Below are positions 1-64,000 of a stretch of 64,000 nucleotides of DNA, piece by piece. How positions within the stretch are numbered: position 1 is the stretch's first letter; each line of letters begins with the position of its first letter. This DNA is from Tremella fuciformis (taxonomy: Eukaryota > Basidiomycota > Tremellomycetes > Tremellales > Tremellaceae). The stretch is from positions 1,364,001-1,428,000 of the forward strand of contig CP136493.1 in NCBI GenBank assembly GCA_032768795.1. Reading direction: 5' to 3'. The notes beneath the pieces are model-generated. The model was not told the origin of the DNA and ran no database searches. It worked only from the letters and a program-made list of their open reading frames with translations. The position numbers and the translations under genes are program-made.

Positions 1-942
1 CTGAATTGGGTCGAAGTATTGGGCGAAGTTGATTTGAGCATGTGTGACAGCTGAAGAGGCGATTGCGCCGTAGACCAGCTCGGGATATTCCACTCGCATA
101 TGAGCAGCGCGTGCCCCGGCGTATGATCCGCCATAGTAGATCCAAGGTGTCTTTTCAGGCCTGAGCACATCGGCGTCGACAAGCGTGAGGACATCGGAAG
201 GTGGCTTGAAGTTTCGGATGAACTACTTCATCAGCTGAAGCGACAATGGTGTGAAAGGGCACCGGCCTCTGCGGAATCCTCTAGCGCCTCTGCGTTGTTC
301 AGGAATCGCAGATCGTCAGTCGAGAAGGTTGGGACCGGAATCGACTCGCCATAGTACCTGACAGTTCAGCCTCTCGCGTGGAACCCTCACCGCAGCACCT
401 ACCGATGCTCGAGCACGATGGACAGCCCCTTGGTGGCGTTCGATAGGATCTGAAGTATCCCTTTGTCCAGGAAGGGAAGACTTGAAATCAGTTCTGTCGA
501 TATCTAAAAACAGCTGAACACCGCTGACCGATTGGCACCGCTTGTTTCTCCTCCGTCGAGTACAAATACAGGTCCTCCTTCTTCATACGAGCTCGCATCG
601 ATCCAGTAACTTTGGCAGAATGTGCCATTCACTGTCGGATCGAAGTGAGACACGGCCTGTTCGAAGCAATAAGCTTTGTATGGCGTCGAAGGGTTCGCCG
701 AGAAAGCGGCTTGGTCAAGTAGTTTGCTGCTCATATGAGCATGACCTCTCAGCCAGGATGATCTCGGCTCACAGAGCAGAGGCTTCAGCTGCCTTGCTCT
801 CTGCTTCTCTGCGCAGAGCATTCCAGAGTCCTATCTGAGGTCGGCCCGAACGAAGCAGTTGTCTGTCGACATCAGGGTCGAGCAGAGTCGCATGGGCTAC
901 AGTGAGCAGCAAACAGGCTGCTCCTGCGAGTTGAGAACGCAT
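1..942 (-). CDS. Peptidase family S28 serine carboxypeptidase (3' part outside window)
   Basis: Secreted serine peptidase of family S28 (relatives: Pro-X carboxypeptidase, thymus-specific serine protease), expected to remove C-terminal residues after proline in the vacuole or outside the cell. Seen: an N-terminal signal peptide from the ATG at 942 (MRSQLAGAACLLLTVAHA), the family's entry block (FEQAVSHFDPTVNGTF followed by GGPVFVLDGGE), the HRYYGES block, and the nucleophile elbow GGSYAG with its Ser codon near 124-126. Frame breaks are explained by short introns near 730-772, 500-540, 370-410 and about 200-250. The Asp and His of the catalytic triad lie past the left edge. It is divergent from the tRNase Z gene. 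Family call is firm; individual splice sites are inferred. Confidence 0.85.
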
Positions 943-1554
943 GGCGATGGCTTTCCTAGCAGACGAGCGTTGAAAGAGGAAAGGATAGCTTGGTCGTCGT
1001 CCGCAGTGGCATTCGGCAGAGCAGGAAACCGGGCTTTACGTAACTCGTCACAACACGTCCTGATTAGGCCGTCAGATAGCAGTGATGCATATGCAGATAG
1101 TGGGCCACAGGGTCACAAGGCCCACGCTCGAGGTGTATCGCGCGTCCTTCAAGCTGAGAGCGCAAAAGTCTGTGAACAGCCGTGGAAAGACGAAAACACG
1201 AGACTCCGTCCGTATAGGAGAGAGCCGAACGTCCATCTCAGCCCTCCCGAGCACCTGAACGTCGTGGAATATCGAGCGGACAAGCGACTCTGATTTGTCA
1301 GCGCTCCGTGCAGTCACTGTCGCATCGAGCGACGCGGTCACACTCACCTATATGGGAAGGCAATGGAAAAAGTCTAACGGCTCGTCAATTTCGATCTCTA
1401 TGCCGTGCGGTTGAGCGGTGATCGCCGCTGTCAGGCGTTCCTCAACTTCGGACCTGACGAGATTTCTGATGAGAGCAAACGATTCTCGACGCTGAACTTG
1501 GATCGACTCGAAACCTGTAGCAAGACTCGCTTCTAGGCTCCGGACGCATGAGCA
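943..1554. other. Intergenic, divergent promoter region
   Basis: About 600 bases between the divergent S28 peptidase and tRNase Z genes. Open frames on both strands here have no recognisable family, signal peptide or splice support. The region probably holds both promoters and perhaps a 5' exon of the tRNase Z gene. Confidence 0.5.
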
Positions 1555-4500
1555 GTGACCAAACTGTCTTCAATTCGATCATTGACTGCAGGCGCTTGCC
1601 GCTGGGCATCGACACGAGCGCCTAGATACATCGGCTTCAGAGTTCCCAAGAACACCGACCACTTACCGCCCATCAAACTCAAGAAGGGCATTCTATCTCA
1701 CCTATTCGAGTCGCAGGAGAAGCAGCACGACACGTACCCCTTGGTATCATCCTCTGTGCCTGACCGACCGATCCAAAGGCGTTTGAACGCTTTTCGCGAT
1801 AAGGACTCCCGACCAGTCAACCCTCAACGCATGTCTGAGCCTCAGCATGTCTGGAATGTCCAGGTCATCAGTACTCCCGGACCAGATACGGAATTGGCAC
1901 TATACATCCGCTTTGACAATTCGAGATGGGTCATCGGGTGCGGGGAGGGGACGCAGCGTGCCATGGTCCAGGCCAAAGTGCCGCTTCGAGGGTTGACCGG
2001 TATAGTCATGGGCAGTGGTGGATCTCGGGCGAGGAATGGACTTCCAGGTGGGTACATCCTGTTGGGTCCGAATCTCAGCTGACCTGGAGGAATGATCATG
2101 ACAGCGGCGGATGCTGGTATCAAACAGCTTGACATCATTGGACCTCCAGACCTGGGTCACTATCTCGCTTCAGTCAGACGATCACTGCATCGGTGCGTTC
2201 AAGGCCATCGCAATTGGGCCAGCTGACTGACAACAGCAATTCAATCGACATCAATCTCAGGACTCCGAGCGAAGAGTCGTTCGACGGCTCTCTGAGAGAG
2301 ATATATCGGCATACGAACCTCACGATGAAGGCTATGCTTCTCTCCTGCTTCCCCTCTGCACCCATTGAAGCTGGACCATCGCGACTGGATCGAGCGCCAC
2401 GCCAACCGTGGGCTCTTGATCACTCTTCCAAACGACAATGGGCCGAAGTGATCGTGGGCGACATGTTCGCTCGTCCGCCGCCGCTCGAACTCATGATGCC
2501 TAATGGCGGAGGTCGCCCTCCTCTGGGTCCAGCTAGTCTTGATGGTCGGCATACCCTACTTCTCCCTGAGAAACGTGTGCAGAACGCGGACATGATCTAT
2601 GTCATGCAGGCAGCCGACGTTCGGGGCAAATTCAACGTCCAAAAGGCCAATGCGTTGGGAGTGCCAAATGGACGAGACAGGGGTCGATTGACGAAAGGAG
2701 AGAGCATCCAGGTTGCGGCTCCTGATGAGCCTGGCGGCCTTCGTACCGTAAGGCCGGAGGATTGCCTAGATGGAGGCGGGCCGGGATCCGTGCGCACCTC
2801 GAGCTTCACTTCGATCACCACTTATGAGCAGATCTTGATCGTGATACAATGCTCCGAAGCCAATTTGGCGCAGCTTATCAACTCCAAGGAGCTGGATCAG
2901 TACCGAGGAGTCGACGGTCAAGCCTCCCAACACGAGCCGTATCTTATGGTTCATCATGTGCCTACGGCTGTCTGGGACGATTCACGGTATCAAGAATGGA
3001 GGGCATCGTTCGGGGATAGGACGCAGGTAAGTCTCCTCATCACAATGATTACCTTTCGAGAGACACTGACGGTCCAAGCACTGGTATGCCAGTTGTGATC
3101 ACCATCGTTCAGACGTGTTCTTCAGCGCTGCGGCCTGGAACATGACTCAACTCTCCCTTGCCGACCCGACCATCTTCCACACACCCTTTCCTGAGCCGCC
3201 CGAGCCAGCCCCTGTACAACATGCCGCCAACTCTGGAAGCACCTCCATTGTTCCGCAACACTCGATTCGCATGCATCCTCCCGGAGCACTTGAGACGCTA
3301 TCCCTCATCGATAGATTCGGCCCGTACACAGCGACACCTGAAGGCGTCGAGTGTGCCCGTTGGCGGTTAAGGAAAGAGTCACCTCGATATGCCGAATTGT
3401 GCGACCGCGCCAAGATCGCCGTCGAAGCCGACCCGCGTTTCACCTCGACCAGCGACGAGATAGGGAATGACTTACTCATCACAACCTTGGGTACGGGTTC
3501 TGCCATTCCGTCAAAGTACCGAAATGTTTCCGCCACGCTGGTCTCTATCCCTACAGTGGGACACCTCCTCCTCGACTGTGGAGAAGGATCGCTAGGACAA
3601 CTCAGGAGGAGATTCGGGACCGAAGCTCTCAAACAGGTGTACGCGGAACTCAAGATGATCTTCATCAGTCACATGCACGCAGACCATCATCTCGGCCTCC
3701 AGGCGATTCTCGAAGATCGCTTCGCCGTGAGCTCCATCTCGCATCATCCTTCTCAGCTGAAGTATAGGCTGGATTGACGTCTCCGTTATACATCGTCGGA
3801 CCGTCACGCATCGCGCTGGGTCTTCAAGAATCGGCACCTTGGCAATCAGGCGCAACCCGAGAAGCGCTCGAAAATATTGTCTTCATCTCAAATGACCGCT
3901 TGTACGACCCGGCAACAAAGGAGAAACCGGTCCCCTCTCGAGCTGAAGACAATGGTGACCGCGGATCGCCCTTCTCCAGGAATGAGCTTGCAGAGAACGC
4001 AGCGGAACATCATCCCGCTTTCCAAGCCAGCTGGCCATTTGAAAATATGGAAAGCGCAACGTTTTTCGGGTAAGCTGCCTTCGTGAGAACTGTTTGAACT
4101 TCAACTCATGCTAGTAGTAAGGACGCCGAGGAAGCGAAAATCGTTGGTCTCCTTGATTCCCTGGGCTTGTCATCGATCCATGTCCCTCGTGTAGCTCATC
4201 GTGGCCAAGCATGGGGATTGGTGTTGAGCCATCATACCGGCTGGAGGATAGTGTAGGCTACCTCTCCCGGCCGATGGGACACAACTAAACAGTCAGCTAT
4301 TCAGGCGACACCAAGCCAACCGACAAGCTTGTGGCGGCCGGAAAAGGCGCCACCTTGTTGATTCATGAGGCAACTCTTGACGATGACAAGCCGGATGTTG
4401 CTCGCGAGAAGGGTCACAGCACTTTCTCCCAGGCTGTGGACATTGGTAGACAGTAAGTTCTTTGCTAAGTGAGGAATGAATGTATTGACCAGTGCAGAAT

Positions 4501-4930
4501 GGGGGCAACGCACGTTTTGCTGAATCATTTCTCGCAACGGTACCCAAAGTTGCCTAAACTCGCGAAGCCGCGACCACTACCTACGAATGGGGAAGCCGCA
4601 GACGACCTCAAGGAGCCCATCGTGTCGATCTCTTTCGACCTCATGTCTATCCGAGTCGGGGACATGTGGAAGATGGCCTACTACATGGAACCGCTTTCGG
4701 AGCTGTTCGCGGATGCGGAAGAGGAAGAAGGGGACAACACCTTGGGAGTGTCGGCGGATGGCGAACCCGCAGATTCACGGACCGACAAGGCACTCAAGGG
4801 TAATGGGGGAGGGAAGAAGCGTTCGCGGGAAGACGGCGGCCGGGGGAAGAAGCAGCCATTTGGGCTGAAGAAAGGTGTGGACTCTTTGGAGAAGCGGGCC
4901 AAGTTGACGGAAGCCGTTGAAGAGACATGA
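1555..4930 (+). CDS. TRZ1: Long-form tRNase Z (tRNA 3' processing endonuclease, ELAC2/Trz1 family)
   Basis: Zinc-dependent endonuclease that cuts the 3' trailer from precursor tRNAs in nucleus and mitochondria. Seen: N-terminal half with degenerate metallo-lactamase features ([25 protein letters not shown]), and C-terminal half with the active motif [11 protein letters not shown] near 3669-3701, [16 protein letters not shown] before it, and later [25 protein letters not shown] and [11 protein letters not shown]. About seven short introns join these blocks. A lysine-rich tail ends at the TGA 4928-4930. Length of roughly 930-1020 residues fits the long form. The frame opens at a GTG (1555) with an in-frame stop at 1549; the first in-frame ATG is 1831. 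The 92 codons between read like a mitochondrial leader, so a spliced upstream start is likely. Confidence 0.9.
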
Positions 4931-5340
4931 GCATGTTCGTTGTTGTTACCTTGCATCTCGTCGTGTCGCCAGCTTAGGCGGCGGCAGCGACACTCATTGG
5001 CATATTCATAGCATCACTCTGCTACCTCACATCATGCATAATTCCCATTGCTGCGGCGCGGCGTGTCGGCGGCGGATATGGGTTGCTAACGTCATCGGGA
5101 GTGCAGTGTCCCAGTTCGGGGACAGAGTTAGCCTTTCCTCATCCGCGCGGTTTGTGTTCGTTCTCGATGTCTACTCTCTCTCTGCCCACCGCGTCCTATC
5201 TGGGTCCAAGGGCAAGGGAACAGCGCACGCTGCCAGGTCTCTGCTTCCCGCTTGCTTCTTGTACATAGCACCCCTTTGAGCGCGTCGCATCCGTGACCAC
5301 CGCAGAAGCAGGCCTTCGTAGCGGCCACACCTCCGAGCAC
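4931..5340. other. Intergenic between tRNase Z and DGAT2 genes
   Basis: About 400 bases holding the tRNase Z 3' end and the promoter and leader of the DGAT2 gene. No supported coding signal or repeat seen. Confidence 0.5.
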
Positions 5341-7272
5341 ATGGCGGCCCTCCTCGACACTCCAGCCCCCGCGGCACCCTCTCCCTCGGGGCCGTACACG
5401 CTGCGCCATCGGCCTGCACGGCAAGACGCATCCTCTTCCGAGCTCGAGACGCCGAACCAGACCCCCCTGCTGGGCCCACTGATCGACGACGTAGACCCGC
5501 CTCCGCCTGAGCCCTCGGCCGCCCAAGGCAAGAGGGGCAAGAGCTGGCTCTCGGGCTCGACGTGGCGTCCTTCGTCGTCCAGGTCCAACAAGTCGGGCGA
5601 CACCACCCCGACGAGCGAGTCGGAGACGGCCAACGGCAGCAGCGCCTCGACGCCGACCTCCATGACCGGGACCGGCGGCAAGAAGGGCAGCAAGGCCGAG
5701 CGGAAGAGTCGCATGAAGAGCCCGCTCATGGAGACGCTCAAGCTGGCCGAACTGCGCGAGCACATCTCCAAAGGCGTCGAGATCAAGCATGTCACACTGC
5801 GAACCTCCCATGTCTGCGGCTGACCGCAGATTCGCCCCCCTCAATGTCCCTCCCCATCGGCGACTGCAGACTGCAGCAGTGGCCTTCTGGGCTCTGCTCC
5901 CCCTCATCTCGCTCTTTTCCTTCCTCCTCGCCATGTGAGTCACGGCTGTCTCCCATACGGTCCATGAGCTGATCGTATAGGTCTTTCCCACCGACGTGGA
6001 TCATCCTCATCCCTTACCTCATCTGGATCCAGTTCGATCAGGCGCCCGATCGAGGTGGGCGTCCGAAAACCTGGGCGAGACGATCACCCATTTGGCGGTA
6101 CTTTGCCCGTACGCGCTGTCTGGCTCCAGGAAGCAGTACTAAGTTTAGAATACTACCCATGTAGCATTGTGCAAGAAGCCGAACTGCCCCCTACTCGACC
6201 GTACCTCTTCGGATACCACCCGCACGGTATCATCGGCATGTGTGTCTCTGTCTCACTGGAAGACCATGAGCTCACAGAGTAGGGGCGCGTTTGCAACCTT
6301 CGGTACCGAGGCGACAGGGTTCTCAGACTACTTCCCAGGTATCACACCACATCTCTTGACGCTCGGTACGTGCGAGCCCTCAGAGCGCGAACATTCGCTT
6401 ATGATCCAGAGTCCAACTTTAAGCTTCCCTTTTATCGCGACATCCTAATGTGGCACGGCGTGGCCTCCGTCTCACGAGCATCTTGTGCCAATATACTACG
6501 CCGCGGTCCCGGGACCGCCATCGCCATAGTCATTGGAGGGGCGGCAGAATCGCTTTCTGCTTTTCCTGGGACGGCCGATTTGACTCTCAAGAAAAGGTTT
6601 GGTTTCATCAAGCTCGCGATAAGAGAAGGAGCGAGTCTTGTGCCAGTGTTCTCGTTCGGCGAGAATGATGTGAGTGGATCGGCTCGCCCACACGGCCCTC
6701 CGGAATGACGATCCAGATTTATGAGCAACTCGGCAGTGCCAGCGATAGGAGCTCAATGTTGTACAAGCTGCAGAGAAAGTTTCAGAAGGTCTTTGGATTT
6801 ACCTTGCCGCTATTTTATGGTAGAGGGTGAGCCCCTCGTTGCGATGTCGTCGACTTTGCTGATCAATAGACTCTTCAATTGTGCGGGTTAACATATTCTG
6901 AAAGGATGTTAGAGCTGACCTCCAATCAGACAATTACGGCTTGATGGTCAGCGAAAAGCTTTGAGAGATCACGTCCCGAGCTGACCGTCAGCCTTATCGC
7001 CACCCTATAGTTTCTGTCGGTATGTCTGACCTGTGACTTTGGCTTCTACACATGCCGATGAACAGTTGGCAAACCTATCGAAGTAAGGAAGAATTCGAAT
7101 CCTTCGGATGAGCTTGTCCAAGAGGTCCAACGACAATACATCGATGAGCTGATGAGGTGAGCTGGCCAAATGAACCTGGAAGTGAAGGCGCTGCTGACAT
7201 GGCAGGATCTGGGACAAGTATAAGGACGTATACGCCAAACATCGCACCAAAGAACTGACTCTTGTTGAGTAG
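5341..7272 (+). CDS. DGA1: Diacylglycerol O-acyltransferase type 2 (DGAT2)
   Basis: Acyl-CoA:diacylglycerol acyltransferase that makes triacylglycerol at the ER and lipid droplets. Seen: a Ser/Pro-rich, probably cytosolic N-terminal region of about 150 residues; a hydrophobic hairpin (AVAFWALLPLISLFSFLLAM ... TWIILIPYLIWIQF); the catalytic block YHPHGIIGM (HPHG); GGAAESLSAFPG; RFGFIKLAIREGASLVPVFS; and the C-terminal VVGKPIEVRKN with LMRIWDKYKDVYAKH. The start is the ATG at 5341; upstream in-frame codons begin only with GTG. At least six short introns are needed, including several in 6100-6400 and 6690-7030. Stop TAG at 7270-7272. Converges with the next gene 100 bases away. Length of about 460-480 residues is longer than animal DGAT2 because of the N-terminal extension, common in fungi. 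Confidence 0.92.
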
Positions 7273-7373
7273 ACATCAATGATCTGGGAGAGAGCATCAT
7301 CAGATACGCTCTTGTAGCAGCCCTTGTATTTCTTTACCCAAACCATGTCATAGCATACACACACACATCTTCT

Positions 7374-8144
7374 TTATTCATCGTCCATATCTTCGTCCTC
7401 GCCCGCCTCCTCTATGCCGCTCGCGTCCAGATCCTCCACACTGGCATCCAGATCCACTTCGCCTTCTCCCTCGCCGTTCTCCACTGGCTGTGTGGTCATA
7501 CCGCCCACCATCGGGCTCGCCAGTGGTGACGCGCCATTCCGATCTTCCTGTCGACGCTCTTGGTCTGCATCACTCGGTTCTGGACTCTGCTGCTTCAGCC
7601 CGCTGTCACGAACCCAAGACAACGAAACGCACGGGCCGTTGCTCCATCTCCATCAGCGTCAGACGTAGGCCGTACGGCTGCAAGAATCTGTTTCCGAACT
7701 TGTCTATCCCGTGCTACTCATTAGCCTCGCAGATCCTCAGACGTTGCTGTGCACCTGACTGCTCGCCGGCGATCAGGGCTGACTCACCTTCATATCCTCG
7801 TACTCGACCTCTTGATCTTCAAGGGCGTCCGACTCTTTCGTGAGAGACGTGCCGGCCGGCCGGCGGCCCGTCAGCGCTCTCAGTAGAGCGGCATGGTCAA
7901 TCGTGTCTTCTGGCAAGTCTACGCCAGTCTCTTGTGAGACGCTCGGACCCGACGGAGGCGCTTCGCCTCGTAGAGGTCGACGTGACGGTCTGCTTGGGCC
8001 TGCTGATGGATCCGTAGGGGCGAATGGCGTCGCGAGCCACGGGTAGAATGAGAGCGTGTTGTCTGGCCGTAGAGCCGGCAAGGGAGTGGGCGCGCTCAGT
8101 AAGACCATGGCTGCTGCGAAGAGGTATGGAGGGAAGGAACACAT
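7374..8144 (-). CDS. Small protein with acidic C-terminus, possibly anaphase-promoting complex subunit Apc15/Mnd2-like
   Basis: Three-exon gene of about 200 residues from the ATG at 8144 to the TCA complement at 7374. Exon 1 encodes a Pro/Ser-rich segment ending VEYEDMK; exon 2 encodes DKFGNRFLQPYGLRLTLMEM; exon 3 encodes a polar segment ending in a run of Asp/Glu (EAGEDEDMDDE). The middle block (FGNRFLQPYG.RLTLMEME) is loosely like the FG..WLRPPG..KTL segment of fungal Apc15 proteins, and an acidic tail is also typical there, so a role in the cell-cycle ubiquitin ligase is possible but unproven. No signal peptide, no membrane helix. Divergent from NPR3 with 185 bases between. The gene itself is likely real; its name is a guess. 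Confidence 0.5.
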
Positions 8145-8329
8145 TCATGGTGGGATCTACCTGGACGCGCCAGGTGGAGGTGGATCAGACGAAACGAAGC
8201 CAGTTTGGCCTGCCTTTCCCTTCGTTTCCGCTGCTTCTCGACTCGTGCAACACACAATGATGCCTGCGCCGACTCCCTGACATCCACAGCCCCTTCCTGG
8301 CCTCACTCTAGCGGTACTGCCGAAGCAAA

Positions 8330-11300
8330 ATGGCGGAACACGTCCTGGGCTTGCTGCTCGTGACGTCCTCGTCCAGGGGGTCGTCCGTCATGCGTTTCCC
8401 GCCGGACCCGTACTCGCCCATCCCGCGGCTCACCCAGCCCATCTACCCCGGCAGCACATATACAGCGCGAGACACGATCGAAGAGCCCAAGCGGCGCCTG
8501 AAACTGCCCGGCTCGCCGTCTCGCACGAGGTACACCGCGAGCGCGAGCGCGAAAAAGTCGTCGGCCGGATCCCACTCGTATTCCCGCAAGAGGACGCGGT
8601 CGGAGCTCCGGCGAAGCCTCAGCAGCGATGGCGGGGAGAGCAGCAGTCATCTCGGCGCTGTGAGCGCTGGCAAGAGGGGCGCCGCCTCGGCGTCGGCTGC
8701 TGATGCTGCGGATGAAGTGGAAGAGGACGAGAGCGGCAGTGATGATTCCCAGTCGAGCTCGAGTACGGACCGGGAGATGAACTTGCCGTGGGCGAGGCAG
8801 AGGCGTAATTTCCCGCAGCTCAGCCCGAAGAGCCGACAGAAGCAGCTGGCGGAGCGGATGCAGGACACTTCGAAGGACACTCCCAAGGACAGCACGCCCA
8901 AGACCGAGACGAAGAACGATGCTCAGCCCGTTGCTGCCGAAGCACCGCAATCAGCTACGAGAGCCGAAGGTGGTCGAGAGTCAAGAGACACGCTCAAGTT
9001 GAGCGAGACGGATGCACCGAATGGTGTAGCGCCCGAACCCGAAAAAGGCGTTGAGAAAAGCAAAAGCAATGGCGCTGTCCCGAAGGGCAAGAGCGTCAAA
9101 GACGATGACGCTCGATCCGAAGCCAAGTCGGAGCACACTTTCGTGGAAGACCAGTACAACGCCGCCCTAGGTTATCCACTCGAATTTCTGGCAGACGTCC
9201 TCACGCCACCTCGATCCGCCTGTTATCGGAAATTCGAACTCTCTATAGACGAGATTGTCTTTCTAGGCCATCCCATGTGTGTCGGCGTCAATGGAAAGTG
9301 GGAGTTTCCGGAGGAACCAGCCGACGGCTCGGACTTTGACAAGATGGACCGAGGCAGGCGAGGCCGCGAAGTAAGGAGCACACATCTCAAGACCGTCATG
9401 GAGGCCAAGGAACTCGAGACCAGCTCGCCCGAGCGCCCGACTACTGCAGACCAGGACAAAGAGAAGGCGAAGAAGGGCGGGAAGGACGATGATATCCCTG
9501 AGCTACACATGTTCCATCTTGTGATGATCCTCGACAAGCCCGACCCCAAGCCAGGTCAGAACTTCGAAGACGGCGTCACTCCCGCTACTGTCTTCGAGGA
9601 GATGTACAGGGAGGTCATACGCAAGTGGTCGGCTGCGGCCTGGGAGTTGCAGGTCAAGGAGAATTGGGTCGGCAAACAAGCCTACGAAGCTGCCAAATTG
9701 CGAGAAAAGTTCATCGCCGATAGTGCGTCTCAGGGAGCGCCGCAGTACCCATGGAACGGACTGACCATCCAGGTGTTCCTATCAGTCAGGCCATTCGAGT
9801 CTTCAATACGAAGTTTCCTTTGGCTGCGTCTTGCAACGCTCTGCACTACGAGCTTCATCAGCTCCGGCACAGGCCGTCCACTCCGCTCTATTCGCATTTC
9901 CCATCGATCATCACCATCAACGTCGGCAGTATACCGGTGACGATGATGATCAGCCCTCCGGACGTGCATGGCCATGAAGAGGATGACGAATTCCATTTGC
10001 GCCTTGATCACCAAGATCGCGATGACCTATCGTCGGTTTCAGACGACGAAGACGACGACGACTGGGCCGATCCTTCCCAATATAACAGCAATTACGAACC
10101 TCGGGTCGTCAAACTCCGCGTGGAGCCATGGCAGACTCTGCTGTTGCTGGATGACCGCTCCTCGAAAAGCGCGGACCAAATATGGACGGAGTTGAGAGGC
10201 TTGGGTATCAGCGCGGACGGGCAACCGAATGAATCCGTGGCTCCGGCTTTCGTCCCTACGCAAGACCGTCCAACCCCTTGGGGAGCCAGGCGAGATTCAG
10301 TCGCAGCTACCGTGGGAACGGTAGGAACGGCGGCAACAATCGAGGAGACCGAAGGAGCCCTGATGAAAGCGTTGATCGACGCTTGCGATGTGACCAGAGC
10401 GTGAGTCCTGTCGAATGTGGGAACCTTCATACTTGTGCTGAGTTGAAGCCTCGCCGACATCGCCCATGTATTGCGATTCGACTTTGATGCCGTCGTAGTC
10501 CCACTCGCGAGGGAGCTGGTGCAGAAGAAGAAGGCCATCTTAGTCGATGTGGTCAATATTCGACTTCGAACGATCGTCCTGCCCACCTCTATTCAACAGC
10601 ATGAGTAAGTGATCATATAGAAGCAACTTCATTATCGCTGACCTTCCAGCATGAGTCTGGAAGACTATTCTGCTCTATTCTCCACAACATTCCCTGATCT
10701 TTCCCCCTTGCCCGTCATTTTGTCCAGGATCTCGACCTCCCCAATCGCTTTCCGAGATATCATCCCCGCTGCCCTGCCACATACACATGAGGCTCGAGAC
10801 CCGTACTTTCGAGCACTGTTGTGGCTGCTCAAGAAGGATCTCGCGATTCAAGCCCATCAACGCTGTCGTATTTACGCTCGGCCTGAGATCAAAGAAGTAG
10901 CCTGGCGCAGACTGTGGCAGAGGAGACGGACGAAATGGCTTGCGCAGCACCAGAGGGCAAGGAAAGGCAGCGAGAGCGGCACAGACCGATCAGAGCGATC
11001 TGAACGATCCGAGCGATCCGAGAAATCTGAACGGTCCAGCCGGTCCGGCCAAGCGTCGCTGATCATGAGTCCCAACGACCTTGTCACGCCCCGAGCGAGC
11101 ATGGCGAATACTAATCCCATGGATGCGTCAGTACCCCTTCCCAATGGACACGGGCAGAGTGTTGCCTCGTCCAATGGTGTAAAAGAGCAAAGCTACGCCG
11201 ATTACGACCCCGAGCTGGAGATGGACAGTGACACGGGAGAAGGCGATGGCTCGCATGATGGCGAGGCGTACACCATGCACTTTAGCCTTGACGAGAAGGA

Positions 11301-11651
11301 GCCGAAACCCGAAAGCGTCCCGACATTTGAGGGAAGCTTCATCTTCCGACCGGCGCGCGCGCAAAAGGACGAAGCGAGATGGCTGAGGGTCATCAGAGAG
11401 TCCGCCGACGAGGTATGGGCAAGCAAATTCGACTTGTGAGTAAGGACAATACATATGACGCTGTTGTCTGACGAGTATAGGTGTGTGCAGTACTTTGATG
11501 GCATGGCGACCCTGGAGGAAATCGCCTATCGCACGGCGCTGCAGCGGAGGGAGCTGGAACGCATCCGCGAGCTGTTCAAGGATGACGTGCGTTACGCCTT
11601 GTGACGCAGACCGGAGCTGACGTGCAGCTGGTGACCTTTTTGCACCCATAG
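8330..11651 (+). CDS. NPR3: Nitrogen permease regulator 3 (SEACIT/GATOR1 subunit)
   Basis: Subunit of the Npr2-Npr3-Iml1 complex that inhibits TORC1 when amino acids are scarce, acting at the vacuole. Seen: the typical start MAEHVLGLLLVTSSSRGSSV (longin-like domain), then a long Ser-rich acidic insertion, the conserved core (YPLEFLADVLTPPRSACYRK, then FELSIDEIVFLGHP, HMFHLVMILDKP), a segment rejoined by an intron at about 9723-9773 (FIADS|VPISQAIRVFN), RVEPWQTLLLLDD, a winged-helix-like C-terminal part (PYFRALLWLLKKDLAIQ), and the final WASKFDL|CVQYFDGMATLEEIAYRT with a last small exon ending FLHP. A repetitive Ser-Glu-Arg tract lies near 10981-11045. About 1030 residues; larger than yeast Npr3 mainly through disordered insertions. 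Stop TAG 11649-11651. Confidence 0.92.
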
Positions 11652-11702
11652 TCCAAGGCGTCGTGGCTCTGCAGGATGTCGGGAAAAGGTATCATCCCGG
11701 GT

Positions 11703-12709
<1,007 letters not shown>

Positions 12710-12891
12710 CTTCTCCCACTGGGCACTGTCAGTCTATGGGCGATTGGCCCACACCTGGAGATTGGTGAAAGTTGCGGACTGGAAATTCCTATCTCAGGCA
12801 CCGCTCCGGACATGAGCCACACAGATCAGAACGGCCACCAAATATGCATGCTCGTCACACCTCAGTCGGCCTGATCTCCCCAGACATGCAT

Positions 12892-13968
12892 CTATTTGCT
12901 GTTCAACGACTCCTCAGTGTACCAATTCAAGCCTAGCAGTGCTTATGGTCAGCCACACAACTGACTATTCACGAGATCTACCACTCACACGGCTCCTTGA
13001 GCGACATATGTTGGTAGCCCAGTACGGCGACACCTCCCGGGTCCGCCGCAAAGTTGTAGCCCGCTTGCAGGGGTAAATTGCACCATCGCGGGATGAAGCA
13101 CCGTGTGAAGTGGCCGTGGGTGATGATGAGGACGTCGGCATGGTCGATCTCTTCTGGGCTTGCCGCGGTCCGCTCTGCCTGTCCGAGTCAGCCATTCCAT
13201 CCCGTTCCGACCACTCTCTGCCTTGGACCCGGCACCAGTGTCGACCACTCCTTAGCAGCTGTAGGGGGATGACTCACTTCGGCGTGGATCTCGCGGACTT
13301 TGCGGATCACCCTGTCCACCCTGTCCGACATCTGCTCGGGAGTTTCCCCAGGTGTTTCCCCTGGCGGGCAGCCCATGGTCCAGATATCCCAGTCGGGTCT
13401 CTCCGCCCGGATGTCCTTGCTCAGCTTGCCCTCGTATGCCCCATAGTCCCACTCGGCCACCTCGGGATCGGTGTGCCAGTAGCACTTTTTGGGCGGATGA
13501 TCACCGAAGAGCTGGCAGTGAGCGTCGCCTCGTTATTGCGGGGATCCCGTTTCAAGCTGCTCGTGCATATGCAGATGCTGCGAGACACTGAAAAGTAGAC
13601 GTACAAGCTGTGCGGTCTTCTGAGCGCGTGCTCTGGGCGAAACGATGATATGCCGCAGGTGATCCGGGTTGATGAGGTCTGGGCGGTCAGTTCAGATCCC
13701 GTAGCTGCTCGCGCCACTCACTGCTCTCTCCGATGACCTTTGGGCCCATCTCGCGTATGATTCTCTCCCCATTGGCCGTCAAGGGTATGTCCGACACCCC
13801 CGTCTGGACGTGAGCACACACTCCTCGGTGACAGCCTCGCGAGACTCACATGTCTGCCATTGAGAGACCACTCGGTCTCGCCTAGATATGAGCAATCGTT
13901 CAACGTGACAGAGACTCCATCTCACCATGTCGGATGAGGTACACCCTCGGCATGCGCCTCTTGCCCAT
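12892..13968 (-). CDS. SHB17: Histidine phosphatase, Shb17-like sedoheptulose-1,7-bisphosphatase
   Basis: Branch-2-type histidine phosphatase; the closest match by motif is yeast Shb17, which hydrolyses sedoheptulose 1,7-bisphosphate to feed riboneogenesis. Seen: PRVYLIRH|GETEWSLNGRH with the phospho-acceptor His in RHGE split by an intron, GVSDIPLTANGERI, SPRARAQKTAQL, EVAEWDYGAYEGKL, then WDIWTMGCPPGETPEQMSDR (with a short repeated GETPGETP stretch), and the second catalytic His in ITHGHFTRCF. The C-terminal exons give MSLKEPC|LNWYTEESLNSK and the TAG at 12892-12894. Start chosen at ATG 13968 (MGKRRMPRVYL); an alternative ATG is 13953. About 270 residues with six or so introns. A generic phosphoglycerate-mutase-family phosphatase is the fallback name. 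Confidence 0.75.
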
Positions 13969-14460
13969 CTTGTCAGCTTGTCCTGTGTGGATCACTGAGT
14001 AGTCGCCTATAATGGGAGACGATTGCCATCGTCATCTCGGCAGTAGACCCTCCACGTGGTATTACCTAAAGCAAGCGTACGCCACTCCGGTTTGAGGGTG
14101 CTCGTGCGCAAACACCCCCTTTCTGATGGTACCTTTCAGGGTCTGGCCCGTTTTTGTTTTCATGGCTGGCCTTGGCTGTGTGTTGTGTGTTTCGGGGAGG
14201 ACCGCTCGGACCACCTAGCACCACCTTTCACCTTTCTCTTTCGACTTGTCAACTACAAGACTGCAACTCATCACAAGGACCATCGACTAGGTCAGCACAC
14301 TCGTTCATCCACCTATTCGACAAGCACAGCGTCGCCCGGCCGACCGAACGCATTGCCGACACTCAGAGGCAGAGGTCTCCCTTGACGTCGTGACGAGCCA
14401 CATCTCGACCGACCTGCTCTGCATACGATTCCTATAAACCGACCCGCAATCATCATCAAG
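13969..14460. other. Intergenic, divergent promoter region
   Basis: About 490 bases between the divergent Shb17-like and DUF7729 genes. The last 250 bases before 14461 are C/T/A-rich leader-like sequence. No coding family recognised. Confidence 0.5.
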
Positions 14461-15805
14461 ATGAAGGCTGCCGCTGCTGTTGCTCTCGCTGTTGCGGGAA
14501 TGGCTGCTGCCCAGGTGAGCGCAGATTCAGCGTGAGGCTGGAGGAAGCGGTCTGGCGTAGTTCGGCCGGGTTTAGACATGGCAGTGGAGATGGAGAGGAA
14601 AGTCAGAGCTAGGATGGCGCATGCGACAGAGACGTCTGGCCGTCGTGCTCTTGTGCTCTGCCGGAGAACCAGCACGACACCCGCGGCCTCTGGGTGGGAC
14701 CAGGCGTAGGAGATGATTTACAAAGGATGTGAATCTGGCGAGACGGCAACGAGAAAGAATGCCCCATGCGGACAGAGCTAGGCGGTTGAGCAACGCTGAC
14801 CTCAAGAACTCCAGCTTCATCCCCTCTGGCATCTCCTCGAGCTGCACCTCGCTCCTCGAGTCCCTCGACGCCGACACAACCCTGCAAAGCTGTGTCGGAC
14901 AATTGCTCAACATCACCTCCGCATTCACCCCCAGCGCTGACGGCGTCAACGTGACCCAGTCAGACATCAATTATGCGCTCGCCAACATGTGCAAGGGCAA
15001 GGCCGGCTGCTCCGACTCGGTCGTGCGCAACTGGCTATCCGAGGTGTACTCGTCCTGCAACTCGGAACTCACCTCGAGCACAGCCTACAACGAGAAGGTG
15101 CGCGAGATCTACGACATCCTGTATGTCTTCAACCCGCTTCTGGACGCCGTGTGCTCGGTCGACTCGGCCAACCAGGACTACTGCATCAACGAGATCAAGA
15201 ACTCGCTGAGCAACACCACTTCCTCGTCCAACTCTTCCAGCTCTGCCAGCGCGAGCGCTACTTCCGGCGTCAGCAACAACACTTTCGTCAGCTTTGCCAC
15301 TACATTCGACCCGGTCGAGTTTGCTGCGCAATACCTGTACATTCCCCTCACCTCGTCGTCATTGACAAAACGCTTCGTCTCCATGTTCTCGCGTGACGCC
15401 GCGCAGACTGTCGAGACCGCCACTATTGTCTACCCCAACGCGACAACATACCGCTCGCTCAACTTGCCGTTCCTTTTCCTTCAGCCAACAATGAAGTCGT
15501 CGCAGCTCTGCACCCCATGCACCCGCGAGGTCATGGTCTCCTACGTCAAGTTCGAGTCGGCCTACCCATACAGTCTCGGCATCAGCGCATCCCCAATCTT
15601 GGGCGGCCAGTCGAGGCTGTGGACCGGTATCAACTCTACCTGTGGCAGCACTTTCATCAACGCCATCATGAGCGAGGCCGGCACTTCGAACAGCCTTGCA
15701 ACCGACGGATCGTCAAGCAGTGGCGCACAGGCCAGGTACGCCGGGATGGGCGGTGCAGTGGTGGCATTGGTCGGTGGTGCATCAGCACTCATGGCGTTGC
15801 TTTGA
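14461..15805 (+). CDS. DUF7729-type secreted, probably GPI-anchored cell-surface protein
   Basis: Fungal surface protein of unknown biochemical role. Seen: signal peptide MKAAAAVALAVAGMAAAQ from ATG 14461; then, after a long intron, a cysteine-bearing domain (CTSLLESLDADTTLQSCVGQ, CSDSVVRNWLSEVYSSCNSE, VCSVDSANQDYC), a Ser/Ala-rich linker, a second conserved block (FLFLQPTMKSSQLCTPCTRE, then SYVKFESAYPYSLGIS and LWTGINSTCGSTF), several N-glycosylation sites, and a hydrophobic C-terminal helix (GMGGAVVALVGGASALMALL) ending at the stop, preceded by small residues, as in GPI attachment signals. This is the layout of the DUF7729 family. The first intron would run 14515 to about 14806 (CAG|AAC joining), some 290 bases, far longer than others here. 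About 350 residues. Confidence 0.8.
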
Positions 15806-16285
15806 GCTTGACTCGATGAGGCTGGAGGAGAAGAGACGCCGAGGCTGTATCTATAAGTATGATCGCTGGCGTGATCTGCGAGGCGGATCTGTTGCGATTG
15901 TCGCCTTTGACAAGGACACTGTTGCGTATTGATCATTTACCATTCATCGTGCTGCGCACCGCGTGCGGGCGAGTACAGTATACCACTTGATTTCGCTGGT
16001 GTATGCAAGTGTACATCGACACAGGGCAGAGCTTGTAAGCAGTCCGGCCTGAAAAAACCGGTTGGGAATCCGGTTTCAGCTGTGTGTTTCCGTTTCATAC
16101 CACTTACTTCCTGCCAACTACTCCGAGGCTACTTTGACAAGGTGTCCCGCCTCCCACGACCTGTAGTGTCGGTGTTCCTAGTGGCAGTGCTCACTCTGTG
16201 TCTGTTCGGCGGCTACCGATACCACTCCAACAGCAGCTCGCTCGGAGCTGCTGCCCCATCTCCATCCAGCTCGCTCGACACCGAC
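15806..16285. other. Region between DUF7729 gene and thioesterase start
   Basis: About 480 bases. From roughly 15931 the thioesterase frame is open without an ATG and from about 16142 encodes a membrane-helix-like segment (RPVVSVFLVAVLTLCLFGGY). It may therefore contain 5' exon sequence of the thioesterase gene; see findings. Confidence 0.4.
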
Positions 16286-17104
16286 ATGAGCGCGCTCAAG
16301 CACCTCAAAGTCGCGCCCAAGGGCGCGCACACGGCCACCGTCATCTTCCTGCACGGGCTCGGCGACTCGGGGCACGGCTGGCTGCCCGTCGCCAAACAGC
16401 TGTGGGCCGTCCCGGGCCTCGCGCACGTCAAGTGGATCCTCCCGCACGCGCCGTCCATCCCCATCACGCTGAACGGGGGCATGCGCATGCCCGGGTGGTT
16501 CGACCTCTCGACGCTGGACAAGCTGGCCGACCCGTCTGCCGAGGACGAGGCGGGGCTGCGCCGCGCGGTCGAGGCGTTCGACCAGCTCGTCCAGGCCGAA
16601 GTGGACGCGGGCGTGCCGGAGGGCCGGATCGTGCTGGGGGGTTTCAGCCAGGGGGGTGCGGTGGCGCTGCTCAGCGCGATCAGCGGGCGGAGGAAGCTGG
16701 CGGGGGTCGTGGCGCTCAGTACGTGGATGCCGCTGAGCCACAAGGCGGAGCAGGTGAGCGAGCCTTGTTTCACGTCGAGGCGGGATCCGGGAAGGCTTAT
16801 GCTAGACGGTTACCCCGCACGCTAAAGACACGCCGATCTTCTGGGGCCATGGGCGCGAAGATCCGGTGGTGCGCTACGAGTGTACGTCTCTGCCTACTCT
16901 CCACGCGCTGTCAGCTGAGAGCTGAATGCAGTCGGCCAGATGTCCCTTGCGCTCCTGGAGAAGCTGGGCTACACACGCTTGCCAGCCGGCACGACATTCC
17001 AGCGCCCCGGTATCCGCTTCGAGACTTACTCGCCGATGGGCCATTCGTCCTCTCCAAAAGAGCTGGCAGATCTGACTGCATGGCTGACAGAAGCGCTCAG
17101 ATGA
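16286..17104 (+). CDS. Acyl-protein thioesterase 1-like alpha/beta hydrolase
   Basis: Serine hydrolase expected to remove palmitoyl groups from S-acylated proteins, or to act as a lysophospholipase. Seen: the family start MSALKHLKVAPKGAHTATVI, oxyanion-region FLHGLGDSGHGW, WILPHAPSIPITLNGGMRMP, GWFDLSTLDK, the nucleophile elbow GGFSQGGAVAL, LSTWMPL, catalytic-Asp block IFWGHGREDPVVRYE and catalytic His in SPMGHSS. Two introns (about 16752-16828 and 16880-16930) complete the frame; stop TGA 17102-17104. The ATG at 16286 gives a cytosolic enzyme of about 230 residues, the usual length. The frame stays open upstream and encodes a hydrophobic helix, so a longer, membrane-anchored form is possible. 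Convergent with LEA1. Confidence 0.9.
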
Positions 17105-17253
17105 GAGACAGTACCAGCAGATATGCTATGCATCTGCGAGACCGTCCTGTGTGGCGTACGTTACTCTACAATGGCCGGCGTGATGACCGCGCCTTTTCCC
17201 CTAGCGGGGCTCATCAGAGAGTTTTCAGACTCTCACCCCAGGCCTGCAAAGAT

Positions 17254-18334
17254 CTATGATCCGTTGACCGCCACTGCCCCGTCTACACTCTCGCCCTCCG
17301 GTATGAGACCCTCTGCCAACATTCTTTCCAGCTTTCGCACCTCCTCTGTGCTTTGTGCTCTTGTCAGAGCCTCCACAACCCTCCTCTTCTCGTCAGGCGT
17401 CATCAAACGACCCTTTCCACCCTTCAACACGCCAGCCGCTTTCGTGCTCGCTGCCAAGGCCGATCCAGGTATGCTCCCCGCCGTTGGTGTGGACATCTTC
17501 TGAGCAAGCGCGTTCGGCAAGGATGTCAACGGGTCTGTGAACAGTTCCCGCGCTGCTTGCCGTTCCGCATCTTTTATCCGTTTATAGTCGAGGACGTGTA
17601 GGTTGCCCTTGGCCACTTTGTAGATGGTGAAGAGGCGGTAGTGTTCGTGCTGGCAGATCGGGTTGCCTGAGAGGGCGAGGTAGCGCAAGGAGGTGAGGGA
17701 TTCTAGAGGTGCGAGGGTAGATAATGAGGATATTGCGTTGTTATTTAGGACTGGAAGTTAGTCTCCTCTCTTGAGACCGGTCGATCTATAGCATGCTCGC
17801 AAATGAACTGACCGAGTGTGGTGAGGTTGGGGATCTTCAGAGTCAGCTGCGCCATAGAATCAGGACGTAAGCTTACATTTGGGGGTAGTGACGGTGAGAT
17901 GGACGAGATCTGATTATGGGCAGCATGTATCGATTGCAACCGCGGAGCTGGAGATGAGTACCCATCTGACATGGACCGGAACCACGGTCGCAACAGCCCA
18001 GCACTCACCCAATGGTATGTTCCCAAGCACCGTGATCGAGTTGTCCGTCAAGTTCAAGGTATCATATGTCCCCTGATGCGACGCAAGATTCTCGATGATT
18101 GGTATTGCCAGTCCTTCCAGCTTCAGCTTCGCGCCGATTAGCTCTCCGCATATCGCTCACCTCTCAGCTCCAGCTCGCGTTCTTTCAGTGGGTTCAGATG
18201 CTAAATACCGTTGAGCGACGACATCTCCATCGTGATGAATGGACAAACCGATTGTGCTCTTGACACGAACTGAGGTCAGACGAGGTGTCTTGGGCGAGTT
18301 GACATGAGCTCACCTCTGGGGTCAGGCGGACCAT
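17254..18334 (-). CDS. LEA1: U2 small nuclear ribonucleoprotein A' (Lea1)
   Basis: Leucine-rich-repeat spliceosome protein that binds U2 snRNA stem-loop IV together with U2B''. Seen in small exons: MVRLTPE|FVSRAQS|HLNPLKERELELR, then LKLEGLAIPIIENLASHQ, LNLTDNSITVLGN, LPPN, LKIPNLTTL, NNAISSLSTLAPLESLTSLR, YLALSGNPICQHEHYRLFTI and YKVAKGNLHVLDYKRIKDAE, matching human SNRPA1 block by block, including the capping motif after the last repeat and the VEALTRAQSTEEVRKLERML segment near the C-terminus. The protein even ends VNGS like the human protein. Start at ATG 18334, stop at 17254. At least seven introns. Divergent from CDC3. Confidence 0.92.
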
Positions 18335-18739
18335 CTTCTGGGCCTGTCTTCGAGATAAATCCGGAGACGCTGTAGCTCCTAGCCTCTTCTACCCCCTCGA
18401 TTCTCCTCGATGACCCAGTTCGTTGCGAATCGTTGCGCGTTCAAGATGCAAGAGCAACGAAAAGTCAACCCTTGTAGCCCTTGCCATGGAGGAAGCTGCT
18501 TGAGGCGGCATTCGCCGATTTTCCGTCATGTGGCACCTCCTCATGGCAACCACGCGACTTTGAGAGACGATCCGTGTCCGACCAGGCGTTGCGCGCATTG
18601 ACCTCGCCCTTCTTCAACACCAACCTCGCCCTCGACCTCTTCTTGTCTTCCTTCAACCCACTCGCTCGTCTCCTTGCTTGTTCATCTCACAAAGAACAGT
18701 ACCATAGCCGCATCCCGCCACGCTCCCTCTGCCAGCGTC
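18335..18739. promoter_or_regulatory. Shared divergent promoter, LEA1 and CDC3
   Basis: 405 bases between the start codons of the minus-strand LEA1 and plus-strand CDC3 genes; must contain both promoters and leaders. No specific factor site is claimed. Confidence 0.5.
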
Positions 18740-20559
18740 ATGACCGACGCCTACGAACAACAGCCCCTCTCGGCCACCTCTGCTGGGGACCGCAGCATGT
18801 CCCCCAACGGCTTCAGCGCAGCGCCCGGCTCTCCCAACGGGGTAGAACGTGTCGCATCCCCCTATCAAGCAGCCGTAAAGTCGGAAAGCGCTGCTGGCGG
18901 AGTCGGAGCGACTGCTGGACAGCCGCCCAAGAAAAAGCTGAACAACTGGGTTGGGTTCAGCAACCTGCCGAACCAGGTGCACAGGCGTAGCGTCAGGTGG
19001 GTCCTTCTGTCCCGCATGAATTGTTGTACAGCTGCAAAACCCTTCTACAGAGCTTCACAGTCTTGGGAAGGCAGCTGACTTGCAGACGAGGCTTTCAGTT
19101 TGTGGCCATGGTAGTCGGTGCGTCCCGCATTCCTCTGCGCTCGGGGTCCTTTGCTTCGGAAGGGCTGATTTCAAGGGGAGTCGGGACTAGGGAAGTCGAC
19201 ACTCATCAATACCCTCTTTGAGACCAAGCTGTATCAGCCAAAGATCGTCCCTCTTCCAGGTCAGGACCGAGGCAAAACGGTGAACATTGAGAGCATTAGT
19301 GCAGGTCCGTGTGCCTCATGAGCCCATCGTCGGCGGTGAGAATTGAGACTGACTATCTGCAGAGATCGAGGAGAATGGTGTCCGGCTCAAGCTCACCGTC
19401 GTCGATACTCCAGGCTTTGGTGACTTCGTCAATAATGACGACAGCTGGAGACCCATCGTGGACAACATCGAATCTCGCTTCGACTCGTACCTCGAACAGG
19501 AGAACCGTGTGAACCGCTCGACCCTCGTGGACAACCGCATCCACGCCTGCATCTACTTCATCCAACCGACAGGACATGCGTAGGTTATAGGTCGAAACAA
19601 CATCGGGGATATCGACTGACCGCTCAGCCTCAAGCCAATCGACATCGAGTTCATGCGCCGATTGCACACTAAAGTGAACTTGATCCCCGTCATTGCCAAA
19701 GCCGACACTTTGACTGAGGAGGAGGTCACGATGTTCAAGGACCGGGTAAGCTGATATGGCCATGAATCCTCATTTGGCTGACAGATAGGTGTTGAAAGAC
19801 ATTGAGCACCATGGTATCCGGATCTTCCGTCCGCCCACGTATGACAATGAGGACGAGGAGACCGTCATGGAGAACGAGGAGATCATCGTCAGTACAGCTG
19901 GGCTGCGGCACCTTAGCTTATGCTCTAGAGCAAGATACCGTTCGCGGTCGTTGGGTCAGATACCCTTGTCAAAGGGGCAGGCGGTCGAGAAGTCCGGGGT
20001 CGTGCCTATCCGTGGGGTGTTATTGAGGTCGACAATGAAACCCACTGCGACTTTGTCAAACTCCGCCAGATGCTGGTGCATTCGCACATGGAGGAGCTGC
20101 GCGAACACACGAACGATGTATTGTACGAGAACTATCGCACGGAGAAACTCAAAAGCATGGGTGTTCCGCAAGATGAATCGGTGTTCAAAGAGACAAAGTG
20201 AGTTCGGTACATTCGACACGAGGTATCTCTAAACGTCAGCCCGGCTGCCAAGCTGGCCGAGGAAAGGGCATTGTACGACAACAAGCTGGCGAAGATGGAG
20301 GCGGAGATGAAGATGGTCTTCCAGCAGAAGGTGCAAGAGAAGGAGCAGAAGCTGCGCCAATCTGAAGAGGAACTATACGCTCGGCACCGCGAGATGAAAG
20401 AGGCTCTGGAGAAGCAGAGACTAGAGCTTGAAGACAAGAAGAGGCGTGTCGAGAGTGGACGTCCGTTGACCCCCGAAAAGGGCTCGGTGAGCTCACAGAC
20501 TTCTCTCAGCTGTCGCAGGCTGATGTGATCAGAAGAAGCGCTTCGGCTTGGGCAAATAG
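18740..20559 (+). CDS. CDC3: Septin, Cdc3/AspB type
   Basis: GTP-binding septin that assembles into filaments at the bud neck and septum. Seen: short disordered N-terminus, polybasic lead-in ([20 protein letters not shown]), P-loop [19 protein letters not shown] built across introns, switch-like [28 protein letters not shown] (G4-type AKAD), the septin unique element ([28 protein letters not shown]) and a C-terminal coiled coil ([20 protein letters not shown] and following), then [17 protein letters not shown] and TAG at 20557-20559. Residue pattern matches the Cdc3/AspB group rather than Cdc10, Cdc11 or Cdc12. ATG at 18740 chosen; eight or so short introns. About 470 residues. Confidence 0.92.
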
Positions 20560-21490
20560 ACTGCGCCCGCCTCACCTCAGCCCAACGAGCGATTCTGTGC
20601 ATGTCGAGACCGGCTCTCATACCCCGTCAAGCTTAATTCCCTATCAACACCTTTACGAAATTGTCAAGATTCTTACGACTTCCTCGATCCTACGACCGTT
20701 AGTAGCTTTCCCCTCATCTAGTGATGCGGTGTTGCACTTGCATGCAGATGTCTCTTGCCCCATACGACATGTGCAGACCTTGTTCACCCTGTCTGACTAC
20801 TGACGCTGTCTCGGCGTACAGCAGGGCCGTTCAAGACATCGCCCCGCCCAGAAACCTTGGCCTTCAAAGTGCTCCACTACCCAAACGCCATTATCCCGGG
20901 AAGGAGAGCAATAATGGTGGCATCCATCAACCACAGTATCTCCTTTGATGCGGGCCCAGCTGCGACGTGCTGCATAGTCAATGATCGGAATGGTGTCAAA
21001 GGACCGGCTCGGCCCACGGGGAGGCAACATGACCGGTAGGCTTGGTGGGTCTGTGAGACACTTGGCAGTCATGTGCTACTGAGTGTCTGATCTGACATGC
21101 GCCCGTCCCCCGATGATCTTGCAGGCAGGCTTGCTGCGTCATCCACCCGCTATCGTCTCAACGCTGAGGCCGGTCGCCCTGCTGCGGACTCACTCTCAGC
21201 AAGGCCGCTGGTCGGCATCCCGGATTTGTTGCTCGTCGACTCGCATCCTCTGTCATCGGCCTGACGGCGCCAGTTGACCGCTGGTCGGTCTCACCTCACA
21301 GCCTACGATAGTGTCGGCCATAGCCATTCCCTGACCTTGCACCGCACCGCCCGGTCCTTCACTGCCGGTTCTATCTTTGGGCAGACATTCAAGCCGTCTC
21401 TGTGGTTGCCCGAGACCGCATAGCCGCGCCCGGCAGCGCGTATAAGAACACGTCTGGACCGAAAGCAAGTCCTCACCGTGGAGTACTGCG
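20560..21490. other. 930-base region without a supported gene
   Basis: Holds the CDC3 3' end and the upstream region of the thaumatin-like gene. Several open frames of 60-90 codons exist on both strands but none has a recognisable motif, signal peptide or consistent splicing. A TATA-like sequence lies at 21441. Confidence 0.5.
21441..21446 (+). promoter_or_regulatory. TATA-like element upstream of thaumatin-like gene
   Basis: TATAAG 50 bases before the ATG at 21491. Position is plausible for a strongly regulated secreted-protein gene with a short leader; based on sequence match only. Confidence 0.35.
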
Positions 21491-23071
21491 ATGAGCATGG
21501 CGCTTTCCCTCAAAGTCTGGACGCTCTTAGCTCAGCTGGCACTGGCTGGGCTGGGCGTACAAGGGAGGCAGATCACAATCAAGAACTCGTGTAAAGGGAC
21601 CGTGTATGCCGCCTATGCTGGACAAGGCGGTACCGTCACGGGCTCGGAACCCGGATGGGAGATGGCGCAGGGGGCTTCAACCACCATTGACGCGCCGGAG
21701 ACTTGTGCGTCGGCATACAGTCGTCAGCCGCGCGAGGGCGACTGATGAGCAGGGAACAACGCGCGTATTTGGGCTCGTACGGGGTGTGGCGCCGGCGGGA
21801 CCAACTGCATCATCGGCAAGTGCGCGTCGAACACAGTCACCTGGTGAGTGCTCTGCTCTTCCGACCTTCACAGGTTGTTCTTCGGGCCTACTGACGCGTA
21901 GTGACGGTACCGAGTTCGGGACGACCGGTGCCACGCTTGCAGAATTCACGTTTGGCGCATACGAGACTTACGATGGTGCGTTCGGATTTGCGCCGCAATA
22001 TGCCTGACCAATTCGGCTTCTGATGCACAGTGTCAATTGTTGACGGCTTCAACTTGCCCATGGCGATAACTCCTTCTGGCGGGACGGCAGGGACGTGCGA
22101 CGTCGCTTCGTGTGGAACGACCAAGGATATCCTTGCGAATTGCGACCCGATCCTGGTATACCCCGCCGGGAGCGAGACAATCTGTACGTCCCTAACGTAT
22201 TACGCGAACGGCCCACTGGGTAGGGCTAATGGGCAGGGAGCTGTCAGTCCGCTTGTGGTGCCGGCATCCAGTTTTGTGAGTCTGCGGTCATGAGGCAAGT
22301 GTGATTATTGACTTCAGCCGCTCTTGATTCCGGGGCGTTCGACCCGAATGATTCGCCGACGTGCTGTACCGGCTCTGCTTGGGCGAACAACTGCCCGACA
22401 TCGAACATCCGTGAGTCATTCGGGTTTGCTGATGCCAGCTGACGGGACAGCTTTTTACGCGCCGTACAAGGCAATGTGCGAAGAAGGATATATCTATGCG
22501 AAAGAGTGAGTCATGGGCGTGCTCGGCGACGCAGCTGTTCACACTCAGTGACCCGAACGGCGGAGCGCACGGGTGTATTGGTCCATCCTACCTGGTCGAG
22601 TTTTGCCCTGGCGGGGTCGGCGCCGGTATCTCCCCGAGTGGAGTTGCCGCCAAGGCTCAAGCCACCGGCGGAGCCATTGTCGGTGGGACGGTCGGTGGCG
22701 GCGGCGGCAGCGACAGTGCGAACAACGGCGATAACACGAGCCAAGGAGCCGTGGCACCCACGTCGACCGCGGCTGTCGTGCCCACTTCGACCTCCGCAGC
22801 TGCCCCAGCTGTCGTGACGTCCTCCGCGCCGGCGGAGGTACCGGCCGCTTCGACATCCACGGCAGGCCGTGGAGGCGGCTCTCACGGCGGCGATGATCAC
22901 TATACCGGCGTGGAGGAATTCGTTACGTATACCCCGCAGACGGAGACGAAGACTATCACGCGGGACGGGACGGTGGTCGTACAGGTGTGGGTCACCGAGA
23001 CGGCTCGTAAGCGGGCGGAAGCCACCACTGTCAAGCGCCTGGTCACCAGCGACGAGGTGGGCGAGGATTAG
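21491..23071 (+). CDS. Thaumatin-like (PR-5 type) secreted protein with low-complexity tail
   Basis: Secreted, cysteine-rich thaumatin-fold protein; relatives bind or hydrolyse beta-glucans. Seen: signal peptide (MSMALSLKVWTLLAQLALAG), RQITIKNSCKGTVYAAYAG, a Trp-Asn-Asn-A-R-I-W-A-R-T-G-C block after the first intron, CIIGKCASN, TLAEFTFGAYETYDVSIVDG, FNLPMAITPSGGTAGTCDVA, a Ser/Pro spacer, then FDPNDSPTCCTGSAWANNCP and FYAPYKAMCEEGYIYAKEDP, the usual cysteine framework of the fold. After the domain (about residue 260) comes a Gly/Ala/Ser/Thr-rich tail and a polar end (KRLVTSDEVGED). No GPI-type hydrophobic end. Five introns. Start ATG 21491, stop TAG 23069-23071. Convergent with the next gene. 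Confidence 0.88.
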
Positions 23072-23211
23072 TAGGCAGGCGTCGTCAGGAGTATGGCTGG
23101 ACACTGTTGCGATGGACACATGCTTGTTACAGTAGAGGAGTCGGGGTGTACTTGACATGACATGTCTCTGGTGAATCTACTTTGTGTGCAGCTGCAACAT
23201 ACAGTTCTGAT

Positions 23212-23864
23212 TTATGCTACCGACTGCGACGCATCGCCTGCGCTCCCCTCGTCCAGCTTGACGTTCGAGTCGAGCTTGGTCTGCTCCTCAGCAATGTCGT
23301 CCGAGGTATCTTTGCCCTGTGCAGCCTGGATCTGCAGACCCATGATTTCGCCTGTGAGCTTGAGCACCCTGCCCGTTAGCCCAATTCCTTGGTTGCCTCG
23401 TCCCAAGACGGCGCCTTACTTGTTCTTGATCTTGCCTACTTGGAGGGCATCGGCGTCCGCGCCGGAGGCGGCGTCGATGGCTGGGTTGAAAAGGTCCGTC
23501 TCGGCACTTTCGGCGGCCTGATGTCAGACGATGATACTCGGACAAGAAAACGGGGGACTTGCCTCGCGCATCGTCTGCAGGTTCTTCAGCGAGGTCGAGT
23601 CCACGGTGCTCAGATCGCAACCTCCGAAGGGCGTCACAAAGACGGCATTGGCTTCCGCTTGTGCGTTGCCTCCTGTCCCATCGCTAATCTGAAAGTCGCT
23701 GCCCTCAGCCCTCTCCAGCGCTAAGATGGACATCAGGATGCGCACGAGTAGTCCTGCAAGGCGAATGCGGGGCAATCACCCCCGGTCGAGTTGGCGCGCC
23801 TGACGGGCGAGGCGGTGACGACGAGAAGAAGAGGAAGGATCGCGAATATCTTGGTCGAAAGCAT
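23212..23864 (-). CDS. Small secreted protein of a conserved fungal family
   Basis: Small secreted protein of about 190 residues, function unknown. Seen: signal peptide MLSTKIFAILPLLLVVTASP from ATG 23864, then RRANSTGGDCPAFALQDYSC, then ERAEGSDFQISDGTGGNAQA and VFVTPFGGCDLSTVDSTSLK with LQTMREA|AESAETDLFNPAID, and a C-terminal helix rich in Lys/Asp. The F.ISDG..GNA..EAN..F block and MREAAE..E...FNP block are recurrent in small secreted proteins of yeasts and moulds, to my knowledge without a biochemical function. Three or four short introns. Stop TAA at 23212-23214. Divergent from the chromodomain gene. Confidence 0.75.
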
Positions 23865-24476
23865 GGTGAGAGCCGACACGAATATCTGTATAGTAGAGAG
23901 ACAGTGGACCAGCCGTGTACGAATAGAGGAGGGGATATTCGCCTGCCAGAGGCTCGAAGCAAAAGGTCAAGTACGAAGGAGAGGTGAGCGGATGAGCTGT
24001 AAGAGTACAGGATGAGCGGGTCTTATACACCTCAGTATGAGCCTTGTGAGCCGGCCGTGGGCGCTGTCAGCTTGGCCATGGTGATGGTTGCGTCAATCAA
24101 ACAGAAACTATCAGCATCAAGGGATGTCGTCGTGTTAGATCGTCGACCAAGTGAACGCTTGACGACTGGAACCCAGGTATTGCTGCTCGGATGCTTTTGC
24201 GTTGCCCGGCTTTGTCAGGTCTCAGGCTCCGTGTCGGCCATCCCAGGCGACAGGTGCTCCCTGTCAAGGCTCTCTCGAGACGCCGAGCCGTTCTCCCACG
24301 ACTGTCATGATCTGAACAGACCCTTGGCTGCATGCACCATGACTTGGTAGTGGGCACGTGATGATGCCGAAGTCGTGCGGGGGCCCGTGTCGCGCTTGGA
24401 CCATTCGACCGTGGAGCTGCTGCAGACGCTGAACGACTGTAATGAAGACTTCAGACCGTCAGAGACGCATGTCGGG
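23865..24476. other. Divergent intergenic region before chromodomain gene
   Basis: 612 bases between the small secreted protein gene and the first in-frame ATG of the chromodomain gene. The downstream frame is open from 24351 after a TAG at 24348, so part may be 5' coding sequence if an upstream exon exists. Nothing else recognised. Confidence 0.45.
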
Positions 24477-26180
24477 ATGCCCAAGGTGCACAAGAATCAT
24501 GCTACCAAAAGCAGCTCGTATGGCGCTGAGCCGGCAACGCTCCTTCCCCTCGGACTGCCCCCAGTGCACACCACCATCGACCTGTTCTGGACGTACCTGT
24601 ACTTCCGCTTTGTCGCCGAGCGACACCGCATGTACGAGCGGAGACAGGCGGGCATACCGCGAAACCAGCTCAGCCAAGATGAGACGATGACCAAAACATA
24701 CCTTGGCAACATCTACCGGCAGCTGGATCCGGGGAGCATCCGCGTACGAGAGCAGGTCATCATGGTGGGCGACATGAGCAATCAGGAGGTGTGCTGTGAG
24801 CCTCGCTTGTCTGCTTGTCTGGGAGACACCGAGAAGTCGCGCTGATCGCAGTTCGCATATTTCTCTTCTCGGCGTTCTACAAAGATACGACCTGGCAAGC
24901 TCTTGTCGAAGGTCTCGGCGAGACACCGTCCTGGAAGCATTTCGACATTGCGCGGTACGAGGCCATACTGTACGAGCGCTCGGTCGTGCAGAAGAAACCG
25001 ATATACATCTCCGAATTCCAGCTCGTCCCTCCCACAAAATACTTTGGCCCGCCGCACTATGCCGCATCCCTGCGCTTCGTGCAGTCCATGATGGAGATGG
25101 GGCTGTAAGCCTGAGCCCTTACTAGAGGAGAAGCACTGAATTGCAGACCGGAGAAACTGCTCGAGTGCAAGTACGCTGTCGACGCCAGTGCCGTCCTCCG
25201 TACAGTGCCGACGCTGGGCGGGTTCTTGTCCCTGTGTCTCATCTGCAACCTGAACCAGTCGCCGCATTTGAACTTTCAGCACCGTGAGCATGCGACCTGC
25301 GGACCGGGCTCGCGCTCGTACCTCCGTCGCATCTTTGGCGAGACGGTCATCAACAGCCCTGCGATGGAAGACGCAGGTCTGCGGTGGTTGTGCGACAATC
25401 AGTGGCGGTTCTGGGCGCGACTGGGAGAGACGCCCCCCCACGCGTGGCAGGTCGGTCTGCAACCTGGCCTCACACCGCTCAGCTGCGAGAACTCGCTGTG
25501 CTGGACCCATTGCTACGTGGCCTCGTTTGCCAAGTACGGGTTCAAGAACCTGTCGACGCTACCGCCCCCGACATTTGACCCGTCATGCGACGAGGCATCA
25601 TACCCGGCCTGGTGCGATGAAGAGAGGTGGGCCAGCGGGTCGACCAGGAGGCCATGTGCCGGAGAGGACGATCGGCCGCCGACGCAGGGCGATGAGGTGT
25701 ATGAAGTGGAGAGAATCGTGGATCGTCTTGGGAGCCGGTCAGACAGGGACGGACTGTTCAGGGTGCGGTGGAAGGGATATCCACCCGAGGATGATACCTG
25801 GGAGCGAGCATCGTCTTTGCGCAATGGCGCGGAAGAGGTGAGCTCAGGTATTGATGACTTCGCGGGAGTTGTCTGAGCGGCAGGCATTGCAAGAATGGCT
25901 GGACTGGGAGGGCACAGTGTGGTCGACAGTGGCAAGGATCGGCAAGGGGAGAGTAGGAGCAGAGACGAAGAGGAGAAGTCATACGGCGGACACAGAAAAT
26001 GGCTCTGTGAGGAGTCGATCTGCCAAGCGTAGACGGGAAGCAGTCAAGGAGGAGGAGTATGAGGTCAAAGTGGAATACAAGTTCGAGCTGAAGATGGAAA
26101 CGAAGGCGGAGGATGTTGATGTGGATGATCTTGCGAGCTTGACGGATGAGGCAGTGATGGCGGTTGCCGTAGCCGCTTGA
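24477..26180 (+). CDS. 5-hmdU DNA kinase-type helical domain (formerly aGPT-Pplase) fused to a chromodomain
   Basis: About 520 residues in four exons (introns near 24796-24848, 25105-25146, 25836-25884). Residues ~33-350 carry the pattern of the 5-hydroxymethyl-dU DNA kinase helical domain, known from phages with hypermodified thymine and from some fungi: IDLFWTYLYFRFVAERHRMY with ERRQAG, LGNIYRQLDP, FRIFLFSAFYKDTTW across the first intron, SWKHFDIARYEAIL, GGFLSLCLICNLNQSPHLNF, then GPGSR and CENSLCW with KYG. Residues ~373-430 are a chromodomain: VYEVERIVDR, then FRVRWKGYPPEDDTWERAS and a helix continued after an intron (ELSERQALQEWLDWEG). The Tyr, Trp and Tyr of the methyl-lysine cage are present. 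The C-terminal ~85 residues are charged, with SAKRRRE as a possible nuclear signal. No P-loop is visible, so kinase activity is not implied. Start is the first in-frame ATG; an upstream exon cannot be excluded. Confidence 0.75.
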
Positions 26181-26311
26181 TGAGGACCACCTATAGCTCA
26201 CAGATCCGCACGCTGAAGGCTTTGCTTCATGGACGTAAGACATAGTAATGCCCGTCATCGATCAGTGTGTAGCCTAGCGCGGTACGGCGATGTCATGGTG
26301 CATCTCAACTA

Positions 26312-27516
26312 TCATCTGCACTCGGGCACAGGGGTAGGTCCAGTGCCCTTGACGATAAAGTCGCGGATGTTGGTCAGGGCAAGCACCTCCATCTTGCGCC
26401 TGGCGTCCTGGCACTCTGTGCCGACGTGAGGGAGGAGGGTCACATGAGGCATGTCGATGAGGCGCTGGTCGACCTGGGGCTCCTTGACAAAGACATCCAG
26501 CCCCGCCGATGCGAGCTGCCATCAGCCCCGACTGCTATTCAGCAGCAGGAGAGCGACTCACATGTCCGTCCTGCAGGGCGCGGATCATCGCCTCTTCATC
26601 CACAATAGGCCCCCGGGCAGTGTTCACAATGATGCTGCCGCGCTTCATCGTCCTGATCTGCTTCTCGCCAATCAGGCCGCGCGTCGAGGCGCTGAGCGGG
26701 ATGGAAATCATGAGCACGTCCACCTGCGCGAGCATCTCGTCCAGGCTCGCGCAGTATGTCGTGTCGGGCGCGGCGTCCGCGCTGGGGCGGCGGTTGTGGT
26801 ACAGTATCTTCATGCCGAACGGCCGGATGTAGTCGGCGATCTTGGATCCGATGCCGCCCATCCCCAGGATGCCCACCGTGCGGTCGGACAGGTCGTGCGC
26901 GCCGCTCTCGACTGCGGCGGGCGGCGCGAAGCCCCCGGAGCGCAGGTGCGCTTCGCTCATGCTGAACCGCCGCATGGTCGCGAGCAGCAGGTAGACGGCG
27001 GTGGTGGCTGTGGCCTCGTCGACGGCGCCGGGGGTGTTGCTCACACGGATCCCTGCGTGCGTGAGCGGCTATCCACTGTTTACCTAATGGTGCGGCAGGC
27101 CGACGGCGGCGCGCACTCACCAAGCTTGACCGCCGTCCCCACGTCTATGTCGTCGTACCCTGCTCCTTTGTGTGCAAACCACTTGCAGCTAGACGGCAGG
27201 GCACGAAACATATCTCCATCCGCGTGTCCCACGGTCTTGATGGACAGGTGCTCATGGTATACCGCGACGATGTCGTCGTATCGCCCACCAGGGCTCAAGT
27301 CCTTGAAGAGCTCTTCCCGCGAGGTCGACTCCATGCTCTATACATATCAGCGACCCGCGTCATCGGACCTATATGTCTGGGAACTCACGACCACCTCAGC
27401 GACGGGGTCGAGGAGGGCCTTGCAGTCCTCCTCCGCCCAGTACAGCTTGCCTGCGGCGTCAGCTTGCACCGGCCACACGGCGCTCACGTACCCATCAGCA
27501 ATACTCTCGGCTTCAT
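26312..27516 (-). CDS. GOR1: D-isomer-specific 2-hydroxyacid dehydrogenase, glyoxylate reductase-like
   Basis: NAD(P)H-dependent reductase of glyoxylate/hydroxypyruvate or another 2-keto acid. Seen: MKPRVLLMG|KLYWAEEDCKAL across a small first intron (ATG 27516), WFAHKGAGYDDIDV, RVSNTPGAVDEATATT, Rossmann motif VGILGMGGIGSKIADYIRPF, MISIPLSASTRGLIG, catalytic Arg block NTARGPIVDEEAMI, catalytic Glu region LDVFVKEPQVDQ and the His of VTLLPHVGTEC. Ends TNIRDFIVKGTGPTPVPECR and TGA at 26312-26314. About 345 residues, the family norm. Four introns, including one after GLQ-like ALQDGH. Convergent with the chromodomain gene 130 bases away; tandem with the hydrolase gene. Confidence 0.88.
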
Positions 27517-27744
27517 CTTGTTTCGGTCTTGACACAAAGGGAACTAATCGTATGCTCTGCTTTTTATGGCCATCTCATCGACAAGTACAGTACCGGATTG
27601 CGTCGGCCCGAATACGGACCGAATGGACCGGAAATCGATCTTCGGGGTCGTTCTCGAGTGCTTGATACCCCGATATATCGCTACAACAGATCTACGTAAA
27701 GATGCTACTCTATCGCGAATGCGAGATCTATGTTAGACACAAAG

Positions 27745-30193
27745 TCATGCTTCTTTCTCCTTGCTGCGTCCGGCCCAGTCGCCTCCGCGATATCGGTCGC
27801 TGTCGTCCCCGTCATCATTTACAGCCGTCGCTTCACTGCTCCATCGCCTGTCTCGACGCGTGCTTTCCATCGTGTGCCGTCTTCTGCCTACTGTACGCCA
27901 GTGCTCCCAGCCTGAAGTGGAACCTGTCCCCGCAAACATGACCACTCGATCCCTTGACGCTCCCGCAAGGCCGTCTCCGTGCCCTCCATGCGGATCCCAA
28001 TGGAGGCCAGTGGACACGCCATTGCGCTCGAGATATCGCCTGGCACGCTATTGGGTCAGATCTGACACGTTTGCGCAATCCTCAACGACTGACCGGAGCA
28101 TCGATGATGATATCTTCGGCGCCCAGGAAAAAGGCCGTCTTGCGAGGGTTGGTTGCGTGTGGGATCTCGTCGATGAACAGAGTGTTCTCGGCCCAGTCAA
28201 AGTGCTTCCGAGTCAGCAAGGTATTGGGTGAAACCTCCTTTGACCTACGCGTTGGATATAGCTTGCGATACCGACCTCGGACGCGATGAAGTACTGCAAA
28301 AGTAGCTCGAGGGCCTCACAGTCAGTCATGCTCGCTATAGACCATGACAGGCTCACAGTCCTCGGTTCTCGGTAACAAAAGTTGTAGCAGACGTCGCCTT
28401 CCCACAGACACAGCACGACCGGGTCCACGAAGGTGTTCCTACGGGCGAGACTTGGGCAGTCTTTCAGAACTATGAGATCAGCTCGACTCCGGAAACCTTC
28501 ACGAAGCCACTCACTCCACGCATGTGCCACGCTGCCATTGGAATGACTCAGGAGGGAGACGCCGCCCCGCACTTGCCCTCCATTGCCAGCCTGAGGCTCC
28601 TCCCAGAACCTCCACCGCGTGCAGATGGCTTTGACAGTCTCGACCAATTCCCGCCGATTCCACGGACGCAGATGCCGGGGATGAAAGAATGCCTGACTGG
28701 TGTGTGGGGCTAGAGGCACAACGATCGGATGTGTCGGCAGAGACTTGATTAGATGCTTGACGAGTAGATGGTTCTGCAACAGACCGAAGCCGAGACCATG
28801 AAGGTAAACGATAGGCATGGCGTTTGACATGAGTTTCCCTTTCTCAGGCGTCCAGCCTGGCGGTATGCGCAAGAGATATCTGTAGCGTCAGCTGACTCGC
28901 CGTTCACTTGAAATAATGACAAACTCGATATCGCCTTCACGATGCTGCGCATCAGCATGGTTTCATACAAGACAGTCAGTACGAACCAGCTGGACTCCCT
29001 GATGAGGATAAAGAATGTCTCGAATGAACCAGTTTGTGATGTTCGACAAGACGTATATTATAAATGGCCGGGGCTTGGCCTGATCATCAGCCGTCAGACA
29101 TCGAATATATGGTGCTTCACCAACATTGACTTTGTCCAACGTGAGGCGCATGACTTTAATCCGTGGGTCAAACCCCTTCAAGAATGTGGAGCCTGTCTTT
29201 TCTTCCAATATCGCGAGGGTGTCGTCGAGAAACTTGGCCCATGTTGGGTTCGCCCTCGCTTCTTCCACCGAAATGCCGAAGCAGGACCACGCCAGCCATA
29301 TCAAGACATTGTACGACTTGATGTCGGACCACTCTGCATTTCCAAACCTATTAAATTAGCTAGACACGGCTATCACTGCTATGAAGCCTACCATTTCCGC
29401 AGCTGCTCCTTAAACTCGACTTGTCTCCTTGCCATCTCTTCTTCGGTGAGATTGGCATCTTGACCGCTGCTCAGGTCCTCGAGCTCAACCTCCTTGCGCA
29501 GGCGTTGCTCCCGCTCCCCTGGAAATCTCTCTAAGAAGGCCTCCATTGACTTTTTCTCCTCGGCGGTCATCCTCGCAGCTGCTTCCCGTTGGCTCAAGAC
29601 GGTGTGGTCGGACATCCATTCTCTCGCTCGATGCAGTTGAGCCGCACTAAGGCTGCCTGCTCGGTACATCTCGTTGGCATGGTCCGCAACTTCTTTCCTC
29701 GGCTCGTCCAGGGGGAATGGCAGCGAAGGCACCGGGTAGAGAAGCCCAGCTTTGAGCACCTTGAAGAAGAGCCCTTTTCTCGTTTCCAGCGGTAATTCCG
29801 AAGCCGGTGATGGTTTCTGGACCAGTTGAAATAGATAGACGTAGTAGGCGGTGTAGACGACTTCGAGTACGCAGTATGCTGCAAGAATGGTGGGAAGAAG
29901 GCCCCCCTTGGATTTCCGGATTGCAAAGAACCATATCGCATACAAGCTGTAAATGTCAGCGATGCGGGGCACGCACGAATAGGTCCGACTGACAAAGCCA
30001 GAGGCGTCCCAGCTCTCACCAGCGTGGTCAGGCCGTACGCTAGCCAGTAGCCCTTGCCGAGTGGTCGCTTTGATACCCGTCGAGGGTACTCCTCGTCTGG
30101 CAGAGGTGTCAGAGGTCTAACGGGACTCTCTGCCTCCTGAGGCGAGGGTGGTGAGGCACGCCGTCGTGGCACCGAGCCTGATCTCCGAGACAT
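27745..30193 (-). CDS. Membrane-anchored alpha/beta hydrolase of unknown substrate
   Basis: Fungal protein of about 690 residues in nine or so exons from ATG 30193 (MSRRSGSVPRRRASPPSPQE) to the stop at 27745. Seen: polar N-terminus; two membrane helices (GYWLAYGLTTLVRAGTPLAL with LYAIWFFAI, and PTILAAYCVLEVVYTAYYVY); a helical charged region ending EFKEQLRKW; a conserved NVLIWLAWSCFG / FLDDTLAILEEKTG segment; LSNITNWFIRDILYPHQGVQ; then an alpha/beta hydrolase core with YLHGLGFGLLQNHLL (oxyanion loop), the nucleophile elbow SHSNGS, CPSLARRNTFVDPVVLCLWE, FFLGAEDIIIDAP (acid) and LHWDPHGGHGDG (His). The C-terminal tail after that is polar. Substrate unknown; ER or lipid-droplet membrane association is an inference from the helices. 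Confidence 0.72.
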
Positions 30194-30726
30194 CTCGCAA
30201 TTGTGTCGTTACGACCGATGTACGTTTGTTACCGAGTCATCTGGCGCCTTGTCCGCTCATTTGTACCCGGACTCCCTCGTCTATAAACTTCCTTTGTCAA
30301 GATGATAAAGGTGGAATGCAATGTAATATGTCGATGACGAGGCTGATTTCTCTCTATCGTCGGCATCCGTGTGTCCTTTCCCCTTTGTACCGTGCCTGAA
30401 ATGCCTTTGACAGTGTGTGTTTCCCCATTAGGGGAAATGCCGGTCTTTACGTAACCCCTTTAGGTTTCGGGAACTCTCTCCGCCCCCTGTGGGTGGGCGT
30501 TGTGCTTTCTGGCTCTCTGTTTTGGAACGGTCAAGATTCTTGTCTGTACATGCTGCCTGAGTGCTCGACTGCAAGCTCGACCGGGACCATCCACTACACT
30601 AGCACATCACCACACCCCGCAACCTCGCTCAGTGAACGCGCGACCGCAGCCGAGGAGCACCCCGACCCACAGCTCGCCCGGATGCGCAGCCAGGGTCTGG
30701 GTCGACTTTGCCTCGTCTGATTTGGC
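30194..30726. promoter_or_regulatory. Shared divergent promoter region, hydrolase and YND1
   Basis: 533 bases between two divergent start codons. Includes two close copies of a short CCCC(A/T)TTAGGGG-like palindrome-like stretch near 30423-30470 (ccccattaggggaa and taacccctttagg). No coding evidence. Confidence 0.4.
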
Positions 30727-33491
30727 ATGGCGCCGTCCGTCACCCCGCTCTCGACGCACTATGCCCTCGTCATAGATGCGGGATCTTCTGGGTCGCGACT
30801 GCAGATATACTCGTGGCGTGACCCGGACCTCGAGAGGGCCGAGATCCTTCAGGAAGTGCAAGATGCGCGACGAGGGCGGGGAGGGAAGAAGTGGTGGTGG
30901 TCCGATGTCAAGGATGTGTGGAAGGGCAAAGGGAAGGCCAAAGACGTCGAGCTGGAGATGGAGAAGAGGGCTTTGAGGCGCCTCGTGAGAGTCGGCAAGG
31001 GGGTGGATGGGGACGCTTGGGTCAAAAGGGTAGAGCCAGGTCTGTCAGACATACCTTTTGTGCCCACACCAACTGACACTCCAGGCATATCGTCCATGTC
31101 GCCGGATGATATTCCAGCATATCTTGCTCCTCTCCTACAGCATGCCTTGCAGCAGATACCTCCTTCGCAGCATCGTCGAACTCCCATCTATCTGTATGCC
31201 ACCGCTGGCATGCGATTGCTCTCGGACGAAGCCCGAGATGCGATTCTCAGCGCCACCTGTACCACGATCCGAAACGAATACCCGTTCTCGGTCGCTGGCC
31301 CATCAGATGCCGGCCCGTGTGGCGAGAACATCCGAGTGATAACGGGGGAGGAAGAGGGTCTCTGGGGTTGGGTGGCCGTCAACTACCTCATGGATGGATT
31401 CGGTCACGCCCCTGATCCATCGACGTCCATCTCAGCAGTTTCGAGTGCATCATCAGGATTGCTGCCTCTAGCACCTCTGGCTGAGCCGCCACCCGATTCT
31501 TCGCATGAGTCGGTCACGCCCGTCGATGTAAATCACCACTCGCCGACATTCGGGTTTCTGGACATGGGAGGGGCGTCTACACAACTCGCCTTTAGCCCCA
31601 GCGCAGCCGAATTAACTCGCTCCGGGTTTCCCAGGAACGATCTCCGAGGGGTATCTTTGCGCCTCTTGTCCGGTGAGGAGGTCGAATGGCCCGTCTTTGT
31701 GGCATCATGGCTGGGGTTCGGTACGAATCGTGTGCGAGACCGGTACGCCGAAGTCTTGGTTGACCGCTGGAAAGCTATGGGAGGATCCATTTCTGATCTG
31801 GACACACCGATACCCGACCCATGTCTGCCTGTCGATCTGCTCATTCCATCCACCGACCCAGATGCTCAGCCAGGCTTCAGAGGTACAGGATCTTTCGCTA
31901 CCTGCTTGCAAGACCTTAGGCCATTACTCGATCATCATGCCCCGTGTCCGACAGATCATTGCTTGTTTGCTGGTCTGCCGACGCCCCACATTGACTTTGA
32001 ACGAGAAGACCAAAGAGGTTTCATCGGAATCAGCGAGTATTGGTACACAGCCCAACAAGTATTAGGCTTGGGAGGTGTGTGGGATTGGGGAGAATGGGAG
32101 AAAGGCATGAACGATTTCTGTGGGCGGCAATGGTCAAGCATCGAAGACCAGGTCGAGGAAGAGAAGGGGTGGTTCGGTGCGGAGGTGAGTTATCGAGTGC
32201 ACTGACCGCAATGCTGCTAACTGCCAAGGTGGAGCTTTCCCGCCTGCAGATGCAGTGCTTCAAAGGCGCATGGGTTTCGAATGTTCTTCATGAGGGGATT
32301 GGCGTCCCGCGTTTGGTTGATCAGGGTGGAAACGATACTCTAACCGGCGGAGATCTCGGCAACACCAACTTGGAAGCCGAACGGCGTGCCCGAGAAAAAG
32401 GTCTTCTTAGCAGTCAAAAGAAGGCGCATTTCCAGTCGATGGACGAGGTCGGCTCGACTGCTATTTCCTGGACACTCGGCAAGATGGTCATCGAAGCTTC
32501 CAAGGCCGTCAGGCCTTACCCCCAGCGATGGTCTCTACCGCAGAATCTCGGGCTTGGGCGCCTCGAAACCAAGCTCGACTCTATGGGCATTCAGGCGATC
32601 TGGGCTTACGGCTTTATGATCTTCGCAATGGCCGCGCTATTCTTCTCCTTTTTCAGGCGCAAGTTCAGGATAAGTCCCTGCTCTCCCTCGCGCCGACGAG
32701 GTCGTAAGCCGTCAATATCGGGCGATCCGATTCCGTCTCCTGTGAGCAATGGACATTGGCAGTGGCCCTCGATTTTCGGGAGCAGTACCAGGTCTGACTG
32801 GTCTTTGGAAGACGGCACCGAATCGCCTTCGATGACCAAAAACACTCGCCTGATCGGTCGACTTCGGATATGGTCTCTCAGATTGGGCAACGCTGTCCGC
32901 CGGAACATCCCCTATGGTCCGCATCGCCGCGCGTCTCTGCCAACGCCCGTATCAATGGTGTCGTATCGCGCGGCACCTTACATCTCCCAGCCACCTTCAC
33001 CGCTGCTGGGCACACCCTTCTTTCCGGGTCCAAACGGTCTGAGCGTCCCCTCCTCCCGCCCACCCTCTGTTTCGCCCGGCATGAGCTCATCATCCGTGTC
33101 ACCAGCAGCATCGCCGCCTAGAACGAAGTCGTGGCCGGCAAAACAACGACAGAACTCGTCAACCATGTTGTCTGCTTCAGCTGCTCAACTGCTGGACGGC
33201 ACGGGCCGCAATGGGGCAGGAGGCTGGAACGATCCGCCGATGGGCATGTTCGACCCGCACACGCCTCCCTCTGTCCTGGACAAAGATCGGGAAAGGGGAG
33301 TCTTGACCCCGACGGCGGCGGGCTCGTTTTCCAGCGGTCTTGCCCAATTGGGCGGCCATGACACCTTTCCGACCTTGTCGAGAAATTCGAGCAGACTGAA
33401 CTTGAACGATATGGGCGGAGGAGCAGGGGGTCTAGCGCAGAGGAGTACCAGTCGAGCGGCGACTCCGATGGAGTTTGAGGAGACGCCATAG
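30727..33491 (+). CDS. YND1: Apyrase of the GDA1/CD39 family, Ynd1 type (Golgi nucleoside di/triphosphatase)
   Basis: Hydrolyses nucleoside di- and triphosphates in the Golgi lumen, clearing GDP/UDP made by glycosyltransferases. Seen: apyrase regions ACR1 VIDAGSSGSRLQIYSW, ACR2 IYLYATAGMRLL, ACR3 ITGEEEGLWGWVAVNYL, ACR4 LDMGGASTQLAFSP, and a C-terminal conserved block ISEYWYTAQQVLGLGG with FKGAWVSNVLHEGIG. One intron (about 32185-32228). A single membrane helix (WAYGFMIFAMAALFFSFF) near residue 630 is followed by a long, basic, Ser/Pro-rich tail of about 270 residues ending at TAG 33491. This lumenal-domain, helix, cytosolic-tail order is that of yeast Ynd1, where the tail is regulated. An insertion (WWWSDVKDVWKGKGKAKD) sits between ACR1 and ACR2. 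About 906 residues. Confidence 0.92.
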
Positions 33492-33695
33492 ACACAGGTC
33501 AGGCATGGGCTCGACGGACACTTTCGATCTTAGCGTAACTGGTATATTGTCGTTGTGAGGTTTATAGTCTTTTGCCATAATGCTAATGCAAGGCATCTAC
33601 AGTATTCCTGCATGCGCTCTGGACTCCAAGAATGTATGCGGCGGAGTCCATACTTCCCCTGTTCACTGATACTTACATAATGCGCTCTTGACTGC

Positions 33696-34062
33696 TTAAT
33701 CGCTTGAGGGACTTCGGCGCTTGGCAGCTGGCAAAGTCAGCACTGACGGCGCAGAATGCTGCCGGGACTGACTCTGCGTACTGTCGAACCGGCGCTTTGG
33801 CGCCTTTGGCGGTAGTCCGCGCTGCATCCTCTCCGCATTTGACATCTCTGACAGGCGGCCACCAAGCGAGCGAGCATCAACCCCTGCATCTATGTCTGCG
33901 TCGTCAGCAACGATACTCCTGAGAATGGTCGTGCTTACCTCGAGCCTCTTTCACAGTCTGAGTGCCGGAGAGGGAGCCGGGCATGGCTTCGCGAGCATGC
34001 TGCATGGGGAAGGCAGCGGCGACGGATACCATGGCGCCGATCACGAGGAGAGACAAGCGCAT
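33696..34062 (-). CDS. Secreted peptide precursor, RGLPPKAP family, copy 1
   Basis: Three-exon gene, about 92 residues, no known function. Exon 1 (41 codons plus one base from ATG 34062) encodes signal peptide MRLSLLVIGAMVSVAAA and QHAREAMPGS...VKEAR. Exon 2 carries EMSNAERMQRGLPPKAPKRR and FDSTQ. A second phase-1 intron joins to a short basic end (TAKRRSPSSD, TAA 33696-33698). No cysteines; several dibasic sites that a Kex2-type protease could cut. It shares exon phases, the RGLPPKAP core and a basic terminus with the next three genes, so it is a paralogue in a tandem array. Without splicing the last intron the frame also stays open to the same stop, so the intron is inferred from comparison. 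Confidence 0.68.
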
Positions 34063-34611
34063 GTTGATGGGCTAGAGTAGGTCAGAGCACGGGTCTTCCT
34101 GCTTCACTCGCCCGGCACATACTTGTAACAATCTACGGGCGAGAAGGGACCTCTTGTTGACATTCAATGTATGGGTGTGCCCTAAGCGATGACTCCGCTT
34201 GTGCACCATGCTGCCCAGCTGTCGTGCTGGATTCTCCTGCGACCGCTGCACGGATCAGGCACCCAGACGCCCCTCGCCGCAGGTGCAACCTTGCCGGGTG
34301 CCAGTGACCATCGCACGGGTTAGGACGAAGGCGGGGTGCGACATATCCCGACGGACCGTGCGGTGATCAGGTCCGTTCTACCGACTCGGGGTAAGAAGGC
34401 CCTATGCATCTTAAGCTCGGAGAGTCATCCCTCCTTCGATCGGTGCGCATGGCGCAGCTGAGTGGACCGGCCGGTGCATTGGATTCCCTCGTTTCAGAAG
34501 ACTGGGGGCAATACCACATGTACTTTACCAGTTGCATGAACTCTCGATGGTCTCAACGCATTGTCCGGCAGTATGGGAAAAATACAAGCCCTACGCTACG
34601 TTCTCGTCCGT
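34063..34611. other. Intergenic within the peptide cluster
   Basis: About 550 bases between copies 1 and 2, including the promoter of copy 1 on the minus strand. No further RGLPPKAP copy or other coding signal found on either strand. Confidence 0.5.
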
Positions 34612-35023
34612 CTAGCTCACCCCGCGTCGATTTGCGGCTGTCCGCATCAGCACCACTCGATCGCCTCGCTGCCCCGAGGCAAGGCGGGACTCACTGAGCG
34701 TCGAGGTCCACATTCGTTTCGGGGCCTTGGGCGGCAGACCACGCTTGATCCTTTGCGCATTGGTCATCTCGGATCGAACCGCATTGCGCATATACGTGCG
34801 AGGCCTTATGGGTTGAGGCTCGTCGCGCAGATCTGGATGTCAGAGATCAGAGGTCAGGCCTCGAGCCTTCTCGATCCTCAGGCAAGAAGGACGACCGACC
34901 TCGTGCTGCCTGTTGGGGCGGCGGTGCGGCTAATGATCGAGCTTGCTCTGCGGAAGCGAGATCGACGGGGGACGCAAAGGCAACAAGGACCACAGCCAAC
35001 AAGGCTACCAGAAGGAAGCGCAT
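34612..35023 (-). CDS. Secreted peptide precursor, RGLPPKAP family, copy 2
   Basis: Three-exon gene, about 95 residues. Exon 1 (41 codons plus one base, ATG 35023) encodes a strong signal peptide MRFLLVALLAVVLVAFASPV and a polar stretch to QQAAR. Exon 2 gives DLRDEPQPIRPRTYMRNAVR, then EMTNAQRIKRGLPPKAPKR and MWTSTL. The last phase-1 intron (donor gtgagt, branch gctgatg, acceptor cggacag) leads to TANRRGVS and TAG at 34612-34614. No cysteines. Function unknown; same layout as its neighbours. A perfect TGACGTCA palindrome lies about 90 bases upstream. Confidence 0.68.
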
Positions 35024-35431
35024 CTTTCTCGCACGGCCGCCCACGGTCCAGCGGCCCGACCTATAAGTCTCGAGGTCATCTCGCCGACAAGGTCGGGACG
35101 TCGGACTATGCTGACGTCAACAACAACGCCAGTCGAGGCGCCTGTTCGCCTCCTGTTTCAGGGTGCGGTATGCGTCACATGCATGACCTTATCCCGTACT
35201 GAGGATTGCGGTATGTCATCTGGGGCAGCGGGCCTGTAGGTGCGGGGCAAAGGCGACAATCATCGATACCATCATAGCACATACACCCCGGGGGACATGA
35301 CCAGCTGATCGATGCAACAAAAACCCGCCACGCCTCACATCTATGGGAGCCTCTGCCAAAGAGCCCAAAATGATCGCAAATGGAAAGTGTCCTTGTTCAC
35401 AACAACACCGAGAGGCCTGGAAAAAAAGGGT
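35024..35431. other. Intergenic within the peptide cluster
   Basis: About 400 bases upstream of copy 2 and downstream of copy 3. Contains the TGACGTCA site at 35112-35119 and no coding evidence. Confidence 0.5.
35112..35119. promoter_or_regulatory. CRE/ATF-like palindrome TGACGTCA upstream of peptide copy 2
   Basis: Perfect eight-base palindrome that bZIP factors of the ATF/CREB group bind, 89 bases before the start codon of copy 2 (minus strand). The flanking GACGTCAACA recurs at about 36873-36882 upstream of copy 4. Binding is inferred from sequence alone. Confidence 0.4.
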
Positions 35432-35821
35432 CTAGCTTCGTCGCCGGTGTGGGGCCGCTAGTCGCATGAGCCTGGGTACACGTACTGACTGCGGTGCAGC
35501 TCACAGATGGTCGAGTCATACTTCTTGCCGGGAGCCTTGGGCGGTAGGCCCCGCTTGAAGCGTTCGGCATTGGACATGTCGTCCTTGGCGACTGTGCGGG
35601 AGGCTCTTTGCTTTTCCAGCTCTCGCCGGCCAGGCGAACGCTTGGCCAAAGGAGCTGATGGTCAGCGATGGGACCATCCGTCAACAGGTCTGCTGACCTC
35701 GTGTGGCATCGCCCCGGGCGACAATGCCAGCCGCCTCGACCTCGTTGGCTGGGAGAGCGATAGGGGAGGCCGACACGACCGCGACGACAGCAGCGAGGAT
35801 GGCGAGGAGCGAGAGACGCAT
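35432..35821 (-). CDS. Secreted peptide precursor, RGLPPKAP family, copy 3
   Basis: Three-exon gene, about 99 residues. Exon 1 is again exactly 41 codons plus one base (ATG 35821): signal peptide MRLSLLAILAAVVAVVSASP, then IALPANEVEAAGIVARGDAT. Exon 2: APLAKRSPGRRELEKQRASR, then DDMSNAERFKRGLPPKAPGK and KYDSTI. With the last intron removed (phase 1) the end is SAPHRRRS and TAG 35432-35434, matching the basic ends of the other copies. If it is retained, the frame runs to a TAG at 35458 and ends QYVYPGSCD. An upstream in-frame ATG at 35896 exists but the 35821 start matches the paralogues. Confidence 0.68.
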
Positions 35822-36382
35822 TTTGGCCAACGGTGCGGATGAACGGTCCAGGTGGAGAATCAGGCAGAGAAGGCTTCGTCGTAGTATGATATGCATTTAC
35901 AAGTCCATCGATGATTCTATTCTCGTACAGCCAAGCCCGTATGTTTGGTCGTGACCAACGGACGCGAGGAGCGAGCGACCCTCCTGCCACACTTGACGAG
36001 GCATGTATTTTCCATTGCTGCGATGCAATGAGAGCCGCAGCCACGGCGTCCGACGCCATCCAGAACGGCTTGTCGGATGTGCTTGCCTCGAGACAATCTG
36101 TTCCAGCCACGACCACTCGACATGCTCCGTCAGTTGGTGTTCCGTGCTCGGAAGAAAGAAAACAGCCGCGTCGGTCCGGGATAGGACCGAGACATTTGCT
36201 TGACGCGCGCGTTCCTGGACGATTGCCTCCAAGCAAACAAGTGGACACGAGTCATGACATGACGCACGAATACTGTACCTATACCTATCTTTTACCGCGA
36301 CGCCGAGCTCACTTCCAATGTCCGTCTGCGAATCGCAGCTCCTCCGACGCCCTATGATGACTATGCTCGTCGAGCCCCGCGT
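35822..36382. other. Intergenic within the peptide cluster
   Basis: About 560 bases between copies 3 and 4, including the copy 3 promoter. Long open frames on both strands cross it but show no motif or signal peptide. Confidence 0.5.
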
Positions 36383-36738
36383 CTAGCTCGCTCGCGCCTT
36401 GTGGACTGAAGTCGGTCATTGGCCGCTCTGATCCCGGCGAGGCAACGACTTACCTCGAGTCGCATCCCAGCGCACCTTGGGAGCCTTGGGCGGAAGTCCG
36501 CGCTTCATGCGCTCCATGTTGGACATCTTGACCGCCTGGTCCCGTTCGCCCAGTGCGCGTTTCTCAGCACTTGGGTTGGTGTTGGCGACTGTCTGATCAG
36601 CGAAATGCCCTGATGTAATCACTCCCATTTCGACCCAAGGGACGCGTGATGGTGTACGAAGAACGTACCCTTGACAGGAGTGGCCAAGACGGTGAGCGCC
36701 ATAGCGAGGACGACGAAGAAGGCGAGGAAAGCACGCAT
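36383..36738 (-). CDS. Secreted peptide precursor, RGLPPKAP family, copy 4
   Basis: Three-exon gene, about 75 residues, the shortest and most diverged copy. Exon 1 from ATG 36738 encodes MRAFLAFFVVLAMALTVLAT and PVK (23 codons plus one base). Exon 2: VANTNPSAEKRALGERDQAV, then KMSNMERMKRGLPPKAPKVR and WDATR. Last exon: VHKARAS and TAG 36383-36385 after a phase-1 intron with donor gtaagt. No cysteines. Both introns have the same phase and place as in copies 1-3. A TATA-like stretch (minus-strand AAATATAC) lies about 115 bases upstream. Confidence 0.66.
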
Positions 36739-37296
36739 GTCGAGATGTCGATGTTGATTTGTTGTTCGTCGAGTCGAGTAGGATGCGCAGAGCAGATATG
36801 AGAACTCCTTGCAGCTATTTGAGGTGCACTGCTCAACTCGCCGCCAGTGAGTGTATATTTGGAACCGAGAGCAGACGTCAACATCAGATGCTCGACTCGG
36901 CCCCTGGGCGGAGCGGCGATGCCAAGCTAATTAACGTTGACAGTGACCAACCGATGTCACAAGTCCGATGGAGTCGTACAAGATTATTCGGCACACGATT
37001 TTGGGCGGCGCCAACTGCGTCTGCACTACATATCTACTCCGCGTATGGGGTTAGAGATTGTGCATGTCTCACGGGGGGAAGAGGCCAAGAAACGTCATCT
37101 GCATGCAGTAGACGACGCCACTCCGTACATCCCATCGGATGCCACGATGGTGGGACAGGCAGACGAAGGTGCAGACGAAAAACGCCCCTCGCCCACTAGA
37201 CTACCCACCTCTTGTTCGCAGAGCCGGAGCAGCGGCATCGATCGCAACAGATTTTCACGTGGAGCCAAAACTCGTCTCACGCACATAAGTTACACG
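36739..37296. other. Intergenic between peptide copy 4 and SCM3
   Basis: About 560 bases; holds the promoter of copy 4 (minus strand) and the 3' end of SCM3. No supported coding sequence on either strand. Confidence 0.5.
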
Positions 37297-40200
37297 CTAG
37301 ATGACATACTTGATCACGCTGCTCTCCCTCCACGACCGGGCACAATCTTCCCCAACATCTTCGTCCAAGCCCCACTCCAGTCCCGCATCATCTGTCACTT
37401 CTCGTGCGACACGAGCCAAGTCCCGCTCCAAGCGCGAGCGTCGGCGCGGTGTCGTGCTGGGCCTCACTGAGACGCCTCTCATTGGCGTGACGGATGCGGC
37501 TCGCGGCCCCATAGAGAGCGAGCGGGATCTAGCGCGAGCTTTGGCGTTCAGATACGCTCGCGGCAGACGTCTCACTACGATGCCTTCATCCGGTTCCTCG
37601 CTTAGCTGCTCTGCCCGCGAATGATCGACGTGACTCGTCTTCCGGACCGACGTCGACTCCGGAGACGGTCTCGGAGGATCCGACGCAGGTGTGAGAGGTC
37701 GCGCCGACAGCCGAGAGGCAGGTACTGGTGGAGGCAACATCAAGCCTCTGGCTGAAGAGGGCGTAGATCGGGCCGGACTGGCCTTGCCTTGGGTCGAGGT
37801 TGTCGAGCCGAAACTTCTTGGCGGCGTGGGCAGCGAATAAGCAGCTGGATCCGACAGCTTATGGGCAATCGTTGATCCAAGTGTCGCGCCAGTGTTTCGT
37901 AGCTTCCACGGGCTCAGTGAGGGAGTCAGAGCAGCGACCATGGTCGATGATAGACGTCCGGTAGGCTCTGGCCCGAGACGTAATCCTAGATCCGCTGCGC
38001 GCATGGACATCTCACAGGAGAACGGCGAGCTACTCGAGCTCTGTGTTCGGCGTGCGCGAGAAGGTGACGAACTACAAACCGGATCTGTGTCGTCGAGAAG
38101 TAGCTCGTCATCCGACTCCTCGTCTGTGTACGGGTCGAGCGGGTCAGACGTGGGCTCGTGAGCCGGTGATCGGGGCGCGAGCGAGAATCTGGCTCGTTTG
38201 GCAGAATGCGGAGTGGAGCCTACCTCTGAGGGCTGTCGCAGAATACCCTTCGGTGGTGCAGCGAGGGGAGCATGCGCTGACAACGGACTGGAGCTCGTAC
38301 CGGCGACCGAAGGAGGCGGAGTGGGCCGCATTGAAGTGAGCAGCACGTATGGTCGCTTTCGCATCCGAGCCACGCTGGCCAAAGGAGACGATCGAAGTGG
38401 CGGACTGCTGTTCGGCAGTCCAGAGGACAATGAGGGCGAAGGCGTCGGATTCATATACATGGATGCCCGGGGGAAGATGGCAAATGGCGGAGATGAGGGC
38501 GGCAAAGAGGGTGGTCCTGCTGCTACGTTCCTGTTTGAGAAGTTCGGTTCCGTCGAAGGTTGTCGTGCATAGGATACTTCCCTGAGAGGGGGAGAGCTGG
38601 GAGGCAGCGTCAGAGAGCGTGCCGAAGACGTCGATAATGATGCTGCCTTGCGAGCGGCATAGAGGGGCTCCGTAAGGATGGAATTGGAAGGCATGATAGC
38701 TTCAGACGGGGGCGAAGAACCAGAACTCGTGGTGTGGGCTAACCCTGGGGCTGTTGCTGAAGACGTTGCTTTCGCTGCAGAAGGACGACCTGGGACGTTG
38801 CCTTTTCTCAAGCCTTCAGCTGAAGGCAGGGTCTGAGATGTAATGCTCTCCGTACTTGGGATCACCCGCGCCCGTCTCTTGACTGCCACCTTCGGAACGA
38901 TACTTTCCGGTGTCTTCGAGGCCACGATGCGATTCGCCAAGTTGCCGATGCGCTTTGCTGGGGTCTCAGGCCCGCTCGAAATATCACTTCGTCCGGCAGA
39001 AACTTGAGCTGAAGCAATGAGACTTGAATGATCAGCCTCGTAATCGTCGTTTCCCGAGTCGAGTGAGGCAAAGGGGCACAGCTTGCGCGACCGACGACCC
39101 TTGCAATACTCGGCCAGCTGTGCGCGGTGACCTCCGGCCTGGCCACATGGAAAACACCGGACAGTGCTCGCTCCGCCTTTGGTATAGCGTAATGATGGAT
39201 AATGGAGGTCGGGGTCGAGGTTTGTTGGCGGGTCTCGCTGGTTTGTAGATACGCGAGGACGACGAGGCGGAGATATCGGTCGTTCTGTGGGACTTCGCAA
39301 CGAAGCGCTGTACGAGTTGACAGATTCCAAGTCATCGTCATCTGAGCCGATCTGTTCGGGCGCAGAGACCTCTCCGGATGAGGATTCATCCGCTTCAGAT
39401 GCCTCGGTATCACTGGATTCTGCACTGGACTCATCTGTCCGTTCGCGGTGTCTCCTCCTGGCAGCAACGGTTTGCTGTGGTGGACGCGATTTGTCTCTTG
39501 GCGCAGTCGTGACTGGCTGTGGATTTGCAAATCGACAGGCCGTTTCCTTGTGACGGCCTCTACACAAGGTTGCCAATTTCTCCCTCTCACCCCCAGCTGC
39601 CGCACAAAGCTTGCACTTTCGCAAACCAAACCCGTCCCTGGCAGGCCAGATGCGCTGGTAATAGTATGCCGGATCCATGGTTGAGGCCACCGTTACCGAA
39701 GGAAGCTCGTTTGGCCGCTCGCTTGCCATGCGCTCCTTGCCTTTTCGAGAGATGGTTTGAGGGAGCGGAGGAGAGTCCGGAGGAGAATCTAGAGGAGGCG
39801 TGAACAAATCACGCAGCGTCGGAGCGGATGTTGACTTCGGAATTCCAGCTTGGTCTGCACGCTTGTCAGGTAGAGCAGGCAGTGACTGGCGTCGGGACGA
39901 AGCCCCGAGGAGAGGGGATGGTGATCGCGACTGCAATCAGTATGATAATACATGAGCTTGGTGTTGGACATACGGTTGAAGCGTTGGGTGACGCCGGGAC
40001 ACCCCTCATGGCTCTCTCGTCGTCGACATCTCCTATCAGTACCTCATCGTCGGTGTCGTCGTCCTGTACAGATTCGACTTCATCCAGTATAGTTGTGCCC
40101 CTCCGTCGACGAGGACTCGGTACAATCTGTCGAGGCCGCTCGCTCGCTACGCTGTCCTGCGTGGATTCACGCTCGCCAACGGCTTCTCTTCGGGCTTGCT

Positions 40201-40786
40201 CGGCTCGCAAGAAACTCTGCAAATCCGCATCGTCCTCCTGAGTCCAGGGTATAGGAGGTGGCTCTTCCTCTTCCTCCTCAAACTGGTAGTCCAAGCCAGA
40301 CCGCTCGTCCCATACGCTCAGCTCATCCTCGTCGACTTCGAAGGTGAACGCAGGATCGTCTTCTTCCGAATCGGACCCGCTAATATCGCCAAACTCGAAG
40401 CCCTCCAATTGAGCGACCTTTCCGCGCTGTACTACGATCTGCTCGGTAAAGATATCGATTTCGTCGTCGTCCTCCGGCAGAACGCGGCCATAGCGCTCCA
40501 TGAGCAGGTCCCATGCTGTGCGAAGCCGCTGGACCGAGTTCTCGTGTCGCCGTTGCACCTCTTCGTCAGTGATACTCGGTCGGGCGCTGTAAGCAGATGC
40601 TATTGAGGATCCTCTGAAGCGAGCAAGCGCCGGAGAGCTGAATCGAGCCGGCGTAGAGAAACGAGCAGAGCTTGCGAAGGGCGGGAGCGATGGGTGACGG
40701 TTTGCCAGCTTGAAAGGCCGTTGAAGTATCGTAGAAGGTCCGAGGCGGGAGGGGCCAGCCTCCGGAAAGGGCGAGGAGGATGCCAT
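37297..40786 (-). CDS. SCM3: Scm3/HJURP-type CENP-A chaperone with two cysteine-cluster domains
   Basis: Chaperone that deposits centromeric histone CENP-A. Two exons, about 1150 residues, from ATG 40786 (MASSSPFPEAGPSRLGPSTI) to TAG 37297; one intron near 39915-39957. Residues ~55-120 match the Scm3 domain: RLRTAWDLLMERYGRVLPED followed by DDEIDIFTEQIVVQRGKVAQ, the block that binds CENP-A/H4 in yeasts. Then come acidic stretches, and from about residue 377 a cluster CKLC...CRGR...C, repeated later as CFPC...CKGR...C; both have spacing C-x2-C-x13-C-x8-C and are probably zinc-binding. The remaining ~600 residues are disordered, Ser/Pro-rich, with basic patches (KVAVKRRARV, TPRRRSRLERDLARV). 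Length is far above budding-yeast Scm3 (about 220 residues); fungal Scm3 proteins are known to carry varied DNA-binding modules. Confidence 0.8.
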
Positions 40787-41173
40787 GCTCGACGCGCCTC
40801 GAGATGCCCGAGAGGTCAAGCTGCAAGCGATAACGTTGCCAGCATCGGATCGCAGCGCATGTTACGATCCTACAGACACGAGAGTGGCCCGCTAATGGAG
40901 AGAGAATGGGTCGCAGATGAGACGAAGACAAGAAACGCGTCCTTGGGGTGAAAAAGCAAAAAGGACGTCGGTCAATTTAGGCCCCGCGGGCATGGCATGC
41001 AAGCTGAACCTTGTATGCCAGCTTCGAGCCATGCATGCATCGTCAGCATTGCATATCTTCACCCGTCTTCCACCCATAGCAAGCCGAGGGGACGAGCAAG
41101 CGATGCCGACGAGCGCGGGAGAGGACAGCTTCTTTGCCTGATACGTCGATGGTATACGCTCCTCAGCGTCGCC
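40787..41173. promoter_or_regulatory. Shared divergent promoter, SCM3 and DUF1746 gene
   Basis: 387 bases between the two start codons. Short plus-strand frames here end before the DUF1746 exon and show no motif. Confidence 0.45.
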
Positions 41174-42198
41174 ATGCCGTGGCGTCGGCAAGTGCACTTT
41201 CATCAACGGGATTCACTTTGCTGACGATGCCAAGCTCGGAACGACGACCGCGGCGCTTGCGCTTGTCCAGCACCTCTACACGCCCAATACGCTCGTCCTC
41301 ATCTCCCGTGTCCTCGTGCAGACCCAGATAAAGGCTTCGGCGCTGTCCACGCCGCGCCGCTCGCTCTTGGCACTTTTCACGATGATCTCGGCGGCCAATC
41401 TGGCGGGAGCCATGTTGCATCTTCTCGACTTTCTCAGCGGTTATGCTGGTGGCAAGGGGCTCATATTGGACTTCGTAGGGCAAGGTAGCTCGCTCAACAA
41501 TACAGTATGGCTGCAATTGAGCTGATGCACAGCCCACGCCGCCTCGATGACCCGCGTCCTGTTCCTTGATTTTGCGATCTACCTGCTACAGGTAACCTCG
41601 CTCGTAGTCTGGTACATCACCGGCAACGCCCCCAGCATATCCTCCAGCGGCAAGCTACCGTATGCGGACTACCTGCTACCTAGGCCGGCACATTCAGATG
41701 ATCCGGCAAGTTCGGCTGTCGGCGACAGGGATGTCGAAGCTGCTTCCACCCGCAGGAGGAAGAGCCGCAGGGGTTACTTCGACCTGAGCAACGAAGAGGA
41801 AGAGGGCCTGTGGCTCAACGACACGCCCGAACTATCGTCCACCCCTCGTTTCCGTCTGCTTTCTTTCCCACGTCGCCCTTCGGAGCTGATAGGCAGAAAG
41901 CACAAATGTGGACACTGCGTTCGAAGGTTCGGTGGCGCCGAGACTCCGCGAACCGCCTCTCATATTCGACCTCTCCCTTCCGTACCTTGTCAGACTCATC
42001 GTGCACCTCCCGGTACCCACCACTCCCAGAGCCTTCTCTGGCGGCACTCCCGACCCTACACCACCCGTCACACCCGGTCCGACGGACCAACCATTATATC
42101 CACACGCGGATCCGCCTTCTGACGAAGAAATGCCCATGCCTGGTGGGTATGCGGCAAGAAGCGGGACCAGCACACCTGACAGACCGCCGGAGCGGTAG
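41174..42198 (+). CDS. DUF1746 integral membrane protein (apparent frameshift near 41907)
   Basis: Fungal membrane protein of unknown function. Seen: three hydrophobic segments with the DUF1746 pattern: LVQHLYTPNTLVLISRVLVQ, SLLALFTMISAANLAGAMLH with LLDFLSGYAGGKGLILDFVG, and (after an intron at about 41482-41530) RVLFLDFAIYLLQVTSLVVW. The start that keeps frame is ATG 41174 with an 18-base first exon (MPWRRQ) and an intron ending at ccaag 41234; this is inferred. After a polar region the family-like segment ELIGRKHK should continue as VDTAFEGSVAPRLREPPLIF and DLSLPYLVRLIVHLP, but these lie in the next frame, with no usable intron between. Read through, translation would end at 42122; with the shift it ends at 42198. 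Confidence 0.65.
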
Positions 42199-42341
42199 AA
42201 TATGTCTTTTATGCAGTGTCAGTGTCAACGGTGCCAAAAGGTGAAAATGATCAATGGGTATGTGCATACAGCTCGCAAAGAAACGCGAAGAGAGATGAGC
42301 CTCCACACCTACTCCTACACCACGACAGCCCGGATCCCCAC

Positions 42342-44402
42342 TCATGCCGCCGACTCCCGCTTCTTCTTCTTCTTCTTCTCCCCATCTGCCACTCCGCCAT
42401 TCACGGCTTCTGCTGAGCCGTCGACGTCCGACACTCTCCGCTTCTTGCTCTTCTTCTCCCCGTCCTCTCCTGCTTCTGCTGCCTTCTTGGCAGCCTTTGC
42501 CTAACTATGAGCCCTCTGAACACATCACAATCTGCCAAACTTACCGCCTTTTTGGCTTCTTTCCGTGCTCGTCTCTCCTCTTTGGTCTCTCCAGCTACGA
42601 TCGACGCGTCCCCGTCCATCGTAACATCCGCTGCTGCTGAGACAGTCGAGAGGTCGGCCGCCTCGGACTTTCTCTTCTTCTTCTCCTTCTTCCTCTCTTC
42701 CCGCTCCCGCTCCTTGTCCGCCTTCTTGTCCTCTTTCACTGACAGGACAGCGCCAACGGCGGCCTGCTGAACGCTTGCTGGTTGCGTGGGCAGAAGACTG
42801 GCAGCAGAATCCAGTCTGATGTTGTCGGTGGCTGAGTTGTACTGCGGGGCCGATCCAGAGATCTCGAATCGCGGTTGTTGTCTGCCGTTCTGGCCGACCG
42901 TGACTTTGCGAACAGATTGGATGCCTGCCCGGTGCTCCAGAGCTCGGAGGCGGGACTCGAGCTTGACTCGATTGGTGATGCCGATCTCGGCTGCCTGAGG
43001 GTCGGATCGCGACTCGGCATCTGAGAGCGCATCGACACGGATGGAGAGAGCAGCTTTTGTCGCAACCATACGTGCCATCTTGCCCTTCAGCTTCTGCGGA
43101 GCTTGTCCGATGAGCGATGCCTGAGTGTCAGCTATAATCTGAAGCGGATGATTCGATGCTCACGTGATAGATGAGACCATACTTCGGTGTGTCGTGCTTG
43201 GTCTTCAAAGCCCTGAAGAGTGCCTTCTCTGCGCCCAGAATTTGCACGGTCGAAGCAGGGTGCTTGGCGAGGTTCATCAAGCTACCAGCGTGGCTGATGA
43301 GGCGCGCACCAACCAGCTCGCCTACAAGGGAGGTAAGGTTCGGTGCGATAGCTTGCATCCGATTTCTCAAGTACTCCGAGAGCTGGGTGCGGTATTCGGT
43401 GATGGAGATGACCTGGTCGCATAAAGAGTTGATATGGGCCATGTCGCCATCAGAGATTTCCGTACCCATCGACAATTCGGCAGCAGCTTTGAGCGTAGCC
43501 TCTAGCTCCTCGGGGAGGATTAACTCGAATGAGGTAGTGGCGGCGTTGGTACGGAAGCCTGCGAGTCAGCGATATGAGAAGACGAAATGAGAAGAGGAGC
43601 TTACCCATGGCCTTGACCACCCGGGCGTAAGCAAGGTTGTCTACAATGATTTTGCCCATCTCAGGGAAATGCCATCCGTACCATTCCTGCCGTTAGACAC
43701 TCAGCCTCTCGGAGCCGTTGGCTCTCACCTTCACCCGCATGGAATATATGTTGATCTCTTTGTCCAGATCGTCTAGCAGAGCGATAGCTTGGATCACCAT
43801 CGTGTCCACTTTATCGGTTGAGAATTTGAGCTTGAATCGGCTGAGCGAGTGTCCGAGACCGAGAGACATGGTGTTCAGATCTTTCTGTTCCACCCCTCCG
43901 AGCAATGATGCTAGCTGCTGGCGAATGCCTCGGAACAAGTCTTGTGTCGATGAGTCGGACATGACGGGAATGGAAAGGGTTTTCTGGATGGTTGACGCTA
44001 AAAGGTGAGAGATGCTCTGCTTGACATCCAAGCGACAGACCAAGTTTGGGGTCAGAGACAATGAGCTGCTCCTCCAGCTTCTTCTTCTTCTTCTTTTCCC
44101 CCGAATCCGCCTGTCCTCCAGCAGCCTCGACCAAGAACTTCGACAAGGTGTCGGTCAAACGGCCATCCTGAATTGCAGAGAGGTCTTCGACAGCGGTGGC
44201 TGTCGACGTAAAGCGCTGGATCGCTTGTACCTTGAGACTGAGGAGTCAGCTCATGATGTCGGATGTGTTCGAAGGGCACCTACGCTTTGTTGGCTCCCTC
44301 GGGCGTCTCAAACTCCTTCCACAAATCTTTGCTGTCTACTTTGGCGTCCGAGCTGAGCTTGAAAACGACAAAGCCGATCGCGGTCTCGGAAAGGACGAGC
44401 AT
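42342..44402 (-). CDS. NOP58: Box C/D snoRNP core protein Nop58
   Basis: Core subunit of box C/D snoRNPs that, with Nop56, fibrillarin and Snu13, guides rRNA 2'-O-methylation in the nucleolus. Seen: [20 protein letters not shown] at the start (ATG 44402), [69 protein letters not shown], then the Nop domain with [40 protein letters not shown] and [14 protein letters not shown], and a Lys/Glu-rich tail split by an intron ([15 protein letters not shown]) ending [10 protein letters not shown] and TGA 42342. About eight introns. Block-for-block agreement with yeast Nop58; Nop56 differs in these blocks. Confidence 0.95.
42359..42382. repeat. TTC/GAA triplet run in the NOP58 last exon
   Basis: Short TTC repeat on the plus strand encoding the lysine run near the Nop58 C-terminus. 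A second similar run near 44079-44096 encodes the lysines of the [12 protein letters not shown] segment. Both are coding low-complexity, not independent elements. Confidence 0.6.
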
Positions 44403-44824
44403 GTTGCTGATAGCACTCTGGCGAGTCTTTCGAGGCTTGGCAAGAGCGCGACCGTTGGCGGTGAGCTAGATGCAAGTACGACCGCGTATGGGCAGAACAA
44501 GATGGTAGCTGAAGGGCACAGAGGTGATTGAAATTCAGATCGTTATCACTTCTCCTGCAAGTGACTTTTCTCTCGATCGAAAGCCACATCATGGCTTTGC
44601 TCAGCGGGGCTCCAAACGGGCCACGCGGCCGGAGCATGGGCTCGCATCATCGCAGACGACCAGAGAAGCGAATCCAATATTCATAATATCAACTGCCTCG
44701 TCTTGTGCAGGTGGACATTCCCCTCCGACAGTCCACGCCTCAAGCGTACATGACTGGAGGCGATCGCTGAGATCAGTGTGGCCGAACTTCCCGCCGCACG
44801 ACGCATCGCACACAGGCCGCGCGT
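44403..44824. promoter_or_regulatory. Shared divergent promoter, NOP58 and acidic protein gene
   Basis: 422 bases between start codons of opposite-strand genes. No coding evidence; no specific factor site claimed. Confidence 0.45.
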
Positions 44825-45533
44825 ATGGCGGTGACGCATCGTGGCAACCTTGCAGAACGTCGGAGGACGTTGTATCGCGAGACTCGTAAGCGTTTTCCAG
44901 TTCACTTCTGCTTGATCGCCTCGCCTCCCGCGCAGCCCACAGTATCACCTACTGAGCGCGGATCAGACGCTGACATGCCATTTACAGGCGTCGGTCATCA
45001 GTCCGCCATCACTCATCGCCCCATTTCTCGACCTACTTTTGGGACTATCGCTCAGGACGACTACTACGAGGAGGACTTCCTTGACGAAGAGGAGGAATTC
45101 GACCTGGAGGAGGAGCTTGCAAAGCTGGCGGACAACGAAGTCGGTGACTGTCAGTACATTCCTTTCCACCTGATGCGCCACGAGATATTCGCCATCATTC
45201 CCGCTATCACCTGCCATACCGCACATGCCCATACAGCCCTTGGCACGTTGATCTTCTCCTGGGATCTCCTCCTCATGATCGATATGCTCATCCCTGTTAG
45301 CGAGGGGCGCTGATGCATCAGCCGCAGGTGACAGCGAGGACGAGTACGCGTGGCCTATGGTCGATGCGTGGAGCTCTGCGGTGCCGAACCGCTTGGGCGA
45401 GGCGAGCACACAGGCAGGAGCGAACGACAGCAAAGCGAATGGAGACGCTCCCATCGACTATGTAAAGCGGGTAGGTCGTTGTCTTCACCTCTTTTGCCTT
45501 CTCATTCCTATCAACTTTTCTGGCTTCAGCTAA
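44825..45533 (+). CDS. Small acidic protein of unknown function
   Basis: Begins at ATG 44825 with a basic leader (MAVTHRGNLAERRRTLYRET). An intron with donor gtaagc and branch gctgac (about 44887-44990) keeps frame into RVGHQSAITHRPISRPTFGT and an acidic run (DDYYEEDFLDEEEEFDLEEE). A second intron ends near 45327 and leads to SEDEYAWPMVDAWSSAVPNR and DAPIDYVKR. The end is unclear. If the following gtaggt site is not used, the frame stops at TAA 45531-45533. If it is spliced to the cag at 45529, the frame runs on as LTPRPLGYSLTSTLYVHLNH and overlaps BLM10 exon 1 in another frame to 45867. No family recognised, no membrane helix, about 180 residues. Confidence 0.45.
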
Positions 45534-45590
45534 CACCGCGACCACTCGGGTACTCGCTCACCTCCACTCTATACGTCCACCTCAATCACT

Positions 45591-48500
45591 ATGACCAATC
45601 CCGAAAACCCGGAACAACATTGGGATATCCTCTGGTGGTGTCGCACATCCACTACCACCCACATCCATGTTCCTCCTATCGAACAAAATCCTCTTTCCGG
45701 ACCTCACGACATTTTCGCGCCTGCCGCTCCCATGTCGCACTGGGCTTACCCTTCCGTGCCGCCTTGCGACTCACAGGAAAACGACGTCCGCTCATCATGC
45801 CTTGGCCTGCCTCTGTCTCTGCCCTACGAGGTAGAGACCTTGGCAGAGATGGACGACCGGCTTGAATACATCTGCGCGAAACTCGTGGAATGCATCAAGG
45901 CAGGCGAATGGGGCCAAGGCTTTCGGACATGGGATACAGCCATGAACGCGTGAATATCCTTTCCATCTTGCTAGGCGCACCACTGATGGTAGATGGCTCA
46001 GCATGGGATATCCCATGAAGAAGGAGATGAAGATCAAGCTCGTCTTTCTATACTGGGAGATTCTCTGTGAGCAGCAAAACACTTGGGTAGATTGCCCAAA
46101 CTAAGATTCAGTTGTGCCCATGGCGCCCACCTCAGTCCTAGACGATGTCGGCAACCAACTTACTTCGCTCTTAGGCGACAGGGATCTCAACATATACGAT
46201 TTCCGCATTCCTTGGCAGCCGCTATACAAAGCACTGCATCAAGAGCTTTTCCCTCACCCAAATCATCTCCAGCGCCACTCTGCCAATCTTGCTCCAATGC
46301 TGCTCAACGTGGCCGAAAGCGCTCAGCGTTTCTTCCATCCAGGCGATGTCGATGAAATGCTTGAAACCATCCTGCCGACGCTGGAGCCGGACATGGATTC
46401 GATATTGGCCACACAGGCGTTCCTGGTCCACTTCCTGCCAATCACTCATTGCCAAAAGTGGCTGCCCTTGAGTGACTCCTTGCGTTAGTCTCTAAAGATC
46501 ATTGCTAATTATTCAGTTTTCCGCATGTGGCAGGGCTTCAACAGTGGTTTGTGGGACGATCAGGCGTCCGACCTCATGGGTCAGCTTGCCATGACTCATG
46601 TCAATCCAGGACGTTCCGATCCATCTCTCATCGGCCGCATTCCTCGGACAATCTTCAACTCCGAAGAGGACGAGAGAAATAATCCGAACCACAAGCGGAT
46701 TTGGCGTGCACACAAGGCCCGACTCTTAGATGTCGCCGGCGACATCGAGGAGGACGATGATGGCCTCGACTTCTATCCCAAGCTCGCCATGCTGCCTCCA
46801 GAAGAAAAGCTGGAAGATCCCAACTGGCAAGGGATCAGGCGAGATATAGGAATCTTCTCCGAACAGGAGTTTGAGTTCCTCATGTCGAAGTGCCTGAGAT
46901 CCCTAAGTGAGTAAAAGGACCCCGACTCTGCTAATCAGCAGATGTGCCTGTAGGTGGCCACCTTGCCTCTCAGAACGCGTCAAGTATTACCCATGCGGAT
47001 CAGAGAGCATCGCGCAAGATCACGGATGTCAAGAAACCCATCGACCGCGTGCAAAGTCTCTCAGAAACGATCATCTTCTCTATTTCCGAGGATGCTCCCG
47101 TAGCGCTCCCTTCTGGGTTTGGCACACCCGGCACTGCCACTCCAGCACCCTCATCTTCTTCCGGACTTCGCCCCGCTCTTTTGAAGCTGCAACAGGGAGA
47201 ACTCAAGATGGAGCGCACCGGGAGCTCCGACAGTTTGGTAGCTGCCGGGAAGAAAAGCGAAACGAACCGCCGCTATCTGGCTGGGAGTAAGGCTCTGGAC
47301 CACCTTTCGCGGCTTTTGACCAGCTGCGAATCAGTGAGCTGATCGCGCCCATCATGCGCGGCTGATGTTCAGTATTTCCATCCCAGTAATTCCGGCGACT
47401 GGTCGGCCTTTCTGAACGCTTTCCTCTCACATCTCGCCGGGACCTTCCTTGAGCGATGGAAATCGGAGCAGGATCCCAGCTGCAAGACTCCAGCAGCCTG
47501 GCGTATCACCGACGCGATCAAGCGAGAATTCGTGCTCTGCTTGCGGCCCCTAGCTCTGTCTGCCATGTTTGACAAAGTGAGGGGGCCTTGTCCGGAAGAG
47601 ATTGCACTAACTTACAGGACAATCGATCCGCTGGCCCAGCGGTTTCGGCCCTCAAGAAGCTCTCCGCTCTTGAGCCTGATCTCATCATGCCTGCAATCAT
47701 GGAACGGGCAGTCCCATCGCTGCAGGGCCTCGAAGAGACACACCGAACGACCGCTGTTGCATACGCACTGGCAGCACTCGCTCAGCCTTTCAGTGCCCGC
47801 CAGATATGGCATATGGGCGGCCTGTTCGTGGGCGACATCTTCACTCTGCTCTTACCCGGTATCGACCTCAATGACCCCGGCAAGACCACACTCACCTGCA
47901 TGGCGATATCCAGCATTGTCGACTTCATTTGCATCGGTGACGTATCTGAAGTCGAATACAACGCTCACCCCGGGAAGAGAGCTTTGCGACAAGCGCCTAG
48001 AATCAAGGTGGACGATGACCCCGATGACCCGGCACACTTCGAGATGGAGGATCTGAGTGCAGAAGAGGTCAATGACCGTCTTCGCATGGCTACTTCGGCA
48101 TTCCGCGACTGGGTACCGGATTTCGTTGGACGTGTCCTGCTCCTCTTTGGCAATCTTCCCGAAGAAGGCGGCAAGTCCGGCCAAGCCGGTGGAAAGCTGG
48201 AAGCTGTCGTGAGCGCCAGTGTCTTGGTGAGTCTCCCCTATTTGTACGCGATAATGTCGCTCGTTCGCTCATCTCAGCACACCTGTGGCAATGTATTTGG
48301 TGCTCTGAGCGATAAGCTGTTCGACGCTGTCCTTGAACAAGTATATGAGTATGCGACGACAACGTGCAAACCTAACGCTGTCGGAGCTGTGGGCGATCTC
48401 GTTCGCAACCTCGCGGCTATTCACGCCGACAGGACTATTGCGAAGTTCCTTCCGACCTGTCACAGCAGAATCTGCAACGAGCTCAAGGGAGGCGCATCTT

Positions 48501-51500
48501 CGATACGAACCACCACTACCTCTATCCCGCTGGCATCGGATGCAGCCCTCCATTGGTGGCAGTCCATTCTCCTCGGCCTTCTGATTCCCGGACGAGTCAC
48601 TCTTTCCAGCCCCGAGATCCGCCCACAGATCATGGATCTCCTGCGGTCTATGGTTCAACACACGTATAACGAGCGAGGATACAACTGGGCAGGAAGGATC
48701 ACGGAGGCCAGTCTAGCGTGTCTTACTGCGATCAAGCCGCAGGAGATCGGTATGCTGAATCCTTCCGAGATGGAAAGCGATGGTGAGTCCAGAAGCAGTG
48801 ACCGGGCTGACAACCAGACTATAAGCTGAATCACCTGTATTATTGGGGCAAGCTATATCGCTCGGCCGAAGTGGAGGTGAATTGGCGAGTCCCGACGCCT
48901 GACGACATCGACATGGCCTTCGAGATACTTGGCGTCGCAGAAGAGGCTGCGTCTCGCCTCGAGCAGCTTTCGCAGCAGCCATCCCACGGGGACAAAGTCT
49001 GGACCAACGATTTCTGCCGGTCCGTGGCCATCATCGACCGTATCTTACACGGGACTACGACATTTGTGCAGGAGCATGCCGAGAGCAAGACTGGCGGCAA
49101 GATTGCCGAAAGGTGAGCTCGTATATGTTCAAAAGTCCGTGCTAAGGCAAAGCTACCTGCCTCCTGAAATTCTCGAACTGCCCAAACCGTTCAAGTCCGG
49201 TGTCATCCTGTCAGATCCTTCGGATCCGCGCTACCAACGAGCAATCGACATCCGTTATCGCATCGGCAACACCCTGCATCGTGTGGCATCGACTTTGCAG
49301 AACTCCAGCGAGCCCCATTCCTCGGTCGATGCGATAAGGCTTATTGTCTCCACGATTGGCACATTCCTCACAGCTTATGGTCTCCGCGCTAAGCTGTTCA
49401 GCAGTGCACAATCAGCCTACACCCAGCTCCTTGCAGTGAAGAAGCTGTATGACAGTCAGCGCAAACACCATCGAACCGTTTTTGTCAAAGCCGCCATCGT
49501 CCATCATCAGAATCGACTCACGGGCATGACGTACTGGCGGACCAGGTCCGAGCTGGACGACCGCTTGATCTTGTGCATGCTCAACTTCTGCATGTCACCT
49601 TTTGTACGAGTGAGACGATCTGCTCAGAATCAACTGGACTCGATCACCCGTATCTATCGCGGGTGCTGGGTCCTCTGTTTCCCAGCTCTGTTCGACAACC
49701 TCAAGCCCGGCACCGATCCCGACGTAATGAAGGGGGCGCTCTACGTGCTCCGGCACAATATCGTTGGCATCGCCCGCATATGTCGCGATTGGCGTCACCT
49801 GGTCCAGCTGGTTGAAACCCTTCTTGGCGCACATCATGAAAACAAGGCTTCGGTGCAAGCCTTGGTTTCGAAGGCCATGGACGAGCTCATCAGCCGGATG
49901 AAAGAGCCAATCTCAATCGACTATGAAGCAGACATGGACAAGGTATATGAGGCCTGCGACACACTTGTGAAGGGATCGAAATACCAGCCCAACTCCGACG
50001 TCAGTAAGCGACTGCGTGAGAATATCCTCGGGACCTGGAAACTGCAGGATGACCAGGTGGACATCCTCACCGATCGCGTCATCCGTATCGCCGAAGATCC
50101 TGCTCTCAACTGGAGGTATCACTTGCTCGCTGCACGAGTGCTTCTCACCACTGCTCGGCGAGATAAGCCCATCGATGTTCGTCTGGCCAAATTCTTTGCG
50201 GAGAACATATCAAACCCTCATCCGCGCTTGCGAGACTATGGTATCTACGGCACCACACGCCTTCTCTACATGGTCGCCGTTCGGTCGCTCTGCGAGGGTT
50301 CACCTCGTCGATTGCTGTTACAAGAGCCAGTCGACAGACTCTCTCACGAGATCGAACTCACTGACACGTCGAAAGAGTTCACCGAACGCTATCTGGCTTC
50401 CTTCCGGAATGATGCCACCGAGGATCTGCAAGATCGTGCAACCACTGGATGGTTCGTGTGGGGGACCAAGATGGAGGTCACCCGAATGACGGGCTGGGAT
50501 GAGCAGTGTTGGGTCATCGATCCAGATTCATCAGAAGCCCTGGGACTGACAGAGGCAATCGTTTCCGACCCCAAATTTTGGCAAGGAGTCGCCGATTATT
50601 GGGCTCAGGAGGATACCCGCAACTATCCGTCTGCTACTCACATCGACTTCGTCCTCTCCATTGTGCAGATCTTTGGACTCAAAGTCTTTGCTTGTCTTCG
50701 CCAGATCATCGATGGATATCTTTCAGAGATGGACGAAACCAAAGTCTACGATCGGCACAAGATGCGGGCGATGTGGGAGTTCCTCTCCGGGCTGCTCAGG
50801 GGCTCTGAAGACTGGCCAGGGAAGGAGAGAAAGGTCTTCTGGGACTGGTTTACTCCGAAGTTGCCAGAGCTGTTCGCAAACATTCGGCACGATACGACCA
50901 GATGCTGGGATACGTCCATCGAGTTCGTCCTCAACGACAAAGACCCGAGACGATACAAACCTCTCGTTGACTTCTGCGTGGACACCGCATTGCATGCAGA
51001 TTTCTTCAACAGCTCCGCATTCGATCTCACTCGACGCGTCAATCTTGTTCGGTCGCTCATCCGCTGTCTGCGTTGGCGATTTAACGCATGGTCCGATGGC
51101 TTTGTCGAACTCTACTTCCGATCTGCTTCTTGCCCATACGCAGAGGTTCGTACTCTGATGGCGTCCGTAATCAATGGCGCGGATCAGTACAAGTTCCACC
51201 CGTCATTCCCCTCGGTCAAGGAATTCGTAAACGCCGTCCTCTCGGACCCAGACTCCAAAACGGATATCATGCAGATCAAGCACGGACGCTTCGAAGCGCA
51301 ATTGCGAGAAGTCATGGATCAGCTGCCGAAATGGAGGGAAGACCGACCACATGGTCCCAATGCCGTGCTCTCCGTGCACGACACTTCAGCTTTGACGATC
51401 CTCACCTGGCTCACCACCGAGCTGCTCGATGTTCACGCCGCGGCGACCTTCCCTTACATCATCCCGTTGCTGCCTGCCATCTTCGAACTGCGTGACTTGA

Positions 51501-52270
51501 ACGACAATGAAGAGCTGCAGCGCGCGGCAACCCGGCTTCTCGGTATGATTACCGCCATTACCCCCTCCTTGGACCTCATTGAGCCTCTCATGGCGAGCTT
51601 GATCGACATCATGCAGAAGTCAACGTCGTGGCGAACCCGGATCAACGCCATGCCTATCTTGTCACTGGTCTACTTCCGGAACCTCTCGCTCCTCTCCGAG
51701 ACGTGCAAAGCAAAGTGCTTGGATGTAGCCGCAATGTGTCTGCAGGACAGCACTCAAGAGGTACGGGAGATGGCCTCTTCGACTCTGAGCGGTTTCTTGC
51801 GGGTCTCACAAAGGCCCATGGTCGTCGTGCTCAAGGAACGGTTCTCGAGAGAGATACAAGGGATTTCATTGCCGAAACGCCGCGGTCAACCCGGCCAGGT
51901 CAACCCGGAGTACCAAGCGAAGCTTGTGCAGTTGCACGGCGCGGTGCTGGGAGCAGTGGCTCTGGTCGAGGCATTCCCGTACACGGTGCCAAAGTTCATG
52001 CGTGAGTCGTTGTACCGTGCAGATGTGCGCAGCTGACAAGGAAGCCAATCTTCTCGCCGATGTGCTTGCACCCAGGGTCTCCGAACCCCCGCCCATCTCG
52101 ACGACAATCAGGAGTTGCGTGGCCAACTTCAAGAGGACTCACGAGAAGTACCAGGACAAGTTCAGCGAGGATGAGCTCAGCGCAATGAATTATGCGCAGG
52201 CGGGCAACTCGTACTGTGAGTGGCTTGCGAAGATCAAGTGGCCTGTTCACGGCTGACCGCAGACGCGTGA
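45591..52270 (+). CDS. BLM10: Proteasome activator Blm10/PA200
   Basis: Giant HEAT-repeat protein that caps the 20S proteasome and opens its gate. About 2000 residues in ten or more exons. Seen: LSLPYEVETLAEMDDRLEYI then KLVECIKAGEWGQGFRTWD and WLSMGYPMKKEMKIKLVFLY, the fungal Blm10 N-terminal pattern; MWQGFNSGLWDD; FSARQIWHMGGLFVGDIFTL-type repeats; a long exon 48929-52036 with ISNPHPRLRDYGIYGTTRLL, FFNSSAFDLTRRVNLVRSLI and VREMASSTLSGFLRVSQRPM; and a C-terminal exon KYQDKFSEDELSAMNYAQAG. The last intron (about 52214-52262) splits a Tyr codon so that the protein ends NSYYA, the HbYX-type tail that docks in the 20S alpha-ring pocket (TGA 52268-52270). ATG 45591 has an in-frame stop at 45531 upstream. 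Confidence 0.92.
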
Positions 52271-52549
52271 TTGCTTGCCAATTTGTAAGAAGCTGTGCCT
52301 GAGCTTGAGAGGGAAGAGAAACAGAGGAGAGAGAAGCAAGAGATGGTTGAGAGTAGTCTGTTCATTACGAGCAATGCATTGAGAGGTCGTAGCAGTCTTG
52401 CATATTTCCAGCATCGATGTATCCCTTGCGTGCATGCTGGGGAAGGCGACTGAAGGCCGCATTGACCTCCACATGTATGGTCCACGATTCGCCCCTGGTC
52501 CAGAGAGTAGTTTCTCTTCCGTCCATCTCGCTGCTCAGCTACTGGAATC

Positions 52550-53064
52550 ATGTCAACGTCAGATCCCCCTCTGACCAATGGCCACGCCCCCTCCGCAGGC
52601 CCCTCTCAGCACTCCGACCCGCTCGTCCCGCCTCCAGAGATCGAGGCGACTCTTTCGCGCCTCTCGGCCTACCGCAACGTCCGGGGCGTCATGATCCTCT
52701 CCCGGCCCACCCCGTCTTCCCCGCCAGGCGGTTCAGCAGCTCCGACGTCCGCCCCGGGCGGTATCGTGCAGAGCACAGGGCCGGTCTTTGAGGGGGAGAG
52801 CGGCAAAACGTACGCCGCGGCCCTGCACAGCGTCGTGGAGGGCATCACGCGCGCCGTGGGCGAGTGCGACCCGGGGGTGTGTCGACTCTGAGGCGGAGCG
52901 TGCTGGGCTGACGGGCAGGACGAGCTCAAGTTTATGCGTGTGCGCACTAAGCGCCACGAACTGATCATTACACCTGGTCAGTTGCGCTGCTTGACCTATC
53001 GGGAGTGTGGCTGACGGCAGATGAACGGTATGTCTTGGTGGTGCTGCAGGACCCGGGCCAGTGA
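52550..53064 (+). CDS. Dynein light chain, Roadblock/LC7 type
   Basis: Dimeric light chain of cytoplasmic dynein that binds the intermediate chain. Three exons, about 140 residues. Seen: EIEATLSRLSAYRNVRGVMI (helix 1 and first strand), TYAAALHSVVEGITRAVGEC (helix 2), then across an intron DELKFMRVRTKRHELIITP and, after another, DERYVLVVLQDPGQ with TGA 53062-53064. These align with human DYNLRB1 segments through to the C-terminus. A Pro/Gly/Ser/Ala-rich insertion of about 35 residues replaces the short loop between the first two strands, and about 25 polar residues precede the domain. ATG 52550 is the only in-frame start. Confidence 0.88.
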
Positions 53065-53327
53065 TGGAGGCACATGGACGGTCAGGTATGGACCTTTCAT
53101 GATGGCACATTCCATGTATGCATGCTCTTCACTACCACACAACTTGTCAGCGTCCCAGACGTGTATTGTAGTCTAGATCGCGTCGCGTCAGTCCAACTCT
53201 GGATGCTCGCCACTCATCTCCCTTCCTTTCTCTCTTCACCCAGACTGGGCCCGAGCTGTCGACGATTCCGAACATGAACATGCTCTTCACTGCCACCGAC
53301 AATCAGAGATAGCATCAGCCAGCCAGC

Positions 53328-55301
53328 ATGCCTCTCTCGATCGAGGGGCACCTGCGGCACGTGCGGGCGTGGTACTGCTACGCCTTCGCCGCCGAGGTCT
53401 TCTCGGCCTGTGCGATTGTGAGCACCGCTGTCATCTGGAGATGCAGAGCGTGCTGACACCAGGCCATCTTCTTGCCCATCACACTTGAGCGTGAGTCCGA
53501 CCGCGCACAAGCACAAACATGCTGAGGCGCAGAAATGGCCAGAGATGTGGGCTACCTCTCGCCGGACCTCACTGTGCCGTGCGCCGAGGCGGCCGACTTG
53601 GCGGAACGGGTGTGCAAGGCGCGTGTGCTGGGCGTATGGCTCGACACGGCTTCCTTCAGGTCAGCAGCACCCCTAGAGATTGCACTCCTGCTGAGAGCAG
53701 CATGTACGTCAAGTCGGTCGCCGTCGCCATCCAGGCGCTGTGTATCGTCTCGATTGGCCCGCTGGCAGATTCAAGTGAGCTGCATTGACATTGCTGAGTG
53801 TCGAGCTGACGGCGCAGCGTACTGGCGAAAGAGACTTCTGCTCCTGTTCGCATATACCGGCGCCATATCCTCGTCACTTTTCTTCTTCTTCCCGTCACAG
53901 CCGCACGGCTACGTGCCCGTGCTGGCGGCATGCCTGACGATCCTGGGCAACGCAACGTACGCCACGTCCATCGTGTGCAACAACGCCTTCCTGCCCGAGC
54001 TGGCGAGGGAGGACGAAGACGTGCAGCTGGCATACAAGGCCGCGCAAGGGCAGCCGGAGGATCTGGGCAACCTCGGCCGCAGAAGCGTGGATGAGGAAGC
54101 GCAGAGTCTTCTCCCGCCCGTCCTCGTCCCTGCCGTCACCGCCATCTCGACGCAGGACCTCACATCGGCGCCGAGTACCGACGACAGTGCGCGGGCCAAG
54201 TACGAGGCGCTGCTGAGCCTCACGACGTCCCGCCTGTCGTCCACGGGGACAGCGCTGGGGTTCTTGTCGGGCGTCAGCGTTCTTGCGCTGCTCATGGTTC
54301 CCGTCATGCTCCTTCGCGGCACGACCAAGGCGCTGTGCATCGCCATTGCCCTCAGCGGCGTATGGTGGGCGGTCTTTACCATCCCGCCTGCGCTGGGACT
54401 GCCTGCTGGTTACCATGATGGCAAGCAGCTCGGCGCGGCGACTTCGTGGATGGGAAAAGGCTGGAGACGAGTGGGCAACATGGTTCGTCCAAAAGAAATC
54501 CGCAGCCTGCCAAATCTCTTCACCCTGCTGCTCGCCTGGGTATTCCTCTCGGACGGTGAGACAGATCTGCAGAGCCAAAACATGGAGAAGCTGATAGTAG
54601 GCTTTCATACTACGACCTATACCGCGATCCTCTACGCCTCTTCAACCCTGCGCATGTCGCCAGCCAAGATCATCATCATCGGTATCTTGGTCCAGCTCGC
54701 CGCCGTATTCTCGTCCATTCTTTCGCCTCGCCTTCAAACCAGACTCGGCTACACCAACCTGAAGTACCTGATCTTGGTCGTCCTACTTAGCCTCATCATC
54801 CCTGTCTACGCCTGCATCGGCCTGATCCTGCCGTTCGGCGGCCTCCGGACCGAGGGCGAGATGTACGTTGCGGCAACGTGGTTTGGAATCGTGAGTTTCT
54901 TAGACACGGAACGCCCCGAAAGCTGAACGATCAAGCTGTACGGCCCGTTCAACAGCTACTCCCGCGCCGTCTACGCCGAGCTGATCCCTTCTGTGTGCAG
55001 CTTCGATGACCTCTCATGAGCGAGCTGACAGCCTAAGGGACACGAGTCGTCCTTTTTCTCCCTATTCAGCCTCACAGACAAGTCGTCTTCTTTCATCGGC
55101 CCCATGGTCGTCGGCGTCATTGCCGACCTCACAGGCAACATCCGACTCGGCTTCGTCTTCCTGCTCATACTGCTTGCAGTGCCGATACCGGTACTCCTGG
55201 GCATCAAGGTCAAGGAGGGAGGTGAAGAGGCCAAGAGGTGGACGTCCAGCCGGGGTAGAGATGGGGAACGTGTCGGCCTGTTGAGACCGGATGCTGAGTG
55301 A
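53328..55301 (+). CDS. ATG22: Autophagy-related protein 22, vacuolar amino-acid effluxer
   Basis: Multi-spanning vacuolar membrane protein that exports leucine and other amino acids released by autophagic breakdown. Seen: HVRAWYCYAFAAEVFSACAI at the start (ATG 53328), AIFLPITLE, YVKSVAVAIQALCIVSIGPL with ADS, LLLFAYTGAISSSLFFFFPS, PVLAACLTILGNATYATSIV with CNNAFLPELA, an acidic loop, STGTALGFLSGVSVLALLMV, GVWWAVFTIPPALG, LPNLFTLLLAWVFLSDG, NSYSRAVYAELIP, then GHESSFFSLFSLTDKSSSFI and GPMVVGVIADLTGNIRLGF. About 12 membrane helices and seven introns; stop TGA 55299-55301. A major-facilitator-like fold with these blocks is specific to Atg22. Confidence 0.9.
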
Positions 55302-55716
55302 TGGAGGAAGAGGTACAAAGGGGTTGATTGATGGATCAACGCGTTTCATCCTGCCGCCATCACTCAACTCATTGTTCATCATCGACCAAGACTGACAATT
55401 GACCGGGTGCCTCGCCCTCGTTGACACCTCGTGTTCATGCTTCTTGTTCACCATCATCGCCTCTTGCTCTCTCTCTCTCTCTCGCCCCCCATTCACTGAC
55501 TCGCATCGTCTCTTTTGACACCTCAAACCCTCAACAACGACAAGAGTCTACTTGCAAGAGCTGCCGCGTTCGGCACTCCGACCTCCTTTGGCCACTTCTC
55601 TGTCAACACGCACACATACACGTCTGCTCTACCTCGACACCCAACTCGCTCTTTCTTCGACGCATCCGTCCTGCATCACAATTCAACAACTGAACCCAGA
55701 AAGGACGCCTTGAATC
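55302..55716. other. Intergenic with CT-repeat leader
   Basis: 415 bases upstream of the large disordered-protein gene. A CT dinucleotide run at 55467-55483 is followed by C/T/A-rich leader-like sequence up to the ATG at 55717, as in fungal pyrimidine-rich promoters. Confidence 0.5.
55467..55483. repeat. CT dinucleotide repeat
   Basis: Uninterrupted CT run of 17 bases, 234 bases before the next start codon; probably part of a pyrimidine-rich core promoter. Confidence 0.6.
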
Positions 55717-58700
55717 ATGGCCACCAAGGTGGTGCGGCCTCCACAGGCAAAGACGAGGGAGCGCCAGAGGCCAGCGACGACGGGCCAGAGGGAGCCAAGA
55801 GGTGCGTCTCGTCCTTTGCCGGTATTCCTGCCCCCAACTCCCATCGCTCTTCTTTGCACTCGTCAGTCAGCGCTGGCCGCTTTCGGGACCCTTTACTTCG
55901 TTGCCACTCATCTTGTCTCCTACTCAGAGAGTCATGGCGACGACGCTGACGCTGGCCTTCACGTCGCCCGTACCGTCCTTCATCCTTTCCTCGACATACG
56001 ACCCTCCTTCCTCCCATACGCGCTCGGTATTCGCCCCGCAACTCACAGGAGGCCCTGCAGTGGGGGACCACGGCTCAGAGAGCCAGGCCGTCTTTGGGAA
56101 CTTGCAAAAGGCCGCGCAGACCCCGTCGTGAGCTTTCATCTTGCTGTCCTCACTGAGCAAATACGCTGTGGTGGAACGCTGACGATGTCTCTTTTTCTCG
56201 TTGACGTGGACAGGACTGTTGCCAAAGGTCAGCTGTCCGACACACCGCAGCGATCTAGCTGACACTCAGTGCTTCCATGGGTCAAGGGCGTTGAGATGGA
56301 TGATCCGCCAGAAGGCATGTTTGGCCCGTATGACTCGCGTGAGCCGCCTCTTTAAGCACCTAGAAAGTTTCAGCTGAGTAAAGAACCGCCCACCCGTCCG
56401 CAAACACTGGTCGATACTATCCCGCCGCCCCAGCCGCGCTCAATACACCCTTTTGCCCGGCAGCCATATACATCTGTACCGTTCTCTGCCCTGGGCGCGG
56501 CGCACAATGGGGATGCAGAAATTGGAGCTACCGAGGTCCTGGAGGAACAGGCGAGGACCCGGACGAGGCAGAGCGAGGTCTTGTCCCGTGGAGCGGGCAT
56601 GCCTGTTGCTACTGGCATCCCGGTCATTGCAGAAGGAGAAGTGACTCCCGGCAGGACTGGGAGCGCTGTTAGCATGGGCATGGGTACCTTTGGAAACGAG
56701 CCAAGTCTCCAGCTGGGTCCTGGGCGAGCGGTAAATTGGTCACAGACTCCACTTAGGGGTCGAGCTGAGATGATACAGAGCCCCACAAAGACAGGCAGCT
56801 CGCCCCGAAGACCCGTCCCAACACAAGATCGCACGCCTGGTCCACCGCCGACTCAGCCACTCCCGGTGCCGCCTCGGTCAACAGCGACGACTGTCCGTCC
56901 GTCATGGGGCAACGCGCTCCCAGAGTCCGCGACCGAGCCCCTTACCCAACCCCACGTGCACCATCCGCATCCCGAGTACCCTTTCTCTCCCGAGGAAGCC
57001 GCGCACAAGCAGGCCGAGGCGATGCAAGCAGCGCGGGCAGAAGCGCTGGCCCACCTCGAGGCCGCCGCGCACTTCCCTGTCCCGCCTGGAATCTTCCCAG
57101 GTCCAAAAGGCCTACGCGAGACATATCAGACCTCGACCTCTGGCCCCTCATTCGGCCACATACTGCATCACAACGGTCGTCCCATCCCGCCCGACTACTC
57201 GTTCCGGACCTCGCTGGCCGAGGTGCCCTCCTCCGCCAGGCAGAATGCTGGCCTAAGCGGCGGCTCGTTCTTCCGCATCCCGTTCGGTGTTCCCCTCGGC
57301 ACGGGCATCCCGCGCCCGCTGGTCATCATGCGCTCTGACACTGGTCTCGCGACGGGTCTGGGCGTCACAAAGGACGGCGTCGCGGCTGAAGTGCATCATC
57401 TCGGAGAGGTAGACGACCAGCCAGAAAGGAAGAGCCGGAAAGACGATCGTAGCGCCTTTGTTGAGACCATCCCAGATGTACGTCGCTCTGTCACTTGCCC
57501 CCCACCGTGCCAGGCTGACGACAAGGAGCAAGACCCCGCTTTGCCCGCTGCCAAGTCGCCCTCGCCCCGCCCGCGCACGGCCAAGGAAAGTACCATGCGT
57601 GGTGCAGCTCCGGACGAGGTGTGTGATGCTGCTCGAGCAAGCAGCCAGATTCGAGTGACTCGGCCACCGTCCAATGCGGTGAGCATTACGACAAGGTCAG
57701 TATGCTGTTCGATGCTGATATGCTTAGGCTGTCGGTACAGCTGTACCCAATGCTCAGAACCGTGCGGCGTCACTTTCACCCGAAACGAAAAGGGTCAAAA
57801 GCCCATCGGTGGTCCCAAGTGTCCCTCCGCCCAATGTGCCTGTCACTCAACCACCACCACCTGCGGGCGCTCGGTCTCCTACCGGGCGCGTCCCATCCGC
57901 AGCTACGGCAACGCAGGTCGGCACGGCCACTCGGCCTGTACTTGAACTCCCTGAAGATGACGCCGCGACCGTCACCGCCGCCTCCCCGAGACCACTCTCC
58001 GTTGCTCCCACTACTGCAAGTAACGTGAAGCAGCTTGTGGCCGAGAGCAAGTTTCACGACGAGACCCTTTGTCAGCTTCTCGACGCTGCGCGCTTGAATT
58101 TGATAGGCGACGAAGCCAAGAAGGCTCTCAATAGGGCGGCACGAGCGCGTGTCATCGAGCTGAAGGATATGAGGATGAGGGGCGACATGTTGCCGGAACC
58201 GCACGTCAGCCATCTGCCTGTTGTCAAGGAGAATACGCCCGAGAAGAAGAAGACCAAGAGTCGCCGAAGCAGATCGCGAGATTCGCACGGGAACCGGAAA
58301 GTCAGCGGCAAGACGCATGTCACTGAGAAGGCGGATAAAGAGGTCAGCTGGATCGTTCAGGCCAGAACATAAGAGCTGAAGAAGCAGTGCGCTGATCCCC
58401 CGCCGTGGGCTCAAGAGGTATATCTACTCCTTGATAAGGATGCCGGAGCGCTGATTGACAGATCATCCATCGCCTATCTGCTTTCGAGACTCGCTTCACC
58501 GACCTTGAGAAGCATCAGCAACAGTTTGCGCCCGAAGACGAGATTCTGCTGCGCCAAGGCCCCGATCCCTATGGTGAGCTTGTCAACGAGCTGCTCTTCC
58601 GTGACATTCCTGGAGGACACTTCGGCCCCCCTATCCCCGACTCGCAGTTCTCGCCGTTCATGCTCCGACAGCCCCAGCAGGGCTCAATTCACACCATCGA

Positions 58701-60518
58701 GCCGGGTCAGACGAGCAGGCAGGGGACCCTACCGGCCGCCAGTATTTACGGCACTCGCCAAGCTGCCAGCGCGCCGGGCACGCGAGCTGTTCCAAGTGCG
58801 CATGGCACTGTCCCCCCTCGCAGTGTTCCAGGAACCTCGCCTCGCGCCCCTGGCCCGACTGCCGTCAATGCCAATGGCGAGGTGATCACCTGGGGCTCGG
58901 AAGTTGAAATGCCCAATCTGAGCGAGCCGGTACCGAAAGGTCCACCTACCATTCACGTCCAAGCCCCTACAGATAGCAACTTGGCAAAGTCGGACCAGAG
59001 GGTCTTCACGCCCAGTATCCAGTCGCGCACTATCCCGCGCTCGCCGAGTCAAGCGGGTGCACCTGTTCCCGTGTCCGTGCCCCCGCCTGACGACGATGCC
59101 AAGTCGTATCACTCTCACAAGACCGTCAAGACACACCCAACTGCCGTGCCGGACCCCATTGAGAAAGATCTCCCTCCCCAGGCTTCTGAGAGCATCCGAT
59201 CGTTCCGAGACTCACAAACAAGAGAGCGATCCTCGCACAAGCCTAGCCAAGCCCCGCAATCGATCACATCCCCGCCGCTTGGGGAGTCTGTACGGAACCC
59301 AGCATCAATCGCGCGCTCACTTCCTGCTTCAATCGCGCCATCGATTCCGGCTAGACCGACTGTTCCTCAGTCCGTCCCGCCAGTTGAGGTCGTACGAGCA
59401 TCGCACGACATGTCGTCGCCGACATTTGTGACGGCTCCGACTCGGCAATTGCCCTCGCAGCAGATGCCTGTACCACTCGGGGCGATGAACAAGTTCCCAG
59501 AGACGTACATGCCGCAGACCCCGGAGCGTCGCGAGAAGGACATCATACATGTCGTCGAGGGAAGTAGCCCGAGCATCGGCCAAGCGGACCCGTGGGACCT
59601 GGTAACCCAGCGTTTATACTCGTGGGCCCTGGTCTGGGAGGACGAAAGTTTCGTGAGGGCGTTGGAGAAGATCAGCTTGGGGCAGCAGGTCGAGGAGTTT
59701 CCTCTAACCATCTTCACGATGATGACATTCAAGCGGTGCGTCAATCTGTAAGAGCGGTGATTTCGCCAGCTGATGTGCAGATTGCTTCGACACAACTTGA
59801 CGTCTATTCCTGTCAAGGCATGTGACAAGCTGTACGTCCCGCCCAACATGGCTCAGGCCATCAACAATGCCGTGCATAGCGTAGGTCCAAATAGATCTAG
59901 CCGTTGGCGACAACTTATGCGCAGAAACATTTCACCCTCGCACAGCAGATCCTGGAAGAATTGTGGTATCGTGCGTTGTCATTTCTTCACGTTGCCCAGC
60001 TGACTTGCATAGCATTCGGCTTCGACCAGCCACCCCGCGTCATCGTAGCTCTGACGAAACATCGACAAGACCTCGACCACTGGACCGCACACCGATACGA
60101 CCTGACCACCGGGCGCCTGACGACGTACTCTGTGCACTCGCACGAAGACGAAGACGCGCCCTTGGCAGATGGGAGACCGTTTATGTGGTGGCACGCCATA
60201 CGCGCCGCATGGCCGGGCTTCCAAGCGCCCCCGATCGAAGATCTCCGACAGAGGGTTGAGACGTTCCGTCAGCCGATCGAGCGGCGCATGGACAATTCGC
60301 TCATCGCCGCGAACATCGCGCGCAACCTCCTCATGTGAGTTCTCAATCAGCAGAGTGGTGGACGCTGACGGGTCAGGGGGTACAGGCCAGAGCGGGAAGG
60401 CGAGACGATCAAGATGCGCGAGCTGATTTGGACCGAGGTCAAGCGATTGTTGCAGAAAAAGCGCTCAGGCCGTCTGGTCGTCGATATGGACTCGTCAGAT
60501 CATGTGTACGAGCTGTGA
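55717..60518 (+). CDS. Large, mostly disordered protein with a conserved-looking C-terminal region
   Basis: Unrecognised protein of about 1450 residues in ten or so exons. Exon 1 (ATG 55717) gives MATKVVRPPQAKTRERQRPA; further short exons give MATTLTLAFTSPVPSFILSS and VLPWVKGVEMDDPPEGMFGP. A long Pro/Ser/Thr-rich part follows (56400-57470), with an interior folded-looking stretch (SFGHILHHNGRPIPPDYSFR, FRIPFGVPLGTGIPRPLVIM). Around 58030-58350 is a helical basic segment (KFHDETLCQLLDAARLNLIG then RRSRSRDSHGNRK). After more Pro/Ser-rich sequence the last ~250 residues look folded: QADPWDLVTQRLYSWALVWE, EEFPLTIFTMMTFKR, CDKLYVPPNMAQAINNAVHS, DGRPFMWWHAIRAAWPGF and WTEVKRLLQKK, ending YEL at TGA 60516-60518. 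One gene or two cannot be fully settled; frames and splice signals support one. Confidence 0.55.
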
Positions 60519-60827
60519 TCATTTGGGATGAGGAAGGCATCTGGATGTGAGGCTTGAGAGGAGATATCTTGGAGATATTCGAGGGAGATAGGCTATAGTG
60601 TAGACAAATGAGATGCATAGTCTTGTCGTTGTGCTGGTGAGTTGATATGCCGGGTATGAGTGCTACATCTGAATGCCATGCCTGCTCGACCTCCTGGACT
60701 AGCCCTCCGCTCGAGGTCCCTCTACCTCTGGCGGGACCGTCACGACGCCTTTATCAAACACCTTGCGTACCGCATCCACCTCTGGCCCCGTGCTCGACCT
60801 AGCATCAGCACCCGCATCACTTCGCGA
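60519..60827. other. Convergent intergenic region
   Basis: About 310 bases between the ends of the disordered-protein gene and the sirtuin gene; 3' ends of both. Nothing else seen. Confidence 0.5.
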
Positions 60828-62151
60828 TTAAGATAGGTCGACGCACAACAGTAATTGCTCCAGGTAGACGCGCAGCACCTCGCCGGCCCTCCTGTCCATC
60901 TTCTCCACCCCCTCCAGGCCGTCGGCCCGACTGGGCCCCGTGGAAATCATGAGCACGCGCTTGCCCGCCTCGCTTGCCTGCTTGACCAGCCTGAACGCCG
61001 AATACGTGGCGAGCGACGTGCCCAGCACGAGCAGGCGCGAGGCGTCGGCGACAGTCGCGAGCGACTCGTCGCGCACCGCGTGGCTCAGCGTCTCGCCAAA
61101 GAAGACGACGTTGGGCTTGACGATTCCTGTGCTCTTCGGGCGCTGTCGGGCGCAGACCCGGCACGGGGGCACGACGAACGACGTGAAGTCTACGCCGCGC
61201 AGGTCGACGTCTCCGTCCGGGTTGGTGCGTGGCCGTCTGGGCGTCAGCCACCAGCATGGGTAGATGCGCGTGTGAGACAAGAGACGGACCGGCCGGTTCG
61301 CTCTGCCTCCTGCGCCTCGGCGTCCCAGATCGGGTTGAGCGCCGCCAGTTCCGCCTGGAAAGAGTCCCGAGTTTGCTCGTGTCGATGTTGCAGGCAGTGC
61401 ACCTTGGCGAGCGTGCCGTGCAGCTCGAGTATCCGGGGTTTGGCGGGCGGCCGTTCAGAGGGGGAGAAGGCAGAGAAGAGCAGCTCCAGCGCTTTCGGGT
61501 GCAGGTTGTCCACCTGGCGTCAGCCGAACCTCGGAGCCAGTGAGGAAGGGGCATACATTTTGGGTGATGAGTTTGGGGGCGAGGCCGAGTGCTTGGAGGG
61601 CTGCGACGTATATATGGGTCGGGTTGGGCTGTGCGTCTCTAACGGGCGGGTACTGTCATTAGGCTCTCTTCAGACGGAGACGACGAACAAGGGCTCACGC
61701 CGAGGAATGATCGCGCCCAGTCTACGATCGATCAGCATCATAGCAAATCACTCGGTTGTAGCTCTGCTTACATCGTTTCCTAACTATCAGTTGAGCGTCA
61801 CAGGCAAAGCTGCCGCGAGCACACTGCTCACCTGAACAACGCCCCCCGTTCGGTATCCTCCACGAGCTCATGGTACAAGATCGGCCTGGCATCAGCCCTG
61901 TGCAGATGGCGATAACAGGTTGCGGAGACCCACTTGTAGTTGGGGTTGCTATAATGCCCCTCTTTGCCCCGATACGCGCGTATCCCACTGTCCACACTGA
62001 CGCCCGCACCAGTGATGACGACCGTCTTGCCCCTGCCCCCCTCGAGAAAGTCGGCGAGGTGCGCCGCGGCCAGCGTGGGGGAGAGGCGGGTGAGCGCGGT
62101 GGGCGGGAGGCGCGGCGCGGGCGGGAGGGTCGGTATGGATATCCTGACCAT
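60828..62151 (-). CDS. Class II sirtuin, SIRT4-like NAD-dependent deacylase
   Basis: NAD-dependent lysine deacylase/lipoamidase-type enzyme, probably mitochondrial. Seen: N-terminus rich in Arg/Ala/Leu without acids (MVRISIPTLPPAPRLPPTAL) from ATG 62151; TVVITGAGVSVDSGIRAYRG with KEGHYSNPNYK, WARSFLG, LITQNVDNLH, LELHGTLAKVHC with the catalytic His, LNPIWDAEAQE, PDGDVDLRG, FVVPPCRVC, IVKPNVVFFGETL, LLVLGTSLATYSAFRLVKQA and ISTGPSRADGLEGVEKMD. Order and spacing follow human SIRT4. The first zinc knuckle reads CLQH instead of CxxC. About six introns; the exon just before WARSFLG (near 61735-61760) is unresolved. About 345 residues; stop TAA 60828-60830. Divergent from the lipid kinase gene. Confidence 0.85.
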
Positions 62152-62404
62152 CTCCCCCGTATGCTCGACAGAGGCGGGCAAAGATGAAGGTGAAGTCGAT
62201 GGACGGGTTATCTTATCGATTTCATGGCCAAGCTAGAGTAACTTATTGTCGTCATCGATCGGCCTCCAACTTTGGTGTCGCCGAGCCTAAGTTACATAGC
62301 TCGGCCTTGTGATATGGTGTCATCCAACGTATCATAGCCTTGCCTTTGACAAAGAACAAGAGCATGTCGACTCTGCATCTATCCTGCTACCGGCGGGACG
62401 CAGC
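62152..62404. promoter_or_regulatory. Shared divergent promoter, sirtuin and lipid kinase
   Basis: 253 bases between two opposite-strand start codons, so both promoters must lie here or overlap the leaders. No specific site claimed. Confidence 0.45.
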
Positions 62405-63841
62405 ATGAGCGATACACTGCACGTCGTCGTCAACCCCGCGGCGGGCGCCCGCCTCGCCCCGGAATGTACGACCCTGCTTTCTTTCTTCTCAGAGGACTCG
62501 CTGATGAGCAGTCGTCGAGCAACATGTCGTCCCGCTTCTCAAGACTATAGGGCAGGACCACATTGTACACACGACCACTGCGCCCAGCCACGCAGGTCAG
62601 CTTGCCCGCGAAATACTAGCGAGCGCCACCGACAGCGGCGGTGGCAAGAGCTTGAGGGTGAGGGTTGTGCTTGTCGGCGGAGACGGCACGACGCACGAGT
62701 TTCTCGCTGGACTCTTGGACACGCAGGGCGAGCTGGCCGACGGGGCAAAGTGGGACTTGGCAGTGCTGCCGCTCGGCACGGTACGTCCCTACCCTCCTCA
62801 CACCAGCCTCGTCACTCAGTAACTGAAGCACAGGCCAACGCGCTGTTTTACTCGCTCTTCCCCTCTCAGGCCGAAGCCGACGTGACGCTCGCACTCCCAG
62901 ACAGGCTCAAGACAGCCGCCGAATCCCTCCAGGATGCCGACACAAGATACAAGCTCTCCTCGCTGCTGTCCCTGCTGTCCGGATCCACCTCAGCGGGCCG
63001 ACCGCTGCCTATAACACGCACGACCCTCTCGCGGTCGGACGGCAGCACCGCCGCCACCCTGCACTCGCACATCGTCCTCTCCACAAGCCTCCACGCCGCG
63101 CTGCTCTCCACGTCTGAGGAGCTGCGCGCCGAGTATCCCGGACTGGAGCGGTTCAAGATCGCCGCGGAGCGCAATGCGTCGGTTTTCTTCGACGCGCAAC
63201 TGGGGCTATTGGGCCCAGTGAGGCAGTACGACCCCCACTCGGCTACATTCAAAGAGCCATTCACCTTCGACAAGAATTCTCTGGAGCAAGAAGGAGGGAT
63301 CCTGCTGGAAGGCCCGTTCGCCTATGTGCTCACGACGACGTTGGCAGACCGCCTCGAGCCCGCCTTCCAAATCATGCCCACGCGCAGCGGCAGCGGTGGG
63401 GCTGGCGGCGATGATGCACGAGGTACGCTGGACATGATCGTCCTGCGCCCGCTGCGCGACCCGCGCGTCGCTTCGGCCATCAAGCAAGGCAGGCCCGAAG
63501 CAGAAGCAGAAGTTCGAGCGCTCTGGGCGAAACGGGCCTTCCAGGTCATCGGCGCGGCGTACGCCAATGGGGCGCATGTGAGGCGTACTTACCCGCTCGC
63601 CTCCGACGAGGAAGGGGTAGGGGCGACGGAGGATCTGGGCGAGGGACCAGTGGCCGTGGAAGTCTACCGCTGTGCCGGCTTCGAGTGGGCGCCGACGCCG
63701 TCTGAGCACAAGGGGGACGGAGAGAAGAACAGGATCGTCTGTGCGGATGGCGCGATACACCTGGTTCCTCCGGGCGGCAAGGCTCGGGCAGAGGTGCTGC
63801 GAGCTCCTAGCCAAGGAGGCTTCTACGTGTACGGCCCGTAG
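62405..63841 (+). CDS. Diacylglycerol/sphingoid-base kinase family protein (DAGKc domain)
   Basis: Lipid kinase of the DAG kinase/long-chain-base kinase superfamily. Three exons, about 440 residues, from ATG 62405. Seen: TLHVVVNPAAGARLAPE (N-terminal strand and loop), after an intron VEQHVVPLLKTIGQDHIVHT and HAGQLARE, the nucleotide-binding signature VVLVGGDGTTHEFLAGLLDT, LAVLPLGT|ANALFYSL across the second intron, then a C-terminal beta-sandwich-like region (LHSHIVLSTSLHAALLSTSE, GPFAYVLTTTLADRLEPAFQ, GTLDMIVLRPLRDPR, GGKARAEVLRAPSQGGFYVY) to TAG 63841. The catalytic-domain signature is clear; whether the substrate is diacylglycerol, ceramide or a sphingoid base cannot be told. It is shorter than yeast Lcb4/Lcb5, lacking their long N-terminal part. 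Confidence 0.85.
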   Translation: MSDTLHVVVNPAAGARLAPECTTLLSFFSEDSLMSSRRATCRPASQDYRAGPHCTHDHCAQPRRSACPRNTSERHRQRRWQELEGEGCACRRRRHDARVSRWTLGHAGRAGRRGKVGLGSAAARHGTSLPSSHQPRHSVTEAQANALFYSLFPSQAEADVTLALPDRLKTAAESLQDADTRYKLSSLLSLLSGSTSAGRPLPITRTTLSRSDGSTAATLHSHIVLSTSLHAALLSTSEELRAEYPGLERFKIAAERNASVFFDAQLGLLGPVRQYDPHSATFKEPFTFDKNSLEQEGGILLEGPFAYVLTTTLADRLEPAFQIMPTRSGSGGAGGDDARGTLDMIVLRPLRDPRVASAIKQGRPEAEAEVRALWAKRAFQVIGAAYANGAHVRRTYPLASDEEGVGATEDLGEGPVAVEVYRCAGFEWAPTPSEHKGDGEKNRIVCADGAIHLVPPGGKARAEVLRAPSQGGFYVYGP

Positions 63842-64000
63842 CGTGGCCCAGCGTGAACTGACGACTTTGATGTTGTAGATAGACCATAGAGCCCATGGAG
63901 GGAGTACGAACAATGATGCATCTCTCGGACGCAGCGCACATGATCGTCTCACAATCTACACATGTCATCTCGTCCATGTCCAATGTCTCTGATTCTGATT

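Follow-up and report, generated by a model that had tools for sequence, protein, structure and literature searches.

A gene of the basidiomycete Tremella fuciformis joins HMUDK_hel (PF18723), a helical domain of phages, to a chromodomain, and this fusion spans Agaricomycotina and Ustilaginomycotina (Tremellomycetes, smuts and Agaricomycetes) and is not a local construction. The fungal HMUDK_hel sequences form a single clade, and in its Tremellomycete members four residues that are constant among the phage-type relatives have been exchanged. The product would be a heterochromatin-tethered base-flipping protein, one that in this fungus more likely reads a base or recruits partners than acts as a modifying enzyme of the phage kind, a view that we regard as about evenly balanced between right and wrong. 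The architecture is already visible in public domain annotations and is not newly discovered here. Among the titles and abstract beginnings of the literature searched, no publication describing an HMUDK_hel-chromodomain fusion was found; the 2013 work of Iyer et al., which reportedly mentions basidiomycetes, lies outside that scope.

Gene model and domains of the fusion protein

The window, i.e., the whole stretch of 64,000 nucleotides that was analysed, contains the gene at positions 24477-26180 of the forward strand, where four exons encode one 519-aa protein (Table 1). Both these coordinates and the two domain identities proposed in the first-pass annotation were confirmed by the gene model and a Pfam scan. 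The intron combination was picked among open splice options, with the register matched by eye to the relatives compared. The acceptor of intron 3, also chosen by eye, yields GAEEALQEWLDWE, in register with relatives, and an alternative acceptor gives 524 aa, with five additional residues just past the chromodomain. In the Pfam scan, for which the 524-aa version was used, HMUDK_hel scored 235.4 bits against a cut-off of 25 (E 1e-69; model positions 4-272 of 281) and the chromodomain (PF00385), matched at residues 376-422, 43 bits against a cut-off of 25.1 (E 4e-11). The same scan found no P-loop family in the protein, as had been read from the sequence earlier, so the PF18748 kinase domain is absent from it, and there was no match to PF18724. 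R49, D68, N78, R81, D84 and GPG recur in almost every row compared, a set drawn from the present alignments and not from a published definition, and are present in the window protein. The closest solved chromodomains are those of CDYL, MPP8, Clr4, CDY and HP1, and the three residues that we take to be the methyl-lysine cage aromatics are kept in the window protein and in 20 of 20 picked relatives; the claim of an intact aromatic cage therefore stands.

Table 1. Coordinates of the fusion gene and its parts (window positions)
Feature	Position	Strand	Remarks
Exon 1	24477..24795	+	ATG at 24477; encodes conserved R49, D68, N78, R81, D84; HMUDK_hel starts at 24591
Intron 1, 56 nt	24796..24851	+	GT-AG; splicing yields the QEVCFRIFLF motif known in relatives
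Exon 2, middle of HMUDK_hel	24852..25104	+	
Intron 2, 42 nt	25105..25146	+	GT-AG
Exon 3	25147..25837	+	HMUDK_hel C-terminal part (to 25519), linker, chromodomain; uninterrupted
Intron 3, 46 nt	25838..25883	+	GT-AG; acceptor set by register with relatives
Exon 4	25884..26180	+	C-terminal tail; stop codon ends at 26180
HMUDK_hel (PF18723)	24591..25519, residues 39-315	+	interrupted by introns 1 and 2
Chromodomain (PF00385)	25700..25837, residues 376-421	+	
Cage residues	Y376 (25700-25702), W399 (25769-25771), Y402 (25778-25780)	+	aligned with CDYL and MPP8

The linker between the two domains, encoded by exon 3, contains a PAWC-type motif (here YPAWC), and an open reading frame at 25205..25876 in the open reading frame list overlaps this exon. 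Because a single exon holds both the C-terminal end of HMUDK_hel and the chromodomain, and because 69 of the 76 PF18723 proteins pooled from two fungal-query searches carry both labels (PF18723 and chromodomain), the sequences make two separate transcripts, the outcome that would have undone the original observation, appear unlikely, and the same evidence rules out the fusion as an artefact of the gene model. By eye, the exon 4 tail carries a basic stretch that resembles an NLS (RSRSAKRRRE), after which it ends in acidic, charged residues. A profile search located PF18723 at one locus in the 28.1-Mb, 11-contig genome. Six of the ten window ORFs scanned gave Pfam matches, one pair belonging to the same gene, and the identified neighbours (NPR3, a 2-hydroxyacid dehydrogenase, a GDA1/CD39 phosphatase, PSME4 and ATG22) are ordinary fungal genes; the single locus and these neighbours make a mobile element unlikely.

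Spread and history of the fusion

With the window protein as query, 47 proteins were returned, of which 45 carry PF18723 and 42 both labels; the named sources are Uapishka, Naematelia, seven Kwoniella species, Kockovaella, Vanrija, two Cutaneotrichosporon, Ceraceosorus and Sporisorium. Tremellomycetes supply the best named relatives, and the same fusion, which the first-pass annotation had proposed to look for in this class, occurs there in Kwoniella, Naematelia, Vanrija and others. All 32 proteins returned by the search with the Sporisorium protein carry PF18723, 28 of them with both labels; they come from smuts (Sporisorium, Ustilago, Kalmanozyma, Pseudozyma, Thecaphora and Violaceomyces) and from Agaricomycetes (Trametes, Ganoderma, Lentinus, Cubamyces, Daedaleopsis, Pilatotrama, Heliocybe, Clathrus and Fibroporia), bearing out the earlier remark that the helical domain has fungal homologues. 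In three of the proteins without a chromodomain label (P0159, P0165 and P0168) a chromodomain is visible by eye. The query with a mixed fungal and phage alignment returned 1021 proteins, the 120 listed being mostly phage; the fungal-looking P0158 from this search stands outside the 76-protein count. No Cryptococcus and no U. maydis protein was seen among the matches listed (best 7,992, 7,991 and 7,996 candidates scored), which is a hint at most.

The more careful of two trees, built from 58 rows, unites the 22 fungal rows in a single clade (ultrafast bootstrap 100, SH-aLRT 99) and does the same for the 10 Tremellomycete-type rows (100/100); both clades were recovered in a quick 85-row tree. 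Neither smuts nor Agaricomycetes are monophyletic, with Ceraceosorus P0044 and Clathrus P0188 placed apart, and the smuts lie closer to the Tremellomycetes than the Agaricomycetes do (89/92). This proximity differs from the accepted species order, so transfer or old paralogy is possible; the simplest reading is a single early-basidiomycete origin of the fungal HMUDK_hel, and transfer within fungi may have occurred. The Ceraceosorus guamensis protein P0044 (longest contig 3,802 bases) groups with the Tremellomycetes, yet keeps D225 and E310. It may represent contamination, transfer or an old paralogue, and was left out of the historical inference on account of its conflicting residues and 3.8-kb contig. 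The phages LuckyBarnes (L014) and L025, both with a TAGT glycosyltransferase and without the kinase, adjoin the fungi in the trees (98/90 and 99/99), a proximity that is only a lead because the branches are long and the TAGT records as a group are unclustered (8 changes, and 500 of 500 shuffles gave as few). Three PF18723-like proteins on Alphaproteobacteria contigs (L142, L145 and L151) form a deep branch of their own in the 85-row tree.

Phage relatives and the exchanged residues

Phage M6 encodes the amino acid:DNA transferase ADDT (gp51, PF18724), the P-loop 5-hmdU kinase (gp54, PF18748) and HMUDK_hel (gp55, PF18723; aGPT-Pplase clade 1 in some records) in three distinct genes, which rules out reading PF18723 as either of the first two. 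The initial assignment to the 5-hmdU DNA kinase helical domain thus holds as far as the family match goes, PF18723 being a separate protein, neither kinase nor transferase. From a pattern-based scan of IMG/VR, 80 loci were retained, and the records of 50 were searched whole; the 30 left out were short contigs or apparent near-duplicates, with four dropped for number alone. PF18723 was found in 50/50 records. The 5-hmdU kinase was detected in 24 of them at E <= 0.001, with 20 scoring above the curated cut-off; in 23 of the 24 it is encoded upstream of HMUDK_hel in the same orientation, 68 to 893 nt separating the two domain matches, and in one it lies 10.5 kb away. Whole-record search found no kinase in the other 26, which may be fragments. 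Near HMUDK_hel these 26 loci hold 138 mechanical ORFs of at least 100 aa, of which 102 were scanned, the 36 left out being mostly short or on the opposite strand; matches were to TAGT glycosyltransferase (10), thymidylate synthase (7), Radical_SAM (4) and C5 methylase (3), with two each to AAA_33 and Zeta_toxin, so that a few of the kinase-less loci may encode a divergent P-loop kinase. TAGT occurs in 8 of the 50 viral records, none with the kinase (Fisher p 0.004, for related records in a non-random sample). Since HMUDK_hel accompanies either a kinase or a glycosyltransferase, it looks like a shared base-presenting module; it may serve more than one base-modification pathway, and may also carry out a separate catalytic step in phages. 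No settled role for phage HMUDK_hel was found in the literature searched. A validated bacterial defence system has been reported to contain a 5-hydroxymethyluracil kinase domain (PMC13092281).

The window protein and phage HMUDK_hel share the same Pfam family over nearly the full domain, and the phage proteins examined lack the chromodomain, stand in several cases in base-modification gene clusters, and keep D225, E310, K313 and R316. An 85-row alignment comprised 68 reference rows (46 phage or virus, 10 smut and 12 Agaricomycete) and 16 Tremellomycete-type rows, namely the window protein and 15 of P0001-P0046, those left out being mainly fragments and close relatives, with P0044 kept apart. 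To offset redundancy among the 46 phage rows, 37 of which are every third listed match of the mixed-alignment search and mostly M6-like, a further 53 viral and 10 bacterial rows were taken from separate loci, 9 of the viral loci being shared with the 46. Across the reference rows, 36 window positions reach at least 90% conservation; the Tremellomycete-type rows retain 19 of these at the same level of at least 90% and fall short of it at the other 17. The quartet D225, E310, K313 and R316, by which we define a phage-type subgroup in the present analysis, is kept in 68/68 reference rows and in 63/63 rows of the wider set (53/53 viral, 10/10 bacterial), and is replaced in 16/16 Tremellomycete-type rows: D225 by F, Y or N, E310 by W, and K313 by R or, in the window protein, C. 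The window protein has N, W, C and A at the four positions and so lacks the phage-type quartet altogether.

W65, F76, T87, R113 and Y162 are likewise changed in 16/16 Tremellomycete-type rows, so the exchange of the quartet is part of a broader divergence; D68, N78, R81, D84, F217 and GPG 243-245 are kept in 16/16. W310, fixed in all 16, suggests a rebuilt site and not plain decay, and residues 225, 310, 313 and 316 may be inferred to line one pocket. By pattern count, the ExxLC motif takes the N/W form in 43 of the proteins P0001-P0046, the N/E and H/E forms in one each, with no match in P0028, and the H/E form in 31/31 of P0159-P0189. N306 was rejected as Tremellomycete-specific, since N occurs in 25/53 viral rows, and H306 is not diagnostic; E305 varies in the wider viral and bacterial rows.

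Predicted fold, genomic setting and possible function

Models of relatives and fold searches predict for HMUDK_hel a helical fold of the HhH type, in the HhH DNA-glycosylase fold group, with fold-search lists that leave room for other folds. The nearest solved fold to these models is the phage 5-PmdU glycinyltransferase, and the top BFVD matches are phage predicted structures; a sequence search found no solved relative. With the ADDT/5-PmdU glycinyltransferase family itself (PF18724; M6 gp51; PDB 8z2m and 8z2n), which the window protein does not match, the profile comparison of HMUDK_hel was not significant (probability 2.7%, E 0.017). Structural alignments with the HhH DNA glycosylases MjOgg, SsOgg, AlkA, EndoIII and OGG1 have 6-15% identity, and sequence-profile comparison gave no match to them.

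The genome contains a Pre-SET exon and two C5-methylase loci. One (L138, G000:C1:7100500-7110400) combines Chromo and SNF2 with a C5-methylase signal below cut-off and is DNMT5-like by layout, and the other (L140, G000:C3:1691500-1698500) has one match over cut-off. Dnmt5-type methyltransferases also place a chromodomain on a DNA-acting protein, but their catalytic part is unrelated to HMUDK_hel. Genome-wide, 150 of 213 candidate chromodomain matches were scored (loci include L001-L008), and many lie in open frames of more than 1000 aa, which may be chromodomain LTR retroelements. Profile searches of the genome detected no TET/JBP, no 5-hmdU kinase (PF18748) and no ADDT (PF18724), absences that are weak since the control genomes also fell below cut-off; the kinase model did detect its own family in viral records. 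The co-occurring TET/JBP oxygenases that the first-pass annotation had proposed to look for were accordingly not seen. According to a published survey, all Kwoniella species keep Dnmt5 and DnmtX and Cryptococcus species lost DnmtX (PMC11185503), and a review describes U. maydis as being without methyltransferases (PMC13297926). With the fusion present in seven Kwoniella species and many smuts, and no protein listed from Cryptococcus or U. maydis, the fusion may track C5 methylation. TET-bearing DNA transposons are reported from Pucciniomycetes, Agaricomycetes and Pezizomycetes (PMC12730594), and on that reading the smut fusion with its phage-type residues is not obviously dependent on them.

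Alternatively, the protein could be a working DNA base-modifying transferase or kinase subunit, making or extending a hypermodified pyrimidine in heterochromatin. The glycinyltransferase as closest solved fold, the 5-hmdU kinase or TAGT near the phage relatives, and the phage-type quartet kept by smut and Agaricomycete members all speak for such a role, and with the quartet intact an enzymatic step is still possible in those two groups. The Tremellomycete clade lacks the quartet, however, and the failure to detect kinase, TET/JBP or ADDT in the genome, weak as it is with controls below cut-off, points the same way, so that for T. fuciformis we consider this role unlikely. The altered quartet and the undetected partner enzymes together favour a reader or recruiter in Tremellomycetes. 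The early choice between a base-modifying and a base-recognising protein can be narrowed to this extent: modification, as yet unproven, is less probable here than in the smut and mushroom relatives.

A chromatin-targeted DNA glycosylase, analogous to MBD4 and removing or repairing a base in methylated heterochromatin (e.g., T from deaminated 5mC), would agree with the predicted fold and with the C5-methyltransferase loci encoded in the genome. MBD4, a proven glycosylase, also fuses a mark reader to an HhH domain, its reader being an MBD and that of the window protein a chromodomain. Against this stands a fixed Phe: in the presumed HhH hairpin, located by eye, the usual place of the catalytic lysine, which we take to be F217, holds Phe in 68/68, 16/16 and 63/63 rows, and the catalytic Asp was not located. 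The identified phage neighbours, moreover, add groups and do not excise. Excision thus seems unlikely; the lyase option raised in the first-pass annotation has a counterpart in the predicted HhH-glycosylase fold. Decay of the gene in T. fuciformis, with ancestral function lost and residues drifting, could be read from S303 (D in the other 15 Tremellomycete-type rows and 66/68 reference rows) and C313 (R in those 15), but it is very improbable, as position 303 is T, S, E or N in 8/53 viral rows, which also refutes S303 as window-specific, the ORF is intact over four exons with GT-AG introns and a coding GC3 of 0.72 against a GC2 of 0.46, and both domains score far above cut-off with the cage intact.

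The heterochromatin-tethered reader or recruiter that we prefer would be a nuclear protein with two binding ends. Its chromodomain would dock on methyl-lysine histone tails, most likely H3K9me, and HMUDK_hel, with its predicted HhH DNA-glycosylase-type fold, would engage DNA and probably swing a 5-substituted pyrimidine into its pocket. In phages the fold partners kinases or glycosyltransferases whose presumed substrates are hydroxymethyl-pyrimidines in DNA. A chromodomain would have been added, probably once, to a copy of HMUDK_hel in an ancestral basidiomycete, and in Tremellomycetes, including T. fuciformis, the protein with its exchanged quartet may read or present a base, or recruit partners to methylated heterochromatin. 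A more speculative extension, to which we give little credence at present, is that basidiomycete heterochromatin contains an undetected 5-substituted pyrimidine, or 5mC handled by phage-derived machinery, and that the fusion protein reads or finishes this base on H3K9me nucleosomes, the phage-like pocket of smuts and Agaricomycetes and the rebuilt pocket of Tremellomycetes serving two ligands.

The original observation is therefore confirmed, and its interpretation partly supported. A histone-mark reader and a DNA-base-handling fold of phage hypermodification clusters are combined in one gene in three large basidiomycete groups, and the fusion suggests that DNA bases and chromatin marks are connected in a way not yet explored. 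With natural variants at hand, some phage-like and others changed in their residues, mutagenesis and mass spectrometry could address the question directly, and the answer could reveal a new way of reading or editing bases in silent chromatin and provide a eukaryotic handle on a phage domain.
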